Notes under the pieces: generated by a model
Seen by the model: the letters and a program-made list of their open reading frames with translations, nothing else
Told to the model about the DNA's origin: nothing
The model's database searches: none
Part shown: positions 1 through 64,000 of the stretch, in pieces
How positions within the stretch are numbered: position 1 is the first letter of the stretch
How the letters are laid out: the number at the start of each line of letters is the position of its first letter
Assembly (NCBI GenBank): GCA_021772095.1
Contig: JADYXR010000006.1
Location: 87,114 to 151,113, forward strand
Length of the DNA: 64,000 nucleotides
Source of the DNA: Candidatus Obscuribacter sp.
Lineage (GTDB): Bacteria > Cyanobacteriota > Vampirovibrionia > Obscuribacterales > Obscuribacteraceae
Direction: 5' to 3'
Program-made: the position numbers and the translations under genes

Positions 1-25
1 TCACACGAAAATTATTTGCACTGCG

Positions 26-56
26 AGCAAGATTGTTGAGCACAGCAAGATTGTTG
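26..56. repeat. 13-bp direct repeat, two copies, period 18
   Basis: AGCAAGATTGTTG occurs at 26-38 and again at 44-56. It lies just past the 3' end of the minus-strand gene that stops at 122. It resembles the other short tandem duplications found after stop codons in this window. No known element is recognised. Confidence 0.6.
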
Positions 57-121
57 GATCAGAATGGAAAAGTCGCGCGGCTTCGTATGATAGCGGTTCA
101 GCCGTGGCTGACAGAGCCGAC

Positions 122-748
122 TCAGGAGGCGCGGACCAGCTCATCTTGCGATTGTTTGATGAAATAATCAAACGTCAGCAAACAATAACGCTCGAACCTT
201 TCGTCGGTGAGCGGCTTGCCCTCTACGATCCAGCTGACCTTATTGTCTTCGACGACACTATTGAAAGACATCAGTGCACCGAAATCGTCTTCGGTTTTGC
301 TCAAGCTCATCACTTGATCAACTGGCAAAATAAAGAAGTCGACTCGATCTTCGGAACCTCTGATGATCAAACTCAACTTGTGCGTGGAAAATCTAGCGCG
401 GTAAAACGAAACATCCTGCGATGGACGAAAAGGCCACTCGCCCTCGACTGTTTCGATGATTTCATCCGGCGAAGTCGAGGCAATTAAAAGCGCGCTTGCG
501 CCGACGGAACTATTAAAGTGCACTACATATGGTTCCAACAGATTGAACGTTTTTTCCACCAAACGCAGTGTGGCATCACGGACGACATCATCCTCGCTCA
601 ACAGGCCGAAACCCCGTTCGTAACTGCGAAGGAAGGCAATAGACTTGTTGGTCAAATGCTCGACGTAGTCTTTCCTCACACCGGAACTTTCGCTTCCTCC
701 ATGAGTAAAATTACGGAGAATTCTGCGCGCCAAGTCTGTTCCAGACAT
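122..748 (-). CDS. hypothetical protein, unknown function
   Basis: A 208-residue protein that I do not recognise. It has no signal peptide and no membrane segment; it is a mixed charged/hydrophobic soluble-looking protein with an acidic middle part (residues about 110-170) and an aromatic C-terminal helix-like stretch ending in Gln/Asp/Glu residues. The ATG at 748 is chosen over the in-frame ATGs at 775 and 772 because the purine-rich GCGAGG lies 7 bases before it. The gene is isolated: the next gene (993) is divergent, and nothing else shares its strand nearby. The long uninterrupted frame and the ribosome-binding site support a real gene; no function can be assigned from the sequence. Confidence 0.65.
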   Translation of the reverse strand: MSGTDLARRILRNFTHGGSESSGVRKDYVEHLTNKSIAFLRSYERGFGLLSEDDVVRDATLRLVEKTFNLLEPYVVHFNSSVGASALLIASTSPDEIIETVEGEWPFRPSQDVSFYRARFSTHKLSLIIRGSEDRVDFFILPVDQVMSLSKTEDDFGALMSFNSVVEDNKVSWIVEGKPLTDERFERYCLLTFDYFIKQSQDELVRAS

Positions 749-992
749 TTTGCCTCGCTTGCTTTCCAGCATCAAGAAACCGCTACGGCACTTAGAATAA
801 CGCTAGTCAAGAATTGAAGGTACTTAAATAAATTTCCGAGACGATCGTATATTCATAAAATATGCAAGAGAAGTCCAGAAGTGAGTCTGCTTGCCAGTTT
901 TCCGCTTTGCACTATAATTTCAGAAGGTCATTTGCGGCGATAATGGTTTTGCGCAAAGATTTTTTCCACAGGCACCACGAAGGCATCTCGAC

Positions 993-1526
993 ATGCAAAC
1001 TGAACTTGCCGAACAGATTGCCGTTGACTTGATCGACAGTTTTGGCTTGGCCGGCTGGTCTTTCAAGTTCAATAAAAGTAAGCGCATGCTCGGCATTTGC
1101 AAGGCAGGTACGAAACGCATTGAGCTTTCGTACGCCTATGTTTTCAAAAACGACGAAGCGCACGTTCGGGACACGATCTTGCACGAGATTGCCCACGCGC
1201 TTGTCGGTGTGGAACACGGTCACGATGAAGTTTGGAAAGCGATGTGCGTTCAAATAGGATGCCATCCGAAAGCTTGCGACAACACCGCGCTTCTTCCGCA
1301 AGGCGCATGGCAAGCGCGTTGTGCTGCTTGTTTTACTCTATTCAGCCGCCATCGCAAACCCGAGATGCTGAGCGGGATGTACTGCAAGCGCTGCGGTCCT
1401 GCCAAAGGAAAATTGCTGTTCAAAAAAATCCGCAAGGATACTTTTAAACCGGTAGCCGCGGGCAAGGAAGGGCGCATAAAAGCACCTAGACAACTAACAT
1501 TGCCGCTGATGCCCGGGGTTTACTAA
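993..1526 (+). CDS. SprT-like zinc metalloprotein
   Basis: A 177-residue SprT-like protein. The metal motif HEIAH (residues 64-68) is followed by GVEHGHDEVW, which supplies a further His, as in SprT/Spartan-type domains. A C-terminal zinc ribbon follows, with CAAC near residue 113 and CKRC near residue 133, the usual arrangement of bacterial SprT. In eukaryotes the related SPRTN domain digests DNA-protein crosslinks; the bacterial role is poorly known, so the substrate is not stated here. The protein is cytoplasmic, with no signal peptide. Length is typical of the family. The gene appears monocistronic, divergent from the unknown gene ending at 122. A Shine-Dalgarno sequence is not obvious before the ATG. 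Confidence 0.85.
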   Translation: MQTELAEQIAVDLIDSFGLAGWSFKFNKSKRMLGICKAGTKRIELSYAYVFKNDEAHVRDTILHEIAHALVGVEHGHDEVWKAMCVQIGCHPKACDNTALLPQGAWQARCAACFTLFSRHRKPEMLSGMYCKRCGPAKGKLLFKKIRKDTFKPVAAGKEGRIKAPRQLTLPLMPGVY

Positions 1527-1569
1527 GACGGCGTTCAATCACGGCGATTCAACCGACTCAGGGCGATCT

Positions 1570-1609
1570 AAACGAACTAAGGACGTTCCAAACGAACTTA
1601 AGGAGTTCC
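1570..1609. repeat. imperfect 20-bp tandem duplication
   Basis: AAACGAACTAAGGACGTTCC (1570-1589) is followed directly by AAACGAACTTAAGGAGTTCC (1590-1609). The pair lies downstream of the SprT-like gene. A separate perfect 8-bp inverted repeat follows at 1627-1634 and 1646-1653 (CAGCTGCA / TGCAGCTG, 11-base loop). That inverted repeat has no T-run on either side, so it is not called a terminator. Confidence 0.5.
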
Positions 1610-1688
1610 GTTCCAAAAGCGAAACTCAGCTGCATTCTAATGAACTGCAGCTGCGCTTGAAAGTTAGTTTAAGCCTTGGTGACCGAAT

Positions 1689-1943
1689 CTATTGCAAAAC
1701 TATCGTGTAGTTCGATGGAATCTCAGCCTTGACCGAAGCGACTGGTTGAGCTTTCTCTATTCCGATAGCTGCGGCAGAGAATTTTTGTTCAAATTCCTGG
1801 AGACCAGTTTCGAGTTTATAGTCGATAGCTGAGTGCCCTTCGATGTACACAACGACCCCGCATCCGATTGCAATCGTTATAACGATGCACAGGATTGACC
1901 AGAGCATTCCAAAGTCTTTTTCGGCTATTGTTACATCGTTCAT
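1689..1943 (-). CDS. small single-pass membrane protein, unknown
   Basis: An 84-residue protein with one clear hydrophobic segment (about residues 12-33, MLWSILCIVITIAIGCGVVV-like) followed by a polar, partly helical tail of about 50 residues. Probably an inner-membrane anchored protein with its tail outside the cytoplasm, but orientation is inferred. The ATG at 1943 is preferred; an in-frame TTG lies 12 bases upstream. No family is recognised and the convincing evidence is only the frame and the membrane segment. It is convergent with the SprT-like gene and follows, on the same strand, the large SLH gene after a probable terminator. Confidence 0.45.
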   Translation of the reverse strand: MNDVTIAEKDFGMLWSILCIVITIAIGCGVVVYIEGHSAIDYKLETGLQEFEQKFSAAAIGIEKAQPVASVKAEIPSNYTIVLQ

Positions 1944-2273
1944 TTGCAGGTTCAACTTAAAGGCGAGTATGGGCGCGGGTTAGGCCACTTCCTCAGACTA
2001 ACAAGAGGTCAGGGCGAATGGAAGTACCTTACTCGAATCGTTCTTGCTTTCTTCAAGGATAGTATTGAACCAGTCAGCATTTTGCCGATGATTAAATGTT
2101 TAAATTCGCCAAAAGTGTAGAGCAGAATCTACTTTTCTTGCAGGCAAAACGGTCGTTTCTTTCAGCCCAAGGGAAAACCGCAAGGTTCAATCCACGCTCA
2201 GGAGGTTCAACCTTGCGGAATTTAGGCTTGCTGGACGAGCCCGCATCAGCGCAAACCACGTCAGCTTATTAGT
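1944..2273. other. 330-bp intergenic region
   Basis: Between two minus-strand genes. It contains the probable terminator of the SLH gene at 2178-2218. Otherwise it holds AT-rich sequence that may carry the promoter of the small membrane protein; no convincing -35/-10 pair was found. Confidence 0.4.
2171..2218 (-). terminator. rho-independent terminator of the SLH gene
   Basis: A perfect 10-bp stem CCGCAAGGTT (2178-2187) / AACCTTGCGG (2209-2218). Read on the minus strand the stem is followed by TTTTCCC. It lies 56 bases past the stop codon of the minus-strand SLH gene. Confidence 0.7.
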
Positions 2274-4682
2274 CTAATTACCAGAGTTACTGGATGCTTC
2301 AAGGCCGATTCGAATCGGCGGCATCTTCTGCCCCAGTTTCGCCATGGTTTGGAACGTCAGCGCCGCTACTTCGGCTCTCGTCGCCAGATCCGAAGGTCTG
2401 ATTTCATATGGGTCCGGGTGGTTGACGATGATTCCGGCCGCGGCAGCCTTAGCTACGCTCGGAGCGGCCCATGCAGCAACTCCGGATCCATCTCTATATT
2501 TACCGAGCGAACCAGCATCTGAAGAACCGGTACCTAGCGCCTTGGCAAGAATCACGAGAGCTTGTGCCCGAGTGAGCTTATCTTCAGGACGGAACGATCC
2601 ATCCGGAAAACCGCCAACCAGGCCGGCATCGCTGGCGGAGCAAATCGCTTTGTAAGCCCAGTGCGTTTTAGGCAAGTCTTTGAACTCAACCTCTCTTCCG
2701 CCGGCAGGTAAGCCCAGAGCTTTGACCGCGATAGCGGCGAACTGTGATCGAGTGATGCCCTGATCCGGTTTAAACGTTCCATCAGGAAAACCGCCGATGG
2801 TACCACGCTGTTGCAAAACAGCGATGTAATCTTGTGCCCAGTGACCCTTCACATCAGGGGCAGAGCCGGCTAGATCGACAACCGTTGTAACTCCGCCTTC
2901 GTCAACGGAAGTTATTCTAGTGATGTCTTCAGCCAGGCGATCTAGGTCACGTTTCAATGCTAACGTTTCCCACTCGGATAGAGCTTGATCTGAGTCTCTA
3001 AAACTGGCTTCGATACTGTTGATTCGGTCGAATTCACGTTGAAGAGTAGCGAGGTCTTTCGGTTTTGCTTTCGATCGAGCGTTTGAAATTTCCGACTCGA
3101 GTTGAGTCTGCAAAGCGTCGATGTCCGGAAGCGCAGGCAGCGATCTATCAAGCTTGCCGGCCAAGTTTGTATATTCTTTATTGAGTGCCACCACTTCGCG
3201 ATCATCAAGTACGCCATCGCCACCACGGAAGGTATCATTGAGAAATGCGATGCGTTGCAGATCCTGCCGCAGTTCATCGGCCTTCAGTGGGTCGAGTCGA
3301 CCGGACGCGAGAGCGTCGTTAAGACGCTTTTGAATACGATTCTTTTGACCGCCTACATTTGGAAGAGCGGCAATCGAGCTTTCTACCTTAGTAGAGAGCG
3401 CATCGAGATCACTGGTCACAACCAGTGTTTCGGTGTCATTGAGACTGCCATCACCTCTATAAAATTGTTCTTTAGATTCCAGACGTTCCAATTCGTTGAG
3501 GAAATCGTTGGCGAGAGTCGCAGGCTTGATTCGTCCTGCCGCCTGAGCATCGACGATTTTCTTTTTCAAAGCCAGTTTGCGATCTTGCAGACTTGGCAGT
3601 TGCACATGTCCGGACACCTCAATTATGCGTTTATTGAGTGCATCCAGATCACGCGACAGCGTCGTGACTTCGCTATTGGAAAGCCGTTGATCAGCGCGAA
3701 ACATCGCCTCGACCGCTTGAATCCGATCGTACTCTTGAGTCAATTCCGCCGCGTCTTGAATGCTCAATTTGCCGGCTTGTTTTGCATCGTTGATCGCTTT
3801 GCTGATCTCGAGTTGTTGCTCGTTGACACCTTTGACAATGAACGGATTAGTCGATGGTTGCAATTTTTCGATCTGATTGAGCACTCGTTCAAACTCGAGT
3901 GACAGTGCCAGTTTCTCATCGTTGTCCAACATATTGTTGGAAGCTTTAAACGTTGCTTCTTTAGCGCTGATTTGGTTTAGATCAGCAATGATCAGTTCAG
4001 CCTGTCCGGCATTGATCTGTCCGCCCGAGATTAAAGCATCGAGTTTTTGTTTGATCTGCTGCTTCTTGGTTTCGATCCCAGGATCAGCCACCACCCGCGT
4101 TCTCAGACTGTGCTCGATGTTGGAAGTGAGAAGATCAAGGTCGGTGGACAAAGCGAATAAATCTTCGGAAGACAGCACACCATCAGCTCGTAGATTTCGT
4201 TCTTTGCCTTCGATATCGCGCAATGTTCTCTTGAATCCGAGCGCTTCCAGATCAGTCAAGCGACCGCTCAACAGCGCTTCTTGAATTGCTCGGTCAATAT
4301 CTTGCTCGCGACCGTTCACATCAGTCAGTGCTACTTTCCGGTCAGTCAGACTGTTTTGAATATCTTGATTGAGTTTGTCCAGATCCATGACGATGCGCAC
4401 ACGCTCGAACATGCTCAGTTTGCCGTCGGCGCGGAAGGCGGTGTCTTGATCTCTTATCTGTTTAAGATCATTGGTAAACCTTTGTGCCAGCGGTTGTGTC
4501 AGTCGACCAGCGGCGAGCGCCTCGAATATCGACTTCTCGACTGTGGTCATTCGCCCTGGTACATCAATGTAATTCGGAACTTGTGTCCAATTCGGTTGGG
4601 CATATGATGCCGGCGCGGACACTAATAGACAAGTGGCGGAAATAATCGTAACTAATGCCCCAACGCGCTTGCTGGCTCTCAT
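2274..4682 (-). CDS. secreted repeat protein with three C-terminal SLH domains
   Basis: An 802-residue exported protein. It starts with a signal peptide (MRASKRVGALVTIISATCLL..., cleavage probably after SYA). Seven degenerate repeats of about 75-80 residues follow, each ending in a pattern like F-R-A-D-G-x-L-S-x-x-E and then a DLDxL-type helix. Three S-layer homology domains occupy roughly the last 190 residues, with motifs such as HWAQDYI, GGFPDGTFKP and TRSQFA. SLH domains normally bind secondary cell-wall polymer or peptidoglycan, and in cyanobacteria they anchor outer-membrane proteins to the wall; a wall-bound role is inferred. The start at 4682 is set by GAGGAGG six bases upstream and by the signal peptide; a longer in-frame extension to 4784 is rejected. 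Divergent from glycogen phosphorylase. Confidence 0.85.
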   Translation of the reverse strand: MRASKRVGALVTIISATCLLVSAPASYAQPNWTQVPNYIDVPGRMTTVEKSIFEALAAGRLTQPLAQRFTNDLKQIRDQDTAFRADGKLSMFERVRIVMDLDKLNQDIQNSLTDRKVALTDVNGREQDIDRAIQEALLSGRLTDLEALGFKRTLRDIEGKERNLRADGVLSSEDLFALSTDLDLLTSNIEHSLRTRVVADPGIETKKQQIKQKLDALISGGQINAGQAELIIADLNQISAKEATFKASNNMLDNDEKLALSLEFERVLNQIEKLQPSTNPFIVKGVNEQQLEISKAINDAKQAGKLSIQDAAELTQEYDRIQAVEAMFRADQRLSNSEVTTLSRDLDALNKRIIEVSGHVQLPSLQDRKLALKKKIVDAQAAGRIKPATLANDFLNELERLESKEQFYRGDGSLNDTETLVVTSDLDALSTKVESSIAALPNVGGQKNRIQKRLNDALASGRLDPLKADELRQDLQRIAFLNDTFRGGDGVLDDREVVALNKEYTNLAGKLDRSLPALPDIDALQTQLESEISNARSKAKPKDLATLQREFDRINSIEASFRDSDQALSEWETLALKRDLDRLAEDITRITSVDEGGVTTVVDLAGSAPDVKGHWAQDYIAVLQQRGTIGGFPDGTFKPDQGITRSQFAAIAVKALGLPAGGREVEFKDLPKTHWAYKAICSASDAGLVGGFPDGSFRPEDKLTRAQALVILAKALGTGSSDAGSLGKYRDGSGVAAWAAPSVAKAAAAGIIVNHPDPYEIRPSDLATRAEVAALTFQTMAKLGQKMPPIRIGLEASSNSGN

Positions 4683-4911
4683 TGGAACCTCCTCAATCAT
4701 GTAATCGGTACTGCACAGGTCTCTATTGGCGTTCGAACATCGACTCGCCTTCGTGCGACAAAGAGTAGCAGGCTTGAACGTCATTAAGCTTTCATCTTTA
4801 CAATTTTGTTATTACTGGCAATCGTCGCGCCTGCGGAAAGATTGTGTAATCATCTGGCTACAAAACACTCTTGGCGTTCTTTCGATTCATATAAATGGCG
4901 GCTCTAAAGAA

Positions 4912-4917
4912 TATAAT
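4912..4917 (+). promoter_or_regulatory. possible -10 box before glycogen phosphorylase
   Basis: A perfect TATAAT, 35 bases before the start codon, in an AT-rich stretch. No good -35 box lies 16-18 bases upstream, so this is a weak call. Confidence 0.3.
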
Positions 4918-4952
4918 CCTGTCTGGAAATCATTCAGGAACGAGGGTTTGTC

Positions 4953-7505
4953 ATGGGGCAGAAAGAAAGCACCGGCACGGTCAACGTGGAAATAGAGGAC
5001 GACCGAACCGGTCGCAGCATCCCCACTCTGCGCCGAGCGCTGGCGGACAATCTCTATTATGGACTTGGCAAGTTTCCCGCGATCGCCAGTCGCAACGACT
5101 ATTATCTGGCGCTCTCATTGACCGTCAGAGACCGGCTTTTGCACCGCTGGATCAACACTTTAGAAAGTTATTTGGAACAGAAATCCCGCGTCGTCTGCTA
5201 CATGTCAGCCGAATTTCTTCTCGGACCGCACGTTGCCAACAACATGCTCAATCTCGATTTGACTGAGAAGATGCGCACGGCATGCGAAGAATCCGGACTT
5301 GATTTTGAAGATCTGATCGATCATGAAGAGGAACCAGGTCTCGGCAACGGCGGCCTGGGCCGACTTGCAGCATGCTATCTCGACTCGATGGCAACCGAAA
5401 GCATTCCATCGATCGGCTTCGGAATCCGCTATGAATTCGGCATCTTCGATCAAATCATCCGTGACGGATGGCAAGTAGAAGTCGCCGATCGTTGGTTGCA
5501 CAACGGCAACCCATGGGAACTGGCAAAACCAGACGAATCAATGATCGTCAAATTCGGCGGCAAAACTACAAGCTACGACGACGATAAAGGTCGTTATCGC
5601 GTGCGTTGGGATGCTCAGCGAGAAGTAATGGGAATTCCTTACGACACGCCGATTCCTGGATACGAAACCGAAACGACTAATACTCTTCGGCTCTGGAAAG
5701 CAGAGGCTCCGCGATCGTTCGACTTCCAGATCTTCAATATGGGAGATTATCTGGGCGCAGTCGGCGACAAGATGTCGTCGGAAAATATTTCCAAAGTTCT
5801 ATATCCAAACGACAATGTTTCACAAGGCAGACAGCTGCGGTTAGAACAGCAGTACTTCTTCGTTTCCTGCAGCCTGCAGACGATAATCAAACTGCACAAG
5901 AACGCAGGCTTGTCTCCGGAAACACTGCACGAAAAATTCGTTATTCAATTGAACGACACCCACCCGTCCATCGCAATCGCAGAGCTGATGCGCCTTCTAG
6001 TGGACGAAGAAGATGTCGAATGGGACGTTGCCTGGGGCGTTACGACAAAAACGTTTGCGTATACAAACCACACTCTGCTTCCTGAAGCATTGGAAAAATG
6101 GCCGGTGTCCTTGTTCGAGCGGCTGCTACCGCGCCACCTCGAGATCATCTATGAAATCAACAGACAATTCCTCGAATCAGTTCGTCTGCAAAGACCAAAC
6201 GATGATGAATTGCTCAAACGCATCTCATTGATTGATGATTACGGCGAGCGCTACATCCGCATGGCCAACCTGGCTTGTGTCGGCAGTTCCAGCATCAACG
6301 GCGTAGCAAAGCTGCACACCGAACTTCTACAAAGTCGCGTGCTTCGTGATTTCTACGATCTGACTCCGGAAAAATTCACTAACGTCACCAACGGTGTCAC
6401 ACCCAGAAGATGGCTTGCCCTGAGCAATCCGGAACTATCTGATTTCATCACCAAGACCAACGGCAACAATCACTGGTTGAAAGACCTCAACGAATTGCGC
6501 AATCTGGAAAGCATCGCCGATGATACTAACGCGCACGATCAGTGGCGCCTGATCAAACGCACACAGAAAGAGCGGCTGTCAAAAACAATCAGGACATCAA
6601 CCGGAATTCTGGTCGATCCATTGAGCATTTTTGACATTCAAGTTAAGCGTATTCACGAGTACAAACGCCAGCATCTCAACGTTCTTCATATCATCAGTCT
6701 CTACAATTATTTGAAGAACAATAAGCCGACCAACTTCCCGCCTCGCACCTTCATCTTCGGCGGAAAAGCCGCACCTGGTTACTTCATCGCTAAGCTGATT
6801 ATTAAACTGATCAACTCAGTCGCCGAAGTGGTCAACAACGATCCTGACGTCAAAGATTTGCTGAAAGTTGTTTTCCTCCCGGATTTCAATGTTTCGTTAG
6901 CTCAGAAAATCTATCCTGCAGCAGACGTCTCCGAGCAGATCTCCACGGCAGGAAAGGAAGCATCCGGCACCGGCAACATGAAGTTCTCGATGAACGGATC
7001 GCTGACGATCGGCACCATGGACGGTGCCAACATCGAAATCAGACAAGAAGTGGGCGCGGAAAACTTCTTCCTTTTCGGCTTGGACGAAGGTGAAGTAGAC
7101 GCTCTCAAAGTGTCAGGATACAACCCGCGTTCGTACTACGAAAACAACGCCGACTTGAAGATGGTGCTCGACCAACTGACCTCCGGAATGTGGTCACGCG
7201 GCGAACGCGATTTGTTCAAACCAATCGTCGATTCATTGTTAACACGCGACGACTTTTTCTTGTTGGCTGATTATCAAGCATATATTGATTGTCAGAAAGA
7301 ACTCGGAAAGACATACCAGGATCACGCCAGGTGGACAAAAATGTCGATTTTAAACGTGGCTCGCATGGGTTACTTCTCGTCAGACCGTTCCATTCGAGAA
7401 TACTGCGAACGAATCTGGCACGCAGAGCCAGTGACAATCCCGGTTGCAGACTATTCTCAGCGCACGGCGGAGTTAACAGTCTCGTGCCGATTAACGACCG
7501 ACTGA
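4953..7505 (+). CDS. glgP: glycogen/starch/alpha-glucan phosphorylase
   Basis: An 850-residue GT35 phosphorylase. It releases glucose-1-phosphate from the non-reducing ends of glycogen using phosphate and pyridoxal phosphate. The family signature EASGTGNMKFSMNG is present near residue 675, with the Lys of NMK as the pyridoxal-phosphate attachment site, followed by TIGTMDGANIE. The N-terminal part has the usual GLGNGGLGRLAAC and QLNDTHPSIAI motifs. Full length for the family; cytoplasmic. The ATG is preceded by ACGAGGG. It is followed by a strong terminator, so it is probably transcribed alone or from the shared divergent region with the SLH gene. With the debranching enzyme at 18743-20932 it would mobilise stored glycogen completely. 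Confidence 0.97.
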   Translation: MGQKESTGTVNVEIEDDRTGRSIPTLRRALADNLYYGLGKFPAIASRNDYYLALSLTVRDRLLHRWINTLESYLEQKSRVVCYMSAEFLLGPHVANNMLNLDLTEKMRTACEESGLDFEDLIDHEEEPGLGNGGLGRLAACYLDSMATESIPSIGFGIRYEFGIFDQIIRDGWQVEVADRWLHNGNPWELAKPDESMIVKFGGKTTSYDDDKGRYRVRWDAQREVMGIPYDTPIPGYETETTNTLRLWKAEAPRSFDFQIFNMGDYLGAVGDKMSSENISKVLYPNDNVSQGRQLRLEQQYFFVSCSLQTIIKLHKNAGLSPETLHEKFVIQLNDTHPSIAIAELMRLLVDEEDVEWDVAWGVTTKTFAYTNHTLLPEALEKWPVSLFERLLPRHLEIIYEINRQFLESVRLQRPNDDELLKRISLIDDYGERYIRMANLACVGSSSINGVAKLHTELLQSRVLRDFYDLTPEKFTNVTNGVTPRRWLALSNPELSDFITKTNGNNHWLKDLNELRNLESIADDTNAHDQWRLIKRTQKERLSKTIRTSTGILVDPLSIFDIQVKRIHEYKRQHLNVLHIISLYNYLKNNKPTNFPPRTFIFGGKAAPGYFIAKLIIKLINSVAEVVNNDPDVKDLLKVVFLPDFNVSLAQKIYPAADVSEQISTAGKEASGTGNMKFSMNGSLTIGTMDGANIEIRQEVGAENFFLFGLDEGEVDALKVSGYNPRSYYENNADLKMVLDQLTSGMWSRGERDLFKPIVDSLLTRDDFFLLADYQAYIDCQKELGKTYQDHARWTKMSILNVARMGYFSSDRSIREYCERIWHAEPVTIPVADYSQRTAELTVSCRLTTD

Positions 7506-7523
7506 TTGACGGAATCAAAATGG

Positions 7524-7553
7524 GGGCAGCTAATATTTAGCTGCCCTTTAATT
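7524..7553 (+). terminator. rho-independent terminator after glgP
   Basis: Perfect 10-bp stem GGGCAGCTAA (7524-7533) / TTAGCTGCCC (7537-7546), loop of three, then TTTAATT. It begins 18 bases after the glgP stop codon. Confidence 0.85.
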
Positions 7554-7606
7554 GGGTGACGGCTGTTTTCATTTTGCCATGCAAAAAACCGAGGGGGATG
7601 CAATTG

Positions 7607-8803
7607 ATGTTTTCCAAGTTTGCAAAAAACTGGACCAGAGGAATTATTAGCGGCGCCACGTTGGCCGGATCGTTCCTGATTTTAAGTGGCATCCAACCAG
7701 GATTTGCCGATGACACCGCCGGATCTTATTACGATCAGGGCGTCAGGCAGATGAAAGACAAAAATTACAAAGACGCGATTCAGTCTTTTGATATGTCGGT
7801 GGGCATGGCCTCAACCGACGCACGAGCCTTCATGCGGCGTGGACAGTGCTTCTTCGAACTGAAAAATTATAAACTCGCGCAAGGAGATTTCACCGCCGCG
7901 ATTCAATACGATCCGAAAAATCCGGCTGGATATTTATCCCGCGGAATTACTTTGTCGAAACTCGGACAACATCCGCAAGCGATCGAAGATTTCCAAAAAG
8001 CACTTTCATTAGATCCGAAAAACGCTGAAGCTTTCCGCGGTCTAGGAGATTCTTATCAGGCTCAAGGTCAAAACGATCTGGCACTGACGAACTATAAAAC
8101 CGCTCTGCAAAACGACCCTAAAAATGTCGATGCCTTGATAGGCCGGGGTGACATTATGAAAGTTCTCGGTAAGAACGAAGATGCCCTGAAAGACTACAGT
8201 TACGCCATTGAACTGGCACCGGAATACAACGTCGGCTACATTCATCGCGGCACCGCATATAGTGGCATCTCTCGACCAGAAGACGCTGTTAAGGATTACG
8301 ACAAGGCATTGCAGTACGACCCCAGTAATACCGACTTGAAACGCAACCGCGGTCGCGAATTCTTCAAATTGCAAAACGCTAAACAAGCGCTTTCTGATTT
8401 CAACGATGCAATCAAACAAGATAATACGAATTCGGATTTGTACTACCACAAAGCCAAAGCATTAATGCAGCTCGGCAACGATGGACTGGCGATGGCAGCT
8501 CTTGACGATGCCATTCTTCTCGATCCGAACCAGGCGAATTTTTATCTCTCGCGGGCCTTCCTCTGGCACAAACAAGGCAAGTCGATCCTGGCACGCGAAG
8601 ATATTAAAAGAGCACAATTCTTCAACCCAAGTTTGCCTCAAAACATAGTGTTTGAAAAAGATCCAAAAAATCCGGATCGATGGAAAGAAGAAACGTTCTT
8701 GTCGGACATCAATGGACCTTCCAGTCCGCAGGATCAGGACACCTCGGAAAAGCTGAAAAATACCACTTCACTTGGCGGCACGGAGAATCCGGACGCCGAG
8801 TAG
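7607..8803 (+). CDS. secreted tetratricopeptide-repeat protein
   Basis: A 398-residue exported protein made almost entirely of TPR units. A signal peptide (MFSKFAKNWTRGIISGATLA..., cleavage probably after GFA) is followed by about eight 34-residue TPRs, with recurrent A-x-x-x-F-x-x-A-[IL]-x-x-D-P motifs such as DFQKALSLDPKNAEA. The last 60 residues are polar and low complexity. TPRs bind partner proteins; the partner is unknown. The ATG at 7607 is chosen because GAGGGG lies about nine bases upstream and it opens the signal peptide; upstream in-frame starts at 7556 and 7598 are less suited. It is 24 bases ahead of the NDH-2 fusion gene on the same strand, so the two may be co-transcribed. Confidence 0.85.
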   Translation: MFSKFAKNWTRGIISGATLAGSFLILSGIQPGFADDTAGSYYDQGVRQMKDKNYKDAIQSFDMSVGMASTDARAFMRRGQCFFELKNYKLAQGDFTAAIQYDPKNPAGYLSRGITLSKLGQHPQAIEDFQKALSLDPKNAEAFRGLGDSYQAQGQNDLALTNYKTALQNDPKNVDALIGRGDIMKVLGKNEDALKDYSYAIELAPEYNVGYIHRGTAYSGISRPEDAVKDYDKALQYDPSNTDLKRNRGREFFKLQNAKQALSDFNDAIKQDNTNSDLYYHKAKALMQLGNDGLAMAALDDAILLDPNQANFYLSRAFLWHKQGKSILAREDIKRAQFFNPSLPQNIVFEKDPKNPDRWKEETFLSDINGPSSPQDQDTSEKLKNTTSLGGTENPDAE

Positions 8804-8827
8804 ACGTGGCATGGGGGTCTGACTCAC

Positions 8828-10906
8828 ATGTCGAAAGCGACAATAATTATTCTTGGAGGCGGTTTCGCTGGAGTTAAGTGCGCTAAAACTCTTCGCAAAT
8901 TGCTTCCGAAAGATCAATATCGCATCGTTGTTTTCAATCGTGAAAATCACATGGTGTTTCATCCGCTTCTCGCTGAAGTGGCTTCTGCTGCGGTTCAAAT
9001 TAAACACGTCGCCGCTCCGCTCAGGCAATTACTTCAAGGAGTAATGTGCCGATCTGAAGAAGTTTTGAACATAGATCTGGAAAATAATTGCATTGAGTAC
9101 GAGGCCTACGACAGCACGCGAAAGAAAATGCAATTCGATCACCTCGTGATTGCATGCGGTAATAGAGCCAATCTCGCAATCGTTCCGGGGATGGACGAGC
9201 AAGCGTTTCCTTTAAAAACTGTTGGCGATGCGTTGCAATTGCAATCGCATATCATCGACATGATGGAGAAGGCCGAAGTCTGCGACGATCCAAAACGACG
9301 AGAATGGTATTTGACCTTTACCGTGATTGGAGGCGGCTTCAGCGGAGTCGAGGTAGCCGGAGAAATAAACGATCTGGTGCGCAAATCCAGTCGTTATTTT
9401 GAATCGATCAATGCTGACATGATCACAGTCAATCTAGTTCATTCACAAGCGCAAATTTTGCCGGAAGTGAATGCGTCGTTGCGCGATTTTGCAAAACGCG
9501 AGATGGAAAAGAAGGGAGTAAGATTCTATCTGGAACGGCGCGCCATGCAGGCTTCCAAGGAAGGCGTGCTGCTGGATTCCGGAGGATTCATCGCCTGCGG
9601 AACGATCGTCTGCACAATAGGCACCACTCCGCATCCACTGGTTGCGCGATTACCCGGAGAACACGTTCGAGGAAGAATTACCACGACCGCGGATATGAAC
9701 GTTCCCGGTTTTAGAAACGTGTGGGCAATCGGAGATTGCGCCGCTGTGCCGAATGCGGCCAGCGCTCAACTCAGCCCGCCGGTTGCCCAGTTCGCAGAAC
9801 GACAGGGTGTGCAATGCGCCAACAACATTGTCAATTCAATTCACGGCAAACCGACCAAACCGTTTTTCCACATATCACAAGGCAGTCTTTGCGCCATCGG
9901 CGGACACAACGCTGTAGCTGACGTCAACGGCATGCGGATCTCAGGGTTTCCTGCCTGGTTTATGTGGCGCGCGATTTACTTGTTGAAGTTGCCCTCGCGA
10001 GCGCAGCAGCTCAAGGTCGGCATCGAATGGGCCTGCGATTTGGTTTTTCCACGCGGTCTGGCTTACGTAAAAACCGACACATCACGGGCGGTATCACGCG
10101 CTTTTTATGCTGCGGGCGATTACATTTTTAAACAGGGCGATCCGGCAACTGAATTCTACGTGATCGAACAGGGCGACGTAGAAGTGGTGACCTGGAACCA
10201 GGACGCATCCGCAGAAGAAATCGTCGCAGTGCTCGGTCCCGGAGACTTTTTCGGCGAGGCCGCCCTAGTCACCAGCCGATCGCGCAACGCCTCTGTTCGC
10301 GCCCGCACCAATGTGCTTGTCGTCACTATGGGGCGCAGCTTGTTCACCGAGATGTCCGCCAATTTGTCACCACTTCGCGACGCTGTCGCAAAAGCCGTAA
10401 AACGACGTCGTAATGTCTGGAAAGATCTTCCGGATGTGCGCAAAATTCTCGACATGCTCCCGCTAGATCGCGTCACCGAGATAGTTCCAGGTGGCGTGCT
10501 TCGGGCAGATGATTTCCTGGATGGAATTCTCGATCTGTTCTGCCAACATCGATTGGATTTTTGTTGCGTAGTCGATGCTTCGGAACGAGTGGTCGGCGTC
10601 GTCACCAGAAGCGATCTGCTGCGCACCATCGAAGCGGCAACCACTGTGCAACTGGCTCAGGATGACGTTATTCGTGTTCATCACATTATGGGGCACGACC
10701 CCATCGTGATTAAGATCGGCGAGAGCACCGCAGTCGCAGTTAATACAATGCGCGAACACGGATTGAAAAATTTACCGGTAGTCGATGACGAAGAACGGCT
10801 TGTCGGCTGCGTTCGGATTGAAACGGTCCTCGCGCACGTCGTGCATGAACTGACTCGCCACAGAGCAATCCGTGTGACGACCGAACATATTCGTCCAACA
10901 GTTTAA
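8828..10906 (+). CDS. type II NADH dehydrogenase fused to cNMP-binding and CBS domains
   Basis: A 692-residue flavoprotein. Residues 1-400 are a type II NADH:quinone oxidoreductase: FAD motif GGGFAG (9-14), NMVFHPLL-type segment, second Rossmann motif GGGFSGVEVAGE near 170, the GD(C)AA FAD segment near 300 and the C-terminal LPSRAQQLKVGIEW membrane-surface helix region. Residues about 415-535 form a cyclic-nucleotide-binding domain with the phosphate cassette GDFFGEAAL...RSRNASVRA. Residues about 550-685 are two CBS motifs. NDH-2 passes electrons from NADH to quinone without pumping protons; the added domains suggest control by cyclic nucleotide and adenylate-type ligands, which is inference. 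The start ATG is preceded by GGGGGT. Possibly in one unit with the TPR gene upstream; convergent with the next gene. Confidence 0.88.
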   Translation: MSKATIIILGGGFAGVKCAKTLRKLLPKDQYRIVVFNRENHMVFHPLLAEVASAAVQIKHVAAPLRQLLQGVMCRSEEVLNIDLENNCIEYEAYDSTRKKMQFDHLVIACGNRANLAIVPGMDEQAFPLKTVGDALQLQSHIIDMMEKAEVCDDPKRREWYLTFTVIGGGFSGVEVAGEINDLVRKSSRYFESINADMITVNLVHSQAQILPEVNASLRDFAKREMEKKGVRFYLERRAMQASKEGVLLDSGGFIACGTIVCTIGTTPHPLVARLPGEHVRGRITTTADMNVPGFRNVWAIGDCAAVPNAASAQLSPPVAQFAERQGVQCANNIVNSIHGKPTKPFFHISQGSLCAIGGHNAVADVNGMRISGFPAWFMWRAIYLLKLPSRAQQLKVGIEWACDLVFPRGLAYVKTDTSRAVSRAFYAAGDYIFKQGDPATEFYVIEQGDVEVVTWNQDASAEEIVAVLGPGDFFGEAALVTSRSRNASVRARTNVLVVTMGRSLFTEMSANLSPLRDAVAKAVKRRRNVWKDLPDVRKILDMLPLDRVTEIVPGGVLRADDFLDGILDLFCQHRLDFCCVVDASERVVGVVTRSDLLRTIEAATTVQLAQDDVIRVHHIMGHDPIVIKIGESTAVAVNTMREHGLKNLPVVDDEERLVGCVRIETVLAHVVHELTRHRAIRVTTEHIRPTV

Positions 10907-10912
10907 ATCACC

Positions 10913-10948
10913 GCTCTCAGTCTAATTGACGGTCTCAGTTTAAATGGC
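10913..10948. repeat. imperfect 18-bp tandem duplication between convergent genes
   Basis: GCTCTCAGTCTAATTGAC (10913-10930) is followed by GGTCTCAGTTTAAATGGC (10931-10948), with 13 of 18 positions matching by eye. A partial third copy (CGGCATCAG) runs into the stop of the next gene. Confidence 0.45.
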
Positions 10949-10953
10949 CGGCA

Positions 10954-11874
10954 TCAGTCGTCTTTAAGACTAAATGACTCTTTGCCGAAAGGCTCTTCGC
11001 CACTGCCTTTCCAACTGTTCATCACAGTGTATTCGATGCCCTCGAATAAACCACCGATGAAACCAAATGGAAAGCTAACAATCGTAGCCGGAAGTAATTT
11101 AATCGGATTGGTCGATTCGCCAATGAAATCTCGATTGCCTGCTTTGGTTTGGTGAACAGTACGTTTCGCCATCGCTACCGGATATCCGAAAATGGCTCCA
11201 GCTGTAAACGACGCCAACCGCGTCGGCAGCGGAACTGTCGACTTCGCTTTTTTCTCGCCATCAATAGTGGTGGCAGGTTCAGTCGCATTTTTCACATCAT
11301 CAGATTTTTTATCGCCGTCTTTATCTTTAGACTTGTCGGCTTTTTTTGAATCTTTACTATCGTCGGAACCCTTGTCCGTAGCGGCTTTATCGCCAGCAGC
11401 TTTGTCGCTGGCAGTTTTGTCAGCCGCAGTTTTGTCTTTCGCTGCTTGCTTGGCTGCAGCTTTATCAGCAGCCGCTTTTTCCTTGGCTGCTTTAGCGTCG
11501 GCCGCTGCCTTTTGCTTCTCAGCCTTTTTCGCGTCGGCATCCGCTTTCAAATTTTTGGTGGCATCGGCGCCTTTAGCGGCGTCGGAAGTTTTCCCGGCGC
11601 CATCCTGGCTGGTCTCAGTTGCAGCGGCTGAACTAGAATTCTCTTTTTTCTTTTTGGCAGCTTTCTTGGCCTTTTCGTCGGCTTTCTTTGCGGCAGCATC
11701 ATCGACAGCTGGTTTCGTTTCTGCAGGTTTTTCCTCAGACTTTTGCTCAACAGCAGGTGGTTCGTCCTCGGGAGGCGAAGTCAGGAGACCGCCAGCCAGA
11801 GCCTGCGGGCTCAATGCAATGGAACAAACCAGCGCCAGAGTTAGAGATGTCAGCGTCAAAATTCGTTTTTTCAT
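10954..11874 (-). CDS. secreted Lys/Ala-rich low-complexity protein
   Basis: A 306-residue exported protein. The signal peptide (MKKRILTLTSLTLALVCSIA..., cleavage probably after ALA) is followed by about 170 residues dominated by Lys, Ala and Asp in runs of a five-residue KAAAD-like pattern, probably helical and extended. A C-terminal domain of about 90 residues carries two hydrophobic segments (LPTRLASFTAGAIFGYPVAM and LLPATIVSFPFGFIGGLFEG) and could insert into or lie on a membrane. The layout recalls TolA- or TonB-like spacers, but no signature of those was seen. ATG at 11874 is preferred to the GTG two codons upstream. The opposite strand is open over most of the gene because of the biased codons. 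Convergent with the NDH-2 fusion. Confidence 0.7.
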   Translation of the reverse strand: MKKRILTLTSLTLALVCSIALSPQALAGGLLTSPPEDEPPAVEQKSEEKPAETKPAVDDAAAKKADEKAKKAAKKKKENSSSAAATETSQDGAGKTSDAAKGADATKNLKADADAKKAEKQKAAADAKAAKEKAAADKAAAKQAAKDKTAADKTASDKAAGDKAATDKGSDDSKDSKKADKSKDKDGDKKSDDVKNATEPATTIDGEKKAKSTVPLPTRLASFTAGAIFGYPVAMAKRTVHQTKAGNRDFIGESTNPIKLLPATIVSFPFGFIGGLFEGIEYTVMNSWKGSGEEPFGKESFSLKDD

Positions 11875-12029
11875 AATCACATTATAAGTAGGTCTGAGCC
11901 GCGATGCACGCCGTTTCAGGCTTCACGAGCAATTATTACATGCTGACAACTGAATATTTTTGGACTAATTTTCGCCGAATTGCCGTAGAATCAGCGTGAG
12001 TTAGCGATTACTTTTGGTAATTAATATAA

Positions 12030-12455
12030 ATGAACGATCAATTCCCAGACAGAAAGAGATACGAAGTCTCCGGTAAGACGCAGACTCTCGGCATGGACTA
12101 CAGCTTGGCTGCATGTCTTTGCTATCTTCCAATTCCAATTTTGCCGTTGGCAGCAAGTATCCTCTGGCTAATCACAGAACCGAAAGCGAGCCTGTTCGTC
12201 CGCTTCCACGCCATCCAATCGTTGATGGTGCTAGCCGGTTTCGCCGCCTCACTGATGGTGGTGCAAATTATCAATTTCTTGAATTTCATTCCAGTGATAG
12301 GCGGAATGTTCACCCTCATTAGTGGCGTTGTCTGGTTCGCATTTTGCGGCGTGTGGTTCGTCTTGACCATCATGCTCGCCCTCAAATCTAAAAACGGCGA
12401 GATGTACAAGCTGCCTTACATCGGCGATATAGCTGAGAATCTGGCTACTAAATAG
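12030..12455 (+). CDS. DUF4870/Tic20-like small membrane protein
   Basis: A 141-residue integral membrane protein of the DUF4870 type. It has a short polar N-terminus and three to four hydrophobic segments, with the family-like hallmark FVRFHAIQSL between the first and second, and NFIPVIGGMFTLISGVVW in the third. Function of the family is not established; it shares a fold family with the chloroplast Tic20 subunit, which says nothing firm about role here. The start ATG at 12030 lacks a clear ribosome-binding site but is the first ATG after an AT-rich leader. It is divergent from the Lys/Ala-rich gene. Confidence 0.75.
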   Translation: MNDQFPDRKRYEVSGKTQTLGMDYSLAACLCYLPIPILPLAASILWLITEPKASLFVRFHAIQSLMVLAGFAASLMVVQIINFLNFIPVIGGMFTLISGVVWFAFCGVWFVLTIMLALKSKNGEMYKLPYIGDIAENLATK

Positions 12456-12548
12456 ACAGGCTCAGCAGAACAAATCAGCAAATGGTTCTTTCATGCGATG
12501 GAAACCGTTTGCGTTTGTGATGGAGAATTTTGTGACGGAAACCTCAGA

Positions 12549-13286
12549 ATGCGAAACCTAAACTCTCGTGACTGGCAGCGAGTCTTCGCGGTTACGCTGG
12601 TTTTTACTTGCGGCGCAATCAACTGCGCAGAAGCGAAGAATCCGCTTACAATCGAGTCACGCGCAACTAAGTCAGGAGAGAAATACTCATTCGTTTTGAT
12701 CAACAATGCCCCGGTTCGTCTGGTCGAGACGCAGCCGGATAGTGCAGATACAAAACTGCTGATGTCGCTCCCCATTGCCTTTACGAGTTTGAACAAAAAG
12801 ATAATCGGCGCCTTCGTTCACGATGGCACCGTGGATGGTTCTGTAAGTAAAAAACTTAGTGGCACGATCAAAGTACAAAACAATAGATTTGAAATCGTTG
12901 ATACCAATGGCGGTGCCTTACTGTCGAAATCCTATCTCGACGATCTAGCTTCTAATGGTGGCGCACTGGTGCAACAGTTTCTGATCGTGAGAAACGGCAA
13001 ACCATCAGCGTTTAAAGACAAAGGCGTCGCACAGAGAAGGGCTGTCGGAACATTCAAAGGCGGCAAAGAGTTCATCGTGGAAAGCAAAGGCACGATCACT
13101 CTTGCAAAATTCGCCAATGACCTTGTTGCCCTCGGCGCTCAAGACTGCGTCTACTCCGACCTCGGCGCCTGGGGTCAGAGTTGGGTGCGGGATCCAGGCA
13201 CCGGCAAACTGATCAAACTGGCAAACGAAAATTCCGTGACAGAAAACCACACCAACTGGCTTTTGGTTTCTGAAGCTCCAGATTAA
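12549..13286 (+). CDS. probable secreted phosphodiester glycosidase-like protein (NAGPA/DUF2233)
   Basis: A 245-residue exported protein. From the ATG at 12549 it opens with a signal peptide (MRNLNSRDWQRVFAVTLVF..., cleavage probably after AEA). The second half, from GGALVQQFLIVRNGKPSA through QRRAVGTFKGGKEFIV to LGAQDCVYSDLGAWGQSWV, resembles the phosphodiester glycosidase (NAGPA, DUF2233) fold, where an RxAxG segment and an acidic D-x-G/Asp-rich turn form the site. Such enzymes remove sugars from phosphodiesters; substrate is unknown. An in-frame ATG at 12498 would add 17 residues in front of the signal peptide and is less likely. The assignment rests on motif similarity judged by eye. Confidence 0.5.
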   Translation: MRNLNSRDWQRVFAVTLVFTCGAINCAEAKNPLTIESRATKSGEKYSFVLINNAPVRLVETQPDSADTKLLMSLPIAFTSLNKKIIGAFVHDGTVDGSVSKKLSGTIKVQNNRFEIVDTNGGALLSKSYLDDLASNGGALVQQFLIVRNGKPSAFKDKGVAQRRAVGTFKGGKEFIVESKGTITLAKFANDLVALGAQDCVYSDLGAWGQSWVRDPGTGKLIKLANENSVTENHTNWLLVSEAPD

Positions 13287-13471
13287 AACAATTGTCAAGC
13301 AGGGTACCAATTAGCCACAATTCCTGGCTACACTCCAGGGTGGCGCTGGCGGACAGATTCTTTTTCATTTGCCTAATTACTAACTTAGTTCCTGCCTTCC
13401 GTTTCTCTGTCTAGTTTTGCTACAGCGCCTCCTGATTAATTTCTGGCGGGAATTCGCATTGAGCGAAGACT

Positions 13472-14515
13472 ATGACCATGTCTACCTCCGTTACTAAAAA
13501 TGAGAACGAATCAGATCACGCTCTTGCCGGAAGGTACGAGCTGATTAAGTGCCTTGCGAACCATGGCACCTGCTCCGTCTACAAGGCTAACGACCAGACG
13601 ATGAAGCGCCCCGTCGCCGTGAAAGTGCTCACAGAGCAGATCATGTCGGACGAAGAGTTGCGCAGATTTCACCGCGGCGCTCTTGCCGCCTGTTCGGTGA
13701 AGCACGAAAACTGTGTCCAGATGTTCAATTTCGGAACGACGCCTGACGAACGACCATACATGGTAATGGAATTCGTGAACGGTTCGACGCTTCGCAAAAT
13801 CGTCCAAGACAACGGTCCCTTGTCGGCCACTGACGCCATCGCAATCGCTCTCCAGATCTGCGACGGCTTGTCTGCTATCCACGCAAACAACATCGTGCAT
13901 CGCGATTTGAAAACCGCAAACGTGATGGTGGATGGTTTCGACAGAAGAACTCCGGTTACCAAAATTCTCGACTTTGGTTTAGCGAAACCAGCTAATGCCG
14001 GGCATTCCAGCAAACCGATTACAAAAGCCGGACAAATCGTCGGCAGTCCGGTTTATATGAGCCCGGAACAAGTCAAAGGACTAGACCTCGATCCACGCAC
14101 CGATATTTATTCGCTGGGATGCATTCTATTCGAGATGCTGACCGGCGATCCGCTATTCCTCGGCAAGACCTCAATGCAAACGATGCACATGCACGTGACC
14201 ATGCCGCCTCCGACGCTCGCCATCGCAGCGCCCAGAAAATTTTTCCCGCAAGTGCTCGAAGACATCATCGCCCGCGCCGTGGCAAAGGATCCTAACGACC
14301 GCTATCAAACGGCCCTGGAAATGAAGGACGAATTGCTTGAGGCCGTCGAATCTCTCGAGCAATACGATCAGCTTGGAAAGACTACCGAAACTCTAGGAAC
14401 GCGCACTAGACGAGCGCCGAAGTGGCTGTTGATAATGCTTTTCGTGCTCTCGATGGCATGCCTGGCAATCGGAGTTGGAATTCTTGGCTATCTGTCGAGA
14501 ATGCATCTGCTCTAA
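13472..14515 (+). CDS. membrane-anchored Ser/Thr protein kinase
   Basis: A 347-residue Hanks-type kinase. The kinase domain spans about residues 22-285: catalytic Lys in RPVAVKVL, HRDLKTANVM catalytic loop, DFGLA metal-binding motif, and SPVYMSPEQVKG in the activation segment. The glycine-rich loop is degenerate (CLANHGTCSVYKA), which is unusual. A single C-terminal transmembrane segment lies at about residues 317-340, and only a handful of residues follow, so there is no sensor domain outside the membrane. Start ATG at 13472 or 13478; neither has a strong ribosome-binding site. Substrates are unknown. One of three kinases of this type in the window. Confidence 0.92.
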   Translation: MTMSTSVTKNENESDHALAGRYELIKCLANHGTCSVYKANDQTMKRPVAVKVLTEQIMSDEELRRFHRGALAACSVKHENCVQMFNFGTTPDERPYMVMEFVNGSTLRKIVQDNGPLSATDAIAIALQICDGLSAIHANNIVHRDLKTANVMVDGFDRRTPVTKILDFGLAKPANAGHSSKPITKAGQIVGSPVYMSPEQVKGLDLDPRTDIYSLGCILFEMLTGDPLFLGKTSMQTMHMHVTMPPPTLAIAAPRKFFPQVLEDIIARAVAKDPNDRYQTALEMKDELLEAVESLEQYDQLGKTTETLGTRTRRAPKWLLIMLFVLSMACLAIGVGILGYLSRMHLL

Positions 14516-14700
14516 AATTTTGCTCTGAACCGGGGCTGGCGTTCCGTATCAACTCAACACGTTCCGTCGACTGAATCGGAGTGCGTCAGCACTATCCGTC
14601 GACTTTTCGGGACAGGATTGCGACGTGACATTGGAACGTGGGCGTGTTGTGGGGTTCCTTTGTACTGCTAGAATGATATTGTCTTCAAACGAGCTGAACA

Positions 14701-15291
14701 TTGAACGAAGATCAAAAGCCACAATCGAATCCACCAGCGCCGCGTCATCGTTTTCCTTACAGTACGACGCTGTACTCGATGACTCAGATGGCCTCCGTAA
14801 TATTAACTGTTAGCATGATACTGCCCGCGGTGCTACACGTTTCCTTCACTGGAACATTGATTGAAGAAGCAATATTCTTTATTCTGTTTTCAATCGGAAT
14901 CACATTAGTTGGTTACGCCTTCCTGGCCCTCGCCGGTTACTTCGCGATCATGGTTCTAGTCGCGCAAAACCTGCGAAAACTAACCATGGCGGACACGCGC
15001 AGCAAGGATGTCGCCAAAGCTCTAGCCATCCGAGTTTTGCTCAGCAACCAGCCAAGGTGGTTGATTTCACTGACACCATGCGTGGTGCCAGCTGCAACCC
15101 TGGCGATCATGGCACAGTTTTATAAAGACAAACTAGCGTTCGAGAATAACGACGTCCTCTTGCAAGCATGCTTGATCCAGGCTTTAGTTTCATTCCTGAT
15201 GTGCCTGCCGTTCATCCTGAAGACGCAAAGGATGTTCAACACCAACGTGCTCGAAGAGAAACACGAGCCTGTGCCTCAAAGCGATGATTAA
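14701..15291 (+). CDS. integral membrane protein, unknown
   Basis: A 196-residue protein with a proline-rich polar N-terminus (about 25 residues) and four likely membrane segments: around residues 27-47, 55-85, 119-140 and 155-175. I do not recognise a family. The start is a TTG at 14701, since no ATG or GTG lies in frame before the first membrane segment; the first in-frame ATG would cut into it. It runs convergently toward the next small membrane gene, leaving seven bases between the stops. The gene is supported by the consistent membrane-protein composition across the whole frame, but its start is uncertain. Confidence 0.55.
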   Translation: MNEDQKPQSNPPAPRHRFPYSTTLYSMTQMASVILTVSMILPAVLHVSFTGTLIEEAIFFILFSIGITLVGYAFLALAGYFAIMVLVAQNLRKLTMADTRSKDVAKALAIRVLLSNQPRWLISLTPCVVPAATLAIMAQFYKDKLAFENNDVLLQACLIQALVSFLMCLPFILKTQRMFNTNVLEEKHEPVPQSDD

Positions 15292-15298
15292 CCTGGCG

Positions 15299-15589
15299 CT
15301 ATTCCCAAATGTCTTCAGGCTTGTAGCAAGCGGCGCTCATTCTCATTAATTGCCAGACGCACAGACCGACCATGATGAACCCGACGGTGGAGACTATCAA
15401 TCCATTTATAAGGAATGTCGGACCCAGGGTCCAGAGCTTTGTGAAAAAGGCGAGAAGGACTTCGTGCGGGAACAGCCCCAGCATCATGAATGCACCGAAG
15501 ATTGCCACCTTCATGCCGACGCATATAAGGAAGAGCCAGAACAGCACGTGTCCCCAGCGAAGCTTTTTAGTTTGATATGGTGAATTCAA
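15299..15589 (-). CDS. small membrane protein, unknown
   Basis: A 96-residue protein with two strong hydrophobic segments (about residues 14-36 and 51-78) and a short polar tail. The start is taken as TTG at 15589 because AGAGGG lies about eight bases upstream; the frame remains open up to 15688 but the extra residues look unlike coding sequence. No family recognised. It is convergent with the preceding membrane gene and downstream of the M16 protease gene on the same strand, from which it is separated by a hairpin-forming stretch. Confidence 0.5.
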   Translation of the reverse strand: MNSPYQTKKLRWGHVLFWLFLICVGMKVAIFGAFMMLGLFPHEVLLAFFTKLWTLGPTFLINGLIVSTVGFIMVGLCVWQLMRMSAACYKPEDIWE

Positions 15590-15672
15590 AAATATGCCCT
15601 CTTTTCTGATGATAGCATCATTTAAAAAGTTTGCCAGCCCGCCCGCTAGAGAGCCCGAAAGGCACATACAAG

Positions 15673-15720
15673 GCAGTCTCCCAACCACAAGTCTAGAGGA
15701 GACCAGGGTCAGGAGACTGC
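15673..15720. repeat. 9-bp perfect inverted repeat
   Basis: GCAGTCTCC (15673-15681) pairs with GGAGACTGC (15712-15720) across 30 bases. It lies between the M16 gene stop (15779) and the small membrane gene start (15589), both minus strand. There is no T-run after it, so it may be a leader or processing hairpin rather than a terminator. Confidence 0.45.
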
Positions 15721-15778
15721 AAATGCGTTCAATTTCGAACCACTTTCCGGACTTTAATCCATCCGAAGATTCGGTCCG

Positions 15779-18646
15779 TTATTTGTTGGTTGGTTGTTCG
15801 AGCGAAGCGGCGCTCTCAACCGGGTTGCCATCGATATCGAGTTCGATGATTGGACCCAGATTCAACTTTTCCAACTCCGGTCTGATTTTGGCTTTGTCGC
15901 CTACGGTGACAACGACCATCTGGTCCGGTTTGAAGTACTTGGCTGCAACCTCTTCGACTTGCTTAGGAGTAACCGCGTCAATTTGTTCCGGGAGCTTCTT
16001 GTAGTAGTCCAGAGGAAGGTCATAAACGAACAATCCCGCGATGCTTCCGGCTACCGATGGAGAGGTTTCGAACATACCCGGGAGCGAAAGCGCCCAGTTG
16101 TCTTTAGCCATCTTCAATTCCGCTGCAGAGAGCTGGTTGCTCGACATGCCTTCAACTTCTTTGAAGAATTCGGTGACACCAGGTGCGGTGACATCGGTTT
16201 TCAAACTGGCTCCGGCAACGAATGGACCGATACCGCGACGAGTGTCGAAGCTCGAGAAGGCACCATATGTATAACCATGTTTCTCTCTGAGATTCATGTT
16301 TAAACGGCTGGAGAACATTCCACCAAGACCATTGTTGGCGATTTCAGCAGAAGCGTAATCGGGGCTGGAACGCGCGATTCCTAGACCAGCTAAACGAACC
16401 ACTGTTTGCGGAGCATCCGGTTTATTGACGATAAACACTGCCCGTTTCACCGCTCTATCGGCCGGCATTGTTGCCGCTTTTACTGAAGAGCCTTTCCAAT
16501 TACCGAAGTATTTCTCGGCGATTGAACGAGCTTCGTCCTGCGTCACGTCACCTGCAATAGCGAGCGCTGAGTTGGAAGGAGTGTAATTGCTCTTGAAGAA
16601 CTGCATCAAATCATTCGGCGTGAACTTCTGGTTGGAATCGACAGTGCCGTCGGTTTCAAATCCATAAGGATGCTTCGTTCCATATAGCGTGCGACGCAAT
16701 GCGCGACGAGCAAGGACGCTCGGATTGTCTTTGTCTTGCTTAATCGAGGTGACACGCTCGTTGCGAACGCGATCCATTTCCTTCGCGTCGAAGGCTGGGT
16801 TGAGCGAAACATCGGAGAAGATGTCCAGTGCAGGTGTCAACGTTTTCTTCAGTGTGTTCAAACTGACGAAGTTAGCATCAAGACTGCCATGCGTGTGCAC
16901 TCGTGCGCCCAGCTGATCGAGTTCCTCTGCGATTTTCAGAGTCGGTCGAGTGGTCGTTCCTTCATCAAGCATGTCGGCTGTGAATGAGGACAAACCTGGC
17001 TTATCCAGAGGATTTTGTTCGGCACCACTGAGGGTGACCAAACTCATTGCCACTACTGGTAGTTCATGTCTTTCGGCAAGATAAACGGTCAAGCCGTTGT
17101 CGAGTTTGAAACTCTTCGGAACAGGCAGACTGATCTTTGACAGCGGACCCGGTTTTGGTGCGGTTTTGCGCCAGGGCTCATCGAAGACTGCGGCAGTTTC
17201 AACCACTTCTTCTGCGTGCTTTTCCGAACGCGGAACATCGGCCACAACTTTCTTACCAGGCATACCGTAGACAATCGCATCGCTAGTCTCGGTCAAATAT
17301 TTGTCGACGACTTGTTTTACTGCATCCGGCGTCGCATTTTCGTAGCGCGCCAGATCTTGAGGCAAGTAGCCGGGTTCCTGGAGGAAGTGGTTGTATTTGT
17401 TCAAGCGATCGGCGACACCGCCGAAGCCACCAAGACTTTCGAGCTGGCGGATTATCGACGAAACAATAGAGTTTTTTGCGCCATCGAGTTCTTTGGCAGT
17501 CGGACCATCTTTTCTAAAAGCAGCCAATTCCTCATTGATTACCTTTTCGATTTCTTCCAGCTTCACGCCTGCTTTTGCAGTAGCCTGAATCGTAAAAATC
17601 GAACCAAGAGTTAAAGAAGAATTGTCGGCGGTAACATCCTGAGCAATCTGTTTTTCGTACACCAACTTTCTATATAGTCTGCTGGATTTTCCTCTGCCCA
17701 GAATGTGGGCGGCAAGATCGGCTTCTGCGTCGCCGGCTTTAAAAATCGGTGGTGTAAGCCAGCCCATATACAAGCGGGGCAGCTCGATCTGGTCGGTGAT
17801 AGTGACGCGTTTCTGAGCAGTGATCGCAGGCGTATTCGCTACGATTTTTGGAATATCCGGACCTTTTGGAATTGAACCGAAATATTTTTCGACCAATTCT
17901 TTTGCTTCAGAGGTTTTGAAATCACCGACGATTGCGACGCTGCAATTGTTCGGCGAATAGTACTGTTTGAAGAAGTCGCGAACATCTTTGAGCTGCACTG
18001 CTTCGATATCTGCGTGCGAGCCGATTACCGACGCATAATAAGGATGCTCTTTCGGAAACAATTCGTGATACAAGCCTTCTTCGACAAGACCGTAAGGTGT
18101 GTTTTCAAAACTTTGACGGCGCTCGTTGCGAACGACATCGCGCTGGTTGGTCAGTTTTTCCTGATCGAGTGTGCCGAGCAAGAAGCCCATGCGGTCACTC
18201 TCTAACCAGAGAGCCAGTTCCAATTGATTGGATGGAACTGTTTCAAAATAGTTGGTGCGGTCAAAATCGGTGGTACCGTTAATGGTGCTGGCACCGGCTG
18301 ACTCAAGATACTTGAAATGCGATTTCGGTCCGACGTTTTTCGATCCTTCAAACATCATGTGTTCGAAAAGGTGGGCGAAGCCGGTCAATCCGGGACGCTC
18401 GTTGGCGGGTCCAACGTGATACCAGAGGTTGACCGAAACCATCGGCAAGCGATGATCTTCGGAGAGAATGACGTCGAGTCCATTCTTCAGTGTGTATTTT
18501 TCAAATTTGATAGTCGGAGCAGCAACGTTGGCAGTGCTTGACGTGTCCGATGTTTCAGCCGCCACTGCCGCAAGAGGCAAGGAGGTATTGGCTGAAAGGG
18601 CAAACACTGATAGCAACAATGCCAAAAATCGGCGCGATTTAGTCAT
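15779..18646 (-). CDS. secreted M16 zinc metalloprotease, duplicated form
   Basis: A 955-residue exported insulinase-family peptidase. A signal peptide (residues 1-30, ending AAVAA) precedes two M16 pairs. The inverted zinc motif HLFEH is at residues 92-96 in the first half, with the distal Glu in RNERRQS near 170. The second half (from about residue 500, KLDNGLTVYLAERHELPVV) is the inactive partner domain, lacking HxxEH. Each half ends in a GDVTQDEA- or GDFKTSEA-like segment. This corresponds to the two subunits of pitrilysin-like peptidases joined in one chain. It would degrade peptides or small proteins in the periplasm; natural substrate unknown. The ATG at 18646 follows GAGGATATTTGTTCC. 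The next gene upstream on the strand is glgX. Confidence 0.92.
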   Translation of the reverse strand: MTKSRRFLALLLSVFALSANTSLPLAAVAAETSDTSSTANVAAPTIKFEKYTLKNGLDVILSEDHRLPMVSVNLWYHVGPANERPGLTGFAHLFEHMMFEGSKNVGPKSHFKYLESAGASTINGTTDFDRTNYFETVPSNQLELALWLESDRMGFLLGTLDQEKLTNQRDVVRNERRQSFENTPYGLVEEGLYHELFPKEHPYYASVIGSHADIEAVQLKDVRDFFKQYYSPNNCSVAIVGDFKTSEAKELVEKYFGSIPKGPDIPKIVANTPAITAQKRVTITDQIELPRLYMGWLTPPIFKAGDAEADLAAHILGRGKSSRLYRKLVYEKQIAQDVTADNSSLTLGSIFTIQATAKAGVKLEEIEKVINEELAAFRKDGPTAKELDGAKNSIVSSIIRQLESLGGFGGVADRLNKYNHFLQEPGYLPQDLARYENATPDAVKQVVDKYLTETSDAIVYGMPGKKVVADVPRSEKHAEEVVETAAVFDEPWRKTAPKPGPLSKISLPVPKSFKLDNGLTVYLAERHELPVVAMSLVTLSGAEQNPLDKPGLSSFTADMLDEGTTTRPTLKIAEELDQLGARVHTHGSLDANFVSLNTLKKTLTPALDIFSDVSLNPAFDAKEMDRVRNERVTSIKQDKDNPSVLARRALRRTLYGTKHPYGFETDGTVDSNQKFTPNDLMQFFKSNYTPSNSALAIAGDVTQDEARSIAEKYFGNWKGSSVKAATMPADRAVKRAVFIVNKPDAPQTVVRLAGLGIARSSPDYASAEIANNGLGGMFSSRLNMNLREKHGYTYGAFSSFDTRRGIGPFVAGASLKTDVTAPGVTEFFKEVEGMSSNQLSAAELKMAKDNWALSLPGMFETSPSVAGSIAGLFVYDLPLDYYKKLPEQIDAVTPKQVEEVAAKYFKPDQMVVVTVGDKAKIRPELEKLNLGPIIELDIDGNPVESAASLEQPTNK

Positions 18647-18742
18647 GGAACAAATATCCTCAGACGTCAGGGTCGATAGGTAAATCGAGTTTAAGAATGG
18701 TAGCAGAATACCCTTCCCGACGTTTCTCCTGTTCCGAATCTC

Positions 18743-20932
18743 TTAAACCAACTCGTAACTAAACGGCAGATTTTCATCCTTGACTCCAAGCTCGAAGACA
18801 GCCATGCTGCGGGCTTGTAGAGGAAACTTCGATCCCAGCTCCCAACAGCTTGGCGACAGGTTTCCAGACGTCTCAGTCAAGAGCTTCCAAGCCAGGTCAG
18901 GTTTATTAAACAGATTTGACTGCATGTATGACTCACCGGGAGTCGGCGGCAATTGGAACTCCATGTCTTTCCAAAATGCATTGAAGATGATCATCAGGCT
19001 GTTTCCAACTAACAAATTGCCTTCTTCATCAAAATCGTCAATTTCTTTGCCGTCAAATATGACACCAAGATAACGCCTGTCGGTTTGCATCCAATCCTTT
19101 TGCGTCATCTCCGTGCCATCCTGATTAACCCAAATCAGATCGCGAACATCACCGAGGCCACCGACTCGTCCACGGAAAAATCGGCGACGTTGCAATACCG
19201 GTTGCGACTTGCGAATAGCGGCGATCGTTCTAACGAAACGAAGAAACTCTTGATCTTCCTCGTTGAGATTCCAATCAGTCCAACTCAGCTCGCTGTCCTG
19301 GCAATAGGCATTGTTGTTGCCCATTTGCGTGCGGCCAAGTTCGTCACCGCCGCTTATCATCGGAACACCGATCGATAACATCAACGTAGCGATTATGTTT
19401 TTCCGCTGTCTCAATCGAACCGCAATCACCTCTTCATCGGTGGTCGGTCCTTCCACTCCGCAGTTCCAACTGGCGTTATGGTCTTCGCCGTCGCGATTGT
19501 TTTCGAGGTTGGCCAGATTGTGCTTCGAGTTGTAGCTCACCAGATCGAGCAACGTAAAGCCATCATGGGCGGTGGTAAAGTTGATGCTGGCGTGCGGGCT
19601 TCGTCCACTGTGTTCATACAGATCGCTGCTGCCGGTCAAGCGTGTGGCCATCTCGCCCAGTTCACCTGCATCGCCGCGCCAGAAGCGCCGACTGGTGTCG
19701 CGATATTTACCGTTCCACTCGGTCCACAAGACAGGAAAGTTGCCGACTTGGTAGCCGCCCATTCCCAGATCCCAGGGTTCGGCAATCAGCTTTACTCTTG
19801 AGATAACCGGATCTTGTTGGATCACGTCGAAGAAGGCGGACAGCTTGTCTACATCAAATAATTCACGGGCCAACGCGCTGGCCAGATCGAAACGGAAACC
19901 ATCAACGTGCATTTCCTCGACCCAATAACGCAGACTATCCATGATCAGCTGCAAAACATGAGGATGGATCATGTTGAGCGTGTTGCCGCAACCTGTGTAG
20001 TCCATGTAATAGCGCTTATCATCAGGCAATGTTCGATAATAGCAAGTATTGTCGATGCCGCGAAACGACAACGTCGGTCCTAACTCACTTCCTTCAGCGG
20101 TGTGGTTATACACCACATCCAGTATCACTTCAATTCCGGCGGAGTGCAGAGTCCGCACCATCATTTTGAATTCTTGCACCGCGTTAAGCGAGCTCTCCGG
20201 GCGAGCATAGCGAATGTCCGGAGCAAAATAGGAAAGCGTGTTGTAACCCCAATAATTGGACAAACCAGCGTTGACCAATCGATGATCGTCCACTCGGTGA
20301 TGGATAGGCATCAATTCAATTGCCGTTACACCAAGTGATTTCAAATGGCGAATAACCGGTTCTGAAGCCAATCCCATGTAGGTGCCCGCCAGCTCCGGTT
20401 TCACTTCCGGATGCAGCCGCGTTAAACCTTTAACGTGCGCTTCGTATATAACTGTTTTGTGCCAGGGAGTATTCGGTCTGGTATCATTCGCCCAGGTAAA
20501 AGCATCGTCGACAACCATCGATAGTGGCGCATATGGTGCACTATCTCGTTTATCAAAACTAAGATCTCTATCCTTGTGACCGAGGGTGTATCCATACAAA
20601 CTGTCGTGCCAGACCAGCGGTCGCGCAATTAACTTGGCATAAGGATCGACTAAAATTTTGTTGGCGTTGAAACGCAGACCTTGAGCCGGTTTATACGGAC
20701 CATAAACACGATAGCCATACGCTTGTCCTGGCTGCACATCTTTTAGATAAACATGCCAGACCTGATTGGTGTATTCGGGCATGATCACGCGATGCGATTC
20801 GACTCGGCTGTTGGGCGAATCGAAAAAGCACAATTCCACGCGACTGGCGTTTTCGGAGAAGATGGCGAAATTGACGCCCAAGCCGTCCCAGGTCGCGCCT
20901 AGCGGATATGGTTTTCCAGGTAAAACTCGCAT
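18743..20932 (-). CDS. glgX: glycogen debranching enzyme (isoamylase type)
   Basis: A 729-residue GH13 enzyme that hydrolyses alpha-1,6 branch links of glycogen. The N-terminal carbohydrate-binding module (PYPLGATWDGLGVNFAIFSE, residues 6-25) is followed by the catalytic barrel. Catalytic residues visible are Asp in DGFRFDLA, Glu in IAEPWDLG and Asp in TAHDGFTLLDLV. The stretch QVGNFPVLWTEWNGKYRD is typical of GlgX/TreX. Full length and cytoplasmic. The ATG at 20932 is preceded by AAAGG. It lies 96 bases upstream of the M16 gene on the same strand and probably acts with the glycogen phosphorylase encoded at 4953-7505. Confidence 0.96.
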   Translation of the reverse strand: MRVLPGKPYPLGATWDGLGVNFAIFSENASRVELCFFDSPNSRVESHRVIMPEYTNQVWHVYLKDVQPGQAYGYRVYGPYKPAQGLRFNANKILVDPYAKLIARPLVWHDSLYGYTLGHKDRDLSFDKRDSAPYAPLSMVVDDAFTWANDTRPNTPWHKTVIYEAHVKGLTRLHPEVKPELAGTYMGLASEPVIRHLKSLGVTAIELMPIHHRVDDHRLVNAGLSNYWGYNTLSYFAPDIRYARPESSLNAVQEFKMMVRTLHSAGIEVILDVVYNHTAEGSELGPTLSFRGIDNTCYYRTLPDDKRYYMDYTGCGNTLNMIHPHVLQLIMDSLRYWVEEMHVDGFRFDLASALARELFDVDKLSAFFDVIQQDPVISRVKLIAEPWDLGMGGYQVGNFPVLWTEWNGKYRDTSRRFWRGDAGELGEMATRLTGSSDLYEHSGRSPHASINFTTAHDGFTLLDLVSYNSKHNLANLENNRDGEDHNASWNCGVEGPTTDEEVIAVRLRQRKNIIATLMLSIGVPMISGGDELGRTQMGNNNAYCQDSELSWTDWNLNEEDQEFLRFVRTIAAIRKSQPVLQRRRFFRGRVGGLGDVRDLIWVNQDGTEMTQKDWMQTDRRYLGVIFDGKEIDDFDEEGNLLVGNSLMIIFNAFWKDMEFQLPPTPGESYMQSNLFNKPDLAWKLLTETSGNLSPSCWELGSKFPLQARSMAVFELGVKDENLPFSYELV

Positions 20933-21296
20933 AAAAACCTTTCGAGCCCTTGCAGACTAACTGTCGCCGTGCGGTTCGCTCGTTACCCTCGACTCAACTT
21001 CAGATGATCGTTTCCCGATACTCTGCATAAAACTTGTACAGTCCGCTCAGTATCTTCGACTTACTTCATCGAAGCAAATTTAGTAAGAGCGATGATTGTA
21101 AACAATGCATGTCGAAGTTTCAAACGAAAGCGCTGATCTTATAAGGTTTTACACGAATGAGCCGAACAATCTCCGGCACTAATGGCAACTCGATCGATAG
21201 GTTTTCTGCTATGAAAACAATTCCAGTTGATATGCCGCATTGAAAAAAAATGCAGTTAGCGCATACCATATGGACATCAGAAGAGGAATCCAGCCA
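20933..21296. other. 364-bp divergent intergenic region
   Basis: Between glgX (minus) and the ATP-grasp gene (plus). It must hold both promoters. No clear -35/-10 pair or known riboswitch was recognised. A minus-strand frame that covers part of it shows no gene-like features. Confidence 0.35.
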
Positions 21297-22346
21297 ATGC
21301 GAATGGCGCTTTTTGTCAACGACATCATGACCCAAGAAGTCGGCTTCACCAACAGCCGCCTGGCGATTTCCGCGATCAACCGCGGTCACGAAGCCTGGGT
21401 GATCAACGCGGATTCGTTTAAGTACGCTCCTGATGACAGAATCATCGCGCTTGCCAAGCACGCACCGAAAAAATCGTACAAATCAGCGGCCTCTTACTTA
21501 GCCGACTTGCAGGGTCCAAAAGCGAAGACAGAGGAAATTTGCGTCGACGACCTCGACATTTTGCTCTTGCGCAGCGATCCTTCCGAGGATGTCGGCGGAC
21601 GAGCCTGGGCGCAAAGCGTTGGTATCAACTTCGGTCGAGTGGCCATGCGGCATGGCGTGATTGTTTTAAACGATCCTAACGGTCTGGCAAAAGCAATCAA
21701 CAAAATGTATTTCCAGTTATTTCCGGAAGAGATTAGACCGCGCACAATTATCACGCGCAACAAAGCGGCGATCAAACAATTCGCCAAAGACGAAGGTGGC
21801 AATATTGTTTTGAAATCCCTGCAATCATCTAGCAGTCAGGGTGTGTTTCTGGTCAGAAAAGACGAACTTTCTAACCTCAATCAAATCATCGACGCCCTCA
21901 GCGAAGAAGGTTATATCATCGCGCAAGAGTATTTGCCGGCCGCGGCAAAGGGCGACACCAGGCTATTCTTGATGAATGGTCAACCTTTGAAGTACAAAAA
22001 CAAATACGCTGCATTTCGTCGTGACCACACCGAAGAGGTCGGTGCCGGAAGTTTGCATCAAACCGGCGGAATCATGACCCAAACCGATGTCACTGATAAC
22101 ATGCTGGAATTGGCGGAGATGGTCAGACCGAAGCTCGTGCAAGATGGAATGTTTTTTGTGCGACTCGATATCGTCGGCAAAAAGATAATGGAGATAAACG
22201 TGTTCAGTCCAGGTGGATTGGGAAGCGCGCAGAAGTTCGAAGGTGTGAATTTCACCCATGCCGTAATTGATGCTCTTGAACGCAAGGTGGATTATATGAA
22301 GTACTACAGGCGTAACTTCGATAACATCGAAATGGCGACGCTCTAA
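21297..22346 (+). CDS. glutathione-synthetase-like ATP-grasp ligase
   Basis: A 349-residue ATP-grasp enzyme resembling bacterial glutathione synthetase. N-terminal substrate domain: MRMALFVNDIMTQEVGFTNS and ILLLRSDPSEDVGGRAW. ATP-grasp part: NDPNGLAKAINKMYF, IVLKSLQSSSSQGVFLV, IAQEYLPAAAKGDTRLFLM and the metal-binding C-terminal EINVFSPGGLGSA. GshB joins gamma-glutamylcysteine to glycine; the match at the C-terminal EIN-S/T-P motif is good, but no gshA lies nearby, so another gamma-peptide or amino-acid ligation is possible. The ATG at 21297 follows AGAGGAATCCAGCC; an in-frame TTG at 21240 is rejected. Cytoplasmic. Gene stands alone. Confidence 0.75.
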   Translation: MRMALFVNDIMTQEVGFTNSRLAISAINRGHEAWVINADSFKYAPDDRIIALAKHAPKKSYKSAASYLADLQGPKAKTEEICVDDLDILLLRSDPSEDVGGRAWAQSVGINFGRVAMRHGVIVLNDPNGLAKAINKMYFQLFPEEIRPRTIITRNKAAIKQFAKDEGGNIVLKSLQSSSSQGVFLVRKDELSNLNQIIDALSEEGYIIAQEYLPAAAKGDTRLFLMNGQPLKYKNKYAAFRRDHTEEVGAGSLHQTGGIMTQTDVTDNMLELAEMVRPKLVQDGMFFVRLDIVGKKIMEINVFSPGGLGSAQKFEGVNFTHAVIDALERKVDYMKYYRRNFDNIEMATL

Positions 22347-22532
22347 AGCGCGTTGTCGAATTTATCTAAACGTTATCGGATTTCCCTCTGTGCCACCACT
22401 CTTACCGAAGTTACTATTAGCGCCGCGCTTGAGGCTGATGCAAAGAGAAGTTAACAAGTTCTCAGCTGGCCCGACAAAACACCGGCGACTGCCATAAAAT
22501 AATAGCCTTGCTTGTTGTTTGGTCTTTGGCTG

Positions 22533-22551
22533 TCAGGTTGGTGATACCTGA
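22533..22551 (+). promoter_or_regulatory. small hairpin in leader of the 22623 gene
   Basis: TCAGGT (22533-22538) and ACCTGA (22546-22551) form a 6-bp stem with a 7-base loop about 70 bases before the start codon. It matches no known riboswitch. Confidence 0.25.
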
Positions 22552-22622
22552 AGCCGCGGTCCTGCACCTGGTTGGTTGTTTCCGGCATTAAACTGTTTTC
22601 GAACATCAGGAGAAGTTCCAAG

Positions 22623-23057
22623 ATGAAATATCCAAAGCTCACATTGACATCTCTGGCTATCGCAGCCGTGTCAGGCGCCATTTATTTGTGCGCTCCTGCT
22701 ATCAGCCAGACCGCCGGATTGGTCCCGACGGGCAATTGCAGCCTGCCAGCCGGACAATACATGATGACCAATATGAGAACAGGGCAAGCAGTTTACGTCG
22801 AGATCGATACGACCGGCAGACTGATGGCACAAGACCCTAAAGCGCTTCAATTCGCGGTTTCACCACTGAATTACAACGGCAACAATAACACCGGCGGATT
22901 TGGTCTTGGCACCACCGGCGGCACCATCCCTGGTGACCCCAATGCCGATCCAAATCAAAAAGGCGGAATGTGGGGTGGCTTGCTAAAGCAAGGCGTTCAA
23001 TCGATCATGAACAACAGAACGGCTCCAACAGCGGCGCCCAATGGTTATCAGCAATAA
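22623..23057 (+). CDS. small secreted protein, unknown
   Basis: A 144-residue exported protein. A signal peptide (MKYPKLTLTSLAIAAVSGAI..., cleavage probably after ISQ or PAI) is followed by a short conserved-looking region with LPAGQYMMTNMRTGQAVYVEID and then a Gly/Asn-rich tail (GGFGLGTTGGTIPGDPNAD). The ATG at 22623 is chosen because AGGAGAAG lies about seven bases upstream. No family recognised. It lies 105 bases before polyphosphate kinase on the same strand; a functional link is not shown. Confidence 0.65.
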   Translation: MKYPKLTLTSLAIAAVSGAIYLCAPAISQTAGLVPTGNCSLPAGQYMMTNMRTGQAVYVEIDTTGRLMAQDPKALQFAVSPLNYNGNNNTGGFGLGTTGGTIPGDPNADPNQKGGMWGGLLKQGVQSIMNNRTAPTAAPNGYQQ

Positions 23058-23162
23058 CGACCGATAATCGAACCAGTAATAAAGCCTGACTAGCTGCGGA
23101 TCGCGCGATGGGACAGGTGTGGCATGGAATTGCGGGCTCCCCTGAAAGGCGCGCGATAGATA

Positions 23163-25634
23163 ATGTTATTTATCGAGTTTGGTCAACAAAAAGCGGATAA
23201 AATGGGAAAGAAATACAATACGGGTCTCGATCAGAAGACGAATTCGGCGAGCGAACCCCAGAAGGTCAGCGACCTTGCACTCGTGGACGGCATGGTAGGT
23301 CAAGAATCAAAACTCCCAGCGGAAAATTTCGAACCGGACCCTAAGAAGCCCGCGGACACTTCCGTTGCCAAAGAAACCGAGAAGCCTGCCGACAGTTCTG
23401 CGGCCAAAGGAACTGCAAAAGAGCCAGCAGCGCCCGCCCAGACAGAGGCCGCAAAGAAAGCCGAAATTGATGACTATTATCGGGAAGACGACCCGGAAGC
23501 CACATCCATCCTTCCGAAGATAGAACCTGTCACCCTTTCCAACATTAAATCCATGAATGACACGCGATTATTTGTCAATCGCGAGCTCAGCCTTTTGTCT
23601 TTCCAGTGGCGTGTTCTGGAAGAAGCGCAAGACTCGCGCAATCCGCTGCTCGAACGATTTAAATTCTTGTCGATTTGCGGCTCCAACATGGATGAATTTT
23701 TCATGGTGCGAGTGGCCGGATTGAAGCGCCAGCTGGAAGCCGGCAGCCTCACCACTGGTCCGGATGGAATGACTCCACTGGAACAGCTGGATGCAATCGA
23801 AGGCGAAGTAAACAGATTTATCGCCGAAGCACAGAACATTCTCACCCAATCGTTGATGCCCGGGCTTGATGAAGCCGGAGTTATCATCGTCGATTACAAC
23901 GAACTGTCCACCGAGCAACGCGAAGACATGCGGCAGTATTTCCTGCAGAAAATCTTCCCGATCCTGACGCCGATGGCGTTCGATCCTGGTCACCCGTTTC
24001 CACACATCTCCAACCTCAGTTTAAACTTCGCGGTCTCTGTGCGGAAAAGCAGTAAGGATGTCCGTTTTGCACGGTTGAAAATTCCTGATAGTTTGCCTCA
24101 GTTGATCGCAATCGCCAGACCGCCTAGCGGGCCGCAGGCTCGACCAGGCAAACAGTACATCTGGATTGATGACGTCATCCAAGCCAATCTTGATGCGCTT
24201 TTCCCGGGCATGACCATTATCGAAGCACATCCGTTTCACATCACCCGCGATGCTGAAGTAGAAATTCAAGAGTGGGAAGCAAGTGATTTGCTCGAAACCA
24301 CTGAAGAAGGCGTTCGCCAGCGCAAGTTCGGCGACGTCGTCCGCTTGCAGGTAGACCGCGCCATGCCTGCGCACGTGCTCGAAATTTTGATGACCAATTT
24401 GCAGATCGAGCCCTGTGATGTCTATCTTGTGGAAGGGCACTTCCCGCTCTCCAGCTTGAAGTACATCTCATCGGTCGATCGCCCCGATTTGAAATATCCG
24501 CAATTCGTTCCGCACATTGCCAAAATTTTGAATCCGGACTCGCGAGACGAAGATGAATTCACAGCAATCGCGCGACGAGATATTCTTCTCAATCATCCTT
24601 ATGATTCGTTTCAACCTATCGTCAACCTTTTGAATCGCGCTGCTGATGACCCATCCGTGCTCGCAATCAAAATGACTTTGTATCGCGTCGGTCGAAATTC
24701 TCCAGTAGTCGAAGCACTGTTGCGTGCGATGGAGCGCGGAAAACAAGTCGCGGTTGTTGTAGAACTGAAAGCGCGATTCGACGAAGAAAGTAATATTGAA
24801 TGGGCCAGAGCACTGGAACGAGAAGGTGTTCACGTTGTCTATGGATTGATCGGTTTAAAAATTCACGCCAAAGTTTTGCTGATTGTCAGACGTTCAGGTG
24901 ACTCGATCAAACGATACATTCACTTGAGCACAGGCAACTACAACCCGGTCACCGCCCACATGTACACAGACCTTGGTTTGTTGACGTCGGACGAAAGCAT
25001 CGGATCTGACGTCAGCGATCTGTTCAACTATCTGACTGGTTATTCTGCCAAAACAGATTACCGAAAACTGCTTGTAGCGCCGATCAACCTGCGTGAAAAA
25101 ATTGAATCTTTGATTCGAAGAGAGATCGAACATCATAAAAACGGCAAAGAAGGTCATTTGATTTTCAAAGCCAACGCGCTTGTTGACGAACGTTTGATTC
25201 AACTCTTATACGAAGCATCGCAAGCCGGCGTCAAAGTCGACTTGATCGTGCGCGGCATCTGCTGCCTCAGACCCGGCATTCCAGGCATCAGCGAAAACAT
25301 TCGAGTGATAAGCATTGTCGGCCGATTCCTTGAGCACAGTCGCATCTTCTATTTCAAAAACTGCGGAAACGAAGAAATTTATATCGGCAGCGCCGATTCA
25401 ATGCCGCGTAACTTGGACCGCCGAGTTGAAGTAGTCTTCCCTATAGAAGATCCGGGTCTGAACCGCTACATCAAGGAAAATCTGTTGGACCTCTACTTGA
25501 GTGACACTGCACGTGTTCGAGTCATGCAAGCAGACGGTTCCTATGTGCGCGTTCCACCGACACCGGATACGGCACCAGTTGATTGCCAACAAATTCTTTT
25601 GGAAAACATCGCGCACAGCTGGTCTCAGCGATAG
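23163..25634 (+). CDS. ppk1: polyphosphate kinase 1
   Basis: An 823-residue PPK1, which reversibly makes long-chain polyphosphate from ATP. The core begins near residue 122 (NDTRLFVNRELSLLSFQWRV, the usual start of the family), and continues to the end with all expected blocks. The two conserved His residues are His568 in KIHAK and His587 in YIHLSTGNYN, spaced 19 apart as in E. coli His435 and His454. The first about 120 residues are a low-complexity Lys/Pro/Glu/Ala-rich extension with repeated PADxS-xAK units, not part of the core, probably disordered. The start at 23163 is taken over the next ATG at 23202; neither has a strong ribosome-binding site. Predicted cytoplasmic or membrane-associated. 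It fits a polyphosphate-accumulating lifestyle. Confidence 0.96.
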   Translation: MLFIEFGQQKADKMGKKYNTGLDQKTNSASEPQKVSDLALVDGMVGQESKLPAENFEPDPKKPADTSVAKETEKPADSSAAKGTAKEPAAPAQTEAAKKAEIDDYYREDDPEATSILPKIEPVTLSNIKSMNDTRLFVNRELSLLSFQWRVLEEAQDSRNPLLERFKFLSICGSNMDEFFMVRVAGLKRQLEAGSLTTGPDGMTPLEQLDAIEGEVNRFIAEAQNILTQSLMPGLDEAGVIIVDYNELSTEQREDMRQYFLQKIFPILTPMAFDPGHPFPHISNLSLNFAVSVRKSSKDVRFARLKIPDSLPQLIAIARPPSGPQARPGKQYIWIDDVIQANLDALFPGMTIIEAHPFHITRDAEVEIQEWEASDLLETTEEGVRQRKFGDVVRLQVDRAMPAHVLEILMTNLQIEPCDVYLVEGHFPLSSLKYISSVDRPDLKYPQFVPHIAKILNPDSRDEDEFTAIARRDILLNHPYDSFQPIVNLLNRAADDPSVLAIKMTLYRVGRNSPVVEALLRAMERGKQVAVVVELKARFDEESNIEWARALEREGVHVVYGLIGLKIHAKVLLIVRRSGDSIKRYIHLSTGNYNPVTAHMYTDLGLLTSDESIGSDVSDLFNYLTGYSAKTDYRKLLVAPINLREKIESLIRREIEHHKNGKEGHLIFKANALVDERLIQLLYEASQAGVKVDLIVRGICCLRPGIPGISENIRVISIVGRFLEHSRIFYFKNCGNEEIYIGSADSMPRNLDRRVEVVFPIEDPGLNRYIKENLLDLYLSDTARVRVMQADGSYVRVPPTPDTAPVDCQQILLENIAHSWSQR

Positions 25635-25715
25635 TCGCGGCACCAGTTTAAAAGGCACCCAATTACTTCGACACTTGCCGTCATTGCTTCGATTGTTGCA
25701 CTGGGACGTTCTTCT

Positions 25716-25741
25716 CTGCCTGGTTCTCGAACCACTGGCAG
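25716..25741 (+). terminator. hairpin downstream of ppk1, weak terminator candidate
   Basis: CTGCC-T-GGTTC (25716-25726) pairs with GAACC-ACT-GGCAG (25729-25741). It has no T-run directly after it, so it is weak as a rho-independent terminator. It is 82 bases after the ppk1 stop. Confidence 0.3.
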
Positions 25742-25810
25742 TGTGCTCGTCACGTGATCGATTTTATTTCGGTCGTTTCATCAGGGCAAATGTCGATAAT
25801 TTCCTTTTTC

Positions 25811-25838
25811 TTGCAGAATGTTGGCGCGATACTATAAT
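25811..25838 (+). promoter_or_regulatory. sigma-70-type promoter for the adenine methylase gene
   Basis: TTGCAG (25811-25816) and a perfect TATAAT (25833-25838) with a 16-base spacer. A transcript would start near 25845 and leave about 105 bases of leader. The leader carries an imperfect hairpin GCGCGGCAC (25906-25914) / GTGCGGCGC (25921-25929) just before the ribosome-binding site. Confidence 0.6.
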
Positions 25839-25949
25839 GAATATAGATATCGTTTAAATAGCCTGGATGCATACATCCGACTCATAAATAACAGTTCGTA
25901 AGATAGCGCGGCACGATAATGTGCGGCGCGGGAAAGGAAGCGGAAGATC

Positions 25950-26777
25950 GTGGTCGAATCATTTACTCGCCAATCTTCGGCGATATTTCTTCCAAATGAA
26001 CGCGGCATTCGCCCGCCCCTGAAATGGGCCGGCGGAAAGCGCTGGTTGGTATCACATGTGAAACCAATCTATGAACGTTATCAGAAGCAACGATTAGTCG
26101 AACCATTCTGCGGCGGACTGGCGGTCACGCTTGGCCTTTTGCCCGACAAAGCAATTCTCAACGACATCAATCCGCATGCCATCAACTTCTACAACTGGTT
26201 GAAGCGCGGCTTGATGATTGCGATCGAGATGAACAATGACGAGATTTCGTATTATAGAAATCGCGAAAAGTTCAACCAATTGATTCTTGCAGGAGCCCAG
26301 GATTCGCGGGCAGCAGCGGAGCTGTTCTACTATCTAAACCGCACCGGATACAATGGCTTATGCCGCTTCAATAAGAAGGGCTTGTTCAACGTGCCGTTCG
26401 GTAAATACAAAAACATCAACTACAAGCGCGATTTCAGAGACTACAAAAACGCATTCTTTGATTGGCATTTTACGCTTGGTGATTTCGAACTCCTTGATGT
26501 AACAGCAAAAGACTTTATCTACGCCGATCCTCCATACGACGTCGAATTCACTCAGTATGCTCAAGAAGGTTTCAACTGGGAAGATCAGGAGCGACTCGCT
26601 CGTTGGCTGGCATCACACCGCGGTCAGGTGGTTGTTTCAAACCAGGCAACAGAGCGAATCATCAGTCTCTACGAAAAACATAAATTCCAAATTGAAATTC
26701 TCGACGCACCACGGATGATCAGCTGTACTGGAGATCGCACCAAAGCGAAAGAAATTCTCGCGTACAGAAACATCTAG
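25950..26777 (+). CDS. DNA adenine methylase (D12/Dam class)
   Basis: A 275-residue N6-adenine DNA methyltransferase of the D12 alpha class. The S-adenosylmethionine motif PPLKWAGGKRWL is at residues 22-33, and the catalytic motif DPPYD is at about residues 193-197. Family length is about 270, so it is complete. Dam-type enzymes methylate A in GATC; the exact target here is inferred from the class only. The GTG start at 25950 is preceded by GGAAAGGAAG. No restriction endonuclease gene lies beside it, so it looks like an orphan methylase with a role in regulation or repair. It is convergent with the helicase gene. Confidence 0.9.
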   Translation: MVESFTRQSSAIFLPNERGIRPPLKWAGGKRWLVSHVKPIYERYQKQRLVEPFCGGLAVTLGLLPDKAILNDINPHAINFYNWLKRGLMIAIEMNNDEISYYRNREKFNQLILAGAQDSRAAAELFYYLNRTGYNGLCRFNKKGLFNVPFGKYKNINYKRDFRDYKNAFFDWHFTLGDFELLDVTAKDFIYADPPYDVEFTQYAQEGFNWEDQERLARWLASHRGQVVVSNQATERIISLYEKHKFQIEILDAPRMISCTGDRTKAKEILAYRNI

Positions 26778-27119
26778 TCGGTCCTTCTATTACACAGGTG
26801 AACCTCACCGGGCAGCAGAATACCGGCACCGTGGATGGTGCTGTCTCATTATTTCATTTTGACAAAGGATGGGTTGGGGAGACTGATTGCTATCATCTAT
26901 AGATTGAGCAATTCTCTGATCACGCTAAAGGCGCCACAAAGGGCAAGAAATATGAGAAACAACGAAGTGAAAACTGTCAGTGATTCCATCTTTGCGTTAG
27001 CCTTCTCTCTTCGTTAAACACAACAGATCACATCTGACATCTGTGTTGTTCATAATGGTGGCACTTACCTGACATCAGCATGCCACTAAATACGATGTCC
27101 GTCAACAAAAATTTTGCAG
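26778..27119. other. 342-bp convergent intergenic region
   Basis: Between the methylase (plus) and the helicase fusion (minus). It holds small inverted repeats (GGTGA/TCACC at about 26798, GCACC/GGTGC at about 26826) and the hairpin at 27017-27050. A GTG-started 60-codon frame at 26835-27017 shows no convincing coding features. Confidence 0.4.
27014..27050 (-). terminator. imperfect hairpin after the helicase gene, weak terminator
   Basis: AACACAACAGAT (27017-27028) pairs with ATCTGTGTTGTT (27039-27050) apart from a two-base internal mismatch. On the minus strand it is followed by only TTTAAC-like sequence. It lies 70 bases past the helicase stop. Confidence 0.3.
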
Positions 27120-28793
27120 CTAAATCGTCACCCGTTCAACAGCTTTCCCGAGCCATTGAGTGCTCGGCATTACTGATGGTTCCGGCGTCTTCGGAGCGAT
27201 CAATGCGTCGATTCTATTCCACGCATCAGCGCACCCCAGAATCACCAGCTTGTCGACGAACCGAGAGAAGGTCATATATACAAACGACTTCAATTCATCA
27301 TCTGTACTTTCGACGAATCGATTGTCCAGATCGATCACGATAACTACGCGACTTTCCAATCCTTGAAAGGTGTGACAGCGACTGAGGACGGCATGGTTAG
27401 GCACATCCGACTGTCGTCTCACGATGCGACTGTTTCCTTTCAAACGAGCTTTAAATGCAGCGGATAAACGAGGCAAGCGGTGAGTGATGATGGCAACATC
27501 GGTAGCGATAAAACTGCCTTTGTCGACCAGATCAGAAAAAACATGCGAGAGGGTTTGTTGGACTTCATCATCGTTGTCGCATTTATAGAATTCTACTGGT
27601 GCAGAACTCATGCGCGTGAATCGCATCGGATGTTTTGCCGAATAGCTGGCACTTAAAATCGAAGAAATCAATGCCGGGCTACGTAGATTGATCGACAAAT
27701 GTGAGACCGAATCCACTGCTGGAGGACTATGGCCAGTGTCTTTTAGTTGATTGTCGTCAACGAAATAAAACAGGCGTCCATTCTCGGGATCGACCAGTGA
27801 TGCTTCCAACGACTGCCACCAGTTCAGTCTGAAATCTTGAGCGTCATCAACGATGATGGCGTTAAACTTCAAATCCGGTTCTGACACCATCGCTTTGTGA
27901 AGCACATCCGGAAACTTTTCCAACCAGGCTCGATTGTTCCAGCCACCAGGGACGGTGAGTCCGGCTTGCTTGGCCATGCGCAAACAAAGCGCGTGATACG
28001 AAGTCACCACCAGGTTCGGAACATCTTTGAGCAGGTCCTCGAGGTGATCGGCAAGCGCTCGACTGAAGCAAGTCAGAAGAGTTCTTTGGCCCGACTCGGC
28101 AAGACGTCTAGCGGTTGAAATCGCAAGCCATGTCTTACCGCTACCGGCACAGCCCGTTATTCTTGCGCGTTTCGCCCAGTTTAGATCGAATAGGGCTTTG
28201 GTTTGCTCTTCGGTGAGCGAAACATTTTGCTCGTGCATGAGCATCAAAGTTCGATGATCGAATAATTTAAAACCTTTTGGTTCCGACACACAGAGATTGG
28301 ATGCATTTCGCAAGCCATATCCTTTTCTTGAGACAAGCCGCATGGATAAAGAAAGCAGCATTCTTTCGATTAGTTGTTTCTTGTATCTCAGTGCGACAAG
28401 CGAACGCTCTTTGAGCTGGCGAATGCGTTCTCTGGAAACATTGTGTTTGGTCGCCATCGCTGAGAGTCGAGCCGGCATGTTGCCATCCAGACCATAATAT
28501 CGTTCGATGATTTGATATCTGCGCTCGCCGCCTTCGCTTTGCGAAACCAGCGACCTTAGCTGATGTATCATCATCTCGGTCATCGCACTTGTGTTCCTGT
28601 AGCGTAGTGCCTCCAGCACCGCCTGTGATGCACCGCACTCAACCAGCAAGAGGTTGACTGAAACTTCGCGCTGATAGACAGCAGTCAGAAGCCGCTCTAG
28701 TCCCTGGCGTTTGAGTTCAGTGACACATTGTTTAAACGTAATTGGACTGTATGAGGGTGGGGAAAAATCGATGCCTGAATTCGAGTGATCCAT
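27120..28793 (-). CDS. sigma-70 region-4-like HTH fused to SF1 (UvrD-like) helicase
   Basis: A 557-residue protein with an unusual layout. Residues about 91-138 closely follow the sigma-70 region 4 helix-turn-helix: RYYGLDGNMPARLSAMA then VSRERIRQLKERSLVALR. Residues about 195-530 are a compact superfamily-1 helicase/ATPase: Walker A GCAGSGKT (214-221), motif LLTCFSRALADHL, motif II IIVDDAQDF near 318, motif III-like FVDDNQLKDTG, the motif IV/V region with CHTFQGLESRVVIV and VYMTFSRFVDKLVIL near the end. The core is short, with the large UvrD insertions missing. The ATG at 28793 follows GCGAGG; upstream codons to 28868 are not used. It may be a DNA- or promoter-targeted ATPase, or a defence or repair factor; function is not known. 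No partner gene is on the strand next to it. Confidence 0.8.
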   Translation of the reverse strand: MDHSNSGIDFSPPSYSPITFKQCVTELKRQGLERLLTAVYQREVSVNLLLVECGASQAVLEALRYRNTSAMTEMMIHQLRSLVSQSEGGERRYQIIERYYGLDGNMPARLSAMATKHNVSRERIRQLKERSLVALRYKKQLIERMLLSLSMRLVSRKGYGLRNASNLCVSEPKGFKLFDHRTLMLMHEQNVSLTEEQTKALFDLNWAKRARITGCAGSGKTWLAISTARRLAESGQRTLLTCFSRALADHLEDLLKDVPNLVVTSYHALCLRMAKQAGLTVPGGWNNRAWLEKFPDVLHKAMVSEPDLKFNAIIVDDAQDFRLNWWQSLEASLVDPENGRLFYFVDDNQLKDTGHSPPAVDSVSHLSINLRSPALISSILSASYSAKHPMRFTRMSSAPVEFYKCDNDDEVQQTLSHVFSDLVDKGSFIATDVAIITHRLPRLSAAFKARLKGNSRIVRRQSDVPNHAVLSRCHTFQGLESRVVIVIDLDNRFVESTDDELKSFVYMTFSRFVDKLVILGCADAWNRIDALIAPKTPEPSVMPSTQWLGKAVERVTI

Positions 28794-29053
28794 TAGCTTT
28801 ACCTCGCAGGACACTATTGACCCTCCGATCGTAAATCCGGCCATGGTCAAAGTAACTGTTGAAATCAACAGTGGCGGGTCAAGACGCTCTGTGCGACAGA
28901 TGTTATTGCCGCAGACAGGAGTTGCGCAAATGGACGTTTCAGCGCAATTCAGCCGCGCAATTGCAATCGTGCAAGGACGGGGTATTCCACGTCAGACTGA
29001 TCGCGATGGCTTAGTTCATCACGACGACTCAAGTTCCATTTCACCACTGCGTG

Positions 29054-30151
29054 CTAATTCGCTGGTGCGCCCGATGGTGCTACTGGAACGGCGCCCGGTG
29101 GTGCTACTGGAACCGCGCTCGATGGTGGCGTCACCGGTGCTTCCGTTACTGGCGCTACCGGCGCAGAACCTCTGAGCTTCTCGGCTTCAGCAAGAATTTC
29201 ATTAGCATCTCGCGTTCGGTTCATTCCATTGAGTGCTGTGGCATAATCTCCCATCACAGCAAGAAGCTGATCCTGACTCAGTTTTGCACGCTCAGTCGGA
29301 CTGGTGGCAAGCTCGCACATCTCCACTGCTTCTCTATACTTCTTAACGCCAAGGGCCATTTTTACCGTATTCAAACGCAAAGTCACTGGATTGTACGCGT
29401 CGAGTTTCGCGCGTGTAGCCAGACGATAAGCCTGACTATAACTCTCATACGATTTCACTTTCTCGCCAAGCTTCGCTTGTGAGTCAGAGAGAATGAGCAA
29501 TGGTTTCAGTCTGTTATCAGAGCCGGGTCCATCGAATTTGCTGAAGCTGGCAAGCGCGCCTTCCAGGTCGGCAACAGCTTTCGCGTCCTGACCGCGAGAG
29601 TTGCTGATTTCGCCGAGCATCAATTGAATCTCGGGAATGCGCTTATCTCTGTCGCCCCAATAACGCTGTCTCAGCGCCAACGATTGCCGAAGCGGTGCTT
29701 CAGCGGCTTCCAGCTTTCCTTTGTTCTTGAGGTCGATTCCAGATTTATAAGTCGCATCAGCGGTTTTCGTGATCTGAAGAACGGCGGCTCTTTGCGCCTC
29801 GACTTGCTGACCGGGTAAGTCGCCCGACATCACCATGGCGCCCTTTGCTGGTTTCGAGGCAGTTTTTGTTTTTGTAGTAGTGGTCGTTCTGACGCTGGCG
29901 CTATTGGCTGCCGGAGCGGTTGTTGTAGTCGTCGAAGAAGCGTTGATGGCTTTGGAAGTAGCCTTACCAGGCGCTCCATAAAGACCATTGAGCATGTTGG
30001 TCATCCCACCAGTCTTCGGCATCGGCTTCGGAATGCCGACAACACCGGCGTACTCCATCATTCCTTGCGCATAAGTTGCACCGCAACATCCAATCGTGAG
30101 GGCCAGCAAGATGCTCAGCCGTTTAGCCCACATGGAACAATCTTTATTCAT
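29054..30151 (-). CDS. secreted TPR-containing protein with Pro/Val-rich tail
   Basis: A 365-residue exported protein. A signal peptide (MNKDCSMWAKRLSILLALTI..., cleavage probably after TYA) leads into a Thr-rich low-complexity stretch (about residues 70-100). A helical region with TPR-like repeats covers about residues 120-325 (KSGIDLKNKGKLEAAEAPLR, ALASFSKFDG, AYRLATRAKLDAYNP). The last 40 residues are repeats of PVAPP/GAVPVAP type, probably an extended linker. Function unknown; scaffold or partner binding is likely. The ATG at 30151 is preferred over a TTG two codons upstream. It is on the same strand as the helicase fusion, 260 bases upstream of it. Confidence 0.75.
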   Translation of the reverse strand: MNKDCSMWAKRLSILLALTIGCCGATYAQGMMEYAGVVGIPKPMPKTGGMTNMLNGLYGAPGKATSKAINASSTTTTTAPAANSASVRTTTTTKTKTASKPAKGAMVMSGDLPGQQVEAQRAAVLQITKTADATYKSGIDLKNKGKLEAAEAPLRQSLALRQRYWGDRDKRIPEIQLMLGEISNSRGQDAKAVADLEGALASFSKFDGPGSDNRLKPLLILSDSQAKLGEKVKSYESYSQAYRLATRAKLDAYNPVTLRLNTVKMALGVKKYREAVEMCELATSPTERAKLSQDQLLAVMGDYATALNGMNRTRDANEILAEAEKLRGSAPVAPVTEAPVTPPSSAVPVAPPGAVPVAPSGAPAN

Positions 30152-30351
30152 AACCAATCCGCCCGGTTCCCGTCAGTAATCTAGTAATAGTCGCTAATTG
30201 CATTATAGCCGTCCGGAGTCAGGCGGGGCGGCAGATCACGAAATCGTGTTTACTTACTGAAAACCTGATTTAATTTGATATGCTGATTGACCAAACATTC
30301 GCCTGGGTAGGCTTTCAGTATGCACTCCGTTTTCGCGAGGACAATTTAAAC

Positions 30352-31554
30352 GTGCCTTCTTCCGCCAACAAGATTAAGCTCGGCGAACTCCTTATAGACG
30401 CTGGAATCATAACCTCCGGCGATTTGACCGAAGCTATCCAAGTATCCAGACGTCTGGGGGTGCCGATTGGGCAAGCCCTTCTGGTGTCGCGCTGTGTTAC
30501 CGACAACGTGCTCGAGGCCGCTCTTGAAGCGCAGCCTCTGGTCAAGGACGGGACGATAACTCGGCAAGCGGCAGTCGACGCACTGCGCAAGTCGTACGAA
30601 GAAGGTTCGCCGCTCAGGGATTTTCTCGAGTTCCATGAAGGCACCAGCGAAGACAGCCAACAGACGTCAAAACGTTTGGCTGAACTGCTTTTGGATTCTG
30701 AAATCGTAACCCAAGATCAAGTCGACCAGGCGCTGATGACCAGCTTCTCGTCAGGCATGCCATTGGGAAGCGCACTTGTTCTTGAAGGTGTGTTGTCGCC
30801 ATCGCTTTTCCCAAGCATTCTGCGGATCCAGAGAAACATCCGCGAAGGCAAAGTTGGACGCCAGGAAGGCATAAGCGAACTCCGTTCAACATTTTTGCAC
30901 TGGATTAAAGCAGAAGAGTCTCTTGCCCGACAGCACGAGATCGAAGGCTCCGGCGAGGTTTACAGTCAGGCAGAAATTGAAGAAGCGATTCACTCATTTG
31001 TCGCTCCCGAGTATGCAGAACACGCATCGAATATAATTCCGCCAAGCAGTCCGGCTCCGGCTGCGGCTCCCCAGGTCCAACCACCTCAGCCTGCACCGCG
31101 ACCAGTGCAACCCCCTCGTGATCCGGTTGTGATCGAGCAGCCTGCTCCAGTAGCTTCCAATGAGCCTGCGCGTCTTTTCGATGTGCTTAAAGACTCCGGC
31201 AACATCAAACCCTCAGACTTGCAATCAGCTTTTGAGAAGATTCTCGACGATCCGATCGCTTCGGGAAAATTATTTATTCTGCTCGGTCTAACTGATGAGA
31301 ATGTCGTAAAGAACGCCTTGAAAAGCCAACCTCACCTCAGTAAATACGCACGCAAAGATGATGCGATCAATTCAATTTCGGCGAAAGCTGGTGAAAACGG
31401 AAGCAATGAAGAGGATGACGAGAACGAAGAAGCGAAGGCTCAACGCGAATTTGCTCGTGCTCGAAGAAAAGCAATTTCTACCAAGGTGCTCGGTGGAATC
31501 GCAGTAGGCGCGGCCGTTGCGGGTCTGTCATCTTTGTTCAGACCGAAACGATAA
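30352..31554 (+). CDS. membrane-anchored protein with three GspE-N (MshEN)-like repeats
   Basis: A 400-residue protein with three repeats resembling the N-terminal MshEN/GspE-N domain of type II secretion and type IV pilus ATPases: IKLGELLIDAGIITSGDLTEA at the start, KRLAELLLDSEIVTQDQVDQA near 110, and ARLFDVLKDSGNIKPSDLQSA near 280. A Pro/Gln-rich linker separates the second and third. No ATPase domain follows. A charged Glu/Arg region leads to a C-terminal hydrophobic segment (GGIAVGAAVAGLSSLF) that likely anchors it. MshEN domains often bind cyclic-di-GMP, so a receptor role is possible. The GTG start at 30352 is favoured by GAGGACA upstream and the start of the domain; an ATG at 30280 is an alternative. 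Confidence 0.65.
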   Translation: MPSSANKIKLGELLIDAGIITSGDLTEAIQVSRRLGVPIGQALLVSRCVTDNVLEAALEAQPLVKDGTITRQAAVDALRKSYEEGSPLRDFLEFHEGTSEDSQQTSKRLAELLLDSEIVTQDQVDQALMTSFSSGMPLGSALVLEGVLSPSLFPSILRIQRNIREGKVGRQEGISELRSTFLHWIKAEESLARQHEIEGSGEVYSQAEIEEAIHSFVAPEYAEHASNIIPPSSPAPAAAPQVQPPQPAPRPVQPPRDPVVIEQPAPVASNEPARLFDVLKDSGNIKPSDLQSAFEKILDDPIASGKLFILLGLTDENVVKNALKSQPHLSKYARKDDAINSISAKAGENGSNEEDDENEEAKAQREFARARRKAISTKVLGGIAVGAAVAGLSSLFRPKR

Positions 31555-31564
31555 TTACAGCTGG

Positions 31565-32683
31565 TTACGTTTTGACGACACCACCCACGATCACATGTTT
31601 GATCGCGAGCGTTTCTTTGTCCCAAATCACTAAGTCGGCAAGCGCATCTCTTTGAATGCATCCGACTTCATCCAACACACCGATTGCTTTGGCGGCGTTA
31701 AAAGTGGCCATACGAATCGCGTTGGCAAAGCTCGTCACGCCCCATTTCACAACGTTTCGCACAGCCTGATCCAGAGTTATTGAAGACCCAACCAGACCAC
31801 CACCGGTGGTGCCAATGTGAGCGATGTCTGTTACCAGAATCGTGTGTTCAAAACCCTTCATTCGATAGATCAACTCGACTGCTTGCGGTGACAAGTGCAA
31901 TCCGTCAGCGATTACACAGCATGAAACCAACCGGTCCAAAAGCGCGGCTGATACGGCTCCAGGCTCGCGGTGATGAAGTGGGGGTAAAGCATTAAACGTG
32001 TGAGTCATCATCGTCACTCCCGCTTTAAATGCCGTTTGGGCCTGATCGTAAGTAGCATTTGAGTGTCCGAGCGAAACAATAACGCCGCGCTCCTGCAACC
32101 ACTTTTGGCAGTTGCTGTCGCTATCGCGCTCACAAGCCATGGTTACGAGTTTGACACTCGGATTCACAATCTCTTCGAAGAGAGAAACAGATGGCTCCAC
32201 AATCCACTCAGGCGGATGGACACCAGGTCGTTGAGGCGAAAGACATGGTCCTTCCAGATGAATACCAACCATGCGAGCGCCGGAATTGTCAGTCGACCAT
32301 TTCGCCTTAACGCCCGCGCCCCAAGCGGTTAGCCGATCGACATTGACCTTCAAGTGTTTGGCATCATCGGTTATCAAAGTCGGCAAAAACGAAGTCACGC
32401 CGACCGTAACAAAAGCTTTGCGCATCGCAAGCAATTCGGATTCGGTCGGATCGCCCCATAGACTGCAGTTCGGGTCACCGTTGACCTGTAAATCGATCAA
32501 CCCCGGAGTAACATAACAACCGGTCGCGTCCAGCCGATTATCAGTTTCTGCAGCTCCATCGCCTCGTTTATCAGAAGCTGCCGAAGCAATTTCGACGATG
32601 CGTCCGTCATTTATGAAGATGCTCGAGAAGCGCTCAGCGACAGGCGTTAAGACATGCCCGCCGGTAATCACTAGATTGCTCAT
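31565..32683 (-). CDS. nagA: N-acetylglucosamine-6-phosphate deacetylase
   Basis: A 372-residue amidohydrolase that converts N-acetylglucosamine-6-phosphate to glucosamine-6-phosphate and acetate, used in amino-sugar breakdown and wall recycling. Visible family blocks are GLIDLQVNGDPNCSLWG, HLEGPCLSPQRPGVHP, LGHSNATYDQAQTAFKAG, THTFNALPPLHHREPG and VTDIAHIGTTGGG, which carry the metal and catalytic residues. Length and order are standard. The ATG at 32683 is preceded by AGGATAA. No nagB or transporter lies beside it. It is convergent with the MshEN-like gene, with only ten bases between stops. Confidence 0.95.
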   Translation of the reverse strand: MSNLVITGGHVLTPVAERFSSIFINDGRIVEIASAASDKRGDGAAETDNRLDATGCYVTPGLIDLQVNGDPNCSLWGDPTESELLAMRKAFVTVGVTSFLPTLITDDAKHLKVNVDRLTAWGAGVKAKWSTDNSGARMVGIHLEGPCLSPQRPGVHPPEWIVEPSVSLFEEIVNPSVKLVTMACERDSDSNCQKWLQERGVIVSLGHSNATYDQAQTAFKAGVTMMTHTFNALPPLHHREPGAVSAALLDRLVSCCVIADGLHLSPQAVELIYRMKGFEHTILVTDIAHIGTTGGGLVGSSITLDQAVRNVVKWGVTSFANAIRMATFNAAKAIGVLDEVGCIQRDALADLVIWDKETLAIKHVIVGGVVKT

Positions 32684-32812
32684 TTAAGTTATCCTGGTAC
32701 TAAAACTAGCTGACTACTACAATGTGTTAAAACATGTGGGCTGACCACTATACCCTATCGGTTGAGTATTGAGTACTCGTGGCATATTGGGTGAAGGCCA
32801 ATTCCTCCCTTG

Positions 32813-33334
32813 ATGAAATGCGAAACCATGACTGCACAAGGTGCTCAAGGACAACAACCAGTAGCAAAAGCTGAGAACAATGTTCAGACGATGGTGAACA
32901 AGATCGTCGAGCTGCAAGACAAACTTGTCGATGCGCAGGAAAAGAACCTTGTCCTCTCGACCCAGCTTCGCGAGATGGAGATGATGGCGCGAGACGGTCA
33001 GGACCTCAATGCCGAGCTTTCGAATCAAAGCGCATTGTTGGCTGACAAATCTCGAGAAAACAAACAGTTGCATCAAGACCTCGCCCGCGTAACTTCGCTT
33101 TTGGAGCAGAAGTTGAAAGAAGTCGAGGAACTGCAGGCTAACTTTACGGACATTCAGCATCAGCTCAAACAGCGTGAATCCGAGCGCGATTTGCTCGCGG
33201 TGATGCTGACTGAGAAAGAAAAAGAACATCAGGGCGCCGGGCCTAACCCACGTTCGTCTGGAACTTACGATTCGGCGAAAGATGGTCAAGGTGGCACCGC
33301 CGGTGGCGGCTGGTTCAATAAGTTCAAGAAGTAA
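32813..33334 (+). CDS. coiled-coil protein, unknown
   Basis: A 173-residue protein with a central heptad region (about residues 22-137: VQTMVNKIVELQDKLVDAQ then LHQDLARVTSLLEQKLKEVE and related), rich in Leu, Glu, Gln and Lys, and a Gly/Pro-rich tail (GQGGTAGGGWFNKF). It has no signal peptide or membrane segment. It is probably a cytoplasmic coiled coil. The start is ATG at 32813; internal ATG at 32828 is possible. The frame on the opposite strand is also open but is not coding-like. Divergent from nagA. Function is not assignable. Confidence 0.65.
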   Translation: MKCETMTAQGAQGQQPVAKAENNVQTMVNKIVELQDKLVDAQEKNLVLSTQLREMEMMARDGQDLNAELSNQSALLADKSRENKQLHQDLARVTSLLEQKLKEVEELQANFTDIQHQLKQRESERDLLAVMLTEKEKEHQGAGPNPRSSGTYDSAKDGQGGTAGGGWFNKFKK

Positions 33335-33697
33335 TCGATAGAACGCTTGATCCGTTTGAAGCGCCAAGTTGTCTGTACGCGCCTGTCTCAAAATGATTTC
33401 GTTTTAGTTTTTCGATAAGAGAAACGGTTAAATGATCCAGCCAAACGTGCACCGTATATGGTATCACCGCCACCTGGCGATTGTTATTTCAAAAAGAGTT
33501 TTCAATTAGACTGCTCTAAGTTTTAGAAAATTAAATCGGAAAAGGCTAAACACTGAATCTGTCAATAGTCCAGATGGGTGATTTTTGGCGAATCACCCAT
33601 CGCCCAAATGGGTGGTTTTTAGCCCCAGCTATTGATCATTTTCGAGTTCTGGTGGCATGCTTGTAATGTGTAACCAGAGCCCCACCCGGTCAACCAG
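33335..33697. other. 363-bp intergenic region with attenuator-like structure
   Basis: After the coiled-coil gene and before the zinc-ribbon gene. It contains the competing hairpins at 33573-33620, listed separately. The rest is AT-rich with no clear gene. Confidence 0.4.
33573..33620 (+). promoter_or_regulatory. attenuator-like mutually exclusive hairpins
   Basis: Hairpin A is a perfect 11-bp stem GATGGGTGATT (33573-33583) / AATCACCCATC (33591-33601) with a 7-base loop. Hairpin B uses the 3' arm of A: CACCCAT (33594-33600) pairs with ATGGGTG (33608-33614) and is followed by GTTTTT, as in a rho-independent terminator. Only one can form at a time, as in attenuators or riboswitch expression platforms. 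Alternatively the pair is a tandem duplication (ATGGGTG-TTTTT-GC) that ends the upstream transcript. It lies about 78 bases before the zinc-ribbon gene. Confidence 0.5.
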
Positions 33698-33994
33698 ATG
33701 CTATTCGAAGATAAATCGATCAACTGCAAAGAATGCCAACAAGCATTTACTTTCACCGCCGGCGAACAAGAGTTTTACGCCTCGAAGAATCTTCAGAATC
33801 AGCCGTTGCGATGCCAGAGCTGTCGAGTCACACAAAGATTTATTCGCGAAGGAAAAGATCCGTCGCAATGCAGCGACGTGCCCTGCGACACTTGCGGAGC
33901 CAATGCCCGTGTGCCGTTCAAACCGACTGGTGCCAGACCAGTTTACTGCTCTGCCTGCTTCATCAAATCAAAGGTCAACACCTCATCGAATTGA
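33698..33994 (+). CDS. small double zinc-ribbon protein
   Basis: A 98-residue protein with four CxxC knuckles: CKEC near residue 10, CQSC near 39, CDTC near 63 and CSAC near 84. These would form two zinc-binding units, a frequent arrangement in small bacterial zinc-ribbon proteins (the segment CGANARVPFKPTGARPVYC is typical of this group). Such proteins often bind RNA or DNA, or act as cofactors of larger machines; role here is unknown. Start ATG at 33698. Upstream are attenuator-like hairpins that may control it. A second frame overlapping this gene and its downstream region is not coding. Confidence 0.75.
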   Translation: MLFEDKSINCKECQQAFTFTAGEQEFYASKNLQNQPLRCQSCRVTQRFIREGKDPSQCSDVPCDTCGANARVPFKPTGARPVYCSACFIKSKVNTSSN

Positions 33995-34034
33995 AGATGA
34001 TGGTGTTCGATCGCAATAAACATCGGCGCAATCG

Positions 34035-34610
34035 CTATTGTACTTGCCCGTCCAACGATTGTGGAACCGCGTCTAGCGGCGCGTCTTGCGGATTCACCAG
34101 AGGTGACAATCCAGGTGTTCCTTCAGGAGGAATCGCTAAACCGCCCTGGCTAGTGGCTCCCAATCCGGGTTCATGCAACACCATCGGTTTGCTACTCAGT
34201 CCCTGAATGGCAGCGCCAATCAGACTGGACATGCCGCTGGCATCAATTTGCGTACTGCGATAGCCGAACAAATTCTTCTTGGATTTGATACTGTCTCCGA
34301 AAAGCGTAGACACTTCGGTTTCTCTGCCGCCAAAAATGCCTTTCTTCTTCTTATAGCTATTGCCGAACACCGCGATTTCTTTGTCGGTGTTTCCAAACAA
34401 TCCTCTTTTAGAAACATACTTGTCTCCGAGCCGATCCTTGACGACTCGCGTCTTGGAGCCGAAGAGACCATTCTTAATAGTTATCTCATCTCCAGAGCCG
34501 GTCTTGAGACTCGTATTGCCCCAGCCATCGAACATTTGAGCCTGGGCCGACGGCGCCATTGCAAGGCCGAAAACAACAACCAGAGACAGACTTGATACAA
34601 CCTTGTTCAC
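34035..34610 (-). CDS. secreted protein with GLFG-like repeats
   Basis: A 191-residue exported protein. A signal peptide (MNKVVSSLSLVVVFGLAM..., cleavage after AQA) is followed by four repeats of about 20-25 residues with the pattern K/R-x-x-[LI]-F-G-x, then charged residues ending in a short V/I step: KNGLFGSKTR, KRGLFGNTDK, KKGIFGGRET and KKNLFGYRST. The spacing suggests a small beta-structured repeat. A Pro/Gln/Asp-rich tail follows. The GTG at 34610 is chosen because GAGGTG lies six bases upstream; an in-frame GTG at 34619 is less suited. Convergent with the zinc-ribbon gene. Function unknown. Confidence 0.65.
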   Translation of the reverse strand: MNKVVSSLSLVVVFGLAMAPSAQAQMFDGWGNTSLKTGSGDEITIKNGLFGSKTRVVKDRLGDKYVSKRGLFGNTDKEIAVFGNSYKKKKGIFGGRETEVSTLFGDSIKSKKNLFGYRSTQIDASGMSSLIGAAIQGLSSKPMVLHEPGLGATSQGGLAIPPEGTPGLSPLVNPQDAPLDAVPQSLDGQVQ

Positions 34611-34758
34611 GACGGACACCTCATACTCACATGCATCTCAAGACTCTCAGGCAGCTAACAAGTTCCCAAGGTGACTGCTCAACCCTTCGGTCCGTCACAG
34701 TTCAATCACATCAACAATCTTTGACATTGTTAGCGCGTGAAACCAACATGCTGTACAT

Positions 34759-35793
34759 TTGATCCGTTTCGTCCATCCATATATAGAAGCAGACACCGCC
34801 TTGAAAGACATTGGCAAAAAACTTTTGGCAGGCGACAAACGCGCGTTAGCCCGCGCCATCACTGTCGTTGAAGCCGGCGGACCGGAAGGCACAGCGCTCG
34901 TCAAAGAGCTCTTCCACCACGCCGGACACTCGCACCTGATTGGCGTCACCGGCTCCCCTGGCGTCGGCAAATCCACGTTAGTGGATGCGCTGGTAACCGA
35001 AATTCGCAAAGAAGGCAAAAAGGTCGCCGTGCTCGCCGTCGATCCATCCAGCCCATTCACAGGTGGAGCCATTCTCGGCGATCGCATTCGCATGCAGGAT
35101 CACACGCTCGACAAAGACGTGTACATTCGCTCGATGGCAAATCGCGGGCATACGGGCGGCGTATCCCTGGCGACGTATGATGCAATTCGCATGCTCGAAG
35201 CATTTGGTTTTGATGTAATTATTATTGAAACGGTTGGAGTCGGTCAATCCGAGTTGGCTATCGCACAAACCGCTGATACCACCATTCTTGTGCTCATGCC
35301 GGGTTCCGGCGACGATATCCAAGCCATCAAATCCGGTATCATGGAAATCGGCGATATTTTTGTGGTGAACAAAGGCGACCTGCCCGGCGCCAACAAATCC
35401 GCCACCGAAATTATCGCCAGTTTGGAATTGGCGCATCACCACACAAACTGGGCTCCTCCAGTCCTCGTCGCGATCAGCGAATCCGGAGAAGGCGTCGATA
35501 AGATCTGGGAATCGGCGAAGAAGCACCACGAGTTTTTGATCGAAACGGATCAGCTCAATGAACGTCGACGCGGAAAAGTGAAAACCGAACTTTCGGAAAT
35601 GATCGCAGGAATCGCGCGTACGAACCTGGAAGAATCAATCGATAAGTCAAGTGAGATTAGCGATGCTCTATCGAGTGTGGTGGCACGGAAACTGGACCCA
35701 CACACGGCAGCGGCGGCGATAATCAGAAAACTGTTTGGCAGTTCTCCCAGTGATAATGGACTGGAACGGACGCAGACCGAATCACTAAAATAA
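34759..35793 (+). CDS. meaB: MeaB/ArgK-family GTPase (methylmalonyl-CoA mutase chaperone)
   Basis: A 344-residue G3E GTPase of the MeaB/ArgK group, which loads or protects adenosylcobalamin in methylmalonyl-CoA mutase. Walker A GVTGSPGVGKSTLVD lies near residue 62-75, followed by VDPSSPFTGGAILGDRIRM, ETVGVGQSE and NKGD guanine-specificity motif. Length is as expected. The start is TTG at 34759; there is no ATG or GTG before the conserved N-terminal region and no clear ribosome-binding site, so a slightly different start is possible. No mutase subunit lies in this window. Convergent with the permease gene. Confidence 0.9.
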   Translation: MIRFVHPYIEADTALKDIGKKLLAGDKRALARAITVVEAGGPEGTALVKELFHHAGHSHLIGVTGSPGVGKSTLVDALVTEIRKEGKKVAVLAVDPSSPFTGGAILGDRIRMQDHTLDKDVYIRSMANRGHTGGVSLATYDAIRMLEAFGFDVIIIETVGVGQSELAIAQTADTTILVLMPGSGDDIQAIKSGIMEIGDIFVVNKGDLPGANKSATEIIASLELAHHHTNWAPPVLVAISESGEGVDKIWESAKKHHEFLIETDQLNERRRGKVKTELSEMIAGIARTNLEESIDKSSEISDALSSVVARKLDPHTAAAAIIRKLFGSSPSDNGLERTQTESLK

Positions 35794-35904
35794 CCGCAAA
35801 ACGACGAGGCCTTCACGACTGCTCGTGAAAACCAATGCCGTAAATTTCGCTTGCGAGCTGTCAATTTTCGCATGCTATCGGTTTCACATGCTGTCGATTT
35901 CCAC

Positions 35905-37341
35905 TTACTCGGCGGTCGGCTCTGCTTTGCGTTGCCACAAGAAGAAGACCGGCAACCCTAACAATATGATCAAGAATCCGGCACCGCTGTAGTCAGGTCG
36001 CGCAATAATCTGAGCCACTGCCACCACTGAAGCGCAAACGATGTAAAGCCAGGGCAGCACCGGATACAGTGGCACCTTAAACGGACGCTCTCTCTCTTTC
36101 TCTTTCTTGCGCAGAATCAAAATGGCAGCCACAGTCAAAATGTAGAACAAAAGTGCCGCGAAAACGACCATGTCCAGCAGGTCTCCGTATTTTCCGGAAG
36201 TTGCAAGAACACATGACCAGATGCCTTGAAGGACAAGACCAAAGACTGGAACGTTGGTCTTGGCGTGCAGAATGCCTGCTTTTTTGAAGAACAAACCATC
36301 TTTTGCCATGGCGTAATACAAACGTGGTCCTGAAAGAATCAGCCCGTTTAACGCACCAAATACGGAAATCATGATGGCACCAGCCATGATGCGCTGCCCA
36401 ACTTCGCCGAAGATCACCTCGAGCGATGCCGTTCCGACTCGATCCTGCGATGCGAATTGGATACCGCGCGCGATTACGTCCGGAGCGTCTTTCACTCCTT
36501 CGAGCGGCAGCAGCAATAGATAAACAATATTAGTCAGCGTGTACAGGAAGCAGACCAGCACCGTACCTGCCACCAAACTTCTTGGCAAAGTCTTGGTCGG
36601 ATCCTTTACTTCACCGCCTGAAAACGTCACATTGTTCCAGGCGTCCATCGCGAAGAGTGGACCGACAAGAGCAACGGAGAATGCTAGTAGCAGAGGCATT
36701 CCGCTCAGAATGTTTCCATCTATAGATTTAGCAGCCCACACATTATCGAAATTAAGCGGCACGCCGTGATGACTTTGGGTCGCAAAAACTCCCAGAGCTA
36801 CTAAGGAGAACAACGCCACCACTTTTATGGAAGTAAAGCTGGTCTGGATCAATTTAGCCAGGTGGATGCCACCACAATTAATAGCGGTGAGTAAAACTAT
36901 CACCAACAGCGCCACCAGTTTTTGAGTGGAAAAATGCCAATTACTTATTTGTAGAATGACGTTTTCGTCGGAAACAAACGGAACGAAAACGCCGAGAAAC
37001 TTTGCGAAAGCTACAGCCACAGCGGCATTAGTTCCGCTTTGAATGACCATAAAAAGGGTCCAGCCATACAAAAATCCAGTAAGTTTTCCATATGCCTCGC
37101 GCAGGAATATATATTGTCCACCCGCTTCCGGATACATCGATGCAAGCTCGGCGTAACAAGTCGCCGCGGTGATGGTTAGAAACCCCGCAAAAATCCAGGC
37201 AGCCAAAAACCACCCCGTACAGCCCACATCTTTAGCTGTTTGAGCAGCTACTATAAATATGCCCGAGCCAATCATGGAGCCGATTACGATGGCAGTTGCA
37301 TCCACCAAACCCATAGCTCTATGAAACTGACCACCTGTCAT
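35905..37341 (-). CDS. APC-family amino acid permease
   Basis: A 478-residue transporter with 12 predicted membrane segments. The APC superfamily motif VDATAIVIGSMIGSGIFIV at residues 12-30 marks the first membrane helix that binds substrate; PEAGGQYIFLREAYGKL near 73 follows the second. It resembles serine/threonine exchangers and LAT-type permeases. Exact amino acid specificity cannot be read from the sequence. The ATG at 37341 has GGGGG upstream. Divergent from minC. Confidence 0.9.
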   Translation of the reverse strand: MTGGQFHRAMGLVDATAIVIGSMIGSGIFIVAAQTAKDVGCTGWFLAAWIFAGFLTITAATCYAELASMYPEAGGQYIFLREAYGKLTGFLYGWTLFMVIQSGTNAAVAVAFAKFLGVFVPFVSDENVILQISNWHFSTQKLVALLVIVLLTAINCGGIHLAKLIQTSFTSIKVVALFSLVALGVFATQSHHGVPLNFDNVWAAKSIDGNILSGMPLLLAFSVALVGPLFAMDAWNNVTFSGGEVKDPTKTLPRSLVAGTVLVCFLYTLTNIVYLLLLPLEGVKDAPDVIARGIQFASQDRVGTASLEVIFGEVGQRIMAGAIMISVFGALNGLILSGPRLYYAMAKDGLFFKKAGILHAKTNVPVFGLVLQGIWSCVLATSGKYGDLLDMVVFAALLFYILTVAAILILRKKEKERERPFKVPLYPVLPWLYIVCASVVAVAQIIARPDYSGAGFLIILLGLPVFFLWQRKAEPTAE

Positions 37342-37570
37342 TTGACTACCCCCATTCTCTGAATAAGTTCATCTTCCCGTGATGCGGGACGCCGCCCTGA
37401 AAACTGAATACCTTACGGATATGTCATGCTGCGATACATACCATCGCATATCCGCTCTGTATGTCGATTGGCTTGACTAGCGGTTTTCCAGACAATACGA
37501 TTCTCCCTGTGGCGAATCGTTACATAAGTTCGCCGAGCATACAAGACCCTTCGGACGCCAAAGTATTTGC

Positions 37571-39190
37571 ATGTCTAAAATCGCCATTATCAGTCAACCG
37601 GATCAAGGAGTGCTCATCGACGTAAGTGGTTGCACCACTTTGAAAGATGCGCTCGACCACCTCAGCTCCACACTACAGGTTTCTAACCAGTTCTGGCAGG
37701 GGATGAAGGTGTCTATCAATCTCGGGGCACTAGCTGTCCAGAAGGACGACCTGCTGCAGATTCTCGCGCTCGCTAAAAGCGTCGGAATCACGCCGGCCGG
37801 TGTGTACTCGACAAGCGAGGAAACGGTAAGCGCTTTGAAAGCGTGTCACATTCCGCTAGCGTCTGGAAAACCCATGACACTGCCGGCGGTGAACATCGAT
37901 TCCGCGAAAATCATGACGACGGAAGTCGAAGAGGAGCGCCAGAAGGCAAATCCTCTCGCCACCATCACGATGCGTATGGTCGACGCCGTCACCAGACGTA
38001 ATGCACCAAAAGAACAACCGCCCTTACCGGATAACGATCTGCAAGATATGGCAAGAGAAGAATTCGAAGACAGCAAAAGCGAAAGCTTGGATACACTCTA
38101 CCCACACGTAAAGCCAAAACGAAAAGTTTCGCTTGACGGTAGAAAAGTTCAATCTATTGATGGCGAAACACCGAAAGCGGCAAAGGCATCAAAAACTGCT
38201 GAGAAGGTCGAAGCGGCTGCCAAGGCTAATCGCCAGGCCGAAATCGCGGCGGAACAAGAAATCACAGTCAAGACTAAAGACGTTGAAGTCGTCGGTCGAA
38301 CCAAGGCAATTGAGGCGGTTGCTCCAAAAGCAGAAGCGGGCGAACACCAGGTTGCAGGCGAACAAAATGTTTCAGCCGATCAAATAGTTTCAAACCAACA
38401 AAATGTTGTGAGCGAACAAAAACAGTTTGCTCCTGCTGTTGAAATGAAATCGGTTCATGTGCCACCAACCGTAGAGGCAATCAAAGCTGCTGCTGTAATG
38501 GCTGAGCCTGTGCATAGCAAAACTATCGATGTTTCAGTCCAAACCAATCAAACTGAAACTCACTCCAGAGAAGAGCAAACAATCACTGGACCGCATGTCG
38601 AAATCAAAGTGATGACGATTCAAGCCGGTGACGGTATGCTGGAAGCTCAACCAGCGCAAAAGGCGCTTGCGCAAGCTGCCACCATGCCTGGTGACGTAGT
38701 GACGCACATCGATGTTGATTGCGTTTTGGAAGCTGAGGTCGATCCAACTTCGATTCAAGAAGATGACGTCGAAACCACCGAAGCATTCGAAATCGAAGAA
38801 GATATCGAAACTGATACCATCGATGCCGGAGCGGCAGCGCGCAGTGGACCGACCACTTTGTACATTCACCAGAATTTGCGTTCCGGTCAAACAGTCAGCC
38901 ACAAAGGTCACCTTGTGATTATCGGTGATATCAACCCTGGTGCCGAAGTTATGGCTGACGGCGACATCACCGTTTGGGGATGTCTTCGAGGCGTCGCACA
39001 CGCAGGCATTGGCGGCAACGTCAACGCCGAAATCCGCGCGCTAAAACTGCAACCAATTCAAATCAGAATCGCGCACGCAATTGCGCGAGCACCTGACAGA
39101 CCACGAGTCAACTATGCCACCACTAATGGCCCGGAAACGGCGCGCATGGTGGATGGAAAAATCCGAGTCGTTAGATCACGCCTCGACTAG
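37571..39190 (+). CDS. minC: septum-site determining protein MinC, long-linker form
   Basis: A 539-residue MinC. The first 110 residues form a MinC N-terminal-like region (DVSGCTTLKDALDHL, WQGMKVSINLGAL, SVGITPAGVYSTSEETV). The C-terminal domain (about residues 428-539) has the beta-helix motif LRSGQTVSHKGHLVIIGDIN, DGDITVWGCLRGVAHAG and the closing ALKLQPIQIRIAHAI. MinC blocks FtsZ assembly away from midcell, activated by MinD. Between them lies a roughly 300-residue Ala/Glu/Gln/Val-rich linker, far longer than in common MinC. It is followed by minD (54 bases), minE and rodA on the same strand. ATG at 37571 has a weak ribosome-binding site. Confidence 0.88.
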   Translation: MSKIAIISQPDQGVLIDVSGCTTLKDALDHLSSTLQVSNQFWQGMKVSINLGALAVQKDDLLQILALAKSVGITPAGVYSTSEETVSALKACHIPLASGKPMTLPAVNIDSAKIMTTEVEEERQKANPLATITMRMVDAVTRRNAPKEQPPLPDNDLQDMAREEFEDSKSESLDTLYPHVKPKRKVSLDGRKVQSIDGETPKAAKASKTAEKVEAAAKANRQAEIAAEQEITVKTKDVEVVGRTKAIEAVAPKAEAGEHQVAGEQNVSADQIVSNQQNVVSEQKQFAPAVEMKSVHVPPTVEAIKAAAVMAEPVHSKTIDVSVQTNQTETHSREEQTITGPHVEIKVMTIQAGDGMLEAQPAQKALAQAATMPGDVVTHIDVDCVLEAEVDPTSIQEDDVETTEAFEIEEDIETDTIDAGAAARSGPTTLYIHQNLRSGQTVSHKGHLVIIGDINPGAEVMADGDITVWGCLRGVAHAGIGGNVNAEIRALKLQPIQIRIAHAIARAPDRPRVNYATTNGPETARMVDGKIRVVRSRLD

Positions 39191-39244
39191 TCCATCAAGT
39201 TTCATTAGTTCAAATAGAAAGAGTACTTCCCACGGGTAATAGGA

Positions 39245-40057
39245 ATGAGCGGTCGAGTAATAGTCATAACATCAGGAAAAGGCGGCGTCGGTAAGACAAC
39301 CGCATCCGCCAACTTGGGCGTAGCCCTGGCAGGGACCGGCGCAAGCGTCGCTCTTGTCGACATGGACATCGGGTTGAGAAACCTGGACATCCTCATGGGT
39401 CTGGAAAACCGGGTTGTATACAACCTCGTCGACGTCATCGAAGAGCGTTGCAAACTGCGCCAGGCGCTCGTCAAGGACAAGCGCCTTCCTAACCTCAGCC
39501 TCTTGCCCGCGGCTCAAACCCGCGACAAGTCCGCAGTGTCCGCGGATCAGATGAAGGTACTCTGCAAGGACTTGAGCAACATCTTCGAATTCGTCCTGGT
39601 CGACAGCCCAGCCGGAATCGAACAAGGTTTCCAAAACGCAGTCGCCGGAGCCCACGAAGCGATTGTTGTCTGCACACCGGAGATGTCTTCTGTGCGCGAC
39701 GCTGACCGCATCATCGGTTTATTGGAAGCACGTAAGGATGAAATCGAGCAGTACAGGCTGGTCGTCAACCGCTACCGCCCTAACATGGTGCAGGCTAACG
39801 ACATGATGTCGGTCGAAGACGTTCTCGAGATCCTCTCGGTTGAGCTTCTCGGCGTGGTTCCGGAAGACGAAGAGATCATCATCTCGACCAACAAAGGCGA
39901 ACCAGTGTCCGGAACTGACAACTGCAAGTCAGGCCTGGCCTACCGCAACATCGCGCGGCGCCTTAGAGGCGAAGATGTTCCGATTATGGACTTTTCATCT
40001 CAGAACCAAACCTGGATCAACAGGATCGTCAATTTCTTCAGCCCCGTGCGCGTTTAA
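39245..40057 (+). CDS. minD: septum-site determining ATPase MinD
   Basis: A 270-residue membrane-associated ATPase. The deviant Walker A GKGGVGKTTASANLG is at residues 10-24; DMDIGLRNLDILMGLENRVVYNL follows. It recruits MinC to the membrane and is released by MinE. The C-terminus has a basic/hydrophobic stretch (NQTWINRIVNFFSPVRV) like the amphipathic membrane helix. Full length for the family. The ATG is preceded by TAGGA and the gene sits between minC and minE. Confidence 0.97.
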   Translation: MSGRVIVITSGKGGVGKTTASANLGVALAGTGASVALVDMDIGLRNLDILMGLENRVVYNLVDVIEERCKLRQALVKDKRLPNLSLLPAAQTRDKSAVSADQMKVLCKDLSNIFEFVLVDSPAGIEQGFQNAVAGAHEAIVVCTPEMSSVRDADRIIGLLEARKDEIEQYRLVVNRYRPNMVQANDMMSVEDVLEILSVELLGVVPEDEEIIISTNKGEPVSGTDNCKSGLAYRNIARRLRGEDVPIMDFSSQNQTWINRIVNFFSPVRV

Positions 40058-40071
40058 GGAGGTAGTCAATA

Positions 40072-40332
40072 ATGCAAGTTTTGACGGACCTGTTCGCGCG
40101 CTTTCGGCCGAACACAGTACGAACCACGGCTAAAGATCGCATGAGATCTATGCTGACATACGACCGCCTGGAACTTCCCGCCGGTCGCCTGGAATGCCTC
40201 GAGGAAGAACTCATGGCAGTGGTCTCTCGATATTTCGAGCTCGATAAGAGCACGACTCAATTCGATCTGCAACAATATGATCGCAGAGCGGCGTTGGTCG
40301 CCAACTTTCCGCTACTGCGTTCCAAGTGCTGA
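40072..40332 (+). CDS. minE: cell division topological specificity factor MinE
   Basis: An 86-residue MinE, with N-terminal DLFARFRPNTVRTTAKDRMR (anti-MinCD region) and a C-terminal topological domain (ELPAGRLECLEEELMAVVSRYF). It stimulates MinD ATPase and restricts MinCD to the poles. The start is set by a strong ribosome-binding site AAGGAGG nine bases upstream. It is 14 bases after minD and 13 bases before rodA, so the genes are surely co-transcribed. Confidence 0.93.
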   Translation: MQVLTDLFARFRPNTVRTTAKDRMRSMLTYDRLELPAGRLECLEEELMAVVSRYFELDKSTTQFDLQQYDRRAALVANFPLLRSKC

Positions 40333-40345
40333 CTATCAGGTTTGA

Positions 40346-41647
40346 TTGAACACAACGTTTCGTAGGACATCATTTGATGATTTCACAAAATTGATCTCGC
40401 AATTCTTTGCGGGTATCGATTTGTGGCTCCTCGGCGCGACCGGATTCCTTTTATATACCGGCTTGAGTGTTCTGCACTTTTCGGCACTGACCGGGAATTA
40501 TTTTCAAAAACAATTTGATTTCTTTCTCGCCGGTGCCGTAGCGCTTTTTGTATTCAGTCGAATTCCATACACTTTCTGGGTGAAACCATGGGTGATACCA
40601 ATCATCTATTTTGGAAACCTGGGTTTGCTCCTCCTCGTCATGTTTACCGGGGAGGAAGCGAAGGGTGCGCAACGCTGGCTGCAACTCGGTCCGATTACAT
40701 TGCAGCCCTCCGAGATTTCGAAGATTGTCGTTATCTTTACTCTGGCGGCGTGGTTTAAACGCTTTCCAGTTCGCAGCTTCTTCGACATATTCAAAGCGCT
40801 GGCGGTGATGTTGCCGCCTGCGATCCTGGTGTTTAAACAACCCGACCTTGGCACGTCGCTGACTTTTATCGCCGTGTTTATGGGCATGGCGTTTTGGTCA
40901 GGAGCAACAATCGCCGACGTTTTGCTGCTGGCAAGTCCGGGTTTCAGCCTCATTCTTAATGCCGTCAACGAAAGTTGGTGGCATTATTTCCTCATCGTTT
41001 TATTCATCTTTCTGGTATTTTTCTGGCGCAGAAAAAACTGGCACTTCTTGATTCGTGTTGCTCTTATCTTCGCTGTAGTCACAGCCAACTTCGGTTTCGG
41101 AATAATCCGTCCGCAGTTGTGGGGACATTTGAAACCATATCAACAGAAACGTCTGACCAGTTTCGTCAATCCGTGGTCTGATGCAAGAGGCTCTGGCTAT
41201 CACATTCTTCAGAGTTTGATCGCAATCGGAAGCGGCGGAGTTCAAGGCACTGGTCTTGGAAAAGGAAACCAGAGTCAAGGCGCGTTTATTCCGGAAAGAC
41301 ATACCGACTTTATTTTCGCAGTCGTCGGAGAGGAGCTTGGATTCAAGGTTACCGTGCTCGTCGTTATCGCTTACGCGATTATCTGCGTGCGCGCACTTTT
41401 TATTGCATTCAATTGTCGAGGCGACCCAGCTGGCAGCGCCATGGCTGTCGGGCTGATGTGCATGTTCATCTTCCACGCGTTTATCAATATGGGAATGACC
41501 ATGGGAATCATGCCGGTGACAGGGGTGCCGTTGCCCTTCCTGAGCTACGGTGGAACGGCGCTGATTGTAGACCTGACCTGTATAGGTCTCTTGCAATCGA
41601 TTCACGCCTTTAATCCACCGCCGAAGAAAGACGCTTGGGCTAGCTAA
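40346..41647 (+). CDS. rodA: RodA/FtsW-family peptidoglycan glycosyltransferase, RodA-like
   Basis: A 433-residue SEDS-family membrane protein with about ten membrane segments. Hallmarks are GAQRWLQLGPITLQPSEISK, WGHLKPYQQKRLTSFVNPWSD and the C-terminal GAFIPERHTDFIFAVVGEELGF, which favour RodA over FtsW. It polymerises lipid II into glycan strands during elongation. The start is TTG at 40346, directly after minE, with only CAGG as a weak ribosome-binding site. Placement at the end of the min operon links wall synthesis and division-site control. Convergent with the next gene, 12 bases between stops. Confidence 0.9.
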   Translation: MNTTFRRTSFDDFTKLISQFFAGIDLWLLGATGFLLYTGLSVLHFSALTGNYFQKQFDFFLAGAVALFVFSRIPYTFWVKPWVIPIIYFGNLGLLLLVMFTGEEAKGAQRWLQLGPITLQPSEISKIVVIFTLAAWFKRFPVRSFFDIFKALAVMLPPAILVFKQPDLGTSLTFIAVFMGMAFWSGATIADVLLLASPGFSLILNAVNESWWHYFLIVLFIFLVFFWRRKNWHFLIRVALIFAVVTANFGFGIIRPQLWGHLKPYQQKRLTSFVNPWSDARGSGYHILQSLIAIGSGGVQGTGLGKGNQSQGAFIPERHTDFIFAVVGEELGFKVTVLVVIAYAIICVRALFIAFNCRGDPAGSAMAVGLMCMFIFHAFINMGMTMGIMPVTGVPLPFLSYGGTALIVDLTCIGLLQSIHAFNPPPKKDAWAS

Positions 41648-41659
41648 TTCAAACAACAA

Positions 41660-43936
41660 TCAATCGACCGGAGCGAGGCCCTTTTGGATATCCGCGCTCT
41701 GGTCTTCCATTACTGAGACATTCGGCGCTACCGCGTGAAGTCGTCGAATAGCCAAACGCGAGAGCTTGTTACATCGAAAACAATAGATCGCAGACAAGCT
41801 CGGCACTTTTTTCCCCAGGTAGAGCAGAGTGTCGTCAGTAATTGGTAAACCATTGAGGCCCAGAGCAGCCAGAATCGGTAACCGTTCCAATTGCCTGATG
41901 TCACTATCTGAGATACCAGTGTCACCAAGATATACGCTCCTGAGTGTTTTCAGCTGAACTATTTCTTTGATGTGCGATGTAGTTAATCGCGATGACTTGA
42001 GGCTAAGTCGGTCGAGTGAAAGTGGGCGAAGACAAGCCAGTCCTTCTACCTGAATCGTAGACTCATCCAAATCGAGGGTTTCCAGTTTTTTCAGAGTTGA
42101 AACGATCTTAAAAAATGCAAGGTCGGCTTTGAGACCGGTGAATTTTAGGGTTTTGACATTTGAAAGTTTTCCCAGCCAACTAAAATCCGCAGGAACATCA
42201 ACGTCCGTTACGTTCAGCTCCTCTAACCCTTCTATTAATGACAGACGTTGGAACGCCTCCTCAGACAAGGAGATGTTGAAAATTTCCAGATCTCGCACGG
42301 GCAGTTTGGTCTTAAGGAGCCGATCGATAATCTTATCGCCGTTGACGGATCCGTCTATAACTAAGCGACGCGGTGATGGAATGTAGCGAACACTGAGACT
42401 ATCGGACTTAAGATCATCAAACATTTTAGAAGGTATTTTTGAAATCGGACTTTCAGCGATTTCCTTATCGTATATTTCCACCATGCTATTGGTATGCACC
42501 ACCGCTGGTGCCGGAACCGCGGAAATTATTTTGTAGACTGAAAAGCCGATGACCGAAACCGTTGCGACAATCGCAAATGCTGTCGCAGCCGCTTTTGCAG
42601 TTCGAACAGCGCGATTGCGTTTTTCTTCTTGCGCTTGCGCTATCGCCTCCTGCGAAACCTTGGCTTCAGCTCGCTCCAAAGCAGCCTTCTCTTGAATATC
42701 AAACAGACAATCATGTAACTGATCAAGGCTCTGAAACCTGTCATTCGGATCTTTTTCAAGACATTTCTTGATTGCATCGTAAAGACGAGAAGGACATTCG
42801 ACCGGCTGGCCATCAGGGCGACTCAGTTCAGGTACGGGTTCATTTGCATGTAAATTCATAGTCGCCATAACTGAATCGCCTTCAAATGGAACCGCACCAC
42901 ACAGCGTTTCAAACATTACACATCCGACGGAATAAATTTCAGATCGGTGATCAAACTTCAGTCCATGCATTTGGTCCGGACTCATATAGAGCGGACTGCC
43001 AACTATAGTAATCGCCTGGTTACCACTGAGGGTCAGCCCTGCGTGAGGTCCGTGCGCAAGCGCGGCAATTCCAAAGTCAATCACTTTCAATATATTCTGA
43101 TCGTTTCGATTAGTACCGATCATGATGTTGCTGCATTTTACGTCTCTATGGAAGATGCCCTCACGATGCGCGTGCCCGAGTCCTTCGCAGACTTGAAGAA
43201 ACAACGGCAGGGCCTCATTGCTGTCAATCCCTCCCACTTCGTCGACCAGTTCTTTTAGCGTGGTGCCATCGACATACTCCATCACCATGTATGGCTGGCC
43301 ACTGACCGATGCGCCGAAATCCAAGATTTGTAGCACGTTGGGATGGTTCAACCGGCTGGCTGAGCGCGCTTCACTCTGAAATCGGATTAGCTCTTCCGAG
43401 GACCACTGGTAAGAGAACATGGTTTTGATCGCAACTCTTTTTCGAAGCGAACAATCCCAAGCCTCGTAAACTACACCGTTGTTGCCGCGACCTTTCTCTG
43501 AAATAATTCGGTATCGATCGAACGGAAAACTGTCGGCTGAAAAACCGTGATAGTTGATTTCGCCGAGTTCGAGTTCGTCTATCAAGTCAGGATCCAGTTC
43601 GCTGGAGAACTCAACGACCTCAGTGTCTTCGGACTGTTCTGAGCGATCGAACAGATCTCCTGGTTTCAATTTATCGAAATCGCAACCGCATCTCTCTGCG
43701 CCGAAAACCCACTGAGTCAAACTGCCTTGCCGCGAGTCACTTTTGAGCTTGCCGCAAAAACCGCACATACGCGACGCGTCTAATCCCGAAGACTTCTCTT
43801 CGTCAGAAAGCTTGAGCGAGCTAACCCTGCCGCCGCATTCGCAGCTATCATCGGAGAACAGCCATTGCGTAAGCGAGCCGCTTCTACCGGCGCGGACTTT
43901 TTTTCCACACGTGACGCAGATTGGATCAGCTGACAT
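41660..43936 (-). CDS. zinc-ribbon / Ser/Thr kinase / transmembrane / leucine-rich repeat protein
   Basis: A 758-residue multidomain kinase. Residues about 8-92 hold two tandem Cys-rich units of the form CxxCGK...GSLTQW-[LV]-F...CxC (CVTCGK...GSLTQWLF and CGFCGK...GSLTQWVF), likely zinc-binding. The kinase domain is at about 147-410 with RVAIKTM, HRDVKCSNIM, DFGIAAL and SPLYMSPDQMHG. One transmembrane helix lies at about 447-470 (TAFAIVATVSVIGFSVYKI). The outer part (about 520-735) is a series of leucine-rich repeats (VRDLEIFNISLSEEAFQRL, LEELNVTDVDV, LKTLRSVYLGDTGISDSDI). It looks like a receptor kinase with an extracytoplasmic binding face. ATG at 43936 follows AAAGGAG. Convergent with rodA. 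Confidence 0.85.
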   Translation of the reverse strand: MSADPICVTCGKKVRAGRSGSLTQWLFSDDSCECGGRVSSLKLSDEEKSSGLDASRMCGFCGKLKSDSRQGSLTQWVFGAERCGCDFDKLKPGDLFDRSEQSEDTEVVEFSSELDPDLIDELELGEINYHGFSADSFPFDRYRIISEKGRGNNGVVYEAWDCSLRKRVAIKTMFSYQWSSEELIRFQSEARSASRLNHPNVLQILDFGASVSGQPYMVMEYVDGTTLKELVDEVGGIDSNEALPLFLQVCEGLGHAHREGIFHRDVKCSNIMIGTNRNDQNILKVIDFGIAALAHGPHAGLTLSGNQAITIVGSPLYMSPDQMHGLKFDHRSEIYSVGCVMFETLCGAVPFEGDSVMATMNLHANEPVPELSRPDGQPVECPSRLYDAIKKCLEKDPNDRFQSLDQLHDCLFDIQEKAALERAEAKVSQEAIAQAQEEKRNRAVRTAKAAATAFAIVATVSVIGFSVYKIISAVPAPAVVHTNSMVEIYDKEIAESPISKIPSKMFDDLKSDSLSVRYIPSPRRLVIDGSVNGDKIIDRLLKTKLPVRDLEIFNISLSEEAFQRLSLIEGLEELNVTDVDVPADFSWLGKLSNVKTLKFTGLKADLAFFKIVSTLKKLETLDLDESTIQVEGLACLRPLSLDRLSLKSSRLTTSHIKEIVQLKTLRSVYLGDTGISDSDIRQLERLPILAALGLNGLPITDDTLLYLGKKVPSLSAIYCFRCNKLSRLAIRRLHAVAPNVSVMEDQSADIQKGLAPVD

Positions 43937-44018
43937 TTCAGCTCAAGCTCCTTTCAGACAAAAAAATGAATGGTTAGACACAATATATCCTATAAGAGTC
44001 GCTGTGCGACGACGACGC

Positions 44019-44045
44019 TTGACAAGTAGTACTACCTGGTACTAC
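44019..44045 (+). promoter_or_regulatory. promoter with palindromic operator-like site
   Basis: A perfect TTGACA -35 box (44019-44024) is followed by the perfect palindrome GTAGTACTAC (44026-44035) and a second half-copy GTACTAC (44039-44045). The -10 box is unclear. It lies 40 bases before the small gene at 44085 and upstream of the divergent kinase gene. A repressor could bind here. Confidence 0.4.
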
Positions 44046-44084
44046 CCTGAAAGAAGGTCCGCCTGTGCGCTGCGTGGGATTTCT

Positions 44085-44486
44085 ATGGTCACAAAAAAAC
44101 GACAGATTTCATTCTATGCTGAACCGGATATTGATATGTACCTGACCTGCCTTGATATCGGAATCAAGTCCAGGGCTATCATTGACGCCCTTCGCCTGGT
44201 TCTGTTCAGCGAGGCTCGAGTAGACTTAGACGACGGCAAAGAATCGGTTCTCTTCAAAGATCTAACAGAACATCAGCAGAATGACATCTTCACAAGAGTG
44301 TTGGAGTCAAATGATGGAATCTGGCAAACAGTGAAGGGCACCTCGAATAATTGGAAACATACGACAGCAAGATTTCTATCACTCTTCCAAAAACAGTATG
44401 GAGAACCATACAGAATATGCGAATTCCGCAGCCAGGATGAAGTCAATAAACTGAAGAAAGTCAATTCTCAATTGTACGGAAGCTAG
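44085..44486 (+). CDS. small protein, possible ribbon-helix-helix regulator
   Basis: A 133-residue soluble protein. The first 40 residues (KKRQISFYAEPDIDMYLTCL then SRAIIDALRLVLF) look like a ribbon-helix-helix DNA-binding unit: a short beta strand then two helices with a turn. The remainder has no recognised family. ATG at 44085 is chosen because GTGGGAT lies before it; the open frame extends far upstream but the added codons overlap the divergent kinase gene. A palindromic site lies in front of the gene, which suits autoregulation. The assignment is an inference from pattern only. Confidence 0.5.
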   Translation: MVTKKRQISFYAEPDIDMYLTCLDIGIKSRAIIDALRLVLFSEARVDLDDGKESVLFKDLTEHQQNDIFTRVLESNDGIWQTVKGTSNNWKHTTARFLSLFQKQYGEPYRICEFRSQDEVNKLKKVNSQLYGS

Positions 44487-44771
44487 ACCACAACGGCGCC
44501 CTGCGACAAGAATCCAGCGCTCTCATTTAGCCACTGGTTGGCAGAACTGATAATGGTACCGTCGACAATGCTTCCCAGAAGCAAAGTTCAACGGTTCCGT
44601 TTTTGTTTGCGCAATCACTCACCTAAGTGTTGAAACGCCGGAACATTTGGTACTGGAAGAACTACATTAGGAATGTCGGGCAAGTACCGCGAAGCTAAAA
44701 CAAAAGTTTGGCAAGGAAAGCTCTTGCCGGACTAGATTGAGCCGCCAAAAATTTGGCTGAAGGACAAAACA

Positions 44772-45698
44772 ATGCAGAGCGAATTAGAAAAATGGCTGAC
44801 CTATCAGAAGGAAAGATTTCCTCTGATTCGTTACTCAGTCTTGGTTTCGGCTTTCGCCGCCTCGGGACTGGCGCTCAGCTTCTTACTTACAGGCGGGCAA
44901 CACCCACTCAGAATCGAGATGTTCCTCGTCGCATTTTCGGTAACGCTGCTTCTATTTTTTCAGCTACGAGTCGCCGATGAGCACAAAGACTTCGAGTACG
45001 ATGCGCTGCATCACCCCGACCGACCAGTCCCCAGAGGACTGGTCACGCTCAAGGAATTGCGCACCTTAGCTCTTACGTCCGCCCTTTTTCAGCTCACCGC
45101 AGTCCTGTTGCTACACGCGACACTAGTCCTTCCACTTGCACTTGCCTGGGTCTACATGGCGCTCATGACTCGCGAGTTCTTCATCGGTGATTGGCTGCGC
45201 GATCATCCGGTGATCTACATGCTCACGCACATGTGCATTTTGTTTTTCACGGATCTGTTCATAACGTCATGCCATTTTATGGTCTCAAACATTGAACCAC
45301 CAGTCGCGTTGCTCTATTTCCTCGGCACTAGTTTTTGCCTTGGAATGGTTATCGAGCTTGGTCGAAAGATTCGCAGTCCTCAGGACGAAACAACAGGAAC
45401 CGATACGTACAGCCGACTATGGGGACGTGAAACTGCTGTTCGCGTCTGGCTCTCAGCCATAGCGTTGTCAGGATTTTTCGCCATCGCGACAGCAATGCAA
45501 ATTCAATCCGGACTGATTGCACTTGCAGTGCTTTCAATTTTACTATTCACCTGCTGGAGCTACGGCAAGAAATTTCTCGCCGCCAGTACACCATTAACCG
45601 CCAAACGTTTAGATTCGCTTTCCGGAATTTGGACATTGGCAACATATTTGATAATCGGTCTGATACCACTTCTGGTATCACACATCGGTCGGGGCTAG
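44772..45698 (+). CDS. UbiA-family prenyltransferase-like membrane protein
   Basis: A 308-residue integral membrane protein with about eight membrane segments. The first Asp-rich motif, LRVADEHKDFEYDALHHPDR, resembles the NDxxDxxxD diphosphate/Mg site of UbiA prenyltransferases. The second, ELGRKIRSPQDETTGTDTYSR, sits where the DxxxD site is found. UbiA enzymes attach prenyl groups to aromatic or other acceptors in the membrane. The acceptor is unknown; it starts the lipid-type gene group that continues with the fusion at 45814. ATG at 44772 lies after AAGGACAAAAC. The 115-base gap to the next gene contains a palindrome. Confidence 0.8.
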   Translation: MQSELEKWLTYQKERFPLIRYSVLVSAFAASGLALSFLLTGGQHPLRIEMFLVAFSVTLLLFFQLRVADEHKDFEYDALHHPDRPVPRGLVTLKELRTLALTSALFQLTAVLLLHATLVLPLALAWVYMALMTREFFIGDWLRDHPVIYMLTHMCILFFTDLFITSCHFMVSNIEPPVALLYFLGTSFCLGMVIELGRKIRSPQDETTGTDTYSRLWGRETAVRVWLSAIALSGFFAIATAMQIQSGLIALAVLSILLFTCWSYGKKFLAASTPLTAKRLDSLSGIWTLATYLIIGLIPLLVSHIGRG

Positions 45699-45733
45699 CA
45701 AATTTGATTAACACAACCAGCGCGACCAGGCGA

Positions 45734-45743
45734 TGTTCGCGAA
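45734..45743 (+). promoter_or_regulatory. palindrome GTTCGCGAAC upstream of the fusion gene
   Basis: A perfect 10-bp palindrome 71 bases before the ATG at 45814. It could be an operator half-site. No -35/-10 is evident. Weak call. Confidence 0.25.
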
Positions 45744-45813
45744 CTTGAATGCCTCAACGTTAATTGCACCTGATTAATAAATCCTCCCAGTCCACGCAAT
45801 CCAAAAGGACAAA

Positions 45814-48800
45814 ATGATGAATACTTTGGCAGCGACTAAGAATTTGTGCGAAACCGGTGAAACTTCACCGGATCGTCGGAAAGTCGGTGGAAAGGGCTTC
45901 AACCTCATTCGGCTTAAGAGGGAACAACTCGAAGTCCCGGCGTTTCTTGTTTTGACTTCTGAAACATTCTTCCAAAGCTTGGGGGCTGAGACAAGGGCCA
46001 GGTGGTCCAGCATGACAGCAATAGAACGTCATGAGGCCGTTCAAAACCTGCGTCTCAACCCGGCGGCTTTAACAGCGTCGGCGGACAATCTGGACGACCT
46101 GTTTGATTCGAGCGATAAAATTGCCGTACGATCATCGGCTGCGGACGAAGATGGTTCAACGATGTCGTATGCGGGCCAATTTGCTTCCGTTTTGAACGTT
46201 GGCAGAACGGAGCTTGCTGCAGCCATCGAAACAGTGTGGCGCTCAGGCTTTTCGAAACAGTTGATCGCTTATCGCACGCTCAACGGTTTAAATACCGCAC
46301 CAGAAGCACCATGCGTGATATTGCAGCAAATGGTTACGCCGAAAACGGCTGGTGTCGCATTCGGTGCTGATCCATTAACAGGCGACCGCGACGTAATAAT
46401 TGTCTCAGCCGTCGAAGGACTGGCTGACAAGCTGGTTTCCGGCGAGGTCGACTCCGCCACCTACCGAGTTAGAGGCACATCGATTGAACTCAGAACCAAC
46501 GAATCTCTTGGTTTTCTAACTGACCAACAAATTTCGCAAATAAAATCGCTGGTTGAACAGACTAATCAAATCTTCGGTTCCCCTCAAGACATCGAGTGGG
46601 CAATCGACGATAACGACAAGCTTTTCATCCTGCAATCCCGACCAATCACCACGCTAGGCGCGTGTAGTCCGGATTCGGTTCCGCCAATTGCGGTTCGTCT
46701 AAACCCAGTGCCTTCAAATGCGGTGCCGACTTCGATGGTGATCTTCGACAACAGTAACATCGGCGAAAGTTATCCTGGTATGACCACTCCGCTTACTTAC
46801 TCTTTCGCTCGAAAAGCCTATCAGCATGTGTACGAAGAGTTCTGCCGCTTGATGGGTGTGAGCGAAAAGTCGATTAAAAAACACGCTCACATTTTTCCAG
46901 ACATGCTCGGTTTCGTACGCGGACGCATCTACTACAACTTGCTGAACTGGTACCGACTGCTCTCATTGTTTCCGGGCTTCAAAACAAATCGTGGATTCAT
47001 GGAGCAAATGATGGGCGTCAAGGCAGGCTTGCCAGCTGACTTTCTGGCTGAGTTCGACAAGCCGTTGCCAGCTGCAGAGAAATTAGCGGATGCACTTTCG
47101 TTGATGATGGTAATTCCGAAGCTGCTCTCAAAATGGTTTTTCTTGCCTCAGGATATCAAAGCTTTTAATCGACGCGTTGAAAATTCATTCACTCGCGTGC
47201 CAGCTAATCTAGGCGAGCTGTCCGAATCGGAGCTGGCGAGCCTCTACCGTAGCTTGGAAAAGGATCTTCTTCTTCATTGGGACGCGCCGATCGTAAATGA
47301 CTTTTTTGCGATGGTTTCGTTCGGTTTGCTGCGAGGCGTTTGCGCCAAGTGGTTTAAAAACATGGACGGAATTCACAATCAACTGCTTTGCGGCGAAACT
47401 GGAATCATAAGCACAGAGCCAGTTGCACGGATGAAGGAACTAGCCGCCGAAGTTTCCATCAATTCTCGATTGATCGAGCTATTAAAATCCGGCGATGTAA
47501 AACGGATAAACAGTAACCTCTCGGAATTTCCAAAATTCCATAGCCTCTACCAATCTTACCTCGACAAATTCGGCGATCGATGCGCAGGGGAATTGAAACT
47601 GGAAAGTCCTACAGTAGTGGACAATCCGCAAGCGTTGATATCCGGCGTCTTGCGCTTAGCGACACAAACGCCTGGTGAAAATGAAAAGAATTCCGTCCAG
47701 GCACAAAAGAACAGATCTGAAGCTGAAGAGCTTGCGTTCGAATCGCTCGGCAATAATCTAGTCAAAGCATTCGTGTTCAATATGATTTTGAATCAGACCA
47801 GAACTCGCATCAGAGAACGCGAGAACCTGCGTTTCATGCGTACTCGCGTGTTCGGCCTGGTTCGCAAAATCTTCATCGAAGTCGGCAAACGTTTCGAATC
47901 CGCCGGCGAGCTAAACAATCCTCAAGAGATTTTCTATCTGGAAACAGAAGAAGTTCTTGCGCATATAGAAAGACGCAATCCGAAAACTTCAGCGGTTTCG
48001 AAAACGTCAGCTGATTTGGAAACTTCAGTAGTTTCGGCAACTTCAGTCGGGTCGGAAACTCCGGTTATTTCTGAAACTGCAGTTGCTTCGGAAATTTCGG
48101 ATGTTTCAAGCTCTTTCAGCCTGAAGGCGATAGTTGAAGCGAGAAAGAATGAACTTGAGATCTTCAAAAACATGCCGGCGCCGCCCGATCGGTTTGCGGT
48201 TCTCAAAGGCGCAGATTTGAACGAAGCCGCACTGGAAGCGCAAAGTGAGGAACTTAACCAAAGCTTTACGAGCGGTAAAGCACGTCAAACAGTATATAAA
48301 GGTTTAGGTTGCTGCCCTGGTATCGTCCGTGGTTATGCTCGAGTCATCGATGACCCTGACACCCAACAATTGAAACCGGGCGAAATTCTAGTAGCCAAAC
48401 GTACCGACCCGGGCTGGATCACCGTCATCGCCCAGGCTACCGGCATCGTGGTCGAGTACGGCAGCTTGCTTTCTCATACCGCGATCGTTTCCAGGGAACT
48501 TGGCATACCCACCATCGTCTCCGTAAGCAATGTCACAACCAGTGTAAAAACTGGTGAATGGCTCGAGATCAACGGTGCAACCGGTGAAGTAAGAGTGGCG
48601 CCTTCGCAAGGAGTCGTCGCTCTTGCTGCGAATACAGAAGAGAACGAGGTGTTGGCTATGAAAAGCGAAATTCAATCCAAAGCCGGTTTCTCGTTTGTCC
48701 GATATGCACAGTGTTGGGAAGACGCCGATATCGTTGTCGAAGCAATGAAAATCAAGGCGGACGACAAATGTCTATCAATCGCTTCAGCCGGCGATAATAG

Positions 48801-49830
48801 TTTGGCAATTCTCGCGAAGAATCCAGGCAAAGTGGTGGCACTCGACTTGAATCCAGCTCAGCTCGCGTTGCTTGAACTTAAGGCCGCGGCATTTAAACAC
48901 CTGGATTACCAGGACATGCTGGTTTTGCTCGGTTACAGAACTGGTAAAAACAGAGTCGAGCTGTTCGAAAGTATCGAAGCAGAGTTAACTGCCGGCACGC
49001 GTGATTACTGGCGCAAGAACATCAGTGATATCGAATCTGGTGTTGCAAGTTGTGGCAAGTTCGAAAAATACTTCGCGCTGTTTCGCAAATTCGTGCTTCC
49101 ACTCGTTCACTCGCAACAAACTGTTGATGAGCTTCTTCAATGGAAGTCGAAAGAGCAGCGCGCTAAGTTTTACACGACCACCTGGAACACTCCAAAGTGG
49201 AGAGCGCTTTTCAAAATATTCTTTTCGCAATTCGTCATGGGAATTCTGGGACGCGATCCGAGTTTCTTCAAGTACGCTGAAGGCGGGCTGGCTGAAATTC
49301 TACTCAAGTGGACCAGAAAGGCACTGGTAGATCAAAACCCTTCGAACAATCCTTATCTGCACTGGATTCTCAACGGAGAATTCGGTTCCACTCTTCCTAA
49401 TTTTCTTAGAAGAGAAAACTTTGATGCGATTAAAGCGAACATCAACAAACTCGAATGGCATCAATTGTCGCTCGAAGAATATCTGTCGGCGCATCCGGAT
49501 GAACAGTTTAATTCGTTCAATCTTAGCGACGTCTTCGAATACGTGTCCGAAGCCAATTACAAGACAATGTTGAAACTGATTGCCGGTGCATCTCAGCCGA
49601 ACGCTCAAGTGGTTTACTGGAATATGATGGCACCGAGAACTGCAAAGGTTGCAGGAGTCGAGCAAATGAAATCGTTGACCGCACTATCCCAAGCATTATT
49701 CGCGGAGAACAAAACTTTCTTCTACAGCCGCTTCGTGGTCGAGCAGGTAAGAATCGACAACTCTTGCCAGAGCACCACTGGTGATGTCAGAGAGAAAACA
49801 ACCGCCGATAATAAAGACAGGGCAGCATGA
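45814..49830 (+). CDS. PEP-synthase/dikinase-like protein fused to BtaA-like (DUF3419) domain
   Basis: A 1338-residue fusion. Residues about 1-290 are a PEP-synthase-type ATP-grasp domain (KVGGKGFNLI at 24-33, VRSSAADEDGST near 104, QDIEWAIDDNDKLFILQSRP ending near 278). A long middle part (300-830) has no clear motif apart from a Ser/Thr/Val/Glu low-complexity stretch at about 722-768. The swivelling phosphohistidine domain follows at 835-920, with the active His888 in YGSLLSHTAIVSRELGIPT. The PEP/pyruvate-binding barrel of true PEP synthase is missing, as in rifampin phosphotransferase. Residues about 955-1320 match DUF3419/BtaA (YAQCWEDADIV, CLSIASAGDNSLAIL, VALDLNPAQLALLELK), the SAM-dependent 3-amino-3-carboxypropyl transferase used for betaine-lipid synthesis. 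RBS AAAAGGAC. The next gene overlaps by four bases. Confidence 0.88.
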   Translation: MMNTLAATKNLCETGETSPDRRKVGGKGFNLIRLKREQLEVPAFLVLTSETFFQSLGAETRARWSSMTAIERHEAVQNLRLNPAALTASADNLDDLFDSSDKIAVRSSAADEDGSTMSYAGQFASVLNVGRTELAAAIETVWRSGFSKQLIAYRTLNGLNTAPEAPCVILQQMVTPKTAGVAFGADPLTGDRDVIIVSAVEGLADKLVSGEVDSATYRVRGTSIELRTNESLGFLTDQQISQIKSLVEQTNQIFGSPQDIEWAIDDNDKLFILQSRPITTLGACSPDSVPPIAVRLNPVPSNAVPTSMVIFDNSNIGESYPGMTTPLTYSFARKAYQHVYEEFCRLMGVSEKSIKKHAHIFPDMLGFVRGRIYYNLLNWYRLLSLFPGFKTNRGFMEQMMGVKAGLPADFLAEFDKPLPAAEKLADALSLMMVIPKLLSKWFFLPQDIKAFNRRVENSFTRVPANLGELSESELASLYRSLEKDLLLHWDAPIVNDFFAMVSFGLLRGVCAKWFKNMDGIHNQLLCGETGIISTEPVARMKELAAEVSINSRLIELLKSGDVKRINSNLSEFPKFHSLYQSYLDKFGDRCAGELKLESPTVVDNPQALISGVLRLATQTPGENEKNSVQAQKNRSEAEELAFESLGNNLVKAFVFNMILNQTRTRIRERENLRFMRTRVFGLVRKIFIEVGKRFESAGELNNPQEIFYLETEEVLAHIERRNPKTSAVSKTSADLETSVVSATSVGSETPVISETAVASEISDVSSSFSLKAIVEARKNELEIFKNMPAPPDRFAVLKGADLNEAALEAQSEELNQSFTSGKARQTVYKGLGCCPGIVRGYARVIDDPDTQQLKPGEILVAKRTDPGWITVIAQATGIVVEYGSLLSHTAIVSRELGIPTIVSVSNVTTSVKTGEWLEINGATGEVRVAPSQGVVALAANTEENEVLAMKSEIQSKAGFSFVRYAQCWEDADIVVEAMKIKADDKCLSIASAGDNSLAILAKNPGKVVALDLNPAQLALLELKAAAFKHLDYQDMLVLLGYRTGKNRVELFESIEAELTAGTRDYWRKNISDIESGVASCGKFEKYFALFRKFVLPLVHSQQTVDELLQWKSKEQRAKFYTTTWNTPKWRALFKIFFSQFVMGILGRDPSFFKYAEGGLAEILLKWTRKALVDQNPSNNPYLHWILNGEFGSTLPNFLRRENFDAIKANINKLEWHQLSLEEYLSAHPDEQFNSFNLSDVFEYVSEANYKTMLKLIAGASQPNAQVVYWNMMAPRTAKVAGVEQMKSLTALSQALFAENKTFFYSRFVVEQVRIDNSCQSTTGDVREKTTADNKDRAA

Positions 49831-51146
49831 GTCCCTGGATCGGAATCGCAGCCGTCATGGTCACTCTTGTTGGAGTTATCCATATACTGAGCCGCCTGCA
49901 GAAATCCGTTTCCGATCCTGAAATTATACGCAAACTATTGCACGTGGTGATGGGTCTAGTCACTCTGTCGTTCCCCTGGATATTTGATGATGCCTGGCCG
50001 GTCTTAACGCTAAGCATAATCTCCAGTCTTTTTATAGCGGTGCTCAAGGTTTCGAACCTCAAAGACTGGGCGCCGGTTATTTGCGCTCGCGGACGTGAGA
50101 GTATCGGCGAAATTGTTTTTCCATTAGCAGTCGGTCTGACGTTCTTGTTAGCCAACGGAAATGCAATGTTGTACATCATTCCAATCACGATCCTGACTTT
50201 TGCAGACACCGCTTCTGCCCTTGTGGGTCAGCGTTTCGGCAAGAAAATGTATGGCTGTACTGAAGGCGACAAGTCGTTTGAAGGCAGTTTGGCATTTGCG
50301 TTGGTCGCGTTCGCCGCCACATTTTTTCCCTTGCTGCACTTTTCGAGTTTAGGCTTTAATACATCACTCACTATTGCTCTGATACTAGGAATAGTGGCGA
50401 TGATGTTCGAGGCAATTGCCTGGAAGGGGCTCGATAATTTATTCATTCCGGTGGGCGCATTCATTGTCCTCAAGACACACATGCTGCTCGGGCTAGAAGA
50501 GCTAATCGTTCGACTGGTAGGGCTTCTTCTGATGTCGACGTTCGTGTTTGCGATTCGACGTAACAGCACTTTGAACGGCGGCGCGATAATCGCGTGCGCA
50601 TTGTTCTGTTATTTTGCTTACACCGTGGGTGGTATCGAATGGGTAGTCATGCCGATTCTACTTTTATTGAGTTATCGGTTTCTTCTGCCGGAAAGATTCC
50701 GTGAGATCAAGAGCGCACACAGCGTCTACGCAGTGATCTCCGTTGCGTCTGTCGGGATCTTCTGGCTGCTGATCGCGATGGTCAGCAACAGCGAGAAGTT
50801 TATTTTTCCATACATGCTCACATTCGGCGCGCATGCTGCAATTATTGCTACGGCACATTTACGCTATACGAGCTTCTCGAAACATCGCGTGTTCACGCTG
50901 CTTTACGCGGTGCTCAAAGCATGGTGTTTGATGGCGATACCAATGATCTTTATCAATCCTTCGGCACAAACAATAGTTCTTTCAGTTTTCCTCGCACCTT
51001 TCTGCATCGGTATTCCGACCGTTTTGTTTTACGCTGCTAACTCGACAGAGTTGAAACCATTCACCAGACCAGCACGTTGGTGGAAACAAGCGTCATTTGC
51101 AGCGCTCGCGTCGCTGCTTGGTTTGATTCCTTTATTGGTTCACTAA
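49827..51146 (+). CDS. phytol/dolichol-kinase-like membrane protein
   Basis: A 439-residue membrane protein with about 12 segments. Residues about 25-220 match the CTP-dependent polyprenol kinase/phosphatidate cytidylyltransferase-like group: DPEIIRKLLHVVMGL, ARGRESIGEIVFPLAVGL, FADTASALVGQRFGKKMYG and GDKSFEGSLAFALVAF. These enzymes phosphorylate dolichol, phytol or diacylglycerol with CTP. The C-terminal half is hydrophobic and not recognised. The ATG at 49827 overlaps the stop of the preceding fusion gene (ATGA), which implies translational coupling. It is likely in one pathway with the fusion. Confidence 0.8.
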   Translation: MSPWIGIAAVMVTLVGVIHILSRLQKSVSDPEIIRKLLHVVMGLVTLSFPWIFDDAWPVLTLSIISSLFIAVLKVSNLKDWAPVICARGRESIGEIVFPLAVGLTFLLANGNAMLYIIPITILTFADTASALVGQRFGKKMYGCTEGDKSFEGSLAFALVAFAATFFPLLHFSSLGFNTSLTIALILGIVAMMFEAIAWKGLDNLFIPVGAFIVLKTHMLLGLEELIVRLVGLLLMSTFVFAIRRNSTLNGGAIIACALFCYFAYTVGGIEWVVMPILLLLSYRFLLPERFREIKSAHSVYAVISVASVGIFWLLIAMVSNSEKFIFPYMLTFGAHAAIIATAHLRYTSFSKHRVFTLLYAVLKAWCLMAIPMIFINPSAQTIVLSVFLAPFCIGIPTVLFYAANSTELKPFTRPARWWKQASFAALASLLGLIPLLVH

Positions 51147-51403
51147 AGACCGACTGAACTAACCGAGAACGAAAGCGCCAGGTCGCCAGTGTATGTTCAG
51201 ATTAATCATGAATCTTCCTGAGCGACCATTCGGGGAAGCAGCGATACGCTGAGCCTCCAATTTCAAGCATGTTATCGCCCATTCTTAGTTAGAAAGAGAA
51301 ATCACATTTCAACGGTTGCTGAACTGTTGGGTCCAAGGCACACCGAGCTGATACAGACGTCACAATACAGATAGCCGAATGAAATGGCTATCGCGGAGAT
51401 ATT

Positions 51404-52492
51404 GTGATGAACCAAAGTCAGATCGAATTGAAAAATTCAAACGCTAAGTTTCAAGAAATAAACAATACGCTCAGTGCGGCTGGGTTCTCCAAGACTTCGG
51501 AAATCCAGAGGTCAAGCCGGGTTTCAGCGTATCAAGAGTTCTTGAAGAAACATCTTTCTCACGTCAATATGCGACTGGATTCACCAGATGAATCGTGGGT
51601 TCAATTTGACAATTCAGAAGTCGTAATCGGACATTTTTCTATTTGGTATTGCGACACGCCTTTGGTGAACAGCAAAACGACCGGCTTCATCGGTCATTAC
51701 TACGCAAAAAACACAACAGTCGGCAAGCAATTATTGAATTTGGCAAGCAAACTGCTGAAACAATTTGGATGCCAAATTGCCGTGGGTCCAGTCGATGGAA
51801 ACACATGGAGAAATTATCGTCTCGTGAGCGGGACCACGGACGTACCTCGTTTTATTCTGGAACCGCAAAATCCATTGGACTATCCGGCTCATTTTATCGA
51901 CGCGAGTTTTGATGTTCTGGCGACTTATAGTTCATCGATTCTGGATGCGAAACCTGACTTTATAGAATTGGAAACGATCACTTCTTCAAACGAAGTGGCT
52001 GTGCCTTTGGACGAAGTCGGTGATGTGGTGATTCGCCCAATCGATTTGGAAAACTTCGAACGAGAATTGCTAGATATCTATGGCATCGCATGTGATGCAT
52101 TCGCAGATAACTTTCTTTATTCAGAGATTTCGGAATTCGAATTTCTCGCTCGCTACAAACCGCTTCTGCCACTGGTGGTGCCCGATTTGATGTTGATAGC
52201 TGAGTACGAGCAACATCCTGTTGGTTTCGTTCTGGCAGTGCCCGATCCTGCCAATAGCAATTGCACACTTAAAACTGCAGTTGTGAAAACTATCGGCAGA
52301 ATACAAGACGACCGATTCCGAGGGCTTGGGCGCAGACTGATGGCTGAAGTTCATCAGCGAGCGGAAAAGTTAGGATTCACCAGTTTGATTCACGCGCTTT
52401 ATAAAGACGACAACACATCCAGCATCTATAGCACCATCCATGGTGCCCAGGTATTCAGACAATATGCTGTCTACGGGAAACACCTCGATTGA
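51404..52492 (+). CDS. GNAT-family N-acyltransferase
   Basis: A 362-residue acyltransferase with a GNAT domain in its second half. The acyl-CoA binding motif RFRGLGRRLMAEV is near residue 307; a strand IADYEQHPVGFVLAVPD precedes it. The first half contains a GPVDGNTWRNYRLVSG segment near residue 128 and EPQNPLDYPAHF near 159, seen in GNAT-related proteins of two-domain type. It may N-acylate an amino-group carried by a lipid or peptide; the substrate is unknown. ATG at 51404 is an internal choice between two adjacent ATGs, with no strong ribosome-binding site. It lies in the lipid gene group, 257 bases after the kinase-like gene. Confidence 0.8.
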   Translation: MMNQSQIELKNSNAKFQEINNTLSAAGFSKTSEIQRSSRVSAYQEFLKKHLSHVNMRLDSPDESWVQFDNSEVVIGHFSIWYCDTPLVNSKTTGFIGHYYAKNTTVGKQLLNLASKLLKQFGCQIAVGPVDGNTWRNYRLVSGTTDVPRFILEPQNPLDYPAHFIDASFDVLATYSSSILDAKPDFIELETITSSNEVAVPLDEVGDVVIRPIDLENFERELLDIYGIACDAFADNFLYSEISEFEFLARYKPLLPLVVPDLMLIAEYEQHPVGFVLAVPDPANSNCTLKTAVVKTIGRIQDDRFRGLGRRLMAEVHQRAEKLGFTSLIHALYKDDNTSSIYSTIHGAQVFRQYAVYGKHLD

Positions 52493-52589
52493 ACAGTGAA
52501 GCCTGAAACTAACCGAGATAAGATTTGAAGAAAAAGAAAACAAACAGAACACAGTACAGCACACAAATTTTTGAAACAAATACAAAACA

Positions 52590-54299
52590 ATGAAAACTAA
52601 TTACAGACTCCTCACACAATCGCCTGAGCTTCAACTAAGCCGAACCAGCAGTGCAACGGTCTCACGACCTGTTGAACAAGGCGGCGATTTTGTAGCGGAT
52701 CGCGCTTTAGAACGCTGTTCGACTGAAGCAAACATTGCAACCAAACTCGATGAGATTGCAGCAAGTTTTCCAAACTTCACCGCGTTAATCCAGGGATCGG
52801 GACTCACAAGCTCGTCAATCAATTTCGAAACTTTATCGAGATTAGTTGGAAACAAAGCGGCGATTTTGAAATCCGCAGGTCTTAGAAAGGGCGATCTAGT
52901 TTTGATGCTTCAGCCGATGAGCATTGATTTGTACGCATCCATACTTGCTGTTTTCCGGCTCGGTGCGACAGTGCTGATAGTTGACGCAGCAGCCGGCAAG
53001 GACAAAGTAAACCACGCTATCGCATCCACCGCACCACATGCGGTGATCGCGGCTGGCAAAGGAATTATTGCTTCTCTAGCTTTGAAGTCTGTTAGACACA
53101 TCAAGCTGAAATTCTCAGATGGATTGACCTTGCCAGGTTGGACTTCACTTGCTCCGAACAATCAGATCATTGCTCCAGTCGAGCCCGTCTCCGCCAACCA
53201 CCCAGCACTAGTGACGCTGACTAGCGGCACGAGCGGCGAGCCGAAGATGATTGTTCGAAGCCACGAGTTTTTGCAAACGCAACTTCAAGCGGTTTCATCG
53301 AACTGCGACGTCAATGAATTTTCCAGTGAACTGACTTCATTGCCGGTGTTCGTTTTGGCAAACCTGGCATCATGCGTCAAAACCGTTTTACCCGACGCAA
53401 ACTTGGCAGATCTAAAGCACATGAATGTGGATCGCATAATCAACCAGTTGAATCGCTTTCAGCCTGAGAGAGTTCTTGGTTCACCCGCTTTCATTGAGCG
53501 GATTGTATCCGAGTGCGCGCATCAGGGGATTACTCTGCCGTTCGTCAAGAAGATTATTACAGGCGGCGGACCCGTGTTTCCGCAGCTTCTGGAAAGCGCA
53601 AAGGCTGTGTTTGTAAACGCTAACCTGACCACCGTATATGGTAGCAGTGAGGCGGAACCGGTTTCGAAAATTAGTTTCGCTGACCTCAGCCATGCAGATT
53701 TGAATGCCATCGCCAATGGTGCCGGTCTTCCTGTTGGTTCTCCCGTCAGTCAAATTCGAATTCGCATAGAACCACTGGTTGCGCAGCAGAATCAGATGAA
53801 CAGCGCCGAGCGTTTGTCAGCTCTTCGCCATATTTGCGAACTTAAAAATTTGCACCTCGACGCAGTCGGAGAAATTTTGGTGACTGGCGATCACGTGGTC
53901 AAAGGATACGATCGCGGCATCGGAGATGAAGAAACCAAAGTTCGAATCGATGGCGAAATCTGGCATCGCACGGGCGATGTCGGATACTTAGACAATTCAG
54001 GCAAACTGTGGCTGACCGGGAGAATAACGAACGCGGCTCTCGACACTAGTTTCGCGCTCAGCGTTGAAGCGGCGGCACTATTCGATATACATGTTGAACG
54101 AGCAGCTTGCCTGACCCTGAACAACGTCACGACTCTGTTCATCGAGTCCACTGGAGCGATGCACGAGATCGACAGATGGACGCTGAAAAACAGGCTGAAC
54201 TGGAGCAATTTGTCCGCGGTCAAGGTCGTCCGAAAAATTCCAGTTGACTCGCGTCACAGCAGCAAAGTGTTGTATCACAAGCTGGCGAACTCCGCCTAA
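52590..54299 (+). CDS. AMP-forming acyl/aryl ligase (ANL family)
   Basis: A 569-residue adenylate-forming enzyme. Phosphate-loop ALVTLTSGTSGEPKMIV lies near residue 207, motif A5 VYGSSEAEPVSK near 351, and TGDVGYLDNSGKLWLTGR near 455. The C-terminal catalytic Lys sits in IPVDSRHSSKVLYHKL. The SRH-SKV ending resembles OleC-type and some fatty-acyl ligases. The enzyme probably activates a carboxylic acid as acyl-AMP, for transfer to CoA, a carrier, or an alcohol. The start ATG at 52590 has no good ribosome-binding site and an A-rich leader; 97 bases separate it from the GNAT gene. Confidence 0.85.
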   Translation: MKTNYRLLTQSPELQLSRTSSATVSRPVEQGGDFVADRALERCSTEANIATKLDEIAASFPNFTALIQGSGLTSSSINFETLSRLVGNKAAILKSAGLRKGDLVLMLQPMSIDLYASILAVFRLGATVLIVDAAAGKDKVNHAIASTAPHAVIAAGKGIIASLALKSVRHIKLKFSDGLTLPGWTSLAPNNQIIAPVEPVSANHPALVTLTSGTSGEPKMIVRSHEFLQTQLQAVSSNCDVNEFSSELTSLPVFVLANLASCVKTVLPDANLADLKHMNVDRIINQLNRFQPERVLGSPAFIERIVSECAHQGITLPFVKKIITGGGPVFPQLLESAKAVFVNANLTTVYGSSEAEPVSKISFADLSHADLNAIANGAGLPVGSPVSQIRIRIEPLVAQQNQMNSAERLSALRHICELKNLHLDAVGEILVTGDHVVKGYDRGIGDEETKVRIDGEIWHRTGDVGYLDNSGKLWLTGRITNAALDTSFALSVEAAALFDIHVERAACLTLNNVTTLFIESTGAMHEIDRWTLKNRLNWSNLSAVKVVRKIPVDSRHSSKVLYHKLANSA

Positions 54300-54374
54300 C
54301 TACCTCATCGAGAGAGAGAGACTGCGCAGCAACTAACGACGTTACTTAGCTTGATACGAGGCTCGAAACTTGGG

Positions 54375-54404
54375 TCGAAGCGAATCGAAGCGGTTCGAAG
54401 CGAA
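54375..54404. repeat. 10-bp tandem repeat, three copies
   Basis: TCGAAGCGAA, TCGAAGCGGT, TCGAAGCGAA in a row at 54375-54404, between the convergent ligase and unknown genes. It follows the same pattern as other short duplications after stop codons. Confidence 0.7.
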
Positions 54405-54446
54405 GTTAGATCTTAGTTTTAATCAGTTCCGAAGCTAGTTCGAATT

Positions 54447-55031
54447 TTAGATCGTATCCGGGGCGGGTCTGCCCTCGTAAGGAGCGACCAGATTGTTGCT
54501 CTCGCTGGCTTCGAAGGCCTCAAGCTGCGAAACTGGAATGCTCATGTTAGCGAGTTTCGTCGAATGTCCGAGTGTGACCATCCGATCGAGCACCGCGAAG
54601 ATATCTTCTATGTAGCGAGCCAGTGCACGTCCTTGAGGAAGCACTTCTTCAACACCAACGCCGAGGAAATAATCGGCTGTGACACCACCAACGATTTCTG
54701 ATTTGCCTTCGCCATGCGTCTTGTTCCAGGCGCATTGGAAACGAAGCATCAGTGGCGCCCCAGGCTGTGAAATCAAAATAAGTTTTCGAACAAATCCTTG
54801 ACTGTTCAGGTCCAGTTCGCCCATCAATTTGTCGAATGAATCGGGTCCGTTAGGCAGTTGCCCCTGCATCTTTCCGCCAGCAGTGCCGAGTTCTTGATTC
54901 AGCAATTCAACGAGGGCGGCAAATGACGCCACGCCTTGAAGATTGATTGTCTTACCTGTAAACGGCTGATTGGAGCCACTTGCAGAACCAGCAGGTCCCA
55001 TGGAACTCATTGCTTCGAACCCTCTTGACAT
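54447..55031 (-). CDS. hypothetical protein, unknown
   Basis: A 194-residue soluble-looking protein without a signal peptide or membrane segment. It has a Gly/Ser-rich N-terminus, then a region with ASFAALVELLNQELGTAGG and a mixed alpha/beta C-terminal part (ALARYIEDIFAVLDRMVTLG). I do not recognise a family. ATG at 55031; a downstream ATG at 55010 is also possible. It is convergent with the ligase gene and divergent from the second UbiA gene. The frame is supported by length and composition only. Confidence 0.55.
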   Translation of the reverse strand: MSRGFEAMSSMGPAGSASGSNQPFTGKTINLQGVASFAALVELLNQELGTAGGKMQGQLPNGPDSFDKLMGELDLNSQGFVRKLILISQPGAPLMLRFQCAWNKTHGEGKSEIVGGVTADYFLGVGVEEVLPQGRALARYIEDIFAVLDRMVTLGHSTKLANMSIPVSQLEAFEASESNNLVAPYEGRPAPDTI

Positions 55032-55233
55032 AATCCGTCTCGCGAAATCCCGTTAAGCAGGCATTTCTGCCTCGATAATCATCGCAGTTAGGTGACATTT
55101 ATTCAAGTAATGCCATTTCATCAAGGTTCCTGTGTATTCTGAGCAGTTGTCGATTACTTATGCGACGTGAGTAATGCTGTATATCAACAGCAAATTATTC
55201 CTTTCGCAGACCTTGTCCGCCTTTTGAATTGAT

Positions 55234-56139
55234 ATGCCTACAGCAATAGAACCAGGACACAGCCAGCCACTCCCGAGCAAAATGCGCGAGTGGTCCGAGA
55301 TGATAAAGATCGAACACACAGTGTTCGCGCTGCCCTTTGCTCTTTCCGGATTGATTTTGGCGCTGCCGAAACTACCCGATGCGATGACGGTTCTGTACAC
55401 GACTCTGGCTTTTGCAGGGGCGCGAGCAGCGGCGATGACCCTAAATCGTTTGATCGATAGTGAGATTGATGCACGCAATCCTCGAACAAACGATCGAGCG
55501 ATTCCGCAGGGCCGCATCAAAAAAGGTCATGCACTTTTCGGTGCAATCGCCTCATTTGCGATCATGCTGGCAGCCGCGTCACAACTACCTTCGCTCTGTT
55601 TGCAGTTGTCACCTATTGCAATTGGTTGGCTCAGTTTTTATTCATTTACTAAACGATTTACCTGGTTGTGCCACATCGTTCTAGGCATCGCCCTTGGTGG
55701 CGCCGCACTCGGTGGCTGGGTTGCAGCCGGCGGTGAACTGACGATGGCGGCGCCATGGGTTCTCGCCCTGGCCGTGACTACATGGGTCGCTGGATTCGAC
55801 ATCATCTACGCCTGTCAGGATGTCTCTTTCGACCAGAACGAAAAGTTGCATAGTATTCCAGCTCGATTCGGAGTCGGCACCGCGTTACTGATTTCACGAG
55901 CACTACATGTGGTGACCGTAGGTTCACTGTTCGCGTTGTCGCAGTTGCTGCATCTTGGAATTGCCTATTGGGTTGGATTGTTCCTAGTCACCGGTATGTT
56001 GATGTACGAACACAGCATCGTGAAGAAGGATGACCTTTCCCGCGTCAACGCGGCGTTCTTCACGGTTAACGGTGTCGTCAGTATTCTTGTTTTTCTCACA
56101 ATTCTGATAGACAAAGTGATTGCCGTTTCTAACAACTAG
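55234..56139 (+). CDS. UbiA-family polyprenyltransferase (quinone biosynthesis type)
   Basis: A 301-residue membrane prenyltransferase with eight or nine membrane segments. First Asp-rich motif NRLIDSEIDARNPRTNDRAI at about 84-103 and second motif YACQDVSFDQNEKLHSIPA at about 192-210 are complete, as in UbiA and MqnP. It attaches a polyprenyl chain to an aromatic quinone precursor. The KIEHTVFALPFALSG start is typical of the MqnP/UbiA group of menaquinone/ubiquinone enzymes. It is divergent from the unknown gene at 55031 and separated from the lipid group by that gene, so it may be independent of it. Confidence 0.9.
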   Translation: MPTAIEPGHSQPLPSKMREWSEMIKIEHTVFALPFALSGLILALPKLPDAMTVLYTTLAFAGARAAAMTLNRLIDSEIDARNPRTNDRAIPQGRIKKGHALFGAIASFAIMLAAASQLPSLCLQLSPIAIGWLSFYSFTKRFTWLCHIVLGIALGGAALGGWVAAGGELTMAAPWVLALAVTTWVAGFDIIYACQDVSFDQNEKLHSIPARFGVGTALLISRALHVVTVGSLFALSQLLHLGIAYWVGLFLVTGMLMYEHSIVKKDDLSRVNAAFFTVNGVVSILVFLTILIDKVIAVSNN

Positions 56140-56182
56140 TGTTAGTTTTTCGAGCGAACACGATAGTACAGCGTTAGTGATT

Positions 56183-56322
56183 GAACGAACGTGCTTGAAC
56201 GAACGTGTTTCAACGAACATGTTTCAACGAACGTCTTTCAACGAACCTGTTTCAACGAACGTGCCTCAACGAACATGTTTCAACGAACGTGCTTCAACGA
56301 ACGTGCTTCAACGAACGTGTTT
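56183..56322. repeat. 14-bp tandem repeat, ten copies
   Basis: Ten directly adjacent 14-bp units with consensus CAACGAACGTGTTT, each with zero to three changes, then a partial copy. It lies between the UbiA stop (56139) and the kinase gene end (56390), which converge. There are no spacers between units, so it is not a CRISPR array. Frames that cross it rotate through all three phases because 14 is not a multiple of three. Confidence 0.95.
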
Positions 56323-56389
56323 CACGAACCTCGTCAAAGTGTAGCGGATCCGCCCGATCTTACAATGACGAAAGCCCCAGTGCATGTGC

Positions 56390-58876
56390 TTAAGCCGATT
56401 TCTTCAGCTGACCGGCGCCGAACGCGTAGCAAGTCAATTCGCCTTCAACAGAGGCGACGAGCAGACCGTTCTTCAAGACAAGCGGTTGCGATTCAAGGCG
56501 ACATCCGAAGTTCTTCTGCCACTTCATGTGTCCGGTTTCAGATTCGAATCCCTGCATCCAACCCTCGCGAGAAACAGCGATTACCGATTGAGCAGCACCA
56601 CTCAAAGCCGATTGAACGGTGCCCTTCACTGCGGATTTCCAGCGCAGGCGGCCATCATACTTTTCGCAGCTATAGAGCCACTTATCTTGTCCGCAGAAAA
56701 TCACCGAGGTGAAGATAATCACGGCACCGGATATGATACCGCGGTTAACCTGGTGCTCCCACATCGACTGACCGGATTCGATGTCGAGAGAATAGAAGGT
56801 TCCCGCTTGGGTTCCAACATACATACTGTCGGCGGAGGTTGCCGGTGTCGAAACAATCGGTCCATCAAGATTGGCTTGCCATCGCTCTTTCCCGTTTTTG
56901 AGTTGCAGAGAATGGATATCGCCTGCTCTGGTTGCAAGAAATACAACGTCACCGTAAATCGTTGGATTGCAAACGATCGGAGCTTTCAAATCGACGTCCC
57001 ACAATTTGCCGCCATCTCGAATATCAAAATGAGATACTCGTCCGGTCATACTTGGAACGATCAGACCGTTGCCGCTTATGGCAGGCATCGACACTACACC
57101 GTTAGGCATCGTCGTGCGCCAGACTTGTTCGCCGGATTTACTGTCGAGTTTGATGACGGCGCCCTCACTGGAGGCCAGGAGAACGTCGTTACCGCGAACT
57201 ATCGGGCTGGCAAGCAACATCGAACCGGAGTCGTATCTCCAGATCAATTCGCCGTCGTCTTTTCCGATTTTATAGAGCGCACCGTCGGTGGAGGCAATGT
57301 AAACAGCGTTATCATCGTGCGGGCAAACCGGACTGGAATTCCATCCGACCGGTCCATTGGTTTTAAACACCCATTGCTCGGTGAGTAGCGGGTTCAGGCC
57401 TTCGACTACCGGAATTGAATAAGCCGAAATGCGCGGACTTTTTTCTACCGGCACAACTTTCTGCGTGGGCTCGCGGGCTGGACCGACAGGTTCCAGCATT
57501 TTGATTCCAGCGGCTTCAATCTTTGTATACGAGATATAAGCTCGGTCATCAAATTGTCCGTGCGACCTGGTGTTCTTTGTTTCCGGTTGCGGGGCGGCCT
57601 GCCCGTCTTCTGATTTCGGCTCAAACGGTTTCGGTTGAGGCGGTCGCGTTTCGGTTTTTGATTCGGATTTCGGACTGGTCGATTTCCCATCAGCAGCAGG
57701 TGTGCGATCGACCGGGGTCTTCGCATCGCCTACTTTCGATTGCGGAGTATACAGCTTGCTGGGCTGCACATGCGGCTTGGCGGTGAGATCAACATCCGCT
57801 TGCAAATCCAACTGAGCCTTCGGCACGCGCGAGTGAGATCCGGTTTGGGTAGTCGGCTCCCGCACTACTGGCGGTGCAACATATTTTTCTCTTTCTGGTT
57901 TTCCATCCAGACCAGGCTTTTGTTTATCCTTCAAAAGAGATTGCTTAATCAACTCTTCGCTGAAGGCATGACCGGTTTCGACTTTCTGCGATGTGCGTTT
58001 TGTAGTCAGTCCCATGCGAGCCACGCGCAAATCGAAGATCAAATCATCGAGAATTTTTAGAACTTCATTCAATGATTGATATCGCTCGCCCGGAGTTTTT
58101 TCCATCATGCGCCGAATCAATCTATCGAGCACATCAGGGACTTCCGGGTTCAAACGTCGCACAGACGGAATCGGCGCGGTGGTGTGCTTCATCGCCATCT
58201 CGATCATGCCATTGGCACGATAAGGCAATTGACCGGTCACCATTTCAAAAAACAAAACACCGAGCGAATAGATATCAGAACGTTGATCTTGCTGCTCGCC
58301 GCGGCACAACTCGGGCGACATGTACGCCGGAGTTCCCATGCCTTTAGTGGACGGGTTGATGTAGACCTTGTTCGCCATCAGTCGCGCCAGACCGAAGTCT
58401 CCGATTTTCAGATCGCCTTCTACCGTTATAAAAATGTTGTCGGCTTTGACGTCTTGATGAACAACACCTTTTCTATGTGCAAAATAAAGTCCGTTGGCAA
58501 GTTGCTTCATCCAGTTGAGAGCGTGCTCTACATTCAGCGCCGCGCCTTGCGTTCTGACCGCCAAGTTACCACCTGGAAGATATTCCATAGCAACAAAGTG
58601 GTGCTCATATCCGCCCCTACTCTCCACCCCGATATCATATACGGTGACTATATTCGGGTGCTCCATGCGCGCAGCCAAGCGCGCCTCTTCGGTAAACACC
58701 TCGACGTTTTTCGAATCAGCCATCAGTTCAGGCAGCAACATCTTGATTGCCACTTCACGCTGCAAAAACTCGTCCCGGCAATGATAGACCACGCCCATGC
58801 CACCCACGCCGAGCTCCTTCAAGACGGTATAGTGACCGTCCTCGAGCTTGTCGTTATGGGCAAATATTGCTGTCAT
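56390..58876 (-). CDS. Ser/Thr protein kinase with PQQ-type beta-propeller
   Basis: An 828-residue protein. Kinase domain at about 16-290: GVGGMGVVY glycine loop, REVAIKMLLPE catalytic Lys, HQDVKADNIFI catalytic loop, DFGLARLM, GTPAYMSPELCRG. The catalytic loop reads HQD where HRD is usual, so the phospho-activation pocket Arg is absent though the Asp is kept. A Pro/Lys/Thr-rich linker (about 290-490) leads to a PQQ/WD-like propeller of about seven repeats (WNSSPVCPHDDNAVYIAS, GVVSMPAISGNGLIVPS, IVCNPTIYGDVVFLAT). No membrane segment is present. The propeller may bind a partner or cofactor. ATG at 58876. The 334-codon frame on the opposite strand is a shadow. Confidence 0.88.
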   Translation of the reverse strand: MTAIFAHNDKLEDGHYTVLKELGVGGMGVVYHCRDEFLQREVAIKMLLPELMADSKNVEVFTEEARLAARMEHPNIVTVYDIGVESRGGYEHHFVAMEYLPGGNLAVRTQGAALNVEHALNWMKQLANGLYFAHRKGVVHQDVKADNIFITVEGDLKIGDFGLARLMANKVYINPSTKGMGTPAYMSPELCRGEQQDQRSDIYSLGVLFFEMVTGQLPYRANGMIEMAMKHTTAPIPSVRRLNPEVPDVLDRLIRRMMEKTPGERYQSLNEVLKILDDLIFDLRVARMGLTTKRTSQKVETGHAFSEELIKQSLLKDKQKPGLDGKPEREKYVAPPVVREPTTQTGSHSRVPKAQLDLQADVDLTAKPHVQPSKLYTPQSKVGDAKTPVDRTPAADGKSTSPKSESKTETRPPQPKPFEPKSEDGQAAPQPETKNTRSHGQFDDRAYISYTKIEAAGIKMLEPVGPAREPTQKVVPVEKSPRISAYSIPVVEGLNPLLTEQWVFKTNGPVGWNSSPVCPHDDNAVYIASTDGALYKIGKDDGELIWRYDSGSMLLASPIVRGNDVLLASSEGAVIKLDSKSGEQVWRTTMPNGVVSMPAISGNGLIVPSMTGRVSHFDIRDGGKLWDVDLKAPIVCNPTIYGDVVFLATRAGDIHSLQLKNGKERWQANLDGPIVSTPATSADSMYVGTQAGTFYSLDIESGQSMWEHQVNRGIISGAVIIFTSVIFCGQDKWLYSCEKYDGRLRWKSAVKGTVQSALSGAAQSVIAVSREGWMQGFESETGHMKWQKNFGCRLESQPLVLKNGLLVASVEGELTCYAFGAGQLKKSA

Positions 58877-59171
58877 TCAGTTATGCGCGCTGGTAAGTGT
58901 TCAGATGGAACTTTGGTGTTCAGTTTAGCCGACCTAGTAAGTTTCTAACAAAGGTAAATTAACGTTCTGCACTGAGAATGCCCATTATTGCCCGGAAAGT
59001 TTCTCAAACAAATAATTACCTTACAGTTTGTCAAGAATACTCAATTGTCAAGAAGGTAGAATTCCGACAGATGGGCGCTACTGGCTCAAACGGTCCAGAA
59101 CTTATAAATCTACTCAGGCTAAACCTGACCTGGTGCGATAGTTAAGACCCACCTAAAAGGAATCATCATTC
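58877..59171. other. 295-bp divergent region
   Basis: Between the kinase (minus) and kdsD (plus). TTGTCAAGAA occurs twice about 14 bases apart near 59029-59056. No clear promoter pair was assigned. Confidence 0.3.
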
Positions 59172-60230
59172 GTGACTTTGAAACCAGACGGGGCGTTCAC
59201 TCAGCCCGCCACCGAGTTCGACTTCAGCGTTCCTGTCAAAACCAGCGCCGCCTTCTCGGCGGGTCAATCGGACCTGATCGACCAGGCCAGGGCGGTTTTG
59301 GAACTAGAAGCCAACGGAATCTTATCGATTAGCGACCGGCTCGGAGCCGAATTCGAGCGCGCCATCGAGCTTTTGCTGCAATGCCCGGGCAAAGTGGTCG
59401 TCACAGGCATGGGGAAATCGGGTCATATCGCTAACAAAATCGCCGCCACACTGGCGTCGACAGGCACACCGGCATTTTTCGTCCATCCCGCCGAACTCAG
59501 GCACGGCGATTTCGGCATGCTCGAAGAGCGCGATATTGTCGTCGCCCTCTCAAGCTCTGGCGAAACCCAAGAAATTAAGCAAGTTTTGGATTCAATTAAG
59601 AGACTTGGCCTTAAACTGATCTCATTGACTGGAAACCTGGACTCCTCATTGGCAAAGGCTTCTGACGTTGTGCTCGACGTCGCCGTTGACCGGGAAGCAT
59701 GTCCATTGAATCTGGCCCCGACGTCGTCCACGACCGCCGCACTGGCGATGGGCGATGCGATTGCACTCGTTTTGATGTCGCAAAAAGGTTTTGAGAAAGA
59801 AGATTTTGCCCGCAGCCATCCAGGCGGCAACCTCGGCAAACAACTTTTGTCCGTGTCCGACGTGATGCGCTCGGGAATGCAAGTTCCGGCAGTCGGTCTC
59901 AGTGCCGATCACAGCATTGTGCTTGAAGAAGTAGATCAGAAGCGACTCGGATTCACGACCGTAGTCGACGACGAAGGTCGGATCGAAGGAATCATCACCG
60001 ATGGTGACTTGCGTCGTTCGCTGGTTAGATTCGGTGTTGATGTATTCACGAAAACAGCATCAGAACTCATGACTAAGAATCCCAAAACAATTTCGTCGGA
60101 TTGCCTTGCAGTCGCGGCACTGAAATTGATGGAGAAACATTCAATTGCCGACTTGCTGATTCTCGACGAACAGCAACGACCAATCGGACTGATCGATTTG
60201 AAGGATCTGTTGAAAGCTGGTCTGATCTAA
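59172..60230 (+). CDS. kdsD: arabinose-5-phosphate isomerase (KpsF/GutQ family)
   Basis: A 352-residue enzyme that converts ribulose-5-phosphate to arabinose-5-phosphate, the first step of Kdo synthesis for lipopolysaccharide. SIS domain at about 60-205: GKVVVTGMGKSGHIANKIAAT, ALSSSGETQEI and SHPGGNLGKQLL. Two CBS motifs follow (about 225-350), as in KdsD/KpsF/GutQ. The start GTG at 59172 follows AAAAGGAATCATCATTC. It implies an outer membrane with Kdo. Alternative: GutQ paralogue. Confidence 0.9.
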   Translation: MTLKPDGAFTQPATEFDFSVPVKTSAAFSAGQSDLIDQARAVLELEANGILSISDRLGAEFERAIELLLQCPGKVVVTGMGKSGHIANKIAATLASTGTPAFFVHPAELRHGDFGMLEERDIVVALSSSGETQEIKQVLDSIKRLGLKLISLTGNLDSSLAKASDVVLDVAVDREACPLNLAPTSSTTAALAMGDAIALVLMSQKGFEKEDFARSHPGGNLGKQLLSVSDVMRSGMQVPAVGLSADHSIVLEEVDQKRLGFTTVVDDEGRIEGIITDGDLRRSLVRFGVDVFTKTASELMTKNPKTISSDCLAVAALKLMEKHSIADLLILDEQQRPIGLIDLKDLLKAGLI

Positions 60231-60567
60231 ATCATTGGTCTCGCGGCGATCACTGCCGGCGGTGCCTCCACGTTTCAATATTGATAGAAGAGGTTACTAG
60301 TGTAATTACGACTGAGACCGGATCTCACGCTGTGATTGCACAAAAAAATATCGTCATTTTGATGGGGGCACATACGACTCGGTGCCAAAATTGTGACTTG
60401 TACACGTGTTTCCGTAAGCTCATAATGCCTGAACGAAAAAACACCCTCGCACGCTCAGCAGCCGCCTGAGCGCGGTTTGACCCGAGCGCATCCCTCCGCT
60501 CAGCGATCACCGCGCGTCAATTGCGGCGGCTTTTGCTTGCAGTTCCTTTGCCAACGAGGTACGCTCA
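60231..60567. other. 337-bp intergenic region
   Basis: Between kdsD and the large VIT-domain gene. It contains a small inverted repeat GCTCAG / CTGAGC near 60456-60474 and a possible longer alternative pairing CTGAGCG / CGCTCAG (about 60468 and 60498). It has no T-run. No small gene is evident. Confidence 0.35.
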
Positions 60568-63756
<3,189 letters not shown>

Positions 63757-63832
63757 GGTGAAACTGACGATGAAGAGATTCACTACCGACTATAGATCCG
63801 CTCAGCAGCTCCCGTCGCTTTAGACCGGTTGC

Positions 63833-63872
63833 CGATCGATCGATCCATCCGTATTTAGATAGATAGATAGAT
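63833..63872. repeat. tetranucleotide repeats after the VIT gene
   Basis: GATC repeated (CGATCGATCGATCC near 63833-63846), then TAGA repeated four times at 63856-63872. GATC is the likely target of the adenine methylase encoded at 25950, which makes this a clustered methylation site if that specificity holds. Confidence 0.5.
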
Positions 63873-63901
63873 CGCCAAGTAACATCCATCCAAGACGACT
63901 T

Positions 63902-63946
63902 CAATCCCGCACCATTCTTTAACAGTGGTGCGGGATTGTTTTGCTT
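63902..63946 (+). terminator. rho-independent terminator after the VIT gene
   Basis: A perfect 13-bp stem CAATCCCGCACCA (63902-63914) / TGGTGCGGGATTG (63926-63938), 11-base loop, then TTTTGCTT. It lies 145 bases after the VIT gene stop. Confidence 0.9.
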
Positions 63947-64000
63947 AATTCGAAATCTTCTAAACCTCTGTCCTGCAAGCATTCATGGGGACATAAAAGA

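What the first reader, a model, noticed from the sequence alone, without database searches (positions are those of the whole stretch)
44772..54299. Possible undescribed lipid-biosynthesis gene group
Seen: five consecutive plus-strand genes for a UbiA-like prenyltransferase, a dikinase/BtaA-like fusion, a polyprenol-kinase-like protein (overlapping by four bases), a GNAT acyltransferase and an AMP-forming ligase. Known: UbiA handles prenyl chains, BtaA/DUF3419 transfers an aminocarboxypropyl group from SAM to diacylglycerol, dolichol/phytol-type kinases phosphorylate lipid alcohols, GNAT acylates amines, and ANL ligases activate acids. Inference: together they could build an amino-lipid or prenylated phospholipid with an N-acyl head group. 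No methyltransferase BtaB was seen, so the product would not be ordinary DGTS.
Basis: partly seen in the sequence, partly recalled or inferred. Interest (0 to 1): 0.82.

Follow-up and report, generated by a model that had tools for sequence, protein, structure and literature searches.

The report
Widespread undescribed amino-lipid gene cluster
Five neighbouring genes in this bacterial genome belong to a gene cluster that keeps the same order in bacteria of at least nine phyla; it likely makes a prenylated lipid with an amino-acid head group, a pathway our paper searches did not find described, and it would give a job to an HMG-CoA-reductase-like gene in bacteria where we found no usual partner enzyme.

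Summary
In detail: five plus-strand genes at 44772-54299 (UbiA-like; phosphohistidine kinase-like half fused to DUF3419; polyprenol-kinase-like; tandem GNAT; AMP-forming ligase), with a 4-base overlap. The seventh gene, an HMG-CoA-reductase homologue, is absent here. Genome samples not chosen for the cluster agree: at 120 bits or more the GNAT occurs in 13 of 240 Verrucomicrobiota genomes, all 13 among the 14 with cluster-type DUF3419 and in 0 of 7 with only canonical BtaA. The fusion label changes twice on the DUF3419 tree, and all seven genes sit on a Roseinatronobacter plasmid. The parts are not their textbook namesakes: no PEP synthase, no canonical BtaA, and an HMGR homologue with an altered pocket in genomes without HMG-CoA synthase over cut-off (0 of 40). 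Most likely product: a prenylated lipid with an N-acylated aminocarboxypropyl group. Product and substrates are inferred.

The parts
44772..45698 (+). UbiA-like prenyltransferase, 308 aa; Asp-rich motif 1 (DEHKDFEYD) kept, second motif replaced by ELGRK
   Evidence: Pfam UbiA 39.6 bits over cut-off 34.2; motif counts over 62 cluster UbiAs
45814..49830 (+). fusion protein, 1338 aa: phosphohistidine kinase-like half plus DUF3419 half
45880..46482 (+). ATP-binding PPDK_N domain (best stretch, fusion residues 23-223)
   Evidence: Pfam 163.4 bits
48373..48585 (+). swivelling PEP-utilizers domain (residues 854-924) with invariant His888 at 48475-48477
   Evidence: Pfam 81.3 bits; His888 invariant in 22 aligned fusion proteins
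48694..49737 (+). DUF3419 domain (residues 961-1308), cluster subfamily
   Evidence: Pfam 225.8 bits; cluster profile 517 bits for this row against 108-150 for 23 canonical BtaA
49827..51146 (+). polyprenol/phytol-kinase-like membrane protein, 439 aa; start overlaps the fusion gene by 4 bases
   Evidence: homologues named phytol kinase by JGI; CdsA chains top the fold comparison, residues 16-221
51404..52492 (+). tandem-GNAT N-acyltransferase-like protein, 362 aa
52590..54299 (+). AMP-forming ligase of the ANL superfamily, 569 aa, nearest NCBIfam PRK09274 and olefin beta-lactone synthetases

Best explanation
The five genes are one conserved biosynthetic cluster, which likely makes a prenylated lipid carrying an N-acylated 3-amino-3-carboxypropyl (homoserine-type) group. 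Shown: gene order, co-occurrence, domain make-up and conservation of the residues listed below. Inferred, step by step: the ligase activates a carboxylic acid as AMP ester or CoA thioester; where present, the HMGR-like enzyme reduces a CoA thioester other than HMG-CoA to an alcohol; the polyprenol-kinase-like protein phosphorylates a lipid alcohol; the first half of the fusion uses ATP and a phosphohistidine to activate a hydroxyl (or drive a ligation), as rifampin phosphotransferase and PigC do; the UbiA-like protein joins a prenyl chain to the core; [quoted passage not shown] the tandem GNAT acylates the new amino group. The fusion would pass the activated intermediate directly to the SAM-dependent step.
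For: Order: 31 of 57 loci with >=3 kb upstream and >=8.5 kb downstream hold all seven in the same order, 4 more with GNAT-ligase moved in front, 6 lack only HMGR (window included). Co-occurrence in samples not chosen for the cluster (GNAT counted at >=120 bits, a line drawn after seeing the gap): 16 of 16 GNAT genomes among the 24 of 291 with any DUF3419 match (one below cut-off), and 13 of 13 among the 14 of 240 with cluster-type DUF3419; hypergeometric 9e-21 and 1e-20, not corrected for kinship. The fusion label needs two changes on the tree. Plasmid copy found by the GNAT alone. Catalytic residues: swivel His invariant; HMGR Glu 44 of 44 with a residue there, Lys, Asp, His 46 of 46; UbiA motif 1 in 62 of 62. 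HMGR not mevalonate: HMG-CoA synthase over cut-off in 0 of 40 genomes; the loop Ser of 6hr7 is Glu in 46 of 46.
Confidence: 0.45

Rival explanations
1. An exported small-molecule secondary metabolite (signal, metallophore or inhibitory compound), with a shared core and exchangeable tailoring modules, rather than a membrane lipid.
For: Patchy distribution (cluster-type DUF3419 in 14 of 240 Verrucomicrobiota; 1 of 299 Pseudomonadota, the centre genome itself); phyla mixed in the DUF3419 tree; plasmid copy; MMPL exporter-type genes in 5 and P450 genes in 8 of the 81 loci (one member of each scanned); HMGR+kinase replaced by aminotransferase, second PPDK-like and SnoaL-like proteins in L064/L071 (scanned in L064) or by radical SAM plus two unknowns in five cyanobacterial loci.
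Against: Two membrane enzymes (UbiA-like, kinase-like) suggest a lipophilic product; an MMPL gene was grouped in only 5 of 81 loci.
Confidence: 0.35
2. A betaine-lipid-like membrane lipid: DUF3419 adds homoserine to diacylglycerol as in DGTS, with N-acylation instead of N-methylation.
For: DUF3419 homology over the whole domain; no methyltransferase domain among the eight window proteins scanned; GNAT present.
Against: Cluster DUF3419 forms its own subfamily (285-612 bits with the cluster profile on 15 rows left out of it, against 108-150 for 23 canonical ones) with other residues where canonical BtaA is invariant, e.g. 1243 (W to Y) and 1269 (R to W); UbiA, HMGR, kinase and the phosphohistidine half have no role in it.
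Confidence: 0.12
3. Prenol salvage: kinase and phosphohistidine half turn a prenol into a prenyl diphosphate, as VTE5/VTE6 do in tocopherol synthesis (recalled), and UbiA uses it.
For: Kinase homologues are named phytol kinase by JGI; 4 of 22 members match DUF92 weakly (best E 0.0056).
Against: Leaves DUF3419, GNAT and ligase unexplained; UbiA lacks the second Asp motif; no phytol is expected in non-photosynthetic carriers (inference).
Confidence: 0.06
4. Neighbours by chance, serving unrelated pathways.
For: Only split copies in some genomes, e.g. G087 and G282, and G830, G851, G677 on different contigs.
Against: Order, co-occurrence and repeated fusion.
Confidence: 0.02

Closest known systems
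Betaine-lipid (DGTS) pathway BtaA/BtaB
   Same: DUF3419 domain; shared Y-x-x-x-W-E-D and S-x-G-x-N core
   Different: distinct subfamily, no BtaB-like protein in the group; the 23 canonical loci show none of the other cluster genes in their roughly 1.5-kb flanks; one of them has a methyltransferase gene beside it
Rifampin phosphotransferase (RPH) and prodigiosin ligase PigC/RedH
   Same: PPDK_N, middle domain, C-terminal swivelling domain with conserved His; among the nearest NCBIfam and PDB matches (that 5hv2 and 5fbs are RPH is recalled, they are deposited as PEP synthase)
   Different: far below the curated cut-offs (245 of 999; 310 of 1300 bits); own conserved middle domain; fused or adjacent to DUF3419
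HMG-CoA reductase, class I
   Same: catalytic Glu, Lys, Asp, His kept; 300 bits to archaeal 6hr7
   Different: L016 member 344 bits against the TIGR00533 cut-off 441.8; Ser to Glu in the substrate loop; no HMG-CoA synthase over cut-off in 40 genomes; not in the window
ebo cluster (EboA-F) with a UbiA-like EboC
   Same: mobile UbiA-containing cluster for an unknown product (PMC5133447: abstract start in listing; PMC9235831: passages)
   Different: window UbiA scores 20.9 against the EboC cut-off 250; partner families differ (recalled)
Olefin beta-lactone synthetase OleC
   Same: ANL ligase, 167 and 147 bits
   Different: cut-offs 850 and 900 not reached; no OleA/B/D-like family among the eight window proteins scanned
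Bacterial ceramide synthesis (Spt, bCerS, CerR)
   Same: remote GNAT relatives on two actinobacterial plasmids lie between a PLP enzyme and an epimerase/oxidoreductase gene (profile match of one), recalling Spt-bCerS-CerR (PMC11087976 and PMC11324152: passages)
   Different: no PLP synthase or CerR-like gene in the window group; whether those relatives are bCerS was not tested

Membership tests
Canonical BtaA / DGTS pathway | DUF3419 domain over cut-off | tested here: met
   225.8 bits, cut-off 28.2
Canonical BtaA / DGTS pathway | residues invariant in canonical BtaA (23 sequences) | tested here: not met
   shared core kept, but many canonical invariants replaced, e.g. C to D at 994, W to Y at 1243, R to W at 1269; five divergent cyanobacterial rows keep C994 and W1243. 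Tree: one canonical row only
Canonical BtaA / DGTS pathway | BtaB N-methyltransferase in the group | tested here: not met
   no methyltransferase domain among eight window proteins; the rest of the genome was not searched for BtaB
Canonical BtaA / DGTS pathway | aminocarboxypropyl transfer to diacylglycerol | not testable with these tools
   needs enzyme assay
PEP synthase | C-terminal PEP-binding domain | tested here: not met
   only PPDK_N and PEP-utilizers found before DUF3419
RPH / PigC type phosphohistidine enzymes | PPDK_N + middle domain + swivelling His domain | tested here: met
RPH / PigC type phosphohistidine enzymes | curated score of the named enzymes | tested here: not met
   245.5 of 999 (Rph), 310 of 1300 (PigC)
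UbiA prenyltransferases | Pfam UbiA over cut-off | tested here: met
   39.6 of 34.2 bits
UbiA prenyltransferases | two Asp-rich motifs (recalled) | tested here: not met
   motif 1 in 62 of 62; in place of motif 2 E-x-x-R-K (E 61, R 62, K 62 of 62)
Polyprenol/phytol kinases | curated family match | tested here: not met
   0 families for the window protein; DUF92 weak in 4 of 22
Polyprenol/phytol kinases | CdsA-like CTP-enzyme fold | tested here: inconclusive
Mevalonate-pathway HMG-CoA reductase (neighbour gene in relatives) | catalytic residues | tested here: met
Mevalonate-pathway HMG-CoA reductase (neighbour gene in relatives) | HMG-CoA synthase in the same genome | tested here: not met
   0 of 40 genomes over cut-off, one below it at 24.3 of 25 bits; the profile rings in 7 of 14 control genomes
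Tandem GNAT N-acyltransferases | two GNAT folds in one chain | tested here: met
OleC beta-lactone synthetases | curated score | tested here: not met
   167 of 850 and 147 of 900 bits

The most novel reading that the evidence does not exclude
A horizontally moving pathway in thirteen or more bacterial phyla builds a new class of prenylated N-acyl-aminocarboxypropyl lipids: an HMG-CoA-reductase homologue has been recruited to reduce a different CoA thioester, a rifampin-phosphotransferase-type enzyme activates the core and hands it to a new branch of BtaA enzymes, twice fused into one protein. This would account for many 'orphan' HMG-CoA reductase genes in bacteria without a mevalonate pathway.
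Probability: 0.4. Interest if true: 0.88.

Novelty: new variant of a known kind. Interest (0 to 1): 0.8.

Why it matters
A seven-gene set kept in order across phyla that far apart is likely under selection for one product, yet our searches of an open-access library found no description of it (limits under Tried and rejected). It separates a DUF3419 branch from betaine-lipid synthesis, so genomes scored as 'BtaA positive' may not make betaine lipids. It offers a function for HMG-CoA-reductase genes in bacteria that use the MEP route, a question left open in a 2026 paper (PMC13001223, passages: HmgR beside a complete MEP pathway in several Streptomyces; whether those belong to this cluster was not tested). 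Carriers recorded as strains make it testable.

Tried and rejected
PEP synthase: rejected, no C-terminal domain. Mevalonate route: rejected, no HMG-CoA synthase over cut-off. DUF92 family for the kinase: 0 of 21 relatives ring, so no bridging alignment could be built. Foldseek for the kinase gave no match at E<=0.001. Solved-structure searches at E<=1: kinase profile none; GNAT profile 17 weak rows, best E 0.015; DUF3419 half one methyltransferase at E 0.46. Lipocone paper PMC12419801 (passages): HMGR plus GHMP kinase beside a Skillet-2 protein and UbiA beside YfiM-1, a different gene set. Ubi-297 paper PMC9235831 (passages): ebo cluster. PMC10491745: passages.

Not in print: ten searches, open-access PMC only, no preprints. 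Aimed at the gene set: 0 papers; 4 papers with DUF3419; 0; 0; 105 papers with three of six terms, only 12 listed; 0. Aimed at neighbouring topics: 60 (16), 68 (19, 10 listed), 78 (0), 82 (10, 8 listed).

My DUF3419 tree held only one canonical BtaA because my script filtered on a motif, and its bootstrap had not settled; one search scored all 23.

Row drops: of 81 loci, 24 that failed the flank rule were left out of the order count, some of them complete (e.g. L037, L048, L055). GNAT hits under 120 bits were not counted: 13 of 26 genomes kept, 16 of 40; the line was set after seeing the scores (next lower 104.7 and 113). The fusion alignment left out P0001 (the window's own) and P0012. Gene starts in my scripts are first-start guesses.
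Full report
Observation. Pfam gives UbiA, PPDK_N plus PEP-utilizers plus DUF3419, nothing for the kinase-like protein, GNAT, and AMP-binding. Each fits a profile built from homologues in other phyla (the window's own row included) over most of its length, so none looks decayed.

The fusion. A search with residues 700-1320 found 349 relatives and listed 120, of which 23 (the window's own among them) carry both halves. In an alignment of 22 of these the residues G25, K27, R106, E261, Q274 and R276 of the ATP-binding part, His888 of the swivelling domain and the Y964..W968-E969-D970 motif of DUF3419 are invariant. The first half has no PEP-synthase C-terminal domain; nearest curated families are PRK06241 'PEP synthase', PigC, RedH and Rph, all below their cut-offs; nearest structures are 5hv2 and 5fbs (deposited as phosphoenolpyruvate synthase; that they are rifampin phosphotransferase is recalled).

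Conserved order. These are therefore chosen for the dikinase and DUF3419 parts; the other genes were not chosen for. Profile searches over those 80 and the window (hits over 80 bits, plus strand, within 12 kb) show, for the 57 with at least 3 kb upstream and 8.5 kb downstream of the dikinase: UbiA 55, DUF3419 54, GNAT 52, ligase 49, kinase 47, HMGR 37. Thirty-one hold all seven in the order HMGR, UbiA, dikinase, DUF3419, kinase, GNAT, ligase. By record titles, with labels of the tree tool for some, they fall in nine phyla: Bacteroidota 5, Verrucomicrobiota 8, Thermodesulfobacteriota 1, Bacillota 1, Planctomycetota 3, Pseudomonadota 8, Deinococcota 1, Acidobacteriota 3, Chloroflexota 1. Four more have GNAT-ligase in front; six lack only HMGR, the window among them; seven lack HMGR and kinase; two show the dikinase alone; seven have other patterns. 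Cyanobacteriota, Rhodothermota, Gemmatimonadota and Krumholzibacteriota carry other or truncated arrangements, which makes thirteen phyla.

Samples not chosen for the cluster. In 291 Cyanobacteriota genomes (own included) DUF3419 matches in 24, 23 over cut-off. The cluster GNAT profile, which has the window and other loci among its 19 rows, scores 120 bits or more in 16, and all 16 are among the 24. Fourteen of the 16 have DUF3419 of 195 bits or more; G084 and G105 have 100-112 bits. Of 17 genomes with DUF3419 of 195 bits or more, G102, G120 and G270 lack such a GNAT (G102 has one at 84.8 bits on the same contig). In 240 Verrucomicrobiota genomes DUF3419 falls into two score groups: canonical at 340-386 bits in 9 genomes and cluster type at 170-243 bits in 14, two genomes having both; four genomes have fragments only. 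The GNAT reaches 120 bits in 13 genomes, all within those 14 (G718 lacks it) and in none of the 7 with only the canonical type. In 10 of the 13 the pair lies on one contig, 3.1-3.6 kb end to end. The hypergeometric values (9e-21, 1e-20) ignore kinship between genomes, and the 120-bit line was drawn after seeing the scores; read them as rough. In 299 Pseudomonadota, 23 of 25 over-cut-off genomes are canonical by score, one is the centre genome itself, one a fragment. So the cluster is patchy.

Closer kin. Among 40 genomes near the window (own included) 11 have matches to both halves of cluster type: G000, G001, G002, G003, G009, G011, G012, G013, G018, G019, G029; three more have only weak DUF3419 matches (G014, G015, G016). 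One search reports stops inside some matched stretches (G012, G013, G029); for G029 one search shows an open DUF3419 frame of 368 aa, so these need not be broken genes. In the 13 Cyanobacteriota stretches that I fetched with DUF3419 of 195 bits or more, 11 have another cluster gene in the stretch; L167 and L172 do not, apart from a weak ligase match in L172.

Mobility and fusion. The DUF3419 tree of 86 rows mixes phyla, and the fusion label (three rows) needs two changes: Obscuribacterales with the window, and a Coxiellaceae MAG. A GNAT-only search of plasmids found five records; the best lies in a complete cluster on plasmid unnamed3 of Roseinatronobacter sp. S2 (source field: cell culture), annotated UbiA, PEP/pyruvate-binding, DUF3419, hypothetical, hypothetical, AMP-binding. 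Across the record's start an HMGR frame scores 550 bits. Of the other four, three show no such cluster in their annotation and one has no annotation there.

The DUF3419 branch. A profile of 64 cluster proteins scores 285-612 bits on 15 cluster-type rows left out of it, 217 on L172, 73-149 on five other cyanobacterial rows and 108-150 on 23 canonical ones. Core residues are shared, while canonical S-G-G-C-N becomes S-A-G-D-N and the C-terminal motifs change; five divergent cyanobacterial rows stand between. In one canonical locus a methyltransferase gene is adjacent, as expected for BtaB (one locus tested). Aminocarboxypropyl transfer by BtaA is stated in PMC10491745 (passages).

The HMGR homologue. 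Found in 46 loci by clustering and 50 of 81 by profile; one member scanned with Pfam gives HMG-CoA_red at 389.5 bits. Catalytic Glu (44 of 44 with a residue), Lys, Asp and His (46 of 46) are kept; the loop residue aligned with the Ser of archaeal 6hr7 is Glu in 46 of 46, and DAMGMNM reads DA(A/S)GQNM. That this Ser contacts HMG, and which residues are catalytic, is recalled. HMG-CoA synthase is over cut-off in 0 of 40 carriers tested, 36 of them with HMGR in the cluster; many are draft genomes; the same profile rings in 7 of 14 control genomes. The window's genome (92% complete) has no HMGR.

Variants. L064 and L071 lack HMGR and kinase and carry, between dikinase and DUF3419, proteins that in L064 match class-III aminotransferase, PPDK (a second one) and SnoaL. 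Five cyanobacterial loci instead have a radical SAM protein and two unknown genes upstream of UbiA (families scanned in L005). This suggests a constant core (UbiA, dikinase, DUF3419, GNAT, ligase) with exchangeable supply of one building block.

Verdict. The group is real and conserved, and no description turned up in ten searches of an open-access library, one of them seen only in part. The chemistry is inferred from families and remains untested; I commit to a prenylated N-acyl-aminocarboxypropyl lipid at 0.45.

Noticed in passing
window 55234-56139 (+): A second UbiA-type gene just downstream matches UbiA-like polyprenyltransferase TIGR01475 (292 bits, cut-off 180.8) and menaquinone MqnP models below cut-off, and keeps ordinary Asp motifs; not part of the group.
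   Followed up: partly
window 54447-55031 (-): 194-aa protein without Pfam match between the group and the MqnP-like gene; an ORF of similar size and strand follows the group in L002.
   Followed up: no
L064 12721-18004, L071 8759-14028: Verrucomicrobial variant: class-III aminotransferase protein, second PPDK-like protein and SnoaL-like protein between dikinase and DUF3419 (scanned in L064 only).
   Followed up: partly
L005 6028-8856; also L014, L022, L025, L035: Cyanobacterial variant without HMGR and kinase: radical SAM/SPASM protein plus two proteins with no Pfam or NCBIfam match upstream of UbiA (scanned in L005).
   Followed up: partly
L040, L056, L069: MMPL-family gene sits between dikinase and DUF3419 (scanned in L040).
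   Followed up: no
L177 9143-10979, L178: A third DUF3419 type in cyanobacteria; in L177 it follows a haem-oxygenase-like iron redox enzyme.
   Followed up: no
L174 10980-12137: AurF-type N-oxygenase gene next to a divergent cluster-type DUF3419.
   Followed up: no
L215 8439-11721, L217 6494-9861: Remote GNAT relatives on Streptomyces and Rubrobacter plasmids between a PLP enzyme and an epimerase/oxidoreductase gene, recalling bacterial ceramide synthesis.
   Followed up: partly
L043, L078: MAG records titled Akkermansia muciniphila carry the cluster; the titles may be wrong (not checked).
   Followed up: no
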